In this document: positions 1 through 64,000 of the stretch, in pieces
Position numbering within the stretch: the first letter of the stretch is position 1
How the letters are laid out: each line of letters opens with the position of its first letter
Assembly (NCBI GenBank): GCA_963921795.1
Contig: OY997641.1
Location: 56,557,693 to 56,621,692, forward strand
Source of the DNA: Nannobrachium achirus
Lineage: Eukaryota; Chordata; Actinopteri; Myctophiformes; Myctophidae
DNA: 64,000 nt
Direction of reading: 5' to 3'
Position numbers and translations under genes: made by a program
The notes under the pieces: model-generated
Told to the model about the DNA's origin: nothing
Database searches by the model: none
What the model saw: only the letters and a program-made list of their open reading frames with translations

Positions 1-1360
1 ACACTCACAGAGATTTTTTGTTGACTCATGTGGCGTACGTGATGTCAGAGCCTTTTATGAAGTGATGTCACAATGAGTCAGAGCTTTCGCCGATTTCCTC
101 AGAAACAGCCTGATGTCAACAATCAACCCCGCATAAGGAGATTCCGAACGTTTCGCGCCGGTTTGGGAAAACCGCGCGTCGGGTCGGGTCGAGACCCGGC
201 ACTGCACTCCGTGCCGCGGCGGGGAACGCGCGTGCCGAATCTGAAGCCGGTGGGACGAACGGTTCTCGAGATACGCGGATTACAAACACACACACACACA
301 CGCAGAGACTTCTCGCATTTATAGATAGATAAAGTGAGTTTACATGGGCAGGAGTTGCAATGGAGCAGCAGTAAGTACGTTTCTTTAATAATGATATTCC
401 AGTTACTTCCTAAAAAGGATAAATCATAACAGTCTTTTCTTCTTCTTTCAGGGTTTCAACATTACTTCTTCTTCTTCCAGGACCGGGCCAGGTAAGGTGA
501 GTATAAAGGTAGGTAACTTAGAATAGGGTTCACTTAGAATAGGATTCACTTAGAATAGGATTCGCTTAGAATAGGGCCTCAGGTGAGTAATTTAGCGTAG
601 CCAAAAGGTAAGTATTAGAATAGGCCAAACAGGGTTATTCAGGGGAACACTGGGCTGGTTTGTTACCGGGCACGGGGGAAGCGGGGCTCCAGGGCACTTG
701 GGTGTACTGACGGTAGCCGGAGCGCCTAGGGGCTCAGGCCGGCGTACGTCAGCGTTGGACCTCCTTCTTACGTGGGTTCCAGAAACAGCGGGGGACCCGG
801 GGCTCCGGTGGGTTCCAGATCGCGGCGGAGGACCCAGTGCTCAGGTGGGTTTTGGAAACAGCGTAGGAACCCGGAAGTCCGGTGGGTTCCAGATTCGGGC
901 CCGGTTACCAGCAGCTCAGGTGGCTTTCTATTACTCAGTCATTTCAGGCCATTTATGTGAAGCGCTTTCTCCTTTCGCTTCTCTTTCCTCCTTCTCCTCA
1001 CTTTGGCCATGGGTTAAGGGTTAGTTAGCATGCTCCTTACTTTGCCTATGGGAAAAGGACAACGCAGTGTCACTGTCATGTTCAACACATAAAACATTGG
1101 GAAGGGAATAAGTGGTGATATCGCTTCTTACCGCTAGCACGCACAGATCACTCCCACACAGGTCTTCTCACACAGAGATTCAGAGAGTGAATGAGAGGAG
1201 AGGTGAGCTCCTCTTAGGTGTGTCTCCAAATTACCCAGCTCCCGCAGCTGGTAGTCTATTAGGGCGACAGCAAATAGGCTGGCACGTACCGCCCCTCAAA
1301 CACACCTCCTAATGAGGTCCTCTAGGCCTGGCTCTACCTCTCGCCCATTCACTCTCTCCT
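1..1360. other. No gene recognised; GC-rich tract and short minisatellite
   Basis: I recognise no gene here. Positions about 120-270 are rich in CpG and could be a promoter-like tract or part of an old repeat. Positions about 520-575 carry repeats of a 'TTAGAATAGG' motif. Positions about 770-930 carry a diverged tandem repeat with a roughly 50-60 bp unit built around GTGGGTTCCAGA. Open frames of 60-108 codons cross this area but show no recognisable domain. Confidence 0.4.
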
Positions 1361-1401
1361 GTGACGTGCTTACCTTGCGGCCTTCCTCTTAGCGAGACAC
1401 C

Positions 1402-1403
<2 letters not shown>

Positions 1404-1480
<77 letters not shown>

Positions 1481-1495
1481 GTATACATATGTATA

Positions 1496-1584
<89 letters not shown>

Positions 1585-1609
1585 GTATGTATATATATGT
1601 ATATATATA
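1404..1609. repeat. (AT)n microsatellite, about 205 bp
   Basis: Almost uninterrupted AT dinucleotide repeat with a few GT interruptions. Frames through it read as Tyr-Ile repeats and are not genes. Confidence 0.97.
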
Positions 1610-2069
1610 GTAACTGAGTTAAATGAACACTTGGGTTTTTACACTGCAGTCACAGGTAGGGCTTGAAATGCTTATGTTGTTCCGTTTACTGTCACTGTAT
1701 ATAAAAATAACTTTGTTCAAATACTGGGCTTTCTTGTTTCTCTGAAATTAATTGAGAAAGACAACCAGGAGCTGTTGTAAACAGCATGCATTGTCAGGAT
1801 AAGGTCAGCTTTTTGTGTTTTGCATACTGAGGTCAGATAAAGTTACAACTAATACAGTGTGTGTGTGTGTCAGTTATATCATAAGTGGATCAAACCAATG
1901 TTGACTCAGGTTGGGACCTATATTCTTTTGTACTCATTTTAGACAATAAGGAAGATCAGATAACAAGGGAGGTGGAAGGCTAGGTGGCAATTGTTTTTTT
2001 TCCCAGTGAACGCGTAACACATTTCTGCTTGAAACAAGCCCTCAGAAAGTTATTTCCTACATTATGTCC

Positions 2070-2147
2070 TAGGGCATTCACCAAATATTCGAATATTCGA
2101 ATATCAAAATCACTATTCGACGTTGTTCACCTAAGTCGAATATTCGC

Positions 2148-2179
<32 letters not shown>

Positions 2180-2612
2180 CCCCTTATTGTTTTCTCTTTA
2201 AAAAAAATATTGTTTATAAAGCTTGGCAAGATAGGAAGTCATAAGAATTAGTTGTCAATGGCCCTGGTGGATGAATTTGTTAATGCTCTATACCAGGGTT
2301 TCTCAAACCTTTTTAGGCTGTGAACCCCAAAATAAACATATTTGAACTGGGGACCCCCACCCTGACAAGCACTTGGAATTGTAGGTATTACATTTAATGT
2401 GACTCGGTTCGGCAGATAAACCGAACTACATGCGATCTACATGCTCACAACGCCTCGCGTTGCGAGGCGTTGTGAGCATGTAGATCTGCTATTTTCACAA
2501 TGTCAGCCTCTTGCTTACTTAGTTTGGCCAGTCCTGTTGAAAATTCGACTATTCAAATACTTTGAAGTCGAATAATTCAAATACAAAAAAAACACTATTC
2601 GTGAATGCCCTA
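2070..2612. mobile_element. hAT-like non-autonomous element with nested repeat and palindrome
   Basis: Ends are TAGGGCATTCAC on the left and GTGAATGCCCTA on the right, flanked by a perfect 8-bp duplication TTATGTCC (2062-2069 and 2613-2620), the length typical of hAT insertions. The interior near each end is rich in ATTCGAAT-type motifs. A second repeat beginning near 2295 (GGTTTCTCAAACC-like, a common fish MITE end) sits inside, and it contains the palindrome at 2434-2486. No transposase is encoded. Confidence 0.85.
2434..2486. repeat. Perfect palindrome, 25-bp arms with 3-base loop
   Basis: Arms starting GATCTACATGCTCACAACG and closing with the exact complement around GTT. This is the cleanest copy of a hairpin family recurring about 18 times in the window (see findings). 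Confidence 0.95.
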
Positions 2613-2669
2613 TTATGTCCCCCCTGTCCATAAAATATGTTTTTAAAACTACATGAGGCATAACAGTAC

Positions 2670-2930
2670 CTGTCTTTCCTTCCACAGAGGTGGACGGCTG
2701 GCTGCGGCCATCAGCGTTCTTAGACATGATGCTGAGTGAGTATGCGGTGTACGGTTCAAGGGATCCCAGCTGTGCAGGCGAGGAGGTCACATGGTCTTCA
2801 CGGAAGAAGCCAGCGTTGTTCTCAATACGTATGATGAACCCAGTGGCCCCGGGGACCGTGGTGAACTCCACCATCAAGGTTGTGCTGTCTTTTGCCTTCA
2901 CTACGTCAATAGGATCCATCACCTTGGGAG
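2670..2930 (-). CDS. Fibronectin type III exon (complete domain)
   Basis: 261 bp, phase 1-1, acceptor CTTTAG before 2930 and donor GTACTG after 2670. It encodes one whole fibronectin III fold: an early PIDVVKAKDSTTLMVEFT strand region, a central GFIIRIENN strand, then LEPYTAYSLSIMSKNADG, the usual LxPxTxYxLxI signature, and a closing GRSQPSTSVEGKT. Fibronectin III modules of this kind occur in extracellular parts of secreted and membrane proteins. Confidence 0.8.
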
Positions 2931-5125
2931 CTAAAGACAGTTAATGCACACAATTAGTTCGAATGAAAAAAACATTTGGGAAGAAGAAAAACATTTAGTA
3001 AATGCCCATAATAGAAAACGTAATCAAACGCAACCAGGCACCTTGCATTGCACGAGAGGTACAGTACTGTATGCAGAAAATAAGGGCAACGATATTTCAT
3101 AATATACCTCTGGCTGAATTTTGACAAATCTCTTTGTGAACAGTAAAATGTTCCGGTCTATACAGTTGCCTGAAAGCTGAAGATAACTTGAATCCATTTT
3201 AATGGCCTATACTGTACACAAAAGTGCCTTCCTTCTACATTTACAGCAATCGATATGAGCTGGGTATTCGAGGCATGTGAAGAGGTGAGAACTGTGCACA
3301 TACAGTACATTAAATGTCTCTAAGTTTAGAGTACCTCTAAAACTGTAGAATACACAGACGATCCAAACCTACATAAGCCCCAATGTTATGCTATTCTCTA
3401 CTATTCCTAACCTGACTGCGCCCGATGATGGCAGCAGTGCGTATGCCTGGCTGCATATCGCTCTGCTTACCTTCATCTGGGATCCCTCGGGCAGACCCGA
3501 TGTAAGGGGCGGGACATTTTTTAAAATTCTTTAGAGACAGTTTGCCCTCCTGGCCCCCAAGCTGTGGAAAAACTTCCTGTCGCACTTAGAACAACGGACT
3601 CACTCGCTAGCTTTCGCCGTGGACTGAAGACTCACCTTTTCAGACTCCACCTTGACCCATAGCACTACTGAAACACTCAATGACCATACACAAAGCTAGT
3701 CAACATATATATATATATACTAGAATTCGCGGCCGCTGCGCGGCCGCTCATATAACAACAGCTGGCACATTGGTAATGGTTGGTAATGGGTGGTCCTAGC
3801 GGGCAAAATGGCCGCTCATAGCTGGCTAAAAAGCGCCTGAATAATAATTTTGTTTTATATTAACTGTACGCTAATGTAAGTACATTGATGGTGGCAAATG
3901 TGCCTATAACATTGGCAGAGTACTGATCAGTACATATGCCAAGCGTGGAACCTCTAGGATTAGTGGTTTGCTGGGAATAGGGAGCATAAGCCATTGTGAC
4001 TCCATGGACCCCTTCTCCAATTACTATATGTAAGATATATATATATATATATTTTTTTCCTCTTTACTGATTTTATTGTTATAGATTGATATTCATATGC
4101 ATTTGTTATATTGTTGTTGATGTTCTGACATGTTATCTTGTTATTATAGTAATGTATTATCTGCTTATTGTAAGTCGCTTTGGATTAAAAGCGTCTGCTA
4201 AATGCCTAAACTGTAAACTGTAAACTGTAAATTGTAAATCTACAGTAGTTAGTTGTCTAAGTTTCTAATAACACTCTTTGTTATAGACAAAGCCACCACT
4301 GTAACTCACCTGTGGAAGCCTCCAAAGTGCTTCTGATTGGTGGACCTTGACTTGCGCAGTTAGCGCGAGTGCTGCGCCTGCGACGCCTGTGAAAGCAGTC
4401 CAGAGCTTCGACCGTAACGATATAGGTGCTGTGTGCGGTGAGATCGTGCAGGGAGCCCATCACAACATTGGGACCATACTTTGCAATGGCAGTAGGGTTG
4501 TTTGGCGAGGCTGTTGGTGCAGCGGAGACGTTGTACAGAGCATGGGGTATAATTACTGACAGTTTAAATGTCTGGTAAATGCACTGATCACAGCTGTCAA
4601 ATAAAGTTTGTATGGTTGATTGGAGACTTATTTTTCCAATAAATTGGATTCTGTTCTAAAAAGAGCTGGCTAAACAGATGTCGTACATCTATTTTCTTTT
4701 GCGGGTTAAAAAAAGTAATAAATGTACTTAATCTGATTACTGTTGTGTCCACCTTTATGCTTTAATTATATTTTGTATCAACAGGGATGGACTTTGTAGC
4801 CAAAATAGCCAATATTGTAGCCAATGTTTGACCATTTTAGTTAATTACTTGTGAGACAATTAGAGATATTAATACAATAATTAAATTGTCACTTTATACA
4901 TGTGCAGATACCCTGTATATGTATGTTGGTTTGTTCACTGTTGAGTGAGAAAACAATATTGCACATTCATCTAATCATCTGGAGACCTCCCCAAATAATA
5001 GTTGAGATAATAATGTTGAGAAACAGTGTCCAAAGGCCAAATGGCTATAATATATAAATATGCGATTAATTGCTTAACATGACGGTGAGTTAATCGCGAT
5101 TAATTTAGTTAACTCGCAAGGCACT

Positions 5126-5166
<41 letters not shown>

Positions 5167-6855
5167 CAAAAACAAGGCTACAATCGTGTTTAGGTGTTTG
5201 TTCATGATTGTTTACCTGTTGTGTGGTCTGTTGGTTGAACCTGGAGAGCTGAAGAGATAGAATACACACACTAATTTAAAGAAGTATGCGGGAATTATGA
5301 AATAATTATGAAATGTCCATGCATGGGTGACATATGGGTGCGTTGTTGCAAGCGAACAGTGATTTGGTCACACTACAGCCTTCTAGCTACATTTAGGACA
5401 CAGAGGTCATGACCTGTATTATGTTGTTACCAAAATACATGATTCAGGCATATTATGTTTCTTCTGAACCGAAACAATGGGTCAGTTTCTCAGTCCTGAC
5501 TTAGGGTGGCGCCATTTCTCCTTTTTGCGACATGCAGACAGACAGACAGACAGACAGACACACATGTGTCACACACCGGACGGACGGATGGACAGAGAGG
5601 CGTTGCATCAGTAGGCAGGATAAAAAATAAACTCATCAGGATTTTGTCTGAACTTTGGGCCTTAATGATTAATCTTGGACCTGAACAAGATCAATATCTA
5701 CAGTGTATACAAACTGAACAAATACAAGGCAACAATTCATCACCTGTTATGAACAAATATTCTCCAGAATAAGATAGATTACCAGTATGCTATGAGACAT
5801 CTATAACTATAATGTTTAACGGTTAACTATATGGCACATTGATTGATTGATAATCCATTATTAAATGTTTGCTAAAAGTACAGAGGTACAATTATACAAT
5901 AATGCTAAAAGGATAACACATAAGGGCCTGAGGGATGGTTTCTATTCTGGTCCTGTGTATTCAATGCCACGTTCAACCCATATTTGGATCAAACAAAAGT
6001 AAAATTTGTTCTCCTGCTGCAACTAAAATGTGCAATGCCTTACCAACAGTCATGAAGAAGTGAGAATCCTTGCCATCCTTTAAAAACGCGCTACAAGATC
6101 ACCTACAGGTGGCTGCAAATCAGAACTGGCCCCCGTACAAATCTCAAAACCTAACCTGTTTTATTGTTTACCGTTATGTTTAAAGACAAACACATTTTCA
6201 TGTGAACCGGCGGATTTGTAAAATTGTAAAAAAAATAATAATAATAAAAAAGAAAAGACTAGCATAACTGTTATTGAATAGAAAACAATAGCACTATATG
6301 CTGCCACTATATGCTGTTTTATTTTGAACATATTGGCATAAAAACTGGACTTAATAAATATTCTAGCCAAGTAAAGGGGTGCTTGAACTCAGAAATCAGA
6401 ACAATTCAAACTCGTGAGCAGAAGGCAGTTCCTGTCCCAAGTAAAGCTGAGTGTGTGCAGCAGTAAGCCCTGCAGTCTCTTGTCACCACACAAGGGTTGG
6501 TTACATCCTAAAACATGAAAGTAGGGAAAAGACATGCACATCCCCAACCCAAGCTTGGCAAGAGTTGAGCGACGAACAGCAAGCAGAGCAAAATTAAAGT
6601 AAAATTCCCGATAAGGTCGAGAAGCGACCGGCAGGTCACGCAGCAATTTTTTTTAGTGGCCCCATGTGGACTGTGCAGAGGGCTCCAATGCCACAGATGC
6701 TTTATGGCACTCTAAAGCATGTCATCATCAGTGTAAGATCGTCCAGTCTCACCCTGCTATCAGGAGGTGATGGATTAGATGTACTTACAGTGCAGCTCCA
6801 TGGTTAGGGAGGAAAGGAGGAGAGAGGTCACACTCAGCCACAGTACCATCTTCAT
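2670..6855 (-). CDS. Partial secreted protein gene: signal peptide, linker, fibronectin III exons
   Basis: Minus-strand exons: 6789-6855 (ATG at 6853-6855; signal peptide [20 protein letters not shown], 22 codons plus one base), 5216-5248 (33-bp linker reading ALQVQPTDHTT), 4310-4555 (82 residues, later strands of a fibronectin III domain, with VVMGSLHDLTAHSTYIVTVE) and 2670-2930 (87 residues, a complete fibronectin III domain starting PKVMDPIDVV). Every junction is GT/AG, and all exons are phase 1-1, so they can be joined in frame. The last fibronectin exon resembles FNDC7-like repeats, but this is a judgement from sequence style. The first half of the first fibronectin domain is not seen, and the gene probably continues past the left edge. 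The signal peptide and linker are duplicated from, or with, the SRCR gene at 38.6-47.4 kb; no SRCR exon was found here. It could be a chimeric gene or two unrelated remnants. Confidence 0.5.
3540..4240 (+). mobile_element. L2-like LINE 3' end, interrupted
   Basis: Plus-strand translation near 3545-3650 gives the terminal reverse-transcriptase motif LAPKLWKNF followed by decayed text ending in LTFSDSTL-like residues. At 4166-4200 stands the classic fish LINE/SINE tail GTCGCTTTGGATTAAAAGCG, followed by short CTGTAAA repeats. About 350 bp between these parts is unrelated AT-rich sequence. Confidence 0.6.
4310..4555 (-). CDS. Fibronectin type III exon (partial domain)
   Basis: 246 bp, phase 1-1, acceptor AAACTGTCAG before 4555 and donor CAG/GTGAGT after 4310. 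The protein carries LHDLTAHSTYIVTVEALDC, matching the late strands of a fibronectin III fold, then an unusual basic stretch HRRRRRSTR. The first strands and the conserved Trp are missing, so an upstream exon or a decayed one is implied. Splices in phase to the 2670-2930 exon. Confidence 0.65.
5216..5248 (-). CDS. 33-bp linker exon (left copy)
   Basis: Acceptor CTCTTCAG before 5248 and donor GTAAAC after 5216. Near-identical to the linker exon at 41091-41123 and related to the 24-bp one at 43761-43784. It reads ALQVQPTDHTT with the first base taken from the preceding exon. Confidence 0.7.
6000..6130 (+). mobile_element. Small LINE reverse-transcriptase C-terminal fragment
   Basis: The plus strand reads MCNALPTVMKK, a stop, then ESLPSFKNALQDHLQVAANQ, the usual end of fish LINE polymerases. 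A related scrap lies at 35135-35235. Decayed. Confidence 0.45.
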
Positions 6856-6974
6856 CCTGCTGCCTGAAGATACCTTCACCCCCTGTCTGCTCTGTGTCTG
6901 CTGAAGCTCCACAGATATACCCCAGACACACACTGTCTGGTCCCCGGCACGCCCCCTCCACTGCCTCCCCACAA

Positions 6975-7133
<159 letters not shown>

Positions 7134-7397
7134 AAAGTTTCCAAGCAGTATAGTTCAAACTGTTGACTTTGATAAGAAGAGCTCAGTGTAATGAAGGACT
7201 TTGACATTTGAGTTGGTTTGATTTATATGAGGTTTAAGGTTCAAAAGAAATGACATGCTTCTCAAAAAGAAAAAGAAAATACCGTAAAGTCAGCGACGTA
7301 TTTCTGTTGTGGTCCTTTCCTTGGTCTTGGCCAAACAAAACATAACAACAAAACAAGAAAACATGATATATAACCCTTTAAAGATTATGCACCCACC

Positions 7398-7672
7398 ATG
7401 GGGCGGCATAGCTCAGGGGTAGAGAAACCGTTATTAGAGCACGAAGGGTTCCCCCAAGGGTTCCCAGTTGGAATCTGGGCTCCCCCTGAGTTAATGTCGA
7501 AGGGTCCTTGAGCAAGACTCTGAACTCCTAATTGCTCCCAGTGAGTAGGTTGGTGCCTTGCATGGTTTCCTCTGCCAACCGGTGTATGAATGTGTGTGTG
7601 AATGGGTGAATGTAATGCACAATCTATGTAAAGCGCATTGGATAAAAGCGCTATATAAATGCACCATTTACC
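7398..7672 (+). mobile_element. tRNA-derived SINE
   Basis: tRNA-like head with an A-box-like TAGCTCAGGGGTAGAG and a weak B box, then the familiar fish SINE body (CCTTGAGCAAGACTCTGAAC, GCCTTGCATGG, GTGTGAATGGGTGAATG) and the tail AAAGCGCTATATAAATGCAC before CATTTACC. Confidence 0.85.
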
Positions 7673-8478
7673 AAGATGCTGCAGAGCAATTAATATTGCT
7701 CTCTTCAAACAATATTCACTTGTCTTTGAGCTTTTTTGATTGATTGAATTGTTTATTTAACAAGAAATGAATAAACAGCACAGAGGTAAAGCAAAGCATT
7801 TAGGCTAAAAGGTTTAAAGGTTTCATGCATGTCTCATGTCTCTATTGTCTCTCTATTGTGACTACTTGCAACTTAGGCTGTAAGTTTACACTAATCATTA
7901 AACCTCTCAAACCCAGAACCCCAGATGCTGAGTTGACCTACTTTCGGGTGTAGGCTCGGCTGAGCCTAATTTCCCGGCTTGTTTGAATCACGCTAGTGCA
8001 CTATAGCTTCAAGCTAGCTCAGGGTTTGGGAGGTTTGAAGCTATACGCTTTAGCTGTCCAGCTTCATGAAGTTAAAACAATATCAAACACTCATTTGCAT
8101 AGAGATATAAAGAAGAGATAAAAAAGTTAATATTTTGCACCACGTTGCATATGTGAACAAGGCTTTACTAATTCTACTTTCCTTTTTTTTATTATCATGA
8201 TTTTGATTTGTTCTCTTTTGTGCCCCAATTAATATTCTCTCCTGCCCTGTTGCCTGCCTGCCTGCCAGTCTCAGTCTGTTCTCCACATCTGCTTGCACCA
8301 ACACCACCTCCCCTCCCCTTTGTTTAAATAAAACTGGACTGGACTTTTGTGTCGTCTGCATTTGGGTCTGACTCTGCCAGTTTAACAAACCGTGCCAGAT
8401 GTTATGTTGGTACAGTATATGTTTCGCTGTAATTGTACTGACCTAGCTTCCAGTGGGATCCAGTCCAACTGCTGGAAG

Positions 8479-9420
8479 GGCTGTATTAACCATTGGGCCG
8501 GTAGGGCCGTTGCCAGGGGCCCTTGGCTCTCAGGGGCCCTTGGGGGAACTGGGACGTGTGATAATTGACAATTTACTGAAATTAAATGTATACGTTAATT
8601 AAAATATCAAATGTGTGGGCCCCTCCTCTGTTGTCTACAGGTGCTTTCTTGGCCCATAGATGATCATCATGGCTTAAAATCTGAGCTGATAGCCGAGGAC
8701 CCAGTCACCAAAATGGGAGGGGACCTGTGATTTTCTGCCGTACTTTCTATATCTGTTTTATCTATTAGTTTGGTCATTAAGGTCCACAGAATGAGAGGCC
8801 TGCTCTGCTGGAAACATCGCGATAAAAGTTATGGCCATTTGTATATTCACTGTCCCACTGACTCCACTAGAAATATTTAAAAAAAGAAAAAAAGTCTGCT
8901 TTAAGTAGCATGTGAGGGGTCAAACTAGGGGTTCTTCATGATTCTGAATCCATTGCAAGCATTTGTTTTGCATGAAAAACATTCCTTGGGCTAGATATCG
9001 GCCCCCCAAAACAGTCAAAAGTGATGAGTCATCACCTTTTTCCCACTTTTCACAGTTTTTGGCTGAACCCCTAGTTTAACCCCTCACATGCTAATTAAAG
9101 CAGATGTTTTTCCTTTTTTAAATATTTCTAGTGGAGTCAATGGGACAGTGAATATACAAATGGCCATAACCTTTTTTCGCAATGTTTCCGGCAGAGCAGG
9201 CCTCTCATTCTGTGGACCTTAATGACCAAACTAATAGATAAAACAGAAATAAAAAGTACGGCAGAAAATCACAGGTCCTACCCTATTCCTTGAGCTTTTG
9301 GGCTTGTGGGTCCCCGGCTATGAGTAGTGCGCGTCAGGACGGAGGGGGGTTATGGTGGAGGTTGGGGGGGCCCTAAAAAATTATAGGCCAGGGGCCCTTG
9401 CAGGGCTTAATCCGTCCCTG
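8479..9420. mobile_element. hAT-like element with long internal foldback
   Basis: Left end GGCTGTATTAACC, right end GGCTTAATCCGTCCCTG, flanked by GCTGGAAG (8471-8478) and GCTGGAAA (9421-9428). The duplicated flank at about 37.26 kb keeps the empty site (CTGCTGGAAAGG), so the insertion is younger than that duplication. Inside are two inverted arms of about 213 bp (8721-8934 and 9067-9279). No coding potential seen. Confidence 0.75.
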
Positions 9421-10100
9421 GCTGGAAAGGTTGTTTACCAACATGGCTGGCAAAGTAACCCTGACTGTTCTGCGAAACCGGCCGGTCACTTCTCTTTCAG
9501 GACTTTGCAGGCCTCATACCACACCATGGGGGCATAGAAACAACATACTGTACAGCCCTGGCTTGTAAACAAAGACCAACTGTATCCAGAAACTTAGCTT
9601 CTCTGGACAATAATTTGTCCTGTAGTTCATCTTGCTCATGGGATTTTAGTGCCATAGTTTAACCTCACAGGTTGCATTCTAACATGCAGCTTAGCTGTTG
9701 CTTGATGTGGAAGTACACTGAATATACTGTATGTCTATGTCTTAATGCATTTGTTGGGTTGTTTATTTTTATTTTTAAATAAAATATTGACATTCTTCCT
9801 GCTTAGGAAACCGATTCATGACTTCTGCTGTATAGGTACGTTCTTAGTTTTCTGATATGTTCGTTATTTATTGTCAATAAGTTGAGGGGAAAAAAAACAT
9901 TTCATTTTGGGTCATGAGATGACCTATCTACAGCCTGGTTGACACAACAAGGCTTCCTGCAGAAAGCAAAATATTTGACCAGATGTGCCTTTACACAGCA
10001 ACTGTGTTTTTGGGGTTGAAAACATACACACACACACACACTGTGCGTAAACACTGCTTTACTACAAGGGGTATACACACATGCACGCACGCACGCACGT

Positions 10101-10147
<47 letters not shown>

Positions 10148-10650
10148 AATACACATACACAGCATATGGCATGCATGCCAGTTCTTTCATGGTACATTGA
10201 GGGCAGATAATGTATTATATTGTCAATGCAACATGTAAGCTGCTATTTTCACTATTTCATAGTTTTTGTTGTCTTTTATTGATTCATTTATTTTATATTT
10301 CTGAAAAATATTTATTTTAAAAAGGACCTGAATTCCAAACCAGTTAATAGGGAAAACAGGTTTTTATGGAAAATAAATCAAATGATTTATTTTCCAAAGC
10401 CTTAGAAGAAGAGGAACAACACCTCCCACACATACACACGTTGTCCTGAAGATGTATTTCAAATCACATTTCATTTTCAGATATACTACTTATAGGTCTA
10501 CCTTTAGAATATAATGAGTCAACCATTGGCCAAATCTGTCAATTGGAAAGTCATAGGTCAGTGTAATATTAAAAAGGCAATGAACAATACCAGCAATGAA
10601 GAGAAGAAGGTTATATGAACCACAAGCTGAAGATATACAGTACTGTAATG

Positions 10651-11124
10651 CAGGGACGTGCTGGGCCCCTGATTCAGCCCGGGAAAAAGAGTTGTAGAGG
10701 CCCTCATTGCACGCTATAGAGAGAGATCTCTCTTTATAGCGCTGCTGCTACTCAGAGATTTGTCATTTCAGATCATGACAAGTGACAAGCCAGTGGGCCA
10801 ATTACATGAGTTATATTTCGTCGTTGTCGGGTGGAAACCTTATGTCCAAAACCGTTTGTTTTGTAAATCATTTTAAAAATGATTTAAACTAGTGAAAACA
10901 GCCGATCTACAAGCACACAACACCTCGTGATGCGAGGCGGTGTGTGCTTGTAGATCTGCTGTTTTCACTACTTTTGTGCAAACAGTTTAATTTTTACTTT
11001 TGTGCAAACAGTTAAATTTTTTCCTAATGGCCGGCCGGTTCATTCCCGGCCGGCCTGGACGGGCCGGGAATGAACCGGCCGTTCGGGAGTTGTCCCGCTT
11101 TTCCCAATGGCCAGCACGTCCCTG
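10651..11124. mobile_element. hAT-like non-autonomous element, 474 bp, with palindrome
   Basis: Terminal repeats CAGGGACGTGCTGG and CCAGCACGTCCCTG, perfect 8-bp duplication CTGTAATG (10643-10650, 11125-11132). The empty site survives in the middle duplicate near 38140-38147. The centre holds the palindrome 10891-10969. A GGCCGG-rich inverted repeat lies at about 11030-11085. No transposase. Confidence 0.9.
10891..10969. repeat. Hairpin-family palindrome, 79 bp
   Basis: Begins AGTGAAAACAGCCGATCTAC and ends GTAGATCTGCTGTTTTCACT, with few mismatches in the stem. Confidence 0.95.
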
Positions 11125-12204
11125 CTGTAATGTCAACAGAAGAGTTGAGCTGTTGAGCATATCCTTATGTCTCTGTCCAACCCCCCAGCACCAACAAGGT
11201 GCTCTAGTCGTCGTAACAAAATATGGTGATCGATAGTGTCAAATGCAGCTCAATTGGCAGGGCTGTTGTGGGCTGGTTCATGGCTGTACTAACTATGGGG
11301 GCTACAAGGGCAACTACTTTTACGACCATCATTTCGACCGGAGGGTTAGCGACTCACTCCACAGAGGTTAGGGTTAGGGTGAGGGTTAGAGTCGGGTGTC
11401 GAGATGACACGTAGTAACAACAACACGCTCCCCTTTTCTTTACATTATAGACCAGAACAAAAACTCATAACAAATATAATAAAAGTGTATTACATTGACA
11501 CCACTACCAGCAAGGATAATCCGGCCCTGGCTGAGCTACTTTATGTTGTTGTTGTTGTTCAGTACCTTTTTCATGACATAAAGAGAGCCAGAGTGAAGGA
11601 AAAAAGGAAAGTCTGCACTGCTCTCCCCTCATTTTTATTTTAACCACAAGTGAACAATATTCTATTCCCAAACAGGGCTTCATCAACTGCATTTAAAGAA
11701 CGCTGGGGATGTGCATACTGTAGGACCCTGCCTTTTTCCATTTAGAGCTGGAGTGTTGTTTATTCCAGGCATAGTTTGACATCATGCACATGTTGTTTTT
11801 CTGTTTCTCTGGCGTGCTGCAACGTGTTTGTGCAGAGCGGCAGCCAGAAAAAGGAGTGTTCTTCACCTTCATTTACAGGAATAACTTCTCAGTCCTTAAT
11901 GTGTTGACAACACTTTAATAAGAGTCCTTTTTTTGAAGTTTCTTCTAGCTCTAGCAGTAATAAGGTAAGCAGTGATCTGGCAATATACTGTACTACATGT
12001 TATAAATGTAATTAAATCAGGTCAGCCTGTACTAAAGCTACTGTAGACCACATAATAAGATTATGGTACTTTTACTTTATACTTCTACTCCACTACATCT
12101 CAGAGGCACATACAGTACTTTTTAGTCCACCACAATTATTTCGCAGCTTTAGTTACTAGTTACTTTACAGATTTTGATTATTGAAAAAAAAAAAAGAAGA
12201 ATGT

Positions 12205-12325
<121 letters not shown>

Positions 12326-12485
12326 ATAGGGGAGAGTGGGGTAAACTGAGACACTTTTTACATTTGCTCCCCTCTAGGTGAACTAAAAGATATATCAGTA
12401 AAAATGTACAAATTTCCCAGTAATTTGGGATGTTTCCTAACAATGGAAGTTATCAGAATGTATTCAAGAAAAAAGGCAGTGAAAT

Positions 12486-13172
12486 GAACAAAATGTATCC
12501 AACCGTTTCTGACACTTGTGACAGATGCAACATTTCCAAGGGCACGCTGGGACACACGTTCTGGTCGTGCCCAAGGATTGTTCCATTCTGGGAAAGTATT
12601 TTTGCATGGTACAGCAATGTATACCGCACTCATATCGAACCTGACGCACTAACTGTCCTGTTTGGTTGCTCCGAAGCCTCTCTCGCTCTGCCGTATGCGG
12701 TACAGCAGACTCTTATGCTTGGTACACTTATTGCGAAACGAATCATTCTAACCGAGTGGAAGACCGCTGTCATTCCAAGTTTCACTAAATGGCTTAATGA
12801 GTTTGTATCATTGATACATTTGGAGAGGCTGCGATGTCACAGACAGGACAGTCTTGCAACATATGAATATATCTGGGGTCCTATTACGGGTCATCTTGAC
12901 TCTTTATGACTATGACTGCCCATGACATCAAGTAGCCATACTGTATGTATGTTGTACATCTCGTATACCTCTGTAGGCTATAATTGTTCACTACTTCAAG
13001 TAGGCCTAGGCCTAACTGTCCCAAGTGTTTTTAAATAAGACTTTTGTATTTTTTGTATGATAGGTTACCACTCTCGTTTATACTGTATGCTCTCCAGTCT
13101 GGTGTGTGTTGTCTTGTTTGTCTTGTATATGTCTTTTTTTAATCAAATAAAAATTAATATAAAAAAAAAAAA
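12486..13172 (+). mobile_element. 5'-truncated L1/Tx1-like LINE, ORF2 C-terminus
   Basis: The frame to the stop at 12907-12909 encodes the C-terminal end of a LINE polymerase: CCHC knuckle CDRCNISKGTLGHTFWSC, then LIAKRIILTEWK, a TKWLNEF segment and a closing YEYIWGP, all typical of L1/Tx1 elements. A 3' untranslated region of about 240 bp ends in AATAAA-like text and a poly-A of about 12. The left junction is placed by comparison with the related repeat at 34.9 kb, which continues differently after this point. Confidence 0.8.
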
Positions 13173-13406
13173 GACCAGATAAATCAAGGGGGTAAAGTGA
13201 TCCACTTATTTTTTTCTCTTTAAAACTACCATAAAAACACAGAAACCCGGTTAACCAGGTTAAATATGCACAATTATTAATACAAAAATGTACATAGCAG
13301 AAATTATTTTAATAGTGTTTGTCCTGTCATTTCCACCCATGTGTCAAATAATATGACACATGAGCAGAAAGAAAAAAGAAAAAAACCCTATAAAAATATT
13401 ATAAAA

Positions 13407-13583
13407 GGGTTTACCAAACTTTTCTCAGTTGTTCCTCATGTAATTTTTCCTGTAGAATCCATTTCTGCAAAGTATATTCAAAACATTAAAAAACCCAAAA
13501 ATAAAATATGTAAAAAAGAAATGGATTCTACAGGGAAGAATACATAGGAATCAATTGAGAAAAGTTTGGTACACCCTTTAATC
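13407..13583. repeat. Foldback MITE
   Basis: Arms containing TTTACCAAACTTTTCTCAGT and AATTGAGAAAAGTTTGGTAC with a second inner inverted pair GTAGAATCCATTTC / GAAATGGATTCTAC. A half copy is at 14805-14880 and a full relative at 27520-27726. Confidence 0.7.
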
Positions 13584-14273
13584 AGGTTTTTACAGCTTTC
13601 TCTCTTCCTGCGTAATCTTTCTTTATTCTTTTCTTTTTTGAATGATTTTCTTTGTAGCATGATACTGTTGTGTTGCATCAGGATAAACATGAAAGTAGTA
13701 GACATTGCATTCCATGCCATGACAATCATTTTAATCAGTGTTCAAGTTTCTTGCTCCGATGTTCCATTACTTAACTAGAATGGAATGACAATAATGTTCC
13801 AAGCCTTTCTTATCAACAGAATACCTGTCCTTAATGAAAACAACAACTATTAGTTTCCTTGCCAAAAAGAAAACTAGTTTAGCTGGTAGAATCAGATCTC
13901 CTCCTGTCCTCAAGTAACAACACTCTCTTCAAAGCCAGCAGTCTCTAGTCTATACTGTCAGTCTGAAAAGAATTGTGCCAAATGTCACTAACAAGGTTGT
14001 GTTTTATTCATCTTATTTCAAATAACACAACACAACGCTAGAAAAAAAAAAAGATTGTGTGTGGTGGAGAGAATAAGCAGCTTCTTTCTTTATTTGATAT
14101 AGATTTTATTTTTCATTTTCAAAGTTACAGCAGTCAGCAGTATGGAGACAGAAGTGGTGTATTTGCCATTAAAAAAAAGCAATACTGTGATAACCTTTAG
14201 GTTTCTGGTGTCACCCATGCAGGCAAAGACCTCCCCTATCAGTACTCCCAGGTACATTTCTGGAACAGTTGTG

Positions 14274-14411
<138 letters not shown>

Positions 14412-14494
14412 TGAGTGCGCGTACGTACGTGCGTGCATGTGTAGCCCCCACAGTTAGTACCAGCCATGAACCAGCGACAACAGCCCTGCAAATC

Positions 14495-14590
14495 GGGCTC
14501 AGCCCTATTGGCACGACTGGTTGTGCGTTGGACTGTCGAGTGGGAGTCCCGGGTTCAATCCCTGCTTCCGTGTCTCACTACACATGCATG
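14495..14590 (+). mobile_element. tRNA-derived SINE fragment
   Basis: tRNA-like text with A-box-like ACGACTGGTTGTGCG and B box GGGTTCAATCC. No complete cloverleaf, so a SINE head rather than a tRNA gene. The adjacent 14436-14494 segment is inverted relative to 11245-11310. Confidence 0.5.
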
Positions 14591-15279
14591 CGTGCCTGCC
14601 TGCCTGCCTGCGTGAGTGTTGTGCTGGGAAGTCTCAGAAGCCACTAAGTGTCCAGAATGCTACCAGCCTCCACCTGAGCGGTTCTTCTGCCCACAGTAAA
14701 ACCCACTCACCTGACACAAAGTCCTGGATGAAGAGGTGAACAGAGGCTCTGAATTAGTCAAATGTGCTAATTATCTCATTAATTATGCACAATACAACAA
14801 TAGCCTATACTTTGCAGATTCTACAGGGGAAAATACATAGTAATCAATTGAGAGAAGTTTGGTACACCCTTTAATCAGGTTTGTACAGCTTTCTCTTGGT
14901 CTATCATGTTGGGGTAATGTGAAATAGTGTCTCACTTTACCCCGAAGCAATTGTCTCACTTTACCCCATAGCCACATTTTGGGGAAAAGGACTTCTCTTA
15001 TCAATTCAGGGTAATGTTTAGCTAGCATCTATCACATGGATTTATAAGTTGGTAGTTCATCAACATGTATGATATAAAATGTTCTCCCTGATTCAATTTG
15101 CTGTGACACAACAGCTGATTATGTTGACAGCAAGAAAATTTACTTTTACGTCAGCACTATCAGGTCCTCTCCTTCATGGCAAGGGGAAAATTCAAGGGTC
15201 TTGAAAATATAATGGTCACATGACCACAAATGTGTTTCAATGCCTAGATCCAGGGGGTGTCTCAGTTTATCCCACTCTC

Positions 15280-15320
<41 letters not shown>

Positions 15321-15322
<2 letters not shown>

Positions 15323-15666
15323 ACGGAGGTGATCCAATATCTTAGTCCAATATCTTAACCATCACTCCAAAGGGACATCCCTATGGAACAAGAGCAGATA
15401 CTAGACTTTTGAGGCTTCAGGCTGGGGCTGTGACTCTCTCCACCACACTCACCCCCCTTTGACCTCCTCCTACGGGGAAGCCCGGATCCAGGTCACGGCA
15501 CCAACGTAACGGAGGTGATCCGAACCTCCCCACCCGGTTTCGAACCCGGGTCTCCTGCGTGAAAGTCCAATATCTTAACCATCACTCCAAAGGGACATCC
15601 CTATGGAACGAGAGCAGATACTAGACTTTTGAGGCTTCAGGCTGGGGCTGCGACTCTCTCCGCCAC
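15321..15666 (-). repeat. Tandem pair with tRNA-like SINE segment
   Basis: A unit beginning TAACGGAGGTGATCC occurs twice (15321 and about 15506), each followed by about 105 bp of matching sequence (CCATCACTCCAAAGGGACAT onward). On the minus strand the second unit reads GGAGTGATGGTTAAG and then CCCGGGTTCGAAACC, like the A and B boxes of a tRNA-derived SINE. Confidence 0.55.
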
Positions 15667-16217
15667 ATATATTAAGCACCTATTTTAGATAGGCTAATGT
15701 GTCTCGATGTGACACATTGTGAGCATGTAGATTAGCTATTTTCAAAATATTTTTATGTATCTGAAAACTTAAAATGCAACATTCTGCACAATGCATGGAC
15801 ACTTTTACTTTTGGTACTTTAAGTACATTTTAAGTACAAATCTGATGCCCATACATTTGTACTGAAGTACACAATGTGAGTACTTTTCCACCTCTGCCAA
15901 ACTGACATACTAAACACTAGTGGTAAAATGAACAGATTGGGGGGTTAGAAATCACAAGCCTTCCTTCCCTTTCAAATTGATTATATCCACTGGACTCACA
16001 AGGTTGTTTTGATAGTTCTCTGCAAATAAAGATTGCGTGATTTTTTTTCGTAGCGGCTATCTGGCAAACCCCACCCTGGCAGCGTGTGATTGGCCTGCAG
16101 CGGTCCAAGGCACTACAGTCCCTTTGAGCCGCATTGTCGCTATGTCTACATGTTATCTTTTCGACAACCCTACTCTTCCCCTAACCCTAAACCTAACCTC
16201 TGTGGGGTGTAGCAAGA

Positions 16218-16295
16218 AAGACTGGCACAACCTGGATACGAACCCAGGGCGCAAGGATTAGAATCCTAGATACCAATCCACTAAGCCACAGAGGC
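16218..16295 (-). mobile_element. tRNA-like SINE head or tRNA pseudogene
   Basis: The minus strand reads TCTGTGGCTTAGTGGATTGG (A box) and CTGGGTTCGTATCCAG (B box and T arm). The anticodon stem pairs poorly, so a functional tRNA is not supported. Confidence 0.5.
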
Positions 16296-16813
16296 AGATG
16301 CTGGGAAAGGCATTCTGTCTGTATTAGTAGGGGAGAAAAAGCCTCGCATAGGGGAGCCATTACATTTAGATATCACGCATAAAGATTGAGTTTATGTCAA
16401 ACTTGAACCTCATTCAAGTTTGGTTTTATGCATTTTAATTATAATTCATACTTTCAGTTTGATGCTGCTCGTTGATGCTGCACTGTGACTGACCTCAAAA
16501 TACCTTGAAATGAAACAAAATATTGATATGATTGACAGCAGTGATAAAAGAGGTACTCAGCTGTTAAGTAAAAGTATCAATACCACAATGTAGCAATATT
16601 CTGTAGTAAGTGCAAGTCCTTATTATTCAAATTTCACTTGGGTAAAAGTATAAAAGTATTGGTATCAAAATGTGCTTATACATTTTTTAAATCCTATTTT
16701 TCTCAAAAGTGGCAGATCTGCAAAAAAGAAAAATAATAATCAAAATCTACAAAGTAACTAATCCTTCCCTATTCCGTTCAGCCAGCAGTACAGTAGCCTA
16801 CTAAAGCAAGGTG

Positions 16814-16856
<43 letters not shown>

Positions 16857-16872
16857 ATGCGTATGTGTGTGG

Positions 16873-16906
<34 letters not shown>

Positions 16907-16944
16907 CTTAATTTTGTTCACTTACCGTACTTGCTTTAGTTTAT

Positions 16945-17880
16945 GTGAGATGAGATGAGATATACTTTATTAATCCCTGAGGGGAAATTAAGACGTTACT
17001 GCAGCACAGTGTAAACACACAAATAAACTACAAGACAACAGGAACACACAGACAATGGACACAATCACAAAATACCAGGATCGACAAATACATGAGGGAG
17101 AGAGTTCTTATAAGTCCTCGGCTCGTTATACAGTCTGGTGGCAGTTGGCAAGAAAGAGAGTCTGTATCGCTCAAGCCCCCAGAACCCTGGGGGCGCCCTG
17201 AAACAAAATGGACATGGTGGCCGTTTGAGGTACTGCAGTTGGGGCTTCTATTCATGAACCTCATGGACGCGCATCTAGGCTTCTTTGTATTGACGCGCGT
17301 TGCAAAATGTGTCACAGAAGCCAAATAGAAGCCCCACTACGTCACGTTTCAGAGGCGTCTCAAACGCGGAAGTACGCTTCATGCGCTGGGTGAGCAACTC
17401 AATGCAAGTGGACGGGCGGGGATATCCGGTGTCCTCTCTATTCTTATTATAACTCTATGGTATCGCTCCGTATGCATTTTCGGAGGGAAAGTGAGCCTCT
17501 GGCTAAAGGTGCTCTTCCTGTCCTGCAGATCACCATAGAGTGGATGGGACGGGTTAACCATGATGGAGTTCAGTTTGCCCCTAATCCCCCTCTCAGCTAC
17601 TGACTGCAGCCCTTCGACTCGGAGGCCAACTACTGAGGTGGCCCTCTTAATTAGCTTGCTCAACTCCCATGCCTTAATGCCACTTCCCCAGCATACCACT
17701 GCATGAAGCAGAATGCTGGCTACAACAGACTGGTAAAACATATACAGTAGTCTGCTACACACATTGAAGGACTTGAGCCTCCTCATGAGGTACAGTCTGC
17801 ACTGTCCCTTTTTATAGACAGCCTCTGTGTTGTTTCTCCAGTCCAGATCCAAGTTCATGTGCTCACAAATCCTGCTGTTT
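16945..17880 (-). mobile_element. CR1/L2-group LINE 3' fragment with nested insertion
   Basis: The minus frame from 17858 encodes a polymerase C-terminal part (LDWRNNTEAVYKKGQCRLY, MFYQSVVASILLHAVVCWG, SVVGLRVEGLQSVAERG, NPSHPLYGDLQ), followed by a 3' untranslated region ending TTTATTAATCCCTGAGGGGA (plus-strand reading near 16970). The coding part is cut by 287 bp at 17173-17459. Confidence 0.75.
17173..17459. mobile_element. 287-bp insertion inside the LINE fragment
   Basis: Flanked by a 9-bp direct repeat GTATCGCTC (17164-17172 and 17460-17468) and absent from the expected LINE text. GC-rich with CpGs. The family is not recognised; a 9-bp duplication could suit a Mutator-like element or a short retroposon. 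Confidence 0.6.
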
Positions 17881-17904
17881 ATTTCATTACCACAGTGAGC
17901 TGAA

Positions 17905-17906
<2 letters not shown>

Positions 17907-17995
<89 letters not shown>
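17907..17995. repeat. (CT)n microsatellite
   Basis: About 88 bp of CT with one ACT interruption. Confidence 0.95.
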
Positions 17996-17997
<2 letters not shown>

Positions 17998-17999
17998 TT

Positions 18000-19985
18000 G
18001 GCCCATCATATGTTTTCCAGCTATGATCCTATAATGATCTCTGTAGTAGACTCACCCTTCTGCACAAGATCCCATGTACAGAGTGGGTAGGCAACCACAT
18101 CACTGGATGCACACAGCCCCTGCACAAGACTTTGTAGTTGTTGCCTTGTAAATGTGCAGGACAATGCAAGCTTTCTTACTTGCATAGTCTGACAGTTCTG
18201 ACGAGGAAGAGATTCAGTAGTTCACACCATGTTAAATGTCATGTTATTTTAATATTATAAGAATGTATAATATTATGTATAGTATGTATAATAGTATTAA
18301 TGTAATTTTGATCAGCTAAAACTATTTAGCTTATTTGTTGTGCATTTGAGGGCAGGATCAACATAGAAGTCAGGGCTAAGAAGTGCCAATTCTGGATCCA
18401 AAATTACATTGACATTGACCTTGAACACATGACACTGAACTTGAATTGTCACCTCATCAGCACCAAGAAAACATATACTTTGATTGCAAAATCATCCAAA
18501 TCGACACATTTGTTTCTGGGTGGTTATATAGCACCTTTATTTCCAGATATCAGGTATAACTTAAGGGCTGAAAACAAGTAATGAGCTGCTATTTTGACAT
18601 TGCTATCATATAATTTCATAAACTACAGACAGAAAAATCACATGCAACCTTTGCCCCCTCCAATGTTACCAATATATAAAAATTAGGGGTCTGGCCTACA
18701 TCTTAGAACAATGAAATTAACTCATAAATAGCACAGTTCACTTCACACTAGGTGTGATTTCTTTTTCTTGGACCCTCATAACTTGTGAGTGTGTACAAAT
18801 GGAACCAAATGGACCCTTAATACGCTGTTTTGAAACTAAAAGTCCTCCGGCTCCGTGTGTCATCCAGTCATTTTTTATAGGCAGTGTTTCGATGCCTACC
18901 CAGGGGGCAAAACCCCCCTTTTTTAAGAGACCTGCATTTCCCTGTTATAAAAGGTCATCATTATCACTGGAGATCAGGCTACATATGAACTCGCAGTTGC
19001 CATCAGAAACAAGTACCAAGATGAGTTTGGCAATTTTGCTGGGAGGCTTCCACTAAGCTCACAACTACATGAAGACTATTTGCAAGATTATCAGGGATGC
19101 TGGGACACTCAGAAGTTAGAAATAATCCAGGCGAGGCGCCCAGAGAATCAGCAAGAATGCTACCCTACCTCACTTCAGCAGGCCATACAAGTACGGGCAG
19201 CAATCTTTACCTGTATTTGCCTTAGATGAAGAAATTACCAGAAACAGCTTCAGAGGTACATGAAGCACTGATGGCAGGTGTATTTGTTGGCAGTGTTTCT
19301 CTTGATATGCTACTGGAGCGGACCTATAATGTATGTACTACTGTATATAATGCCGAGCTACTGCGCATTAAGCTCAGCTTCAGGCGCGTAGCTAAAGGCA
19401 AAGCAGAAAAAAAGAAGAAGAAAACTTTTATTTTGAAATGCCCACTGGATTGAGAGGAATACTATACTGTGGAGAAAATGTTGCATTGGGGCTTAGTGGG
19501 GGGTCGACGTCAGTGCTCAGCTATTTAGCAGTACAGCAAGCTCACACTGTGAGCTTGTAAATCTGCTATTTCAAAAAGATATTGAATAGGCCTATTAGGC
19601 ACCACATATTTTCAGATGGGAGTCTGCGACTGTGGAAAAATATATTAATCCAGGGGTCCTTGATATGAAAACATTTGGAAACCACTGGTTTAAAAAGAAC
19701 ATTAGAAAGCAAGCCCAATAAGCAACTACACTTACCAAAAGTGCTTATCATGGCAACATAATTTTCACCATGAGCCCAACATCATTGTGTTTCCTGTTTA
19801 TCACTTTCCCCGGTGTTTCACCTAGCCCAGGTGTTTCGCCCTACTTCCTGGGAAGTTTACAAGGTATTTAAGGAGGTAGGGAAACCCGTGAACCACTGGG
19901 CATGCGCCATGACCGGCCATGGGTGCCAAAACTCACAGCCTGAAGTGCGATGAAATACATGACAGTGAATGGAGCTGATTAGATC
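18000..19985. other. No gene recognised
   Basis: AT-rich sequence with short repeat scraps. One is a CACTTCACACTAGGTGTGAT motif at about 18740 that recurs at about 60665, and another is a degraded hairpin-family arm near 19542-19580. Short open frames show no domain. Confidence 0.4.
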
Positions 19986-19987
19986 AG

Positions 19988-20372
19988 CTCATGAACAAAC
20001 ACTATTTATGAACAACTGAGACCTTTGTCATATGAGGAATATAAAAGAAAAAGACATATCACAAGTATTTTTATGATCACTTGCTTTTTGATGTGCACAG
20101 TACATAATTAAATAATAATAATAATGATAACAGTAAATAATAGCCTAATAGTTTCTGCCTCATATCGCAAGATTTGGTTGCCAGACAGGAAACGGTGGAC
20201 AGTCTTGCGATACTTGGCACGTTTAGAAACACACTTTGTGCTCTTAAGATACTGACAGTGCGCACATCGAAAAACAACACAGAAATGTGTGACATGCCTT
20301 CTTTTATTTTCCTGAGCTGAGTATGTTATAAAGGTCTCAATTGTTGAGAAATAGTGTTTGTTCATGAGCTGC
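19988..20372. mobile_element. Foldback MITE, about 385 bp
   Basis: Inverted ends CTCATGAACAAACACTATTT (near 19988) and AAATAGTGTTTGTTCATGAG (near 20372), with GAGACCTTT-type extensions. A 159-codon minus frame crosses it but shows no recognisable domain. Confidence 0.6.
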
Positions 20373-20687
20373 TCCACACTCCAATGCATTCTACCGAACT
20401 TACGGCTACAATTTGGCACAAATGGTGCGACCAATCTGCCGGTTGGAATTGCGAGATAGCGAAAATGATGTTGGTGTCTCTTCCTTCTAAAAATTCCTTG
20501 GGAGAGGCCAGGAATAAGGTGAATAGTAGGCAGGACTATAGCTGTTTCTGGTAATAATTGTATGTCTTTGCCACCACTAGCCGGCATGGCGATGAACCCT
20601 GGTGGCTGTGAGTGTGTCAGCTACAAACTCTGTACTCTTCCCGCACCTCTCTTGTCTTATCTCTTTACTCATCTCCTCTCTTATCAG

Positions 20688-23600
20688 ACAACTACAGAAC
20701 ACCTCAGAGATGGACAAACTGGAGATCCAGAACAGTGTGTGTCTCTGTCCTCCGGGACCACATGCTGCACTTCTGACGGTTCCTCTTTATAAAGCATTCA
20801 CCAACGCCCACAGAGTAACAGCAGAGAAACACATGTCACTTCTGCCACAGAGCGTGTGGAGTCACTCTATGATACTGTTCACCTACGGAGACCGTCTGGG
20901 AGACAGAAGCATTGAGCAGCACATTGAGGCTGGAGGAGAAGACCTCTGCTGGCTTGTTGCCAAATGTGAGAACAGGTACCATGTCTTCAACAATGAGAAG
21001 AGAGATGACACTCAGGTCACACAGCTGCTGGAGAAGATAGACCAAATGGTGGCAGGAAACAGACACTATGAAGTTGATGGAGATGTTGCAGAGAAGTTGT
21101 CAGTGAGGAAGAGGAACATAGAGGAACGTGTCCAGACATTGATGACCAAGACACACAGACAGAGAACTGTTCTGAAAGCCCTGTTTGAAGGTAATTATTT
21201 ATTTTTAAAAAAAAAGAAAAGAAAATAAATACCGGTCAGCCAGTGTTATTAATTCAAATTATTAAACTGATGAAATAACAATAACACTTGAACAACCCAA
21301 GCCCCCACATCGTATGTACAACAATGTTAACAGTCAGTAAACAAACCAACTTACAGTATACTGTACGTTTTTACAGGGTATTTGTATTCTGTATTTTTTT
21401 TTAAAGACTTTAAGACATTTTTAATAATCATCATCATACCTGGAAGTTATTTCAATTTGTTTGAAGTTTGATGTTACTGATTTAATTATCAAAATATTAA
21501 CATGTTCCAGACATTAATTAATTAATTTCCATCACATTTACATAATTGATCACAATATTATAAGACCACTTTAAAGAAAGAAAATCATATAATGTGAGCT
21601 AACATTACTTATACTATTCTGTGGTCAATTCCGCCAGAATTCATTACTCTGTAATAATGAATATTATTTACTTACTTAATCCTCTTCGTGCAGGATAGGA
21701 CATAAGGTCTTCATAATATTGAATACTTAAAGATGGGGCCCCATGATTTTTCCCCCTCTAAACATGATTATCAGCTATTATGATTATACTAGGAGGAAGA
21801 TTTTTTTTCCAAAAAAGTGTACAGAAAGAGTTCAAATTTGTTTTTTGTGTGGCCACATCCACCAGTTCATTAAGTATGCCTGGTTGTCATGATGGGTGGT
21901 GACCCAGCCGAAGTTAGCCACACCCACGTGTGTTGGGTGATTGGTAAAAGGGGAGGGGTTGATTCTATGATGTAATTGTATCTGTGTTTTTGGACCAGCA
22001 CTTTTGACCCACAAGGTGGTAGCCTCCAGGTAGAAACCTCAAATACAGAGAAAATACATAATTGCTCATAACAACCACACCAGGGGGTCTAATGAAGTAC
22101 TGTGAACCTCATCGACACATGAAAAAAGTACCAAACTATGGCACCACCTCTTAAATAGTGAAATAGTGAACTAATGTAGAGTTTGTGTGTCAGGAGAACA
22201 TCAGAGTCTACCAGATGTGAGGCTGATGTTGGTTGGAGGACACCAGGGCACAAGGATGGTGGCTGGATGTGTCATACTGGAGGAGAATGTTGTGTTTCCA
22301 GAATGGGAGGTGAGTCATATTATATGAACATGGTATAATTAAGGCTGGGATTAACTGATTAATTGCGATTAATTAATTACAGAAAATTAACGTGATTAAA
22401 AAAATTAACGCATTTTAATCACACTTAGTTTTTGCACCACAGAACCTTCAGTTTTCGGGCATACCGATCATAGCAATGCACCAACCAAGAAGAGACAACA
22501 AACGCAAAGGGAGAAGTAGCCGATCAGAGCGCTTTGCTTGGCCCAGTGGATGCGAAATTTAGATTTACTCCTACAACAAAATATGTTTTACTAGGAAAAA
22601 AATGCTTCTCAGGTCAAATATTGATGTGCCATTAAAATGATTAATTGTGATTAATTAATCACAGAGCCTGTAATTAATTTGATTAAAAGTTTTAATCGCA
22701 TCCCAGCCCTAGTTATAATGAATGACCTCAATGTAATAAATATATCAAATACACACACACACACACAGACACACACACCCTATCTTAAATTACGTTCACA
22801 CATCAAAGGGTCATCGAGCCCCTGTTCTTTTACCCTCCTTTTTGTTGAAAGAAAGAATTGTCCTTGGTGTATGCAGGTGTAGATGCTGTATGCTGTATCT
22901 CCAGTAAAGGCTTGATTATAGTTGGTTGAACACTGCGTTGTGCACTGAAAATACCTGATCGACAAGCTCACATAAATGCAGCCAAGCGCGTAAGCTTGTA
23001 GATTGGCTTTTTGCAGATCTAGTTAGGTCTAATGATTCTATTTTGTTCATCACAGTCTATGCATTTAATTTGTGTCACTGTGGTACTATTAGACAAAGCT
23101 TGGGTCATATGTAGGACAGATTAGTCATTTAAAGTACAGTTTAACTTAAAACCTCCTAAGTCACATATATTATTTTAACTAACATACAGTAAACCTCATA
23201 TTCCAGACTAAACAGACAGAATGTGTCAGACAACAGAGACGAGTTGCTGACAGAAATGTGAGTGTGGTGATCTGTCCAGATTGGTCGACCACCCCTCCAT
23301 CACAGAAGATCAAAGATGTCCTTCTACATGGTGTGACTCTGTGTTCTCCTGGACCCCATGCTGTCCTAGTGAATGTTCCTGTCTGGTCCAGTTTCTCTGA
23401 AGCTGACAGGAGATCAGTGGAGGAGCACATAGAGCTGCTGGGGGACAAAGTCTGGAGACACGTTCTGGTTCTGTTCACATGGGGATTCTGGCTGGGAGAG
23501 AGATGTGTTGAGGAGTACATAGAGTCTGAAGGAGAACCTCTGAGGTGGCTCCTGGAGAAATGTGGCTACAGGTACCAGGTTCAACGCAACCATTCAGATG

Positions 23601-25681
23601 TAAAAGAGCTGATGGAGAAAGTAGAAGACATGGTGACGAGGAACAGAGGACACTTTGGACCTTCAGATTCAAGAGAAGACGGGTCTGTCAGAGACACAGG
23701 ACACCTCAGGGAGGGATATGTGACGGGACAGAAGGCACTTTTTGAAAGACTGACAGGAAAGAAAACATTTACTGCTGAAGAATGGAACAGACGAGAAGAA
23801 GAATGGAATAAGAGGAGAGAGGAGGAATTGAAGAATAGAGAGGAGGAATTGAAGAAGAGAGAGGAGGAGATGATAGAGAAGGTGTTGAAGTTTGTGGCGA
23901 AGGAGCCAGCTCCCAGAAGACGGGCGAGCTTGATCTTGACTCCTCCATCCAGTGAGTATCAATATAATTGATCTGATAACCAGTGTTGGGTGTAACGGCG
24001 TTATAACTAACGATGTTACGTAACAACGTTAGTTTGGCGGTAGCGGAGTAACCTAACGAGTTACATTTTACAATATAACGGTTAGTTACTTAGTTACATT
24101 TTCAAAAAAGTAATCCCCTTATTTTTTTTAAAAAAGTGTCCCATTTTCACTGTTCATTTTGTTGCCACCGATTAAAAAAGAAGCCCCGAGTCACATTTCC
24201 TCCTTCTGTCTTATTCTGTCAACAAATACACGTGTCAAAGGGGTGTGTGTAGCTGTCTGTCTGTCTGCCTGTCTGCCTCCCTTGTATGTCAGCCAATCGC
24301 ATTCCTTTCATCTCTGCAGCTCTGCAACGCGCGTCATCTTGAAACCAGGAAATCAAATCACTCACTGTTGTTGACTTCTGCTGCTCCGTCCATGTCCCAC
24401 GAAACAACAACAGAAGCTGCTGCGTCCCTCTGTAATATAGCCTACGTGTTGATTGTTACTCACAACGGGGAGAAATTAGTAGCGTCCGTGCATGCCTTTA
24501 GTTGACCGTGTGTAAAAGTCCGCGTCGGTAGGGTATTAAAATGGATTTACTGTACATCATCGGATCGGATCTGGACGGCGGACAACGGTGGATTCGGACC
24601 CGGCCGTTTAACTCCGGTATAGAGCCTCCATAACAACGCCATGGCACCGAGGTACTGTACAGTTTAACGCTGGGGAGCGTTGGTCTTTTGAAGAGGACGC
24701 ATGAGCTAAAAGGAGGCTTTTTTTTTGTCTTTTTATGTTTACCAAACTTCCACACTGGTGGGTTTTAATGATCGGTAACGGTAACGGTAGCTTGTTAAGT
24801 TACAATTGTCATTGGGTAGCGGAGTAACTTAACGGATTATTTTTCAAGTCAGTAACTAAAGTAACTTAACAAGTTACTTCAAAATGTAACGATACCCAAC
24901 ACTGCTGATAACACACTTCAATGTGATCATATATTACAGTGGCTTTCATAAAGACACTTAAAAAAACACTGACCTAGACTTCAATAATAATAATGATGAT
25001 GATGATGACTATATTCTGCAGCAAGTTAACTGTCATGTGAAGCTCAACCAATACTCGAGCTAGCACCACTCCTCAAATTTCAATTTCCAATTGCATCTGA
25101 TTTCCATCAATTTCCAATGGCAGTGGAAAAGTTTATCTAGTGAAAAGAAAGTTTACCCAGAACTACAGTGTGTTGGCCTTCGGGCAACCAGACGTATCTA
25201 AGTATCTTGTCGTGTCCCAAATATGGAGATGACTGACGTCTGACATAGACAGAGTTCATTTGCACTGACCTATCCAGGGCTGCTGAATGGCCAATGACAG
25301 AATTAATTTCCAATGACCTGTTCTGACACCACGACACCTCATCCCAGCTCAGCAGTAGGCCTGTGCTGAAATATCGATATGGCGATATATCGCGATACTC
25401 CTAAATAATACTAAATAATCGATACACTGACAGCAAATATCGATTTCACAACGCCATGTATTTCCCCATGTTAACATAGGATGAAGTACCGCCAGCTGCC
25501 TGCACTGTTTGTGGTGGGGGCGCTAGTGAACGTAAAGTGAGCAGGTAGAAACAGTGAAGAAAAGAGAGGACGTTAGCGAGAGGGAGAGGAGTGGAGAAGT
25601 GAGTGAGAGAGGAAAACAGGATACTTTAACTTACTACAAGGTGAAGTTGATTTGAGCAACAACTCTGTTTGTGATCACACA

Positions 25682-25749
<68 letters not shown>

Positions 25750-26014
25750 CAGCCACCGTCCGCAACGTTACACAAACGCACCCTTACACACACCACCTTA
25801 ATATAATGAATGGAAGTCAATCGAAAATGAACACGCACACACACACACGCAGGCACGCACACACAAACACACACACGCACACAACTAGTATAATTTTCCC
25901 CCTTTGCCTGTGATCGCCCTCATTTTATTGTCTTCATTCATAAGTTCCTAACCACTGATATGGATTTAATTTCATTGTATTTTATTATATTATTATCAAA
26001 GCAATAAGAACATT

Positions 26015-26053
<39 letters not shown>

Positions 26054-27139
26054 TATAGATAGATAGATAGATAGATATAGATAGATAGGCTACTTGCTAA
26101 GCACTGTCACAATTAATAGTATGTTTACAGGTTCCAGTCAGTGTTTTACTGTTAGGAGGAGGCACTATGCATGCACATTTTGTGTCAATCTTATTTTGTT
26201 TATTGTCAATTACGGTACATTTTCACTAAATGCTTTTTAGTTATGGATTGATTAGTTAGTAGGCCTACCCATTGTTGTGGACAGACAAATTGTGGGCAAG
26301 TTGCAAAGTTGCAACTTGCCCACAAGTGTTTGTTTACTGTTTGAGGAGCAAGATTCTTCTACTTTTCCAATTTATACAATAATCTTATAAGATTATTATG
26401 GAATGAATGTATTATTCAGATTTTTGCCTTTTATGTTTTTTTGTTCATTTTCAGTTAGAGATATCGTGATATATCATTGATGACATTTCTTATAATATAT
26501 CGAATATCACAATATATCGAATATCGGGATATTATTGTCATCGAGAACCTAATGTCGCGATAGATTTCGTATCTTGAGATATCAATATCGTCACACCCCT
26601 ACTCAGCAGAAGGATATAGATATGGGATATAGCATCATATCACTGTCATGTCAGAAAAGGTCAGCTATCCTTCTGCTGAGCTAGGATGATATTGCTGACA
26701 TCAGGGATCTCCATATATGGGGCTATATCCTATATCCTTCTGCTGAGCTGGTGTGATATTGATGACACCAAGGATCTCCATATATGGGGCTATATCTCCA
26801 TTTATGGGGCTATATTCTATATCCTTCTGCTGAGCTGGGATGAGGTGATGTCAGAACAGTTCAGCTTACTCAGCTATATTGTGATGTCATTGTGATGTCA
26901 GAAGAGTGACAAATTAATGAGGGATTTTGAGTGACAGACAGGATCTGGTGGCTTTCATACTAAGTAGCAACCTATGGTGCAATTCTTGTGTTTCAGTGAG
27001 TGATGTGATGCCTGACAAGGTTCATGAATGGCTGCTGAAGAGACATGATGGACCAATAGCGCCCTCTTCAGGATATGAAACTGAAGTTGCCAGCCAGCTT
27101 GAGGTGATGAGTGTGAGAGAAGAAGATGATGATGATTAA
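20688..27139 (+). CDS. GIMAP/AIG1-like protein with two GTPase-like domains
   Basis: Exons 20688-21190, 22194-22309, 23207-23951, 26997-27139 (TAA), all with GT/AG borders and matching phases. The first exon encodes the later half of an AIG1 domain: CPPGPHAALLTVPLYKAF, LFTYGDRLGDRSIEQHIEAG (G4-type) and RYHVFNNEKRDD (G5-type). Exons 2-3 encode a second domain in the same order, but its P-loop reads GGHQGTRMVAG instead of GxxGxGKS, the G4 site reads LFTWGFWL without the Asp, and G5 is degenerate. A charged helix rich in Glu and Arg follows (REEELKNREEELKKREEE). The last exon is acidic and ends in EDDDD. GIMAP proteins are GTP-binding immune regulators in vertebrates. The exon with the first domain's P-loop was not found upstream, so the start is unknown; MDKLEIQ in exon 1 is one possible Met. 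Confidence 0.7.
22340..22711. mobile_element. hAT-like element in intron 2 of the GIMAP-like gene
   Basis: Ends TAAGGCTGGGATTAA and CGCATCCCAGCCCTA; flanks GGTATAAT (22332-22339) and GTTATAAT (22712-22719), seven of eight matching. Interior rich in GATTAATTAATCAC-type repeats. A common fish element class. Confidence 0.75.
23981..24904. mobile_element. hAT-like element, 924 bp, in the last intron of the GIMAP-like gene
   Basis: Ends CAGTGTTGGGTGTAACG and CGATACCCAACACTG, perfect 8-bp duplication CTGATAAC (23973-23980, 24905-24912). Non-coding interior with GTTACTTAGTTAC-type sub-repeats. Confidence 0.92.
25356..26601. mobile_element. hAT-like element, 1246 bp, in the last intron of the GIMAP-like gene
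   Basis: Ends TAGGCCTGTGCTGAAATATC and ATATCGTCACACCCCTA, rich in ATATCG near both ends, with perfect duplication CTCAGCAG (25348-25355, 26602-26609). It contains a CA microsatellite (25680-25747) and a GATA repeat (about 26015-26089). Confidence 0.92.
26610..26885. repeat. Tandem CCATATATGGGGCTATAT repeats
   Basis: Two to three imperfect copies of a roughly 90-bp unit with CTTCTGCTGAGCTGG and GATCTCCATATATGGGGC. Related CCATATATGG text occurs at about 44270-44570 in the SRCR gene region. Confidence 0.6.
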
Positions 27140-28458
27140 TAGATATGAAATCAGACAATTAAGAACAATAACACAAAATATCATTATACAATCATGACGC
27201 CATGTACAATATAACTGCCAACAATCTCATTACAACAATATATACGTAGATAGGCTATTGTGGCCTACTGTACATCACTTGCTCAATCATAATTATGTAC
27301 ATCCAATCAATTAATTAGTAAGTAAGTCATTATTCGAGTACTAAGTTTGGAGAAAAATGCACAAAGAACAAATGCTATTGCGAGAGACTCCCGGTGAGAT
27401 TTGCCGGGTAGTATCCCTGCCCTTCAGGGACATAGAATGTCCGCGTTCCAACAAACTACTATACAGGCAAGTGAAGAGACAAGAATACAGAAAATAATAA
27501 TTAGAAAGCACTGCAAAGTAAAACTTTTCTCAATTGATTCTTATCTATTGTTCCTTGTAGAATTAATTTCTGCAATGTGCATTTTTGTATTGTGCATAAT
27601 TTATGAGACAATTAGCATATTTGACTAAATATGCTATTCATCTCATTAGTTATGCACAATACAGCAATATACTTTGAAATGGATTCTATTGGAAAAATAA
27701 CATTAGGATCAACTGAGAAAAGTTTTATCATTTTTTATAGCGTTTTTCCTGTTCTTTCTGCCCATGTATCAAATTATGGGTGGAAATGACTAGCCTGGTT
27801 CCAGCCCATAGACCCCGCCCACTCTCATTGTGGACTGTTTCTCTGGTCTGAAGTTGAGTAAATGAATCGGCCATTTCCCAATCCAAAATTGCGGCTTCTC
27901 CAATGAGCGCAGGGGGTGGGTCTAACAAATATCCAATCCGCACAGACGTTGAAACCATTACATTTAAGGAAGTTCACACACCAGGCAGGCAGGCACACAC
28001 GTGCTTGCGCTGATTTCACGCTGTTAATATTGATTGTGATCGTCAGGTCACAGTTACTATCAAAACCTCCACCGGCTGTCAGTCTGTCTGTATGTCCATC
28101 ACGTCACACTTTTCCCCAACTCATTTCTCCGCCACCGTTGCCCCAAACTTTGCACACACACACACACTACTTGCCTGCCAAATCACAACCTTCACCCTTA
28201 ATTTTGCACATGGCCCTCTTCTAGCGCCACCATGAGGCCGATTTTTGCAAAACCCATTTTTGGACACTGCTCCTACAGATTTTGCCCTAAAATCACACAA
28301 AGTGGCACACAGTATGTCTATTGTCTAGAGTCATGTCATCAACATCGATCTGTCCCTAGCGCCACCATCAGGCAGATTTTTACATGCGACCTGATGGTCA
28401 CTTATCTCCCGATTAGGGAGTCTTACTGGTTACATGTTTCTGGTCGCAGTTCTGTGTG
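27140..28458. other. No gene; foldback MITE and dispersed repeat
   Basis: 27520-27726 is a foldback with arms AACTTTTCTCAATTGATTC / GATCAACTGAGAAAAGTTTT. About 28016-28436 is a 420-bp dispersed repeat that recurs in inverted orientation at about 48288-48730 (shared CTCCCGATTAGGGAGTCTTA, GCCGGTGGAGG-type text). It stops close to the left end of the DIRS element. Confidence 0.6.
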
Positions 28459-31400
28459 TAAACGTATAGGTTCCGGACGGAACCATGTTTATTTAATACC
28501 GGAGGACAAGGTCCCCCTATGGGATAACCAGCGCCATCTGGCGCTGCAACAGAGTAAAACTCATAAGCTCCCGTACGAGAAATATCATTTGTCGGTAGGG
28601 CTGTCAATCACAAACGAGGGCACCGCCCCCGAGTGTATAAAAGCCCTGCGGGCTATCATAACTTCCTCTAAAGCCGCACCTCTGCGCCCGCAACTAGCGA
28701 ACCGAGGGGCTTTATTCGGGGGACCTTGTCCTCCGGTATTAAATAAACATGGTTCCGTCCGGAACCTATACGTTTATTGTCATACCTCCAGACAAGGTCC
28801 CCCTATGGGACTCATATACTCCCCGAGAAGTCATGAACCGACAAGACTGTCGTGCACACCGACCACACCCGGAAGGAGGTCCTGTCAACCGACGTGACCC
28901 CTTTCAGGACTGATCCGACCCAGACCCACAGGGCCTGGGCGTGTTCAGACAGAAAAAGAGAGACCCTGACAGACCGAGGCCCGCCTTATGCACTAAGGGC
29001 AGACACAGGTCCACCTTATAAAATTGCAATAAAATAAGGGAAAAACTCAGGGTCCCCCCCCACGTATCCTAGAGACAGCAGCATGCTATCTCCGGAAGGG
29101 GAGAGAGAGCCGCCCCACTACGTAGTAGGAAAGGCAGCAGCACCCAGAACCGTATGCGCCATAGCAGAAGGCGCAACGTCCAGGTGATAGTAGGTCGCAA
29201 AGGTGGACGGCGAAGACCAATTCGCCGCTGCACAAATCTCCTCAATGGAGACACCTTTGGACAAAGCCCAAGAGGTAGACACACCCCTAGTACTGTGGGC
29301 CTTAAGTGCTTCCGGCACTTCAGACCCAGACCGGGTGTAAGCCAACCTAATAGCATCCACAAGCCATCTCGACAGAGTGGGCTTGGACACCGCTTTCCGT
29401 TGACGGGCATTCATGACCACGAAAAGCTGAGAAGTAGACCTGCTGTCCACCGTCCTATCACAGTAGGCCTTCAGGGCCCTAACTGGACAAAGACAATGAA
29501 GACGCCTATCCTCCTCTGATGCAAACGGAGGAGGATGGAAAGCCGTCAAAACAACAGGTTCCTTCGGGACCACCCGGTTCTTAGGAATAAAACTCAAATG
29601 AGGTTTGAGAAGAACCTTGGAGTCATTATTGAGAAACCTCATACAATCAGGGCTCACAGAGAGCGCACGAAGGTCGCTCACACGCTTAGCCGTAGACAAG
29701 GCAAGCAAAAGAGCTGTTTTGAAACTTAAATGTTTCAAAGAGGTCCTCCCAATCGGTTCAAAGGGTGCCTTGCAAAGGCCCTCAAGAACCACTTGTAGAT
29801 CCCAAACAGGAAACAAGGCTCTGGTCACAGGTCTCAAATGGTCAACACCATGCATGAACTGGACCACCTCAGGGATTTTAGAAAGGCCTTTACCTGCCAC
29901 CCCCAGGTGGCAGGCATCAATAGCCGCTAAATAACCCCTCATTGTAGAGAACGCCAGACCAAGGTCCAGGCGGTCCTGCAGGAAATCTAACACCCTCTGG
30001 GCCGAAGCTATATGAGCCACCACAGGTGGCTCCTGTAGCTCACACCAGTCCAAAAAGGCATTCCACCTTCCATCATACACAGCCCTAGTAGAGGGGGCTC
30101 TAGCACTCTGAATAGTGGCTACAACCGTCGGTGAGAAGCCTGCTGCGAGCAGGTTCTCCCTCTCACGGGCCAAACCCACAGGTCTAGGCCCCGTGGGTCT
30201 GGATGGAAGATCTCGTCCCCTGCCTGGCGCAGCAGATCCCTGAGCAAGGGAAGCCGCCAAGGGGGTCGAGAGAGCAGTGGGGTGATCAGAGACCTCCACA
30301 CTCCCCTGGATGGTGTCACCAGAAGAACCTCCTGGTTGGAACATCTGATCCTCTCCAGAGTGGGAAGAATCAGTTCCAGGGGTGGAAACGCGTAGAGAAG
30401 ACCTTGTGGCCATTCGTAAGCAAACGCGTCCATCCCCAGAGGAGAAGGTCCCCTCACTGAAAAGTAAAGGGGACACTTCGCGTTCTCCTGGGAGGCAAAG
30501 AGATCGACTCGCGGTCGACCGAACCTGGAGAAAATCTGCCTCACCACCGCAGGGTGGAGAGACCAATCCTCGTAACGAGGCTCCCCCCTGGACAACAGAT
30601 CGGCGCCGCCGTTCTGAAGGCCCGGGACATGGGAGGCTCTGATGGACCTCAACCGAGGCAAGCACCAGAGGGTCATCTCGCGCGCCAGCTGATCCAGCGT
30701 ACGCGAGGAGAGGCCGCCCTGTTTGTTGAGATAATACAGGGCCGCCGTGTTGTCCGTCCTGACCAGGACATGGCAACCCCGGAGAAATGGTTCGAAATGC
30801 TTGAGCGCCAAGTAGATCGCCATTAACTCCAGATAGTTGATGTGGTACTCCAACATGGCCTGGGTCCAAAGACCCCTGGCTGAGCGCCCCTCGTGGGTGG
30901 CGCCCCACCCTGAGCGGCTGGCGTCTGTGGTGATCACCTTGCGTGACACCACTTCGCCCATGGAGACCCCACTTGTCAACAACGCCTGGTCCCTCCATGG
31001 GACCAGAGCGTCCATGCAGACCTGGCTGACTGTCACCTTCCTGTACCCTTGCAGGGAAGGAATCCTGAGCGCCAGTGACCACCGCTGGAAAGGTCTCATA
31101 TGAAACCTGCCCAGACGCAGAAGTTGCACCGCTGAAGCCATCAGCCCAGTCAACTTCATGCACTCCTTGTACCTGACCACCTGGTTCAGTCGGAAGGAGC
31201 CGAGACAAGTCAGAAACCTGTCCACCCTCTCCGGGGAGAGGAGAGCGGACATGGTGGCCGAGTCCAGAGATATTCCTATAAAGGAAATCTGCTGGGAGGG
31301 TGACAACATGCTTTTGCCAAAATTGACGTTGAAACCCAAGGCCTTCAGGTGTGACAACACCAGATTGGTATGGCGCGCCGCTTCTGAGCAGGAGGCGGCG

Positions 31401-34400
31401 GAAATCATCCAATCGTCTATGTAGTTCGCCAGCCTGACTCCCTGATGCCTCAGTGGAGCAATGGCTGCCTCGGTCACTTTCACGAAAACCCGAGGGCTCA
31501 GAGAAAGACCGAAAGGGAGGACCGTGTACTCGTACAGGCGCCCCTCGAAGGCGAACCGCAGGAACTTCCTGTGTGGGGGATAAATGAGGATGTGCTGATA
31601 AGCGTCCTTCAGATCCACTGAACAGTGGAAATCCCCCTGTCTCACTGATTTCATCAGTGACTCTGACGTCAGCATCCTGAATTTGAACTTTTTCAAGTGC
31701 TTGTTCAGAGCACGTAAGTCCATAATCGGACGCAGCCCCCCTCCTTTTTTCTGAACCAGAAAATAACGGCTCCAGAAGCCTAAACGGCTCTGGTCGCGTG
31801 ATAACTCCACTATAGCGCCCTTGCGCAATAGTGAGCTTATCTCCTCCCTCAAGGCATCCGCCTTCAAGCCGCGGGCTCGAGTATAAATAACCTTGCTGGA
31901 TAGGGAGGGTTTTTTCGCGAACTGTAGTCTGTAACCCCGTGTCACCGTCCGAAACACCCAGTGATTCGGATTGCAACGCTTCCATTGCTCTGCACACTGT
32001 GCTAACGTGTTGCTGAGCAACGGAGAAGCCTTGGGGTTGTACCGCCTGAGCGGAACTACTGGGCCGGGAGGGAGAGGTTCCGTATCCGGGCACGTATCCG
32101 TATCCGCTAGACGCCGGGCCGGAAGGCGCGGAGACACCGGCGGAAAGAGCGTTTCCGTTTCCGGTACGCTTATTTCCGTATCCGGTGGGAGACGAACACG
32201 TGACCTCCAAGAAGCCTCGCTTGTTAATAATACAGGCGACACACAACGTGGAGCCCGGGGGACAGGGTTCATCGCATAAGTAACATAATCCCCGGCTCGG
32301 GGAATTGTATTTACGTTTATAACCTGTGCTAAGGCCTTTATATGCTTCCTTGCGGGAAGACGAGGCCGACCCTGGGTGATATGTGTTGGCTTCTTCCCTG
32401 ACGTTAAGACCAAACTCCTGTCCTGAACTAGAGTCGGCATAACAGTGCCGCTCGGTGGAGACAGAGGGGTATTGCACACTAGTGAGACCATACCATTGTG
32501 AATAGGAATTAGCTTGTCTGGGAACATTTTGCAAAGAGAAATAATCTGCTTGTAACCTGTCTGCGTGACTGGAGGAAGCGATATTTTCTGAGTGGAAAGA
32601 AATTCCAGCCTGGACTTCTCTACACTGGTTAAATTCATGCAAAATGGGGTCGTCTGTAGTAAAGCAGGTGGGTTTGAAATAAACAGGCATTGTTTTATCA
32701 ACACACTTTTTATTACAGGCACTGGAGGAGAGCACAGAGGAGGAATAAACATTAATTTCTTGGCATAAGAAATTTTTTTCGTATTGTCCAAACGTCTGCG
32801 CTTGCAAGGGGGGGTCCCCTGAATTTTCAGGGGGACCCCGCCAGAGTCCAGTGTCACTTTCGCGGCGGCTTCCCACGGGCTTTGTGGGAGCTGGCCGGTA
32901 TCCCGTGCCTGGGAGGGTGGCGGGATTGAGAGCGGGCCTGAGCCCCCGCTGCAGTGTGAGGGGGTCCCGCGGAGGAAGAAGAGGGGGTCCTAGGGGGATT
33001 GTTCTGTTTCCCCTGTTTGGAGGAAGAGCGCCCCCTGTCAGCCTGACCAGGGGCCTTGCTCCGTCCCTGTCTCTTTTCCTTTCTGGGTACCTGGGGGTCC
33101 GTCGTGGCGCCCAGGAGCTCCAGAGTGATCTTCTTATCCGCCACCTCCTGGCGGAGAAGCTCCAGTCCACCGCCCATGAGGGAGGAAGGGTGGCCGGGGA
33201 GGTCTTGCAGGACCTTCTCGGTCTCCTCTCCGGAACTGCCAGGACACTTTACCTTATCCAGCCACCTGGCACGTTCCGCCTGGATGCAATAATCCATGCC
33301 GTGTCCAAGCCACTCGATTGCGTGGACATTCAGGTCCATCAGCATGCGCAGCGACTTGTCCATTTCCTCCACCAACACGTCAGGCACCTCCCGCATCTCG
33401 CTGAGGAGGCGCCTGGTGGAGAAAAGCAGCAGCTGTGTGGCGTTCATCGTCCTGGCTGCCAGCGCGGATGCTCTGTAAGAGTTCCTAACCCTGGAAGACT
33501 GCTTGTCGTCAAAGGGGATGGCAAACCCAGGAGGCTTCTTACCCACGGCCAGATTGAGGGGAGGACGGCCTCCAGGACCGGTCCGCTCATGACCTGGCTT
33601 GAGGCTCCCTACCAGGGACTGGGCCATCAGCTTGTCCATGGGAGGGCACAAGGGGATTCCCGCGGGATTCACCCTCCGTGTCCAACTCCTCCATGTCGCA
33701 GTCCTCTAGCTCCGGTTCGTCTCCATCGCTAGCATGCCAGGAGACGGGGCTAGGTGGCCGCATAGCCCGTAGCTGGGGGACGGAGAAGGAGAGAGGAATG
33801 TCACCGACGACTAGAGGGTGGAATTCCTTGGGGGGGACGGTCCAGGTTGCAGCTGGCGGAGAAGCAACGTGGGCGGTCTTGCATGTTCTCTTCTTGGGCA
33901 CGGCACCAGTCGAGCCCGTCGGAGAAACAGCAGTGGAAACAGGGGCCGCAGACCCGCTAGCAACGGGGCTACCGAAGCTAGCTGAGGGCGAGGCCGCTGG
34001 AGGCCTAACCACGTGGCGAGAAGCAGCGCTGTGGCGTGCAGCGCTGTCCGGCACACGAGGAGAGGTGTCTGGGAGGGATCCGGCGGAGACCGTGGTGTGA
34101 AGGCCGTAACCAGCGCCAGCGATCTCATAGCGGGCCTCGAGGGCTGGAACATCATACTGGAGGCAGTCAGTACAGTTCACCCCCGTGGCCGGGGCCGGAG
34201 GGGACAGAGAGGCCAAGGCGTGTCCTACCCCCATGCAGACAATGCAGAACGGATGAGTATCTTCATTGGCGATGAGGCCTTTGCAGCTGGGAAGGCCGCA
34301 CTTCTTCGGTACCCTAGCTAGCAGGTTGCTAACTGTGGGCCGACGAGCTGCCATCGTGAGCTAACCGAAGCTAAGCGAAGCTAAGCTAAGGCAGGGAGAC

Positions 34401-34801
34401 ACGTGGCAGAACGTACAGAGAAGAAGTAAAGACTCAAAGCGAAAGTGAAGAAAAAGACCGAACTGTTAGGAAGAATAGAAGTAGAAACGTACAGGAGAAT
34501 AATCTATAAAGGCCAGTGGCCGACTTCCTAGTCAACGCTTAGGCTAAACTTTACAGAAAAATATACTTATATGGCTGAGTTCGCGACACTCTAGTTGCAG
34601 GTAAGCAGAGGTGCGGAAGAGGAAGTTATGATAGCCCGCAGGGCTTTTATACACTCGGGGGCGGTGCCCTCGTTTGTGATTGACAGCCCTACCGACAAAT
34701 GATATTTCTCGTACGGGAGCTTATGAGTTTTACTCTGTTGCAGCGCCAGATGGCGCTGGTTATCCCATAGGGGGACCTTGTCTGGAGGTATGACAATAAA
34801 C
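28459..34801 (-). mobile_element. DIRS tyrosine-recombinase retroelement, looks whole
   Basis: A 6.3-kb element transcribed leftward. Parts in order: 5' inverted repeat (about 34590-34801, holding a minus-strand TATAAAA at 34645-34651); gag-like frames (33587-34354 and 32854-33672) with a Cys-rich start; reverse transcriptase with YIDD and RNase H with DASRSGWGA (within 30119-32857); tyrosine recombinase with AKRVSDLR, HSTRG and a final Tyr in FATYYHLD (end of the frame finishing at 29118); internal complementary region (about 28720-28810); 3' inverted repeat (28459-28720). The inverted repeats match over about 195 bp with few differences, which suggests a young insertion. Overlapping frames are normal in this family. 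I saw no clear sign of breakage. DIRS elements integrate through the recombinase and leave no target duplication, as here. Confidence 0.9.
28720..28810. repeat. DIRS internal complementary region
   Basis: The first half (about 28720-28776) is the complement of the element's outer left end (28459-28514), and the second half (about 28773-28810) is the complement of its outer right end (34764-34801). They share GTTTA at the join. This two-part structure is diagnostic of DIRS elements, where it templates end joining in the circular intermediate. Confidence 0.85.
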
Positions 34802-36885
34802 AGCACTGACAGACACAGGCACAGACAGACACACACACACACACTGCGACCGAGCATCGCGATCACGGTGTGTCACGATCACGGTGTGTCGCGATCACCG
34901 TGCGTCACTTTTTTTTAAACAATCATATTTTCATTGCCTTTTGTCTTGAATACATTCTGATAACTTCCATTGTTAGGAAACATCCCAAATTACTGGGAAA
35001 TGTATACACTTTTACTGATATATCTTTTAGTTCACCTAGATGGGAGCAAATGTATTCGCCTAGAGGGGAGCAAATGCAAAACGTGTCTCAGTTTACCCCA
35101 CTCTCCCCCTACTGTAGGTGATCCTGCAGTTTGACCTGTACTGTAATTCATTGAAAGGGTACTACTCTCCTTCAAAACCACTCTAAAACAGCACTTACAG
35201 GTCGTTGCAATTCAGAACTGGCCCCTGTAAAAAGTCAAAGCCCCCGAACTGTTTACTATTCATATTTTTATTTTAGTGTTTTACTCATATGTTGTTGTTT
35301 TTTTTTGTTTTTTTGTCCCTGTGGTAGCAGGTTGACATTGTTGTGTGCCATGCCCCGGGTAGGTTTATATCGTAATAGGGGAAAGCCAATATGATATTTG
35401 CCATTGAAACTGACCGGTTTGTTTGTCACACTTTAGGCCCTGCTCCATAGAGATTGTTGTGCCTCTACATGGGGGCTGTGTTCATTAGTTAATGAAACAG
35501 AGATAAATGTCATTATTTTGTTTGTTATATAATATATCTCTTTTATAGTGATATTAACTTGTATGATTTGTTTCTTTTGTAGATAGACTGCCACTGACGT
35601 TTGACTTCTGTTTGGTTTTTGTTTTTATTTTCATTTCAGTTATTCCATTTCTTTGTTAAGTATTTAGTGGTTTTGATATTTTAACCTAAACCTTCTTTGT
35701 TAAACTTAATTGTATTTACCCCAAGAAATACTTAACCTCATACTGGTTTTCAGTTAATCTATTGATGTGAATATTTTACACTCAACCTCCCTTGCATGCT
35801 CTCTTTACTTAGTTCCCCTCCATTTTTTGCAACGCCTGCCATCCTGCAGTGCTCCCTTTCCCTTAGTTCCCTTATTTCATTGCAGTTTGCACTATAATAG
35901 AGCTTTAACTGATGTTTTAAACTATTTTGATACAATTAAGTCCTTTATTACTGCTGAACTATTGAATAAAGATTGTACTCTTTGGGGGAAAATCCTTGTC
36001 AGCCCATCTTTTATTGTCAAGTGTATATCAAGAATCTGAGTTTTTTTTTTACAACAAGGGTTCATATTTTAGATTGTAATTAGAGAAAAGAAAACGTGAG
36101 TGTTAAAATGTTTTCATTTGCTTCGTTCTATTGTTTTAACCCGCTTACCGTGCTAAAATGTGGGGCATGTGTACGCATGGGGGCATGCGTACAAGTGACT
36201 AAATATGTCTTTTTAGACACAATAAGCTAGCAGTTTCTTTATTGCTATTTACAGTAACACTTCTAGCCCCCATAAGTCACAGCCAACCATGAAAGGTTGC
36301 GTTGTATCTTGGGAATGGGCTTATTCTGTGTAAAATTACATATTTAGCCACTTGTACGCATGCCCCCAACTACTGAAATAAGAATCTCTAAAACAATAGA
36401 AAGAAGTAAATGAAATCAATTTATCACTCATCTTTTATATTCTTTAATTACAATCTAAAATATTAACCCTTGTTGTAAAAAACTAAAGTTGTCCTTTAAG
36501 TTGAAATGTGAATGGTCTTTTGATCTTATAAACTAAGCCCGGCCACACTTCAGTGTGGTATCACACACCGAAAATAGACGACTTCTAGTTGTGAGCCTGT
36601 GAGCTTGGAGGTCTGCTATTTTCGATGTTTCCACCAAAAGGCCCTTTTAGAAATCTCAGCCCCTGCCTCTCTAACATTCTCTGCATGTGCCTGTCTCCAG
36701 GCATATATGGCCATAAAAGAGACAAGGACCGACTAATCTCTCAAGACAGATTCTGATGAAACGGAACAAAACACAGAGGGTGCTGTTTTTCATTTGACGA
36801 TGGATTCCTAGATTGCGGACCAACAGATACAGATATCTTCATACAGTATATGGATACAAAAGGGACACAGACATGTTGTTTTTGA
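34802..36885. other. No gene; repeat remnants
   Basis: 34855-34905 has short GATCACGGTGTGTC tandem repeats. About 34910-35107 is one end of the GGGGAGAGTGGGGTAA family. A LINE scrap is near 35135-35235. A degraded hairpin-family arm is at about 36592-36630. The rest is AT-rich with no open frame worth calling. Confidence 0.5.
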
Positions 36886-37045
36886 TGAGTACATGTCTCC
36901 ATTCCGACATGTCTCCTTCCCGACATGTCTCCATTCTGACACTAACCATATCCCTAACCCTAACCCTAAACCTAACATCTATGGAAGTGTTGCCACTCAG
37001 ACAATAAGAAGTCACTGTCGGAGACATGTCGGAATGGAGAGCACC
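36886..37045. repeat. Foldback with telomere-like motifs
   Basis: Inverted ends CATGTCTCCATTCCGACATG and GAGACATGTCGGAATGGAG surround CCCTAACCCTAACCCTAAAC. Similar short CCCTAA runs sit at 11360-11390 and 16180-16200, also inside repeat-like text, so they belong to dispersed repeats and do not mark a chromosome end. Confidence 0.6.
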
Positions 37046-37139
37046 TCCCGTTTTTGATTCGTCCAAATCTGCTGTTGATGATAATCATGAACAACACTGG
37101 TGTGATATTGCTCATAATGGTTTTGGATTTGCTCGCTTT

Positions 37140-37740
37140 AGTGTCTGCATTTGGGTCTGACTCTGCCAGTTTAACAAACCGTGACACTTGTTACAGATGT
37201 CATGTTTGTTTTTAGCTGTAATTGTACTGACCTACACTAGCTTCCAGAGGGAGCCAGTCCAACTGCTGGAAAGGTTGTTTACCAACAAGGCCCCAAAGCA
37301 AACCTGACAAGACTGTTCTGAGAAACCAGCGGTCACTTCTCTTTCAGGACTTGGGTTAGGCCTCAATTCCACACCATGGTGGCATAGTCATGCATTTCCA
37401 GATAACATCACATTGATAAGAACCAGTATGCAAACAAAATACGTATTTAATTGTCATTAATTGACATCACAGGTGTAACAACACTCCTATATTACACTAC
37501 TCCTATTGCATTTACTGTTATACAAAGATTACATATATTAATACACAACAATATGATATTGTCGATGTGACACATGACATATCTGTGATGCATGACATGA
37601 TCCAGTTTCTGCCTGAAATGAATGAATATGAAATGAATCTTGAAAAACATTAGAGTGGAGATACTGGAATTGTGCACAAGAAATATACAGCTGATCTGCA
37701 CATGCACGCACACGCGCACACACACACATACGCGCACACG

Positions 37741-37829
<89 letters not shown>

Positions 37830-38165
37830 CAGACCCTCTTCTCTGTGGAGTCATGCTGCAAAGAAAACTGTGTGAAAACAAAGCTGTTCAGTCAAATGAT
37901 TTATTTCCCAAAGCCTTCAGAAAAAGATGAACAAGGCACCTTACCAAACACACATACACAACTTCTAAAGACTGATTTAACATCACATTTTCAGATATAC
38001 TTACAGCTTTAGAATAAAATGAGTCAGAGACAGATGGGACCACTCTGCTCAGCTGTCCGAATTTTGAGGACCAACCATAGGTCAGTGTAGAGTAGAGAGT
38101 GAAAGTTATATGAACAACAAGGTGGAAGATATATTGTACTGTAATGCCAACAGCCGAGTTGAGCT
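37140..38165. repeat. Duplicated gene flank, middle copy
   Basis: Matches the left (8.2-11.2 kb) and right (49.3-50.5 kb) copies and keeps the empty sites of two hAT-like insertions found only on the left. It contains a CA microsatellite at 37754-37829. In the right copy this flank lies upstream of the SRCR gene, so this block implies a lost or displaced gene copy to its left. Confidence 0.7.
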
Positions 38166-38327
38166 GTAGCAGGTTCCTATCTTTATGTTGTTGTGTTTTT
38201 AGTTTTGTGTATTTAAATTATTATTATAATCTTTTTTTTTTTGTACATTACACAATTGCATTCATTATTTTACAGCATTATTCTGTACGCCTCTGCGATA
38301 CCCCCCACCCCCCAACCAATGGAACTC

Positions 38328-38535
38328 ACCCAGCAAGCACGTCAGGACCTGGACCAGTCAGTGACGTCTCGATTGGGGCCAGATCACAGCCCATATGGGG
38401 ATGATCTTGACGTCATTACCAGGACGTCATATGGACTTTTTTGTTTGACAGGATCATCCCCGCATATGGTCTGTGATCTGGCCCCAATCGAGACATCACT
38501 GATTGGTCCAGGTCCCGACGGTGCTTGCTGGCCAG
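38328..38535. mobile_element. Palindromic MITE just beyond the SRCR gene
   Basis: Arms about 38328-38412 and 38450-38535 pair along most of their length (CCCAGCAAGCACGTCAGGAC at one end, GGTGCTTGCTGG at the other; inner GACGTCTCGATTGGGGCC / GGCCCCAATCGAGAC). It lies 40 bp past the predicted poly-A signal. Confidence 0.8.
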
Positions 38536-38576
38536 TTAACACAATCCCTTACACTCAAAGGAGCGCACATACATTT

Positions 38577-38582
38577 TTTATT
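38577..38582 (-). promoter_or_regulatory. Polyadenylation signal of the SRCR gene
   Basis: Minus-strand AATAAA about 65 bases after the predicted stop codon at 38646-38648. Confidence 0.55.
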
Positions 38583-38645
38583 GTGTTACAGTATATCCTT
38601 TCTATCTAGACAATATACTACTGTCATTGATCAAGTCATTGTTTG

Positions 38646-38956
38646 TCAACCTGAACATCTCAACTTTATGAAAGATTTAGATTCCGCGGCCGACTTAAAT
38701 ATACACTCCCTCAGTGAATCATATTGTGTGTCATATTCCTCACAAGATGATTTAATCAACCATACAGGTTGAAGACGCAAAGAAGACATTCTTCTTGTTG
38801 AATCAACAGAGCCACAGTTCAGCTGTCTACACACTACAGTTGCTGTATCCTGGTTCCACCTGCTATCATCCACGTTTCTCCACTCTCCCTGGTGTTGCAT
38901 CTCGAGTACACCATTACAGTGACTGCTTCCTCGCACCAACCTCATATCCTCAGGTG
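38646..38956 (-). CDS. SRCR10, terminal exon with stop
   Basis: Acceptor CTGTACAG before 38956. It starts [15 protein letters not shown], keeps VVCRQLNCG and ends KLRCSG followed directly by TGA. It has six cysteines of the reduced type, and the region after the third cysteine has an insertion EEYDTQYD. A weak GTTGAC donor at the same spot is not needed. Confidence 0.8.
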
Positions 38957-41011
38957 CTGTACAGAGACAATAGAATAAGCAGTCAAAAAACAAATCTTAC
39001 TTTTATTGTAAAATCCAAACCTAAAATGTAATTTGTCTTTTACCTGAGCATTTGAGTCCAACGGTCTTGTCAGGTGAGCAGGTGTTGCTAGTTGAGTCTG
39101 AGGTTCTACAGCTCAGGAGAGCAGACTCACTGCCTTCACACTGGAACTCTTTGGTCGACATTGGAGTTTGTACTTCTCCATAGAGCGCCCCCTGGAGGAC
39201 TGAAGGAGCCCCACAGCCAAGCTCCCTACAGACCACCTCTGCATCCTTCTGGCCAAAGTTATCTTTGCACACTGGGACCCACGACTGAGTAGACTTCACC
39301 TCCACTCTGCCTGAACATGAACTAGGCCCATTCACCAACCTTACAGAGTCTGGAGAGAGAGACAATCTTCTGTCATCGTTCCAAGGAAATAAGTACAACA
39401 CTACTGTATGTGTATTTATATGATTAGTGTTGTGCAAGCAAATAAATACACCAATAAATCTAAATCAAATTGATGGGTGAATGGATTTTAGGATCAGTTT
39501 TGGGGAAGTAATGTTGTTGTGTGTAGGGAAAACAAGAGCGTACCAAGTAGCCTTTTGAGCCTTGGAGGACCCTGGACAACTAAGCGCTTAAGTGGTTAAG
39601 TCAAGAAATAAAGTGTATGATGTGGCTGTAGCTGGATGGATGGATAGATATGGATTACTGTCATTGTTGAGGTCGTTGTTGGTAATTACCTGAACAGATC
39701 ACCTCTATGCTGCCGTCGCTAGAATGAAACCTCCTATATGATCCACACTCCCTCAGTGAAGATTCCGATCCAACACACTCAGATGTCAGCATCCATACAG
39801 ACCCCTTTGAACCAGTCATCTTTTTTGTTGAAACAGCAGAGCCACAGTCCAGCTGCCTACACACTATAGATGCGTACCTCAGGTTCCAATTGTTCGAATC
39901 AATTAGTCTCCACTCTCCATTATTTTTCATCTCCACTCTGCCAGCACAGTAACTAGTTCCTCCCACCAACCTGACATCAGGGTCTGTAGTACAAAGACAA
40001 GGTAATATGGTGGTACAAAAAAAAATATATATACAGTACGTTGAATGTAAGATAATAAGTACATTCTAAAGCGTAGTGTGTCTTTTACCTGAGCAGGTGA
40101 GTCCAACAGTCTTATCAGGTGAGCAGGTGTTTTTAGTTGAGTCTGAGGTTCTACAGTCGAGGAGAGCAGACTCACTGCCTTCACACTGGAACTCTTTGGT
40201 CGAAATTTGGGTGTTCTCATCTTCAAGGGGAACTCCTCCGTAGAGCCCCCCCTGGAGGACTGAAGGAGTCCCACAGCTAAGCTGCCTGCAGACCGCCTGT
40301 GCATCCTGCTGGTCAAAGTCACCTTCACACACTGGGACCCACAAGTCTCCAGAGTGGTGGTGAGTAGACTTCACCTCCACTCTGCCTGAACATGAACTGG
40401 GCCCATTCACCAACCTCACAGACCCTGAAGTGGGAGGAGAGAGAGAGGGGGGGGGGAGGGGGGGGGGGGCAATTAAAGATTTCTATGCACAGAATTATTA
40501 TATATATTTACACCCTCCACACTCATTAAAAAAAATACAGCACAAATGGTCATATTTAACACTCTCCGCACACCCACCCTTACATACAAACGTACAGATG
40601 ATTACCGTCGTTGTTTTTTTACCTGAACAGATCATCTGCAGTCTGTTTGCGGAAGACAAATGACTCCAGCTTCCACACTCGCTCAGTGAAGATTCAGATC
40701 CATCACATCTAGATAGACTGTGGTACCATACAGGTTCCAACGCAGAACCATCACTCAATGTTGTTGAAACGGGAGTACCACAGTCCAGCTGTCTACAAGC
40801 TACAGAGGATAACTTCTGGTTCCAGCCACTAGGATTTACTGGATACCACTCGTCCTCGTGTTTCACCTCCACCATACCAGTACAGTGTCTGCTTCCTCCC
40901 ACCAACCTGAGATCAGTAGACTCTGAACAGAGATAATAGAATAGACTGTAATGTGTGTGTGTGTATGTATGTACCGGTGTGTATATATATACAGTATATA
41001 CTGTATGTGTG

Positions 41012-41074
<63 letters not shown>

Positions 41075-42340
41075 TTGTGTGCGTGTTTACCTGTTGTGTA
41101 GCGTGCTGGTTGAACATGGAGAGCTGAAGAGAAGAAATACATAAACAAACAAATGAATTCGTTTCAGTGTAACATAGTATACATGGATCCTCTACACTAG
41201 GTTGGTTTTTCTGTTGAAATACAGGAGATTATGTATTTTGTTTCTCCTGTTTGCTGCTATTTATATGGATTTTACAGTTTTTATTTGACATTCACGGTTT
41301 GGGAGTGAGAAATTGTATGATTTTACCACAATACATAAAGTATAATAAAGATGTATACAATGGAAGATTAAAGCACTGAAGCGGTAGGCCTATTAACTAA
41401 CCTGCTAAAGAAGACTCACTTATCTAATGTAAGTCATTACTTTCAAAATAATGACACTTCTTCCATCTTTCCATCTGTCCGGATAAACTTTATTTTGCCC
41501 CGCTATGCCTCCCACAGTTTTGGTGGCACACACTTGGGCCATAATTATGTCAAATCGACCCAGGTCGGTAGGTAGGTAGGTAGGTAGGTAGAAGATAAAA
41601 TAGGAGATTGTATAGATTACTGTCATTTGGTGAAGTGATCGTTTGTTACCTGAACAGATCACCTCCAGTCTGTGGCGAGTTGTATCAGACTTAGACCACG
41701 TCGTTCTACACTCCCTCAGTGAAGATTCGGATCCATCACAGTTCGTTATCATCCTCAATGCAGGTACAAGTTCATGATCAGAACTCCTTTTTGTTGAAAC
41801 AGCAGAGCCACAGTTCAGCTGTCTACACACTACAATTGCTGACTCCAGTTTCCAGCCATAATAATCATCCACTAGGCTCCACTCTCCCTGGTGTTTCATC
41901 TCTAGTGTACCAGTACAGTGACTTGTTCCTCCCACCAACCTGATATCTTCAGGCTCTGCACAGAGACAAGAGAAAAACAGTACAAAAAGTTATATTACCT
42001 TGATTTTTAAATAATTACCCACACCTGTAAGTGAATTGTCTTTTACCTGAGCAGGTGAGTCCAACAGACTGTGTGTTTCTAGTTGAGTGTGCGGTTCTAC
42101 AGCCCAGGAGAGCAGACTCACTGCCTTCACACTGAAACTCTTTGGTCGACATTGGAGATTTTACTTCTCCATAGAGCGCCCCCTGGAGGACTGAAGGAGC
42201 CCCACAGCCAAGCTCCCTACAGAGCACCTCTGCATCCTGCTGGTCAAAGTCACCTTCACGGACTGAGACCCACAACGGATTAGACTTCACCTCCACTCTG
42301 CCTGAACATGAACTGTTCCCATTCACCAACCTCACGGACT

Positions 42341-42396
<56 letters not shown>

Positions 42397-44786
42397 CAGG
42401 TTTCCACCCTCCACACAAGTGAATGGCGGTACTCTATAGCCAGATAATTACCAAAATAATGGCATCCCAAAGTAATTGTTACCTGAACAGACCACCTCCT
42501 GTCTTTCGTTATAAAACTTAGATCTCTTAGCTCCACACTCCCTCAGTGCAGATTCAGATCCATCACAGGAAGAATTCAACCTCCATACAGCTTGCTGTGA
42601 ACCAGAACTCCTTTCAGTTGAAACAGCAGAGCCACAGTCCAGCTGTCTACACACTACTGATGCTGACTTCAAGTTCCACCAGTTCATACTCATTAGTCGC
42701 CACTCTCCCTCGTGTTTTGTCTCCACTGTACCATCGCAGCGACTGGTTCCTCCCACCAACCTGACACCAGGCTCTGTACAGAGATACATTTGAATAAGCA
42801 GTAAAAAACATAAATACCAAATTGATTTTAAATAATAATTCAAACCTTAATTGTAGTTTCTCTTTCACCTGAGCAGGAGAGTCCAACAGTCTTGTCAGAT
42901 GAGCAGGTTTTTCTAGTTGAGTCTGAGGTTCTACAGTCCAGGAGAGCAGACTCACTGCCTTCACACTGAAACTCTTTGGTCGACATTGGGGCCTTCGCTT
43001 CTCCATAGAGCGCCCCCTGTAGGACTGAAGGACTCCCACAGCCAAGCTCCCTACAGACCACATCTGCATCCTGCTGGTCAAAGTCACCTTCACACACTGG
43101 GACCCACGACTGAGCAGACTTCACCTCCACTCTGCCTGAACATGAACTAGGCCCATTCACCAACCTCACAGACTCTGGAGAGAAACAGGAGATAGGCTCT
43201 TGACCTATGCGCCCTATGGCTCGGGAACCGTTGTTTCCCAAGACTACTTAACTTACACACTCATTAAAAATACAACAAACAAAAAGGTCATATTTACACA
43301 CTCCACACGATCATTAAAAACATACAGAAGTGTCCTGTCATTGTTGAAATCATTGTGTGTTACCTGAACAGACCAACTCCAGTCTGTTTTGGTCTTTAGT
43401 ATTTGACATTGTTCTACAGTCCCTCGTTGAAGATTCAGATCCATCACATTTATTTTCGCGAATCCACCATAAAGGTCCATCAGAACCAGTGCCCCATTTA
43501 GTTGAAATAACAGTGCCACAGTTCAGCTGTCGACACACAACAGACGATAACGTATGAGTCCAGCCAAGAGGATAAACCTGTCTCCACTCTCCTTCGTTTT
43601 TCAACTCCAGTTTACCAGTACATTGGCTGGTTCCTCCCACCAACCTGACATCAACATCTATACAGAGACAATGGAATAATAAAAAGTACAAATTATAATA
43701 ATAATGGAAAAAATAAGACAACAATCTATAATGTGTAGTTGTTTGTTTGTGTTTGTTTACCTGTTGTGTGGTCTGTTGGTAGAGCTAAAGAGAACAACAT
43801 ATAACATGAATTAGTTTCAATGCAACTAGTGGTAGTAGTATCTAGCGATACAGCGGGGTGGTTTATATGTTGAGATACAGGAAATGTTGCTCCTGTTTGC
43901 AGCTATTTATTTGACATTCACAGAGTGGGAATGAGTAACTCTATGGTTTCTATCAGAACACACACTTATAAAAAGGTACCGGTATGCAGGAATGGATAGA
44001 AGACAACCAGTGGTTCGTTGTTGCATGGAAACAGACTGGTTGTCATGGTGATTTGGTCACACTACAACCTTGGAGCTACATTTAGGACACAGAGGTCATG
44101 ACCTCTGTATTATTGCGACCATAGGTCGCAGTTAACTATGAAAACCGGCATCTCTGTCTGTCTGTAGGTCACGCCTGAGTCCTGACACTGTGGTTCTATG
44201 CGTTTATTTTTTATTTTTTTGCTCTGACATCATGCTCTGACGTCACTGTGATGTCTGGGGAACCACTCTTAACAGAAAGGGTTTGTCGCTCTGACATATA
44301 TGGAGTTCCCTGATGTCATCAATATTAAGCCCATATCTAACAGGACTTCACATGGAAATGCACATATATGGAGGCCACATCGGCCACATACCACACTAAC
44401 TGCTGGTTCTACAGACAGGGATCTCCATGTATGGGCATAAAAGGGTATGATGTCAGATGTCATACATCAAAGGACTTTCACATAACGAATAACTGAGCAT
44501 ATCTCCATATACAGTACATGGATTTCCATATATGGGTACCATGGGTCTCCATATGGGTAACTGTTCCGATCAGATGGCCAATAATTGGCACGACCTTGCC
44601 CTTTAGGGCAAGGTCGCATGTCGCCCTGAGGCGTCTTACTAGTGTTATGTTTCCAACATACATGATTCATTCAGTCATTTGAATGTTTCTACTGAACTGA
44701 AACACTGGGTCACTTTCTCTGTTCTGACTTTTGGTGGCGCCATTTCACCTTTTTGTAAAGGTTAGGCAGATGACTTTTACTGACAA

Positions 44787-44822
<36 letters not shown>

Positions 44823-44829
44823 AGAGACA

Positions 44830-44921
<92 letters not shown>

Positions 44922-47443
44922 GACGGATGGACAGACAGACACACAGACAGACACACAGACACACAGAGAGGGCTTGCCTCTGGAGGAAGGATAAAAGTCG
45001 TCAGGTATTTGTGTGAACTTTGGGCCTCAATAATTAATCCAGGACCTGAACAAGATCGATAATCTATAGCAGGGGTAGGCCACCTATTAATGGGTGCCTA
45101 CATTGGTGCAGTGGAGGCAGTGATCATTTAAAAAGAAATGTTTTTAAAAATGTAGTTTAGTTACTCAATTAGTTTCAGTCACATGTATGCAAACTGATCC
45201 TGTACATAATTGTGCATACTTTCAAACTCTGAACTGTGACTGGGGAGGGAGTCTGGCACTGAGTCTAGTGATCATTACATCCTGATGTGCAGTGGTGTAA
45301 AGTAACTAAGTACATTTACTTAAGTACTGTACTTTTTGAGGTATTTGTGCTTTACTTATTTCTTTATATTTCCAATTTCCAATACTTTTACTTTTACTCC
45401 ACTACATCTCAGATCCAATTATTGTACTTTTACTCCATTATTATTTGAACACTTTAGTTACTCGTTACTTTGCAGATATAAATTATTATAAAACATACAT
45501 TAAGCACTTTAGCCCCATTTTATACCTATATGCTATTTGAAAATACCCGATCTACAAGCTCACAATGCATTGCATCGTGGCGCGTAGTAAGCTTGCATAG
45601 CTGCTATTTTCAAACATTTTGTACTTTTACTGTTGATACTTAAAATACATTTTGATGCCAACACTTTCATACTTTTACTCAAGTACATTCCGGACTTTTT
45701 CTTTAACGGAGTGAAATATGGATACTTTTATTAAGTAATACATGTTAAATGAGTACCTCTTCCACGACTGATGTGAAAGAACATATTTCAAAAGAAGAAA
45801 GAGGTTGTTACACTATATAAATCAATTGGAAATTGATGGTGGTGTCATATTTCAATGTAATATTGATATGGCACACTGACTATTAAGGAAATAAAGACAT
45901 GGCACGTCATGTCGCAGACCCCTGATCTATAGTGTCTACAAACTCAGCACAAAATAATAATTTAGGAGGTGAGGTTGAAAATTCACTATCCTAACCTGTT
46001 ATAAATTAATATTCTCCAGTCCAAGAGAGGTTGTAAGTATTCTATGAGACACAGAACCTGTAGTAAACAACCTTTTATAATATATCTTTTAGAACATTAA
46101 GGTTAGTTCTCTACTGCAGTGGTTCTCAAAGTGGGGTCAGGGGTTCCCCAGGGTTCTTGCATGGGGTAGGTCCCAGGGCGTCCCCAGAAAAATGGGTTAA
46201 TACCGCATTACAATCTTTTAACCGCTTTATCCATATAAAACTTTGCAGATTATTTTACTACAGGGTCTTATAAGAGAGGAATAGCAAAAAAAGGTAGAAA
46301 TTATTTAATTGTCAAAGACTTGAACCTGAATAAAAAACACTACTACTGTAATTTGCCACTTTGTTGTTGGACTTTTGATGTCAACGTGTTCTAGTCAGGT
46401 AAAAGGGAGTACTTGAACGTAGTATCAATACTGCAATGCAGACATACACCGTTACAAGTAAAAGTCCGGAATTCAACATCTACTTGAGTAAAAGTACAAC
46501 AGTATTGGCATCAAAATGTACTTAAAGTACCAAAGGTAAAAGTACTAATTATGCAGAATGTCCCATTTCAAGTTTTCAAATGTATAAAAGTCTTTTGAAA
46601 ATAGCAGATCCACAAGCTCACAATGTGCCATAGCGGCCAAAATGTATAGGGCTAATGTGTGTGTTTTGTAAATAATTACTAGTAACTAAAGTTTTAAAAT
46701 AAAAGTAGCATATTTGCCTCTGAGACGTAATGGAATAGACTTTAGACTAGAGTATCTAAAAATTGGAAATGCTCCAATAGAGCATACAAATACCTCAGAC
46801 TTGTACTTAAAGGGGAAGACCACCCATTTTCAATATTGAACTATGTCATTAATATACCTTAGAGGAGTTGTGTGGAAATAAAAAAAAGTTCCCCCCCTTC
46901 TGTGTTGCCTAGAACTGGAGGATTGGTTTTGGGGTTTGTATTGTAAAGTACAATGTGTGATGTCATCAAGTTGAAATTTACAATACAAACCCCCAAAACA
47001 ATCCTCCAGTTCTAGGCAAAACAATCCTCCAGTTCTTGGCAACACAGAAGAGGGGGAACTTTTTGTCTCTTTCCACACAACTCCTCTAAGGTATATTAAT
47101 GACATAGTTCAATATTGAAAATGGGTGGTCTTCCCCTCTAAGTACAGCATTTGAGTAAATTGTACTTAGTTACATTACACCACTGCCTGTATACTCTCTA
47201 AAACAATACAAACTCATGAGCAGAATGCAGAATGTCCCAAGGCTCAGTGTGTGCAGATACAGCCATGTTCTCTTGTCACCACATAAGGTTTGTGTCACTC
47301 TAAAACATGTCATCATCAGTGTGAGATCATCCAGTCTCACCCTGCTATCAGGAGGTGATGGATTAGATGTACTTACAGTGCAGCTCCATGGTTAGGGAGG
47401 AAAGGAGGAGAGAGGTCACACTCAGCCACAGTACCATCTTCAT
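38646..47443 (-). CDS. Secreted protein with ten SRCR domains
   Basis: Exons: signal peptide 47377-47443; linker 43761-43784 (24 bp); SRCR1 43364-43657; SRCR2 42869-43174; SRCR3 42483-42773; SRCR4 42047-42340; SRCR5 41650-41955; linker 41091-41123 (33 bp); SRCR6 40623-40922; SRCR7 40089-40424; SRCR8 39690-39983; SRCR9 39044-39349; SRCR10 38646-38956 with its stop. Every internal exon is phase 1-1 with GT/AG borders, so the chain is in frame, giving about 950 residues. There is no transmembrane segment or tail after SRCR10, so the product should be secreted, like soluble scavenger receptors (DMBT1/SSC5D/CD163 relatives) that bind microbial or damaged-cell surfaces. Domains alternate: odd positions of block 1 (1, 3, 5) and 6, 8, 10 have six cysteines; 2, 7 and 9 have eight. 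The roughly 3.6-kb first intron is filled with transposons. The name of the orthologue is not clear to me. Confidence 0.85.
39044..39349 (-). CDS. SRCR9, eight-cysteine type
   Basis: 306 bp, phase 1-1. Starts [18 protein letters not shown]; cysteines at SSC, VPVC, VVC, GC, QC, SC, TC, KC, the full group B set. Confidence 0.85.
39690..39983 (-). CDS. SRCR8, six-cysteine type
   Basis: 294 bp, phase 1-1. Starts [18 protein letters not shown]. The WRLIDSNNW stretch has no C2, and C7 is also missing. Confidence 0.85.
40089..40424 (-). CDS. SRCR7, eight-cysteine type with insert
   Basis: 336 bp, phase 1-1. Starts [18 protein letters not shown]. About 10 residues longer than its relatives because of THHHSGD after the first strand and LEDENTQ in the middle. 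All eight cysteines present. Confidence 0.85.
40623..40922 (-). CDS. SRCR6, six-cysteine type
   Basis: 300 bp, phase 1-1. Starts [19 protein letters not shown], keeps VACRQLDCG, six cysteines, ends MICSGK. It follows the second linker exon. Confidence 0.85.
41012..41073. repeat. (GCGT)n microsatellite next to a linker exon
   Basis: About 60 bp of GCGT, ending about 12 bases before the donor GTAAAC of the linker exon 41091-41123 as read on the plus strand, so it lies at the start of that intron. Confidence 0.95.
41091..41123 (-). CDS. Linker exon 2 of the SRCR gene
   Basis: 33 bp, acceptor CTCTTCAG, donor GTAAAC, phase 1-1; reads [11 protein letters not shown]. Paralogous to the exons at 43761-43784 and 5216-5248. 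Its place before SRCR6 marks the start of the second domain block. Confidence 0.7.
41650..41955 (-). CDS. SRCR5, six-cysteine type
   Basis: 306 bp, phase 1-1. Starts [19 protein letters not shown], has VVCRQLNCG and a closing RLEVICSGN, six cysteines. Nearest in layout to SRCR10, the end of the other block. Confidence 0.85.
42047..42340 (-). CDS. SRCR4, eight-cysteine class that lost a pair
   Basis: 294 bp, phase 1-1. Sequence class is that of SRCR2/7/9 ([18 protein letters not shown]), but C2 is Arg (WVSVREGD) and the C7 segment is shortened to STRNTQSVG. The two missing residues are disulfide partners in the family. Its acceptor follows a 50-bp GA repeat (42342-42391). Confidence 0.85.
42483..42773 (-). 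CDS. SRCR3, six-cysteine type
   Basis: 291 bp, phase 1-1. Starts [27 protein letters not shown], closing QEVVCSGN, six cysteines. Confidence 0.85.
42869..43174 (-). CDS. SRCR2, eight-cysteine type
   Basis: 306 bp, phase 1-1. Starts [18 protein letters not shown], keeps [37 protein letters not shown] and LSCSG. Confidence 0.85.
43364..43657 (-). CDS. SRCR1, six-cysteine type
   Basis: 294 bp, phase 1-1. Starts [40 protein letters not shown], ends LELVCSGN. Confidence 0.85.
43761..43784 (-). CDS. Linker exon 1 of the SRCR gene
   Basis: 24 bp, acceptor CTCTTTAG, donor GTAAAC, phase 1-1; reads SLPTDHTT. Related to the two 33-bp linkers, nine bases shorter. Confidence 0.65.
44828..44917. repeat. 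(CA)n microsatellite between CAGA repeats
   Basis: About 90 bp CA with ACAG tandem repeats on both sides. The left paralogous region at 5515-5560 has only the short CAGA part. Confidence 0.95.
45070..45924. mobile_element. hAT-like element, 855 bp, in the first SRCR intron
   Basis: Ends CAGGGGTAGGCCACC and GTCGCAGACCCCTG, perfect duplication ATCTATAG (45062-45069, 45925-45932). The paralogous left region keeps an empty site near 5693-5700. It contains another element at 45290-45770. Confidence 0.92.
45290..45770. mobile_element. Nested CAGTGGTGTAAAGTAAC element with palindrome
   Basis: A member of a widespread teleost element class with TAAGTACTGTACTTTT and ACTTTTACTCCACTACATCT text, flanked by ATGTG direct repeats. 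The hairpin-family palindrome (45537-45614) occupies its middle. Confidence 0.8.
46395..47184. mobile_element. Second CAGTGGTGTAA-class element, inverted, carrying a palindromic MITE
   Basis: Inverted relative to the one at 45290; ends near 47184 with TTACATTACACCACTG. It contains a single hairpin-family arm (46598-46630) and a 327-bp near-perfect foldback (46811-47137) starting AGGGGAAGACCACCCATTTT. Confidence 0.65.
47377..47443 (-). CDS. Signal-peptide exon of the SRCR gene
   Basis: 67 bp, ATG at 47441-47443, donor GTAAGT. Encodes [20 protein letters not shown] then LHC, a short basic start and a hydrophobic core typical of a cleaved signal. It ends phase 1, matching the linker exon. Identical to 6789-6855 over the whole exon. 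Confidence 0.8.
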
Positions 47444-47559
47444 CCTGCTGCCTGAAGATACCTTCACCCCCTGTCTGCTCTGTGTCTGCTGAAGCTCCAC
47501 AGATATACCCCAGACACACACTGTCTGGTCCCCGACACGCCTCCTCCACAGGCCCCTCA

Positions 47560-47722
<163 letters not shown>

Positions 47723-48287
47723 CTTTCCATGGGGGCAATGTTGCCTGGAGCATACATAAACTCAACAGGACCCATGCTCAGGTGCTAGTCACATATGATA
47801 GGCCTATACCTGAATGCGAATCATTAACTGAAAATAGATGATCTACGTATAATGTGCTTGTAGAATATTGAAAGAATATTGTAAGTAAGTAAAGTGCCAA
47901 CAGTACTTGGTCGTAGAGGGTTTAAAAGATGGGGTTAAAAAGATGATGACATCGTCAGGGCATCGTGTTTCAGTTTGCTGCTGCTCCATACTGTATCTAA
48001 ATGAGCATTTACCCATATTAGTTATGAACAGGGGTGAAAGTGGCTCTCTGTTTCCTCCAATTTCTCCTTTTTGTTCTTGCTTGTTTTGATATGACTTTTT
48101 GGGGGTTTGAGGGAAATGCAGAATTTGTATGATTATTTGTTGAAAATGAAAAAAAAAAGAAAGTGGCTCTAAGTTCCTGCCGGAACTATACTCCAACATT
48201 CACCTCCTCATATTGTTTTCCTATGTCATGCATACCTGAACACATGCATTCAATTTCTTTATGCTTGTAGACCTACAGTAGAAATTA

Positions 48288-48730
48288 CCAGTAAGACTCC
48301 CTAATCGGGAGATAAGCGACGGTCAGGTCGCATACACAAACTTTAGAAGGCAATGGTAGCCAATCAAGAGGGAATATGGGAAAAAAGGACAGATCCATGT
48401 TTATGACATAACTTTAGAGATACTGTGTACCGCATTGCGTGATTTTAAGGCAAAATCTGTAGGAGCAGTGTCTAAAAATGTGTTTTGCAAGAATCAGCGA
48501 GAAGAGGGGGATGTGAGAAATGATGCGGGTAGAGGTTGTGGTTTGGCAGCCAAGGAGTGTGTGTGCAAAGTTTGGCATGCAACGGTGGCGGAAATATGAG
48601 TAGGGCAAAAGTGTGACGTGACGTGTGATGGACAGACTGACTGACAAACTGACTGACAGCCGGTGGAGGTAGTAACTGCAACCTGACAGTCGCAACAAGC
48701 ACAGGATATTATGCATAGAAATCACGGTGC
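48288..48730 (-). repeat. Dispersed repeat, inverted copy of 28016-28436
   Basis: Shares long stretches with the segment left of the DIRS element in opposite orientation, such as ACTCCCTAATCGGGAGATAA and GTAGGAGCAGTGTC. The family is not recognised. Confidence 0.65.
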
Positions 48731-49299
48731 GTGTAACACAGAATAACATATTAATGCCGGCACAAAATGTCAATATCAATGTAAAACTCAACAATTAGGA
48801 TATTTGTCTTGTGTCTTAATTGTTGGACATGCGTTTGTGGCAGATTGTATGGGCTTTTGACAGCAGTTGCTTTGCCTTCCCCTCTTCTACACAGTAAGTA
48901 CGGCGTATCGGCACTGAATGTTTGAACGGAATGCCATACCGGCCCGCCCTTGTTTTGAAGCTACAATAGCTGCAATGCTGTCTCTAGTAGTGGTTGGGAA
49001 TGCGTTTTAAATTATTGCCAATCTCTCAGGGGACTGTTGTTGTCTTTGTCAGTGTCCTTGTGGTTGTCTTAGGGAGTGGGCAGGCGGGCGCGTGTGCGTG
49101 CGTGCGTGCACGTGTGTGTGTGTGTGTGTGTGTGTGGGCGTATAGGCATGGCTCCAGGATCCAGCTTGATTTTGTAACTGGTTCCCTCACTGCCTGCCAT
49201 CATCAGCCTCCACTCCCCTCGCCGCTTGATCGTTTCACAGCCTCCCGTGTTGCCAACTACTCTCACTAGAGATTTTTTCTTTGTTTTTTGCTCCTGGTG

Positions 49300-50391
49300 A
49301 TTTTGTCTCTCCTGTGTCTCACCTGCCCTGCAGCCTGCCTGCCACCTGCCCTAGCCTGATCCCTCTCCTTCTTTGTTTAAATAAACAGCCCTGGACTTTG
49401 ACTTTTGTGTTGCCTGCATTTGGGTCTGGCAGTTTGAACTAATTGTGACACAGATTGAATGAACGAACAAGAATGAACCATATTTAGCTGTAATTATACT
49501 GACCTAGCTTCCAGAGGGAGCCAGTCCAACTGCTGGAAAGGTTGTTTACCAACATGGCCCCAAAGCAACCCTGACAAGACAGTTCTGAGGTAACCTCCCA
49601 TAGCCAGGCGTATTACTCATCTAAAAAAAAAAAAAAAAAAAAAAAGCCTAGTCACGACATAAGGCAGAGAGAAAGGTGGGACTTCCGCCGTGTGAATTCC
49701 AGTGCGGTGTTCCTGTAAATCTGACAATGAATTCTGACAAGAATACACCTATTAAGAGCGAGTTAAAAACTACAATACATTTTTGTTTGTTTTGCTGACC
49801 TGCATCACATGACGTAACTTCCCTTAAAACGCAGCACTTCCGCCAAAAGCAAGCACTTCGTCTAAGCTGACGCACAGCGCAGGTCTTGCCCAGGTCTTGC
49901 CAGGTCTTTCTCAGGGGGATTTCTCATAAGTCCGACATCTCATTGCCCCGACAACGTGGACACGGCACCGTTCTCAGAAACCTGCCAGGCACTTCTCTTT
50001 CAGGACTTTGGTTAGGCCTCCATACCACACCATGGTGGCACAGTCCCCCCCCCCCCCCCCCCTGCATGGCTGTAGTTTAACATGCAGCTACAGTAAGGTT
50101 GCTTGATGTGGAAGCACACTGAATGCATGTCAAATCTAAATGTATTTTTTATTTTATTTAATAAAATACCGGTAGGCCTATTGCCATTTGTTCCTGCTTG
50201 ATATGATTCATGGCTTCTACTGTATGTATGTTTGTTTGTTTTTTTAACAATCGTTTCGTTTTATAAGATAAAACCTTTCTTTGTTGACTTATCTTATCGA
50301 CAGGCCCCAGTGACACAACAAGGCTCCCTGCAGAAAGATTAATATTTGACTAGATGTGCATTTTTACACAGCAACTGGGTTTTTTGAGGTT

Positions 50392-50475
<84 letters not shown>

Positions 50476-50520
50476 AGACACACACACACACAGGGACGAT
50501 TCTAGGGTAGAGCGAACGGT
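49300..50520. repeat. Duplicated gene flank, right copy
   Basis: Third copy of the block at 8.2 and 37.1 kb, upstream of the SRCR gene. Its match is broken at about 49592-49970 by an insert starting near a 24-base poly-A tract. It contains a CA microsatellite (50393-50495). Confidence 0.7.
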
Positions 50521-50578
50521 GCGGTCGCACAGGGCCCCGCACCTGCAAGGGCCCCGCGCTAGGCTTGGTTAATTCTCT

Positions 50579-50905
50579 CTAGGTCGTCCTCAGACGAGCC
50601 TTCCATCGTCGCTTCCAGTCGTCCCGGTTCTCCATACATCTGGCCAGCTCGTTGGTACTTTGTGCTCCTACGTCTTTCTTGAGTACATCCACGTATGTTA
50701 TTGTGGGACGTCCTCGTGACCGGTGCCCATGTGTTGGTTCCCACAGCACCAGTTTACTGGCAGGAAGCTCCTGGTGTCTTTGGCAGTGTCCTGCTAGTCT
50801 CATTCTTCTGGCAGCAATTTTCTCGCTCATCCTTGGTATTCCCTCATACAGGCTCTTGTTGGTAACATGTGCACTCTTACTGATGTTAAGTACTGCACGC
50901 ATCAT
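50579..50905 (-). mobile_element. LINE polymerase C-terminal fragment
   Basis: The minus strand encodes MRLAGHCQRHQELPASKLVL, then GRPTITYVDVLKKD and MENRDDWKRRWKARLRTT, the standard tail of an endonuclease/reverse-transcriptase LINE protein. 5' truncated; clade not certain. Confidence 0.75.
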
Positions 50906-51071
50906 TCTGATTTAGTTTTGTTTTCATATTAAATGTTCACACAAACACTGCTATCTGCTGGACGGAGACAGAGCCTGTCAACCGATTGGCTGTGATATCT
51001 CCCTGACAACCAGCAACAACCAGTGAAACGACTGACTTCGCTCAGGGCCCTGCATTTCTCCCAGACGGCCC

Positions 51072-51189
<118 letters not shown>

Positions 51190-51853
51190 TACATTCATAT
51201 ACATACATTTTATTGTCACATCAGTTTTCTAAGCTTGAAAAAGTGGGTGAAATAATTGTCTTTATTTTTTCTGTAGGCCACAAGCCATCATTTGTGGTTT
51301 CCAGAAAGAGAAAAGGAAGGAAAACAGGTCTCATTATTCCAAATATTCTAAAGCATTGTAAGGCAGGTTTGTGTACTCTCTTTACTGTGCGCGTAAAATC
51401 CAATTGATACCAGTGATGATAGGCCAATGTGAGCCCATAAACTCAAACTCAAAGAACTTAGAATGGTCCATTCATTCAAACATTAGGAACTACTTATCAA
51501 AGCAAAACATGTGCGTATAGCCGTATCCGTATACACACATTCTCTGCACCCGCAGGTGGAGGGATTCATATAGTAGATCGGGTGTTCTCTGGTGAGTTCC
51601 AGCCATCCAGCAGGTTTATAGGTTATAGAAAGGTTCTCAGGTGTGTCTGTGTCTAAGCTGACTGGCTGCGAACCTGGAAATCCAGTCAAAAATTAAGAGA
51701 GTGTCAGTGATTTGTTTTAAATTCGCTTTGACCTTTTCTTTTCACAGCTAGTCCAATGGTATTATGTAGGCCTATATATGTTCCCCGACTGTTTTTATTG
51801 TATTTTGACACTTGCTTTGGCAATGTTTTCTCATGCCAATAAAGCTCCTTTGA

Positions 51854-51904
<51 letters not shown>

Positions 51905-53195
51905 AAAGACTTTGTTAGAAGTTTGCATAGAAAAAGGTACAGTTTCATGACGACACAGTTCACTGGTACACGGTCAACTAAAAGGAGATCCTAGTAAGCT
52001 TTTCGGCTTATTTACACAGGAAACCATTTTAGTATCTCATATAACATTGAATGACAGAAGGATAGAACACAGTACTATGCAGTAGAGTAGAGTAAGAAAA
52101 AACAAAAAACAAAAATAAACAGCTCAAAATAATACAATAGAAGGGTCAGGGGAAGGGTAAGGCTGGGCTAGGATTATTTTTAAATGATGTTAGGACACTC
52201 CTTTATAAGGCCTTTGGTAAGGAGTTCCACATTTTGGTGGTATAGCAGTAGAACGAGTTTGACCCTTTGTTTCAGCTGACTCTGGGTTGAACGTGATCGA
52301 ATTGGATTGAATGGGTATTATCTCTGGGAGGTTTTAGTCTATTGCGTACAGTAGATCTGATTGTTGAGCACCCGTCTTTGTTTGCCGTAGTAGCACAGAG
52401 ACACACCTATACTTTATCTTTAAATGAACACTGAGGACACAGAAAAGTAGGGATTCATTCGGGTGGAGAAGATGGAGTTGAAATAGCTGATAACACATTC
52501 CAGTGACTCAGGCAATGTGCTAGTGATCGCTTTGTGTGGAATGTCTTTGCCTCCAAAAGGAATGTACAAATTAGCACATACAGGCTATATTAAAGCAAAA
52601 GCTTTGCTGTAGTTCTCAACCTTTTCAGGCTGTGACACCCGGAAATAATCATGATTATTGATTGATTGATTACTTTTTGATGCAGTAATCCAATCCAATT
52701 ATATTTTAAAGGTTTACAAAGTGCTGCAAAGAGAATCAAAACGATAAATACACTGTATAAGCTAAAACACTGAGAAACAACAGCAAAAACACAACAGTAA
52801 AATAAGAAACAAAATAAATACAATAATCATCGTTCTTTTCATTTCTCTTCAAGGTATTCAAAAGGTCATAAAAGTCCTTAACGTTTCACTTCACTGTCAT
52901 CTGGGGACCCCCTAAACATGTGGAGTTGAAGTGGCTCATTATGAATTCCATTGGATTTACAAACATGTTTTACGCATGTAAATAAATGTCTAAAAATACA
53001 AGACAGGCTGTAGAAGGTTGAAGCAGACAGCTCTCAAAGATATGGCATATGGTGAGAATCAAGAAATAATCCAATTGTAACCTAAATATAATTAGCCTGA
53101 CTGCAAGCGTCAGACTTTTCACACACTACGTTTCACTTCCCACCAACCGGGGGTGGTAACGTGCGGACTGATTTATCAGGCTAAAATATAATGTA
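51190..53195. other. Little recognised apart from repeats
   Basis: A GATT tandem repeat at 51855-51904, a hAT-type TTCTCAACCTTTTCAGGC scrap near 52615, and a short TTAGCCTGA / ATCAGGCTAA inverted pair near 53090-53185. Apart from the possible exon listed separately, no gene seen. Confidence 0.4.
51483..51673 (-). CDS. Possible terminal exon, protein not recognised
   Basis: Minus-strand open stretch after a plausible acceptor (TTTTTGACTGGATTTCCAG) to TAA at 51483-51485. It reads GSQPVSLDTDTPENLSITY and then GWLELTREHPIYYMNP with a CGCREC cluster. The composition looks protein-like rather than random, but no partner exon was found, so it may be a pseudogene scrap. Confidence 0.25.
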
Positions 53196-53203
53196 GTAAC
53201 ACA

Positions 53204-53500
53204 CAGGGGCGTCACAAGGGGGTGGGGGAGTGGGACTGAGTTACTAGGGCCCAAGGTGGAGGGGCTTTCATTATTTTATACTTTAGCTATTGAAAAATAG
53301 CAGATATACAAGCTCACAGCACGGCACCGAATGCTGCGCTGCAAGCTTGTAGATCTGCTATTTTTGAAAAGTCGTGAACATGTTTGAATATAGGTATTTT
53401 TTAAGCAAACATTTGTAACTCAAATTTTGCTTCTGGGGGGTCCCTGGAACTCAATATTTTGAGATGGGGTCCATGGTCAAATACATATAATTTACCCCTG
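53204..53500. mobile_element. hAT-like element, 297 bp, with palindrome
   Basis: Ends CAGGGGCGTCAC and AATTTACCCCTG, perfect duplication GTAACACA (53196-53203, 53501-53508). The palindrome at 53291-53368 fills its centre. Related sequences in the keratin introns near 58790, 59500 and 62030. Confidence 0.9.
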
Positions 53501-54160
53501 GTAACACATATATTACTTAACCCGTTCAATCTGGGAAAGTATCTGTATAGGCCTATCATAACTTTCTCAGAAATGTGTTTGTTTCAAATCTGTCTGTTTG
53601 TGTCCAAAGTTTTGAGTCAGAAAAAGGTTAAAGGTTATCTATGGCTGGCTAGGTTATCTCATGGCCAGCCCTAGATAGTGTTTGGCCCTCACCAAAATTC
53701 TGACCATGCAATACATTGATGTCAAGACAGACATATATAATTCCAACTAAATCCCTGACACATTGGTCTATATGTTTGAGAAACAATATGAGTGCATCAT
53801 TTAAATATGCCTGGTATCCTCCCACTCAAAATGAGTGCAAACTCCACCCAGCCGTATGTTAATCCTCTTAAATGAGTGCACCCGCTCATTGAAATAACAA
53901 TGAGGTAAATAACAGTAACTGATGTATGGAATAAATACCTGAAGAAGAGAGAGAGGTGGAGAAAGAGTATGGTGACAAAGTTACAAAAGCATGAAGGGAT
54001 TATTTGGAGCAATTTGTAACATTGCTAAACACATTTTATACAATATACATTTCTTGAGTGATATTTACAATTTTCAATTTAGGCATTTAGAAGATTCATA
54101 CCGGTATATGTAAGCAAGGTAAACACAAGGTAATACATCAAATGCATATACAGTACATAG

Positions 54161-54714
54161 TAGGGGTGTAACGATACATTTTAATAGCGATTCGATACAT
54201 ATCACGATACATGGTTGACGATACGATACATGGACGATATTGGTTAATTCATGGCGATACGATACGATTCGATTCAATGATTTAAAATCGATATAGTAAC
54301 TATTTAGCAAAGAAATTAAATATGTGTGAAAGGTGTAGATAGTGCAGGTTTTTAAGGGAAACATGTACTATTATGGTTATAAATAAGTAAACACAGTGAT
54401 TATCCGCCAAATACATGGTCATTGTATATTGACAAACCTGCACCTTGAGATTTCACACATTTATCGATAGACCAGAGTAGCTATATGGAAAGGAAAAGTA
54501 ATTAAACCACTCCTTTTAAAATGTTCTTCTTAAAAATGCTAAATACAATGCACAAGTAGGTAGAATCGATACAATCGATTCTTTGCACTGCCGATTCGAT
54601 TCGATACAAAATAAAACGATTCGATTCGATTTTAGCTGTTTTCATTTCGATATACTTCGATTTTTTAAGTTAAAAACGATATTTCGATACAGTTACTATA
54701 TCGTTTCACCCCTA
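54161..54714. mobile_element. hAT-like element, 554 bp
   Basis: Ends TAGGGGTGTAACGATAC and ATCGTTTCACCCCTA, perfect duplication GTACATAG (54153-54160, 54715-54722). Interior rich in CGATTCGAT. Same end type as the element in keratin exon 1. Confidence 0.93.
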
Positions 54715-55043
54715 GTACATAGTAATCTATGACACTGGTTCTCAAACTAGTTTGGTTGCAGTAGGCTACCCCTTGTACTGACTACAGCATTTTGCGTATA
54801 ACATTTACACACAAGTCCAGTTCCAATGCCAATATGTTCAAAATAAAACAGCATTAGGGCAAATAAACATTGCATTCTGTTCAGTTGTACTCGTCAAGGT
54901 ATTGATGTAATTTGGTTTTACAATTTACAGATGAGAAGGTTCACACCAAAGACTGTCAATGTTTTGTCATTACCCATAACAGTAAAATACATCTGTATTC
55001 CCATTTTCTCCACCCTCTGTAGTACCCCCGCATACCCCTAGTG

Positions 55044-55348
55044 CAGGGGTTCGGGGCACCCCTATAAATATTATTTTCATCCGAGGCACCCCTACATTAT
55101 ATTCATAATTTTCCCTCCCAGCACCTTATATTTATAGCATATTTTAGCGATGTTACGTGGAAAACAATATAGCCATTTTGGTTAGAACTGACTGAAAGTA
55201 ACTTTGCACTTAATTCAAGTTTAAAATGATACTAAATATATGTTTAAATGTCCAAATAAATTTCAAATATTTTCAAATTATCTCGCGGCACCCCTGGACT
55301 GCGTTGCGGCACCCCAGGGTGCCCCGTCACCCACTTTGAAAACCCCTG
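55044..55348. mobile_element. hAT-like element, 305 bp
   Basis: Ends CAGGGGTTCGGGGCACC and TTTGAAAACCCCTG, flanked by CCCTAGTG and CCCTAGGG (seven of eight match). Confidence 0.8.
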
Positions 55349-55399
55349 CCCTAGGGGCACACGCACCCCCATTCGAGAAACATTGATCTGGGATCATAG

Positions 55400-56400
55400 G
55401 TAAACCAGGAACGTATTATTATGGGGGAGGTGGAAGTACTGGTGACAAGAACTTCTAATCTACTTTCACCACTGTATGTCCAATACTTGTTCAGCAGTTT
55501 ATGGAAGAAGTACTCGCATGTTTTAAATGAAAGTATCAATACCCTCTGGTATAGAAATGTTACAAGTACAAGTTAACGTTTAAGGTCCCATTTCACAAGT
55601 TTTCAAATGTATTAAAAAATCCTTTGAGAACAGCAGATCTACAAGTTCACAATGCGTCGCAAACCGACAAGTTGCGAGCTTGTAGATTGCCTATTTTCAA
55701 ATTGCTCAAGTATACAGTATACAGGTCTGAAGTGGTTTAAACATTTTGTCAAAGTAACTAGTAACTAAAGTTTTCAAATAGTGGAGTGAAAGTACAATAT
55801 TGGCCTTTCTCGGATACATTTATAGTGTAAAGTAAAAAAAAAATACTACTTGAGTAAATGTACTCACTACTTACTTTCCACCACTGCTGTTGAGTACTAA
55901 AAGAGGTATTACATTTTGTATAACACGGTTCTATTGTGAAAATAGCAGATCTACATGCTCACAACGCCTCACGCTGCGAGGCGTTGTGAGCATGTAGATC
56001 GGCTATTTTCACAATGTCTGAAAAAAAAAGAAGAGTTTTGTAAGTTTTTTACACAGGTTTCTACAGTTTCTTGGGCTGGATATGGCAGCCTGGAAAGGTT
56101 GTTCAAGTGCAGCTAAATTTGACATGTTAGTAAACGTGCCACAATTAACAATAATGCATTGCACCTGTGCAGCTGACCTACGGAACCTGGGAATATACCA
56201 TTCTGTCAAGATGGGGAGAATAAGGCCTATAATACCTTGTTAAAGTGACCATTTTGTTAAATTTTGCATTTGTTGTTATTTTACTGTAATTTAACAACAT
56301 AATAACCAGCACAGATACATTCATGGATTTATATTTATTCATAACTTTTATTTTCCCCCCCTGGACCCCGGTCCCCGGGTATGGCGGCTGCATACCCCTG
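55400..56400. other. Repeat-rich interval with two palindromes
   Basis: About 55430-55890 is another CAGTGGTGTAA-class element (inverted), with a palindrome at 55626-55700. A second, longer palindrome of 83 bp stands at 55933-56015. No gene seen. Confidence 0.6.
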
Positions 56401-56932
56401 CCATACCCAATTGACGCCCCTGACTACTGCATGCTCACTAAAACAGTAAGAGTACAAAGATGCATTTAGGAACCAAGTGGAATGTAGCGCTGACCTGACC
56501 TGACCACCTGGCATGGGACTGGAATGCTGCTCAGTCCAGCGTTGATGACAGGGTGTCTTGATGGGTGACATTTAGAAGAAGAGACTTTCACCTATAGGTC
56601 AACAAGGTTTTTAAGTTGCTTCCTTTTGTGTAAGATCAGAGTAAGAAAGTCATTATTATTTATCCATGGCTTATCTTTATTTATCCATGGCTTAGTTGCT
56701 AAAAAAAAAGGACAGGCAGGTGAGTGTTTAGGCCCTACTTGGCACTTGCCCTGCCTCCCTTACTGGTCTTCATCAGGGTTCTCTCGTTTTGACAAGTATT
56801 GCCAATTATTAAATCATTGTTATAGATTACACAAAGACCACATTACAAAAAAGGTATACAAATGTAAGCACATATTCACATTTCAAATCACCCATTGTCC
56901 ACACTCATGTCCCAGGTTCTGGATGTTTAGTG

Positions 56933-57196
56933 CATTGGTTCTCAACCTTTTCAGGCTCACAAGTCACAACGCCTCGTGTTGTGAGCATGTAGATCGGCTA
57001 TTTTCACAATTTCTCTCTCTAATATTTGACATTTTGGCCAATGTTTCATTTGTAATTTTAGAGGTATTAAAAGGTCCTTAAATTATCACTTTAGAAATGT
57101 GCATAAACCCTCTATACACAACTTTGTTGGTTTGTTTACTGTTGCACATTAAGTTAATCATCTGGGGGGTCCCGACCCACCGGTTGAGAACCACAG
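56933..57196. mobile_element. hAT-like element, 264 bp, with part of a palindrome
   Basis: Ends CATTGGTTCTCAACC and GGTTGAGAACCACAG, perfect duplication GTTTAGTG (56925-56932, 57197-57204). A truncated hairpin-family copy lies at 56956-57010. Confidence 0.9.
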
Positions 57197-57717
57197 GTTT
57201 AGTGTATGACAAATAACAATAAGAATACTAGATGGAAATAAATTCTGAGGTAAAGGGGCATACTGTATAACAAACAACGCCAAAGAGTATATACAGAGTA
57301 ATTGCCATACTGTGGGAGATGACTGACTACAATGCATATAGTCCACATAATATACATAACACATGCTATAAAAATAAAAAACTTGAGGAGTCCATTTGAG
57401 AAAGGGAGAGAGCAATCTATCTCATCATCACTTATATTCAAATTGGTGGGGGGATAACTGCATCGTTAACACCTGATGTGATGGTTGAACGAGGATCTAC
57501 ATAATACAACCTGTATATCTGGTCAAGAGGAATCCTCTAAAAGGCGGCATAGAATACTAAAAGCCACCTGACGACAGGACTGATGACCCCTATGGTGAGT
57601 CTGCTGACCTCAATCTGATAATGACACAGTCACATTGCGAGCTATTTTACCTGCTGGACCCGTGCAAAAACCAGTTATTCGGTATTCTAAATGGTCGCCC
57701 CCTCCCTCATGTTGCAC

Positions 57718-57724
57718 TATAAAA
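57718..57724 (+). promoter_or_regulatory. TATA box of the keratin gene
   Basis: TATAAAA, about 95 bp before the ATG at 57816. Transcription would start near 57748, giving a leader of about 65 bases, and the ATG context is CAACCATGT. This compact layout is usual for keratin genes. Confidence 0.75.
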
Positions 57725-57815
57725 GGTGCTGGTGTCAGACCAGTGCTTCACTCAGCCCTCTCCTCTCCATTCAGAACATAAAACCTGCCACCGACCAGCC
57801 GAACCTCCGTCAACC

Positions 57816-60800
57816 ATGTCTTCTCATGCCTCTCTGCCCTCCATCGCCCTGCGGCCCAGCGGCTTCCTTTCCAACCCTGCCACGATGGCGCCTCAGTCCC
57901 TCCTCGACCCTCCAACCAGTGGATTCTCCTACAACCCTCCGGCCTCTCCCGTGCTGCAGTCCGTGATGTGCGGTCTTGATCCCCGCTCTTACCTGAGAGC
58001 CGGCAGCATGTACGGCGGAGCGGGAGGTTCTGGCGTCCGCATCTCCCAGGCCACGTCCTCCACGCTCCACTCTTCGTCCGGCTATGTTCAGGTAGGGGTG
58101 GGCGATATGGTGATAATTATCGTCGAGACGACACAATTTCTCCACGATATGCCTTTTCAGAGGTATCGTATCGTGATACAATTGAGGGAGCCTTGTACAA
58201 AATCCTGTTTAATCGTTAATACAGAGATTCACTGCAGAATTCAATTTAAACCTGGATGTTGGTCTAAATCAGTAGTTCTCAAACTTGTCAAGGTCTCCGT
58301 TTAACTCTAAGGGTCCATTTGGTTTCATTTGTATACCGTCAGAGTTACATACTTGTAAAGTTCAATTTAGACCTCCCAAAAGGAACCCAGAGAGTCTAGT
58401 TTTTGTCAAGTAACTTGAAAAAATATCCATAAAAATCGACTTGAAAAAATAATCAGATAAAGTCGTGTATCGCGATACAGCTTGGGACAATATGGTGATA
58501 TTGTATTTTTTTCCATATCGCCCACCCCTATGTTCAGGTGGCGTCGACATCAACGACAACAAGAAGGCCACCATGCGGAACCTCAACGACCGCCTGGCCA
58601 CCTACCTGGACCAGGTGCGCTCCCTGGAGAAGGCCAACGCCGACCTGGAGCAGAAGATCAGGCTGTGCCTGGAGCAGAGGGCCGTGCCCGAGACGCACGA
58701 CTGCACCGCCTTCAAAATCACCATCAGCCAACTCCAGGACCAGGTAAGAGCAGGAGCGAGCTTCCATTGAGTTAACCCATTTAGGGCCTAGAATTATTGA
58801 ATGCTTTAACCAGTGAAAAATAGCAGATCTGCAAGCTCACAGCGCGGCACCGAACATATTTATTTATTTATTTATTTTTTACTTTTTTATCCCACGATTT
58901 TTGTAACCCATTTTTTCACCCGGTGCCAATTGCCTAAGCTGTGATCCTGGGCTCTACACTCCCTCTGCCAACCTGGGGAGGGCCCCGAACTGAGCTCATG
59001 CTTCCTTCAATGCATGAGGAGTGAGCAGGCCGCTTCTTATCACCTGACAGGGGGAGCTTCCCCGGTTGGACGTAGCGCGTGGAAGGAACACGTTATTCCA
59101 ACCAGTTCCATTCCCCTCCATCAGGCGCCCCGGCTGGCCAGGGGGAACATATTTATTTTTAAAGCAAACGTTTGTAACTCAAATTTTGCTTGAACTGCTT
59201 CTGGGGGGGTCCCTGGAACTAGATATTTTGAGATGGGGGTCCGTGGCCAAATACATATCAGTTTGGGGGTCCTTCACATGAAAAAGTATGAGAACCACTG
59301 ACATAGTAGTCTCTCAAGAACAGACTAACTGAGCTCCAGTTAAGTGAAAAGGACCTTTTCTTTGACGATGGCTGGCCAGATTGCTGACATAGAAACATAG
59401 GTTTTTCAAAAAAAAACTCAGAAGGATTCAAAAGACACTCAAAAAATAGCAGATCTACAAGCTCGCAGCGAGCTTGTAGATCTGCTATTTTTCAATAGTT
59501 AAAGCATTCAATAATGAAACACAATACTCTATACCCGTTGTTAAATGAACTGCAGCGGCAACGGTGTCAATCTCACCAACCAGTGGTTTTCAACCTTTTT
59601 CATATTATGAAGGTCCATTATTTATTTGGCATTTGAGCCACGGACCACCGTTTGAGGAGATTTAGCCTCTCAGAACCAAAACTTTGAATATTTTGTTATT
59701 GTTGGATAAGGTTTTGTCCACAATTCCATGCTGTATTGATGTGTTAGGAGAGTTAACAGGCAAACATTGATCAAAATATCAATTCTTCCACATTCTCTAA
59801 TTGTGTAGAGTTCTTGTAAATTAAGTAATGCAGTTGTTAAAAAAATAATTTAACTCTTGAGATTTGGTTTCATTTTACACTCTCAAGAGTTACAGATCTG
59901 TAAGGGTCCATTTGGTTACCAACTCTCCATCATTTAGCTGGGGACCACTGGAACCTCCTCAAGGACCACTGGTGGTCCGCGGACCACTGGTTGAGAACCA
60001 CTGCCATAAACTCACATAATATTACGCTGGTTTTCAGAACTGGTCACTCTCTGTGACTTACTTGCAACCTGACTTCCCTATATTGGGCATGTCATTATTG
60101 ACAGATTTCTAGAAAAATGTACTGAGTGAACTATTTTGAAACCTTTTGGAATGTTATTTTAAATGCTTGTTGAACAGGTTAGGCGTGGCCATTACAGAGA
60201 CACTCCTAGCCTAAAGTATCCCCCTAATACAAAGCACAATGGGAGCCAGGAGGGCCCACTAACTGGTTATGTAGGTCATGACATGAGGTTTGTTGCTATA
60301 GCCTCTCTAGGAATGCTGAACACTAAAACCTTCAACAAAAACTAAAATAGTTGCATTGCCAAATGCTCTGTGGCTATCAAATTGAGGTCTGGGGAAACCC
60401 ATGGGTCCAGGAGGTGGTAGAAGGGCATTCCACAGCCAAATCAGCTCAGTTTACCCACTGTAGCCCTATTTTCTTTGATCTACAAGCTCACAACAACGCG
60501 TCTGCTATTATATTTGAGCACTGCTAACCGCTCCTACATCTGGCTTTGTGTGTATGTACTGTATGTCCGTCCGTCCGTCCGTCCGTGTGTCCGTCCCGCA
60601 GAGCTTGGCATTGGCCAAGCTTTGCGGGAGGCTTAATGGAATTAGCTTAAAAAAGGCACCGCTCACTTCACACTAGGTGTGATTTGTTTTTAAAGGAAAA
60701 AAAATTGAATAATTTATGGCATGGGCCTACCTGGCACACAATGTTTTCAGATGGGGGACTTCGACCAAATACATCATTTTAGTGTTCCCTTACATGGACA

Positions 60801-63286
60801 TGTTTCACTGATCTAGCTGTTCAGCTGTTAAAACGTCTACTGCTTCCTCACTTTAGATTTCCAAAGCGGTCGTGGGCAACGCTGCAATCTACCTGGCAAT
60901 TGACAATGCAAAGCTGGCTTCAGATGACTTCAAAGTCAAGTAAGTATTGGGGAGGAAACCGATGTCAAAACAGATATACTGCTTTATTCTCTTGTTGTTT
61001 GGGTTGCATTTCAATTGGGTGAATGACAGCATAGGAACAGAGACAGAGAACAAGTTAAGTGGTATTGTTTGTTGGAGGCTGCATTTAGCCCTCTTTTTCA
61101 TTGCTCTTTTTCAAGCCATTAGCAGATAGAAATAGAGTGTGCATTCTATCACTAAAAATGCTTGTAGATATGCTTATTTATGTATTTACCAGGGACAGTG
61201 CAAAATTAGTCAGCATGGTTCTAAAAAAAAAGGCTAAAAGTGGTAAAAGCTTGACTTTGAGGCTAGAATAAATACTTTAGCTGGGCACTCCCTGGTACCT
61301 GCTCAAGACCCCACTTTGATATAATCATTGATATACTGTACCGTCTATCTCCTTCTCCCAGGTATGAGAGTGAGCTGTCCATGCGTCAGGTTGTGGAGGC
61401 AGACATCGGCGGTCTGAGGAGGGTTCTGGATGAGCTGACTGTGAACAGATCCAACGTGGAGATGCACCTGGAGGATCTGAGGGAGGAGCTGATTAGGCTG
61501 AAGGTCAACCACGAGGAGGTAAGATGTTTGGAGGTTGAAGATCACACGTATATACTCAAAGCTGTACCTATAGTCCTTAGGGGTGTCCTTCTTGTCTACC
61601 AATATTGTTCTCAACACCGATCTGTAACTGTCTCTTTTGGCCCACAAACAGTTTTCTTATCAGCACAAAATGTTGTTGATATATACCTGGGCATTATTAA
61701 AGAGATTGGTGTCCCTCTATGTTTTTGTCATTATAGGCTAAATATAAAAAGGAAAATCCAAGTTGCTTTTAAAGATATTATGAAAAGAAAAGAAGAAGGA
61801 CAAGAAGATAATAAGAAAAAACTTGCTTAAGTGGTTACACTTTTCATTATTTGTTGTATGACAAAGTATATTGGGCACGCGGATGTGCAGGCTTTATATT
61901 TTTTATGATGTTCTTATCCGGACAGTACCAATTACTTTATTTAAATTTGTAATTGTTTATCAAATAATCAATTAAATAGGTACTCATTAAGATCGGGAAT
62001 GCATTATTTTATGCTTTAACTATTAAAAATAGCAGATTTACGGTACAAGCTCACAGTGCGGCACCGAGTGCCGCACTGCAAGTCGTAGATCTGCTATTCT
62101 TGAAAAATCTTCAATATTTTGACCCAATTCTATAAGTGTCTTCTAAAATCCTTCTAAGGTTTTTTGAAAAATCTGTTTCTAAATCATTGGTTCTCATTGG
62201 TTTCATGTCAAGTATAAAATAATTCCAATAATAATAGTTGCACCCCCTACAATAACACTGTGCATGGTGTGTGGTTCTCCACCAGGAGGTGCTGGCGCTG
62301 CGTTCCCAGGTGGGCTGCCAGGTGAACGTGGAGGTGGACGCGGCCCCTCAGGAGTGCCTGGCCACCGTCATGGAGTCCATGAGGGAGCACTACGAGAAGG
62401 TCACCGCCCAGAACCGCCTGGAGCTGGACACATGGTTCCAGACCAAGGTAGGCTAAACCAGTGCTTCTCAACCAGGGGGGGGGGGGGGGGGGTCCCAATT
62501 TATTTTGGGGGGTCCCCAGATGATTAACTTAATGTACAACATTGTTTTCTCACTCAACAGTAAACAAACCAATCATAAAGTTTGAGTGTATTAGAGGTTA
62601 TATGAACATTTCTAAAGTGACAATTTAAGGACTTTTTAATACCACTAAATGACACAATGTTCACAATTTTTTGCCTCTTATGACAATTTGGCCAATGTTT
62701 AATTTAATTAAACATTGGGGTGGGGCGGGGGCATTATTCAAAAGTAGGCTATTTTCATAACGTTTTAAAATTCAAATCATAAATACATTTAAAAAAAGTT
62801 AAGAAGAATTGAAAATAGCCGGTGTACAAGCCTGCAACGCGGCACAAAGTTGTGTGTTGTGAGCTTGTAGATATGCTTTTTTCACTAGTTTGTGTCCCGG
62901 GCAAATTTCTCTTTTGGGTCTTGAGCTAAAAAAGTTTGGGAACCACATGGGCTACGCTACACCAGTGGTCCCCAAACATCTTCATGTCAGGGACCCCCAC
63001 ATTCAAATGTATTTGCCCACAAACCATCTGGACCCCATTGAGAACCAGGGCACTGCACCACACACTATTTGTAGTGTACATCCCATTTCACTTTGATCCC
63101 CCTGTTTGTTCAGAACTTGTGTTGCGTAAGCATGGCATTAACGTTGGTGTCCATCCACAGACCACCGAGCTGAACCAGGAGGTTGCTCAGAGAACTGTGA
63201 TCCTGGATTCGTCTAAGAGCGAGATCATCGAGGTCAGACGGACGCTGCACAGTCTGGAGATCGAGCTCCAGGCCGAGATCAGCAAG
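57816..63286 (+). CDS. Type I keratin gene, five 5' exons (3' end beyond the window)
   Basis: Exons: 57816-58091 plus 58538-58743 (exon 1, split by an inserted element), 60857-60939 (83 bp), 61362-61518 (157 bp), 62286-62447 (162 bp) and 63161-63286 (126 bp). These sizes are the conserved ones of type I keratin genes. The head contains [15 protein letters not shown]. Coil 1A has [20 protein letters not shown] then [16 protein letters not shown], the helix-initiation motif. Later exons give [54 protein letters not shown] and [12 protein letters not shown]. The product would pair with a type II keratin in epithelial intermediate filaments. Tail exons lie past the right edge. As assembled, the head frame and the rod frame differ by one base across the inserted element, so the copy may be non-functional, mis-assembled, or spliced differently. 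Introns are full of MITEs. Confidence 0.85.
58093..58530. mobile_element. hAT-like element inside keratin exon 1 (candidate new intron)
   Basis: 438 bp, ends TAGGGGTGGGCGATATGG and CCATATCGCCCACCCCTA, perfect inverted repeats of 18 bp, with perfect 8-bp duplication TGTTCAGG (58085-58092, 58531-58538). The host exon continues on both sides. Each duplication copy contains CAG/G: the left reads CAG/GTAGGG (donor) and the right reads TTCAG/GTGG (acceptor). Confidence 0.93.
58866..59144 (-). mobile_element. Short retroposon inserted into a palindrome-bearing element
   Basis: Flanked by a 14-bp direct repeat GAACATATTTATTT (58852-58865, 59145-59158). A T-rich left end suggests a poly-A tail on the minus strand, so a SINE-like insertion. 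It cuts the hairpin-family copy that starts at 58815. Confidence 0.7.
59581..60003. mobile_element. hAT-like MITE in keratin intron 1
   Basis: Ends CAGTGGTTTTCAACC and GGTTGAGAACCACTG. No matching target duplication, so older or rearranged. Confidence 0.7.
62459..62960. mobile_element. MITE with poly-G tract and palindrome in keratin intron 4
   Basis: Begins CAGTGCTTCTCAACC followed by about 16 Gs and ends near GTTTGGGAACCAC. It contains a diverged palindrome at about 62809-62885. The right edge is uncertain; another CAGTGGTCCCCAAAC element starts at about 62962. Confidence 0.55.
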
Positions 63287-63339
63287 GTACGACCCGGTCA
63301 CCCTTCAATATCTCATGTCCTTCAACACTTACTGTACAC

Positions 63340-63754
63340 CAGGGTTCCCCAATTAATTTTCCCCAAGGGCCGAATCATGTCTAGGGTACCAAGCCGAAGG
63401 GCGCAGCATTGTGGGGGGCGACGGCGGCGTTCCCGCTACTCCAGCGACAGTTCAGATATCGTCGTTGTCTGGAGAAAATCTTTAGTTCGTTTTGCATATA
63501 TAATTTTAAAAATGATTTACACTAGTGAAAACAGACGATCTACAAGCACACAACGCCTCGCACCGCGAGGCGTTGTGTGCTTGTAGATCTGCTGTTTTCA
63601 CTACTTTTGTGAGGCGGCCTTGACTGATGAAGCAGGGCTTTACTTTGCGAAAGAACGTACACATTTGGAGATACAAGGTTTCCAGCCGACAACGGCCAGA
63701 CAGTAGCCCCCCGCGGGCCGTAAATGGCCCGCGGGCCTCCTATTGGGGAACCCT
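63340..63754. mobile_element. hAT-like element, 415 bp, with palindrome, in keratin intron 5
   Basis: Ends CAGGGTTCCCCAA and TTGGGGAACCCTG, flanks CTGTACAC and CTGTACGC (seven of eight). The 79-bp palindrome 63524-63602 sits in its middle, with the same immediate flanks (AATGATTTA, CTACTTTTGTG) as the copy at 10891 although the element ends differ. Confidence 0.88.
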
Positions 63755-64000
63755 GCTGTACGCTGTTCACACATTTCATATGCATTTCGATTGCACAAAG
63801 AAAAAAAACAACTATCCCATGTTGGGTCCTCGTTACGGTTTTTGCTTCCGCTGACTTCAGGGGAAACTGTTTCCGTTGTAGTGATGACAGGAAAAGGCCA
63901 CTGACGTTATCATAAGATGGTCTGCTGACATCAAATCCTGATCCCGCCTCCCAGTAATATTATAAATTACAATCCATTTTACGATTTCTTTAATTACTCA
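63755..64000 (+). other. Keratin intron continuing past the window
   Basis: No sixth keratin exon (expected about 221 bp with the TYRxLLEGE motif) is visible before the right edge. Confidence 0.6.

Follow-up and report, generated by a model that had tools for sequence, protein, structure and literature searches.

A hAT-type MITE in exon 1 of a Nannobrachium achirus type I keratin gene as a candidate intron

Can an element that splits a coding exon be removed as an intron whose splice sites were built by its own insertion? This question is raised by a type I keratin gene on the forward strand of the lanternfish Nannobrachium achirus, which starts at 57816 and whose exon 1 is split by an element of 438 bp. 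The window, i.e., the whole stretch of 64,000 nucleotides that was analyzed, is part of contig C4 of a 1.66-Gb genome in 564 contigs. The gene is composed as follows:

57718..57726, forward strand: TATA-box-like sequence TATAAAAGG, recognized by eye, 98 bases upstream of the start codon
57816..58091, forward strand: keratin exon 1, head part, 92 open codons ending at a codon boundary
58537..58743, forward strand: keratin exon 1, rod part, in a frame one base off that of the head
60857..60939, forward strand: keratin exon 2, from homology
61362..61518, forward strand: keratin exon 3, from homology
62286..62447, forward strand: keratin exon 4, from homology
63161..63286, forward strand: keratin exon 5, from homology
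64633..64857 on a numbering extended into locus L009, beyond the window, forward strand: keratin exon 6 with the rod end EYRRLLDG, from homology

The keratin gene and the inserted element

Exons 2 to 6 are open and in frame up to the rod end, and together with the rod part of exon 1 they form an open rod of 960 bases, ending in EYRRLLDGDLDRY. The rod scores 293.6 bits against the Pfam family Filament (PF00038), both end motifs of the intermediate-filament rod are found in the gene (EYRRLLDG being the distal one), and its relatives among the matches listed are largely type I keratins, mostly from teleosts. The gene resembles the type I keratins of teleosts (K13-like) in its Filament match, and its rod sequence and intron positions correspond to those of the closest paralogue (L020/L084); the difference lies in exon 1, which is uninterrupted at the insertion point in this paralogue and in one neighboring keratin. 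The dN/dS value between the keratin studied and the closest paralogue amounts to about 0.45 (0.217/0.486) and covers the entire history of both genes, beyond the time since insertion.

The exon-1 rod has 15 matches in the genome, itself included. None of the other 14 features a stop in the matched stretch, and the closest of them is 74% identical, so that no near-identical copy or haplotig was found in the genome. Protein searches with the keratin gave no relative above 68% identity among the matches listed (120 of 3,721 and 120 of 129). The closest paralogue has a 95% relative on a JGI contig of 1,363 bases (P0029), which indicates that a relative of the fish is present in the database, with the keratin studied being absent from the matches listed; it may be unexpressed in the JGI sample, lost or absent.

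Some further features of the window were recognized by eye. The keratin introns contain short palindromic repeats whose arms are similar (about AGATCTACAAGCTC), located at 59440-59500, 62020-62100, 62810-62880 and 63520-63600. Elsewhere, open frames resembling GIMAP-type GTPases lie at 20596-23971 (forward strand), SRCR-like exons follow each other in a row at 38646-43784 (reverse strand), and two long overlapping open frames of 1,376 and 956 amino acids at 29118-33248 (reverse strand) appear retrotransposon-like, with reverse-transcriptase-like and tyrosine-recombinase-like parts.

The insertion itself comprises three features:

58093..58530, no strand assigned: non-autonomous hAT-type MITE, 438 bp, with perfect 18-bp terminal inverted repeats
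58085..58092, forward strand: left copy of the target-site duplication TGTTCAGG, giving CAG/GTAGGG with the first bases of the element
58531..58538, forward strand: right copy of the target-site duplication TGTTCAGG, with the candidate acceptor TTCAG/G behind a pyrimidine-rich stretch

The initial annotation had reported that keratin exon 1 contains an element of 438 bp whose 18-bp ends and flanking duplication are perfect, and this was confirmed from the sequence: both terminal inverted repeats read TAGGGGTGGGCGATATGG, and the 8-bp duplication is TGTTCAGG without mismatch. The flanking sequences repeat by chance up to 12 bp (CTATGTTCAGGT), and the boundaries were fixed from other copies of the family. 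For this, 43 distinct elements were compared that measure 200-600 bp and lie with both of their ends within the fetched loci, the keratin copy being included and the duplication being ignored in the choice. Their 8-bp flanks were perfect duplications in 29 cases, contained one mismatch in nine and 4-6 mismatches in five, compared to no perfect pair and only two pairs with 1-2 mismatches in the control (the next 8 bases outwards, 43 elements). A separate scan allowing up to two mismatches in the duplication yielded 41 copies of up to 1,200 bp. Within the window, a 16-bp end pattern with at most three mismatches matched three times (0.20 expected), and the two exact matches are the ends of the keratin element. 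Genome-wide, the exact 18-bp element end occurs 3,461 times, the reversed control pattern not at all. Judged from the sequence, 8-bp duplications in combination with short conserved inverted repeats are a hAT signature.

Candidate splice sites and the reading frame

The proposed intron and its possible branch point are located as follows:

58092..58537, forward strand: candidate GT-AG intron of 446 nt, equal to the element plus one duplication copy, proposed from sequence and site scores
58494..58499, forward strand: possible branch point GGTGAT, recognized by eye, with the A at 58498, 39 nt before 58537

Cutting out these 446 nt (438 + 8) leaves a single duplication copy and thereby exactly the empty site; the earlier claim that splicing of 58092-58537 would restore the pre-insertion sequence therefore holds. 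The same applies to the proposition that both splice sites are built by the duplication and the element end. The donor CAG/GTAGGG would originate from TTCAGG of the left copy and the terminal T of the element, and the acceptor TTCAG/G would be provided by the right copy, with the element end supplying the pyrimidine tract as well as, probably, the branch point A at 58498.

Splice sites were scored with literature-based weight matrices. The candidate donor reaches 4.9 bits, compared to 3.5-7.0 bits for the five donors of the gene before the rod end and -0.1 bits for the sixth, at the rod end. The candidate acceptor reaches 3.1 bits, the five natural acceptors 3.9, 8.0, 2.5, 2.2, and 2.0 bits. 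No other donor exceeds 2 bits in 57900-58249, and besides the acceptor, a single further site does so in 58200-58749. Thus, the candidate GT and AG boundaries appear to be of plausible strength, within the range of the gene's own sites.

The wider element family may favor such a constellation. AGG precedes 181 of the 3,461 exact ends (5.2%), compared to a background of 1.5% for AGG/CCT in the window. Before 14 of these 181 ends stands CCTNNAGG, compared to an expectation of 2.8 (1 in 64); three of the 14 are close neighbors on contig C15 and may represent one duplicated event. The genome-wide end counts are unbiased, in contrast to the letters of the duplications in the fetched copies, many of which were retrieved via the AGG pattern. 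The family thus has an apparent target preference for CCTNNAGG, and the excess of AGG at its ends would predispose it to the formation of splice pairs: with target sites ending in AGG and element ends starting with TAGGGG, about 1 in 19 insertions would carry AG/GTAGGG at one end and a pyrimidine-rich AG/G at the opposite one.

The initial annotation had also cautioned that head and rod are one base out across the site, which proved to be the case in the assembly. According to homology to another fish keratin, the frames of the head (57927-58055) and the rod (58531-58746) differ by one. The last base of the head, 58091, completes a codon, and an exon beginning behind the candidate acceptor would carry two bases ahead of its first complete codon. 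The offset is confined to the stretch between the end of head homology (58055) and the start of rod homology, and it probably lies close to the insertion, because the head still reads Ser/Gly-rich up to 58082. It may have arisen earlier or later than the insertion of the element, or be an assembly fault.

In this assembly, a precisely spliced message would run into a stop at codon 207 (exon 3), and one that retains the element into a stop at codon 163; in both cases, nonsense-mediated decay would be expected. The description of the element as a ready-made intron is thus supported in part: the anatomy and the site scores agree with it, but its precise removal gives no open keratin in this assembly. 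A scan for alternative pairs (donors in 57990-58299, acceptors up to 58639) revealed 85 frame-keeping combinations, the top 12 of which were listed, and none of the 85 features two good sites. The best one sums to 3.5 bits, pairs a good donor with a poor acceptor (-1.4 bits) and deletes part of the rod start.

Age of the insertion and competing explanations

Whether the insertion was tolerated can be approached by comparing the age of the element with the intactness of the gene. Compared to the consensus of 38 copies, the keratin copy deviates at 25 of 435 bases (5.7%), the other 37 copies by 1.3-17%. Among these 25 differences, 12 are private, four are common to one other copy and nine to two to eight copies, so that 13 are found elsewhere in the family. 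No sister sharing more than three of the 25 was detected among the copies compared, including the nine best other full-length genome matches (taken from 40 scored of 2,314 candidates). Close to the 5-prime end, two changes and a gap of 4 bases occur also in copies outside the private-difference comparison. Nine of the differences, six of them private, fall within 20 bases (element positions 344-363), and this cluster may represent one event; counted as such, 17 differences (3.9%) remain, seven of which are private (1.6%). A very young insertion is not favored on either count, as other copies diverge by as little as 1.3%, and the keratin copy is probably not fresh.

The decay of 1,236 coding bases (head and rod) after loss of constraint was simulated, using 0.05, 0.10, and 0.15 as the ratio of frameshifts to substitutions; the value of 0.15 was measured on the element family. 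The probability of finding at most one lesion at divergence d was, for the three ratios in this order:

d = 0.05: 0.038, 0.0018, 0.0003
d = 0.039: 0.10, 0.018, 0.002
d = 0.028: 0.22, 0.057, 0.012
d = 0.016: 0.53, 0.27, 0.12

Death of the gene at insertion would predict 1.6-13 lesions, depending on the age count, and one is seen. On the middle age counts, constraint has therefore probably acted on the gene through a large part of the period after insertion, while on the lowest count (1.6%) its intactness says nothing. Moreover, the age argument fails in the case of a copy that had aged before its move by cut-and-paste. Age and intactness thus argue against a long-standing death of the gene, with a strength that depends on the age count. 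They lean towards, and do not prove, a tolerated and possibly spliced insertion in a gene that was recently broken or is mis-assembled.

The explanation which we prefer, with a confidence somewhat short of an even chance, is that exon 1 of this type I keratin received a hAT-type MITE, which has been removed as a GT-AG intron for much of its residence. The element and one duplication copy would have been spliced out from the sites described above, and the frame offset would have arisen recently or be an assembly fault. The splicing, its long use and this origin of the offset are the parts that we infer; as a whole, the splicing reading is plausible and unproven.

Held with similar reserve, and again not quite an even chance in our estimation, is the explanation that the gene is dead: the insertion, or a prior frame lesion, would have inactivated a dispensable tandem copy of keratin, the splice-like appearance would be a by-product of the target preference, and either insertion or death would be recent. 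The frame offset lies at the same place as the insertion, the 15 exon-1 rod matches in the genome suggest that one copy may be dispensable, the retained element introduces a stop, and a splice-pair look is to be expected at about 1 in 19 ends of the family. Besides, the otherwise open gene is unsurprising at the lowest element age. At 2.8-5.7% divergence, however, about 3-13 lesions would be expected in the coding bases, so that a dead gene with its single lesion presupposes that the death was recent, that the age is low or that the copy had aged before its move.

The offset may also stem from an assembly fault or a private allele, with the true or common sequence being in frame and the element an ordinary working intron. 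We regard this as rather improbable. It fits the limitation of the offset to a short stretch at the insertion in a gene that is open in the rest, but the absence of stops from the other 14 rod matches gives no sign of frequent small assembly errors there, nor was a second copy or haplotig found in the genome. As an assembly fault is one way in which the preferred explanation would be fully true, the confidences attached to the two overlap. Finally, translation of the rod from an ATG in the element or the rod, which would leave head and junction free to decay, is very unlikely despite an open frame with ATG codons running from the element into the rod (58453-58770), since the head retains 92 open codons as well as a motif in common with the closest paralogue, and since a type I keratin lacking its head would be unusual.

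A latent introner family and known transposon-made introns

A broader interpretation would regard the MITE family as a latent introner in a vertebrate and the keratin copy as an old, probably fixed, working intron. This remains doubtful in our view. A testable source of further introns is offered by the family-wide AGG excess. To detect copies in other exons, the flanking sequences of 41 copies were joined and screened for long open frames; 15 of the 41 were listed and seven inspected. Only one of the seven (L065) lies in a transposase-like frame; the rest are located in N runs, simple repeats or unrecognized sequence. The L065 insertion (contig C2, about 188940-189989) is a same-family element inside an open frame that appears hAT-like by eye, and its duplication TGTTCAGG/CGTTCAGG comprises nearly the same 8 bases as the keratin site. 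Genome relatives align across the joined site at about 53%, and the frame gave no Pfam hit.

Introns made by transposons are a known kind, and a teleost example is included. According to a survey of introners, these are for the most part non-autonomous elements that create introns upon insertion; some families take both splice sites wholly or partly from the duplication, and most introners keep the length of the mRNA (PMC9860276). In the same survey, introners among animals and land plants were detected in only two groups, both of them animals, with no pattern of gain in vertebrates (PMC9860276). Introners form many introns per genome, whereas the keratin MITE offers one host-gene candidate. 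Besides, a study on fish GPCR genes mentions repeats within new introns (PMC3151243). Vertebrate intron gain is described as very rare and its mechanisms as largely unknown. The literature search, within the text portions it returned, yielded neither a hAT-type intron with 8-bp duplications in a vertebrate nor anything on this keratin. What makes the keratin site significant is that element ends, duplication and numerous sister copies are available together in a vertebrate, a group for which intron gain is described as very rare.

For the hAT superfamily, a maize Ds insertion with 8-bp duplications was reportedly presented by Giroux in 1994 as a new intron spliced from a coding exon. That case is said to concern a mutant allele of a plant with splicing shown by experiment, whereas splicing of the keratin element is proposed from its sequence.

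The closest counterpart is intron 3 of slc26a2 in notothenioids, which, according to a report from 2025, was created by insertion of the repeat NTE-1 (PMC12357937). Like the keratin case, it features an inverted-repeat element in an exon of a teleost gene, with the splice sites located in its repeats. In contrast to the 8-bp hAT type of the keratin element, NTE-1 features putative direct repeats of 4 nt and tgt/aca ends (PMC12357937). Moreover, the slc26a2 intron is common to five notothenioid species and received a second repeat by later insertion (PMC12357937), whereas the keratin candidate is based on one genome and accompanied by a frame offset.
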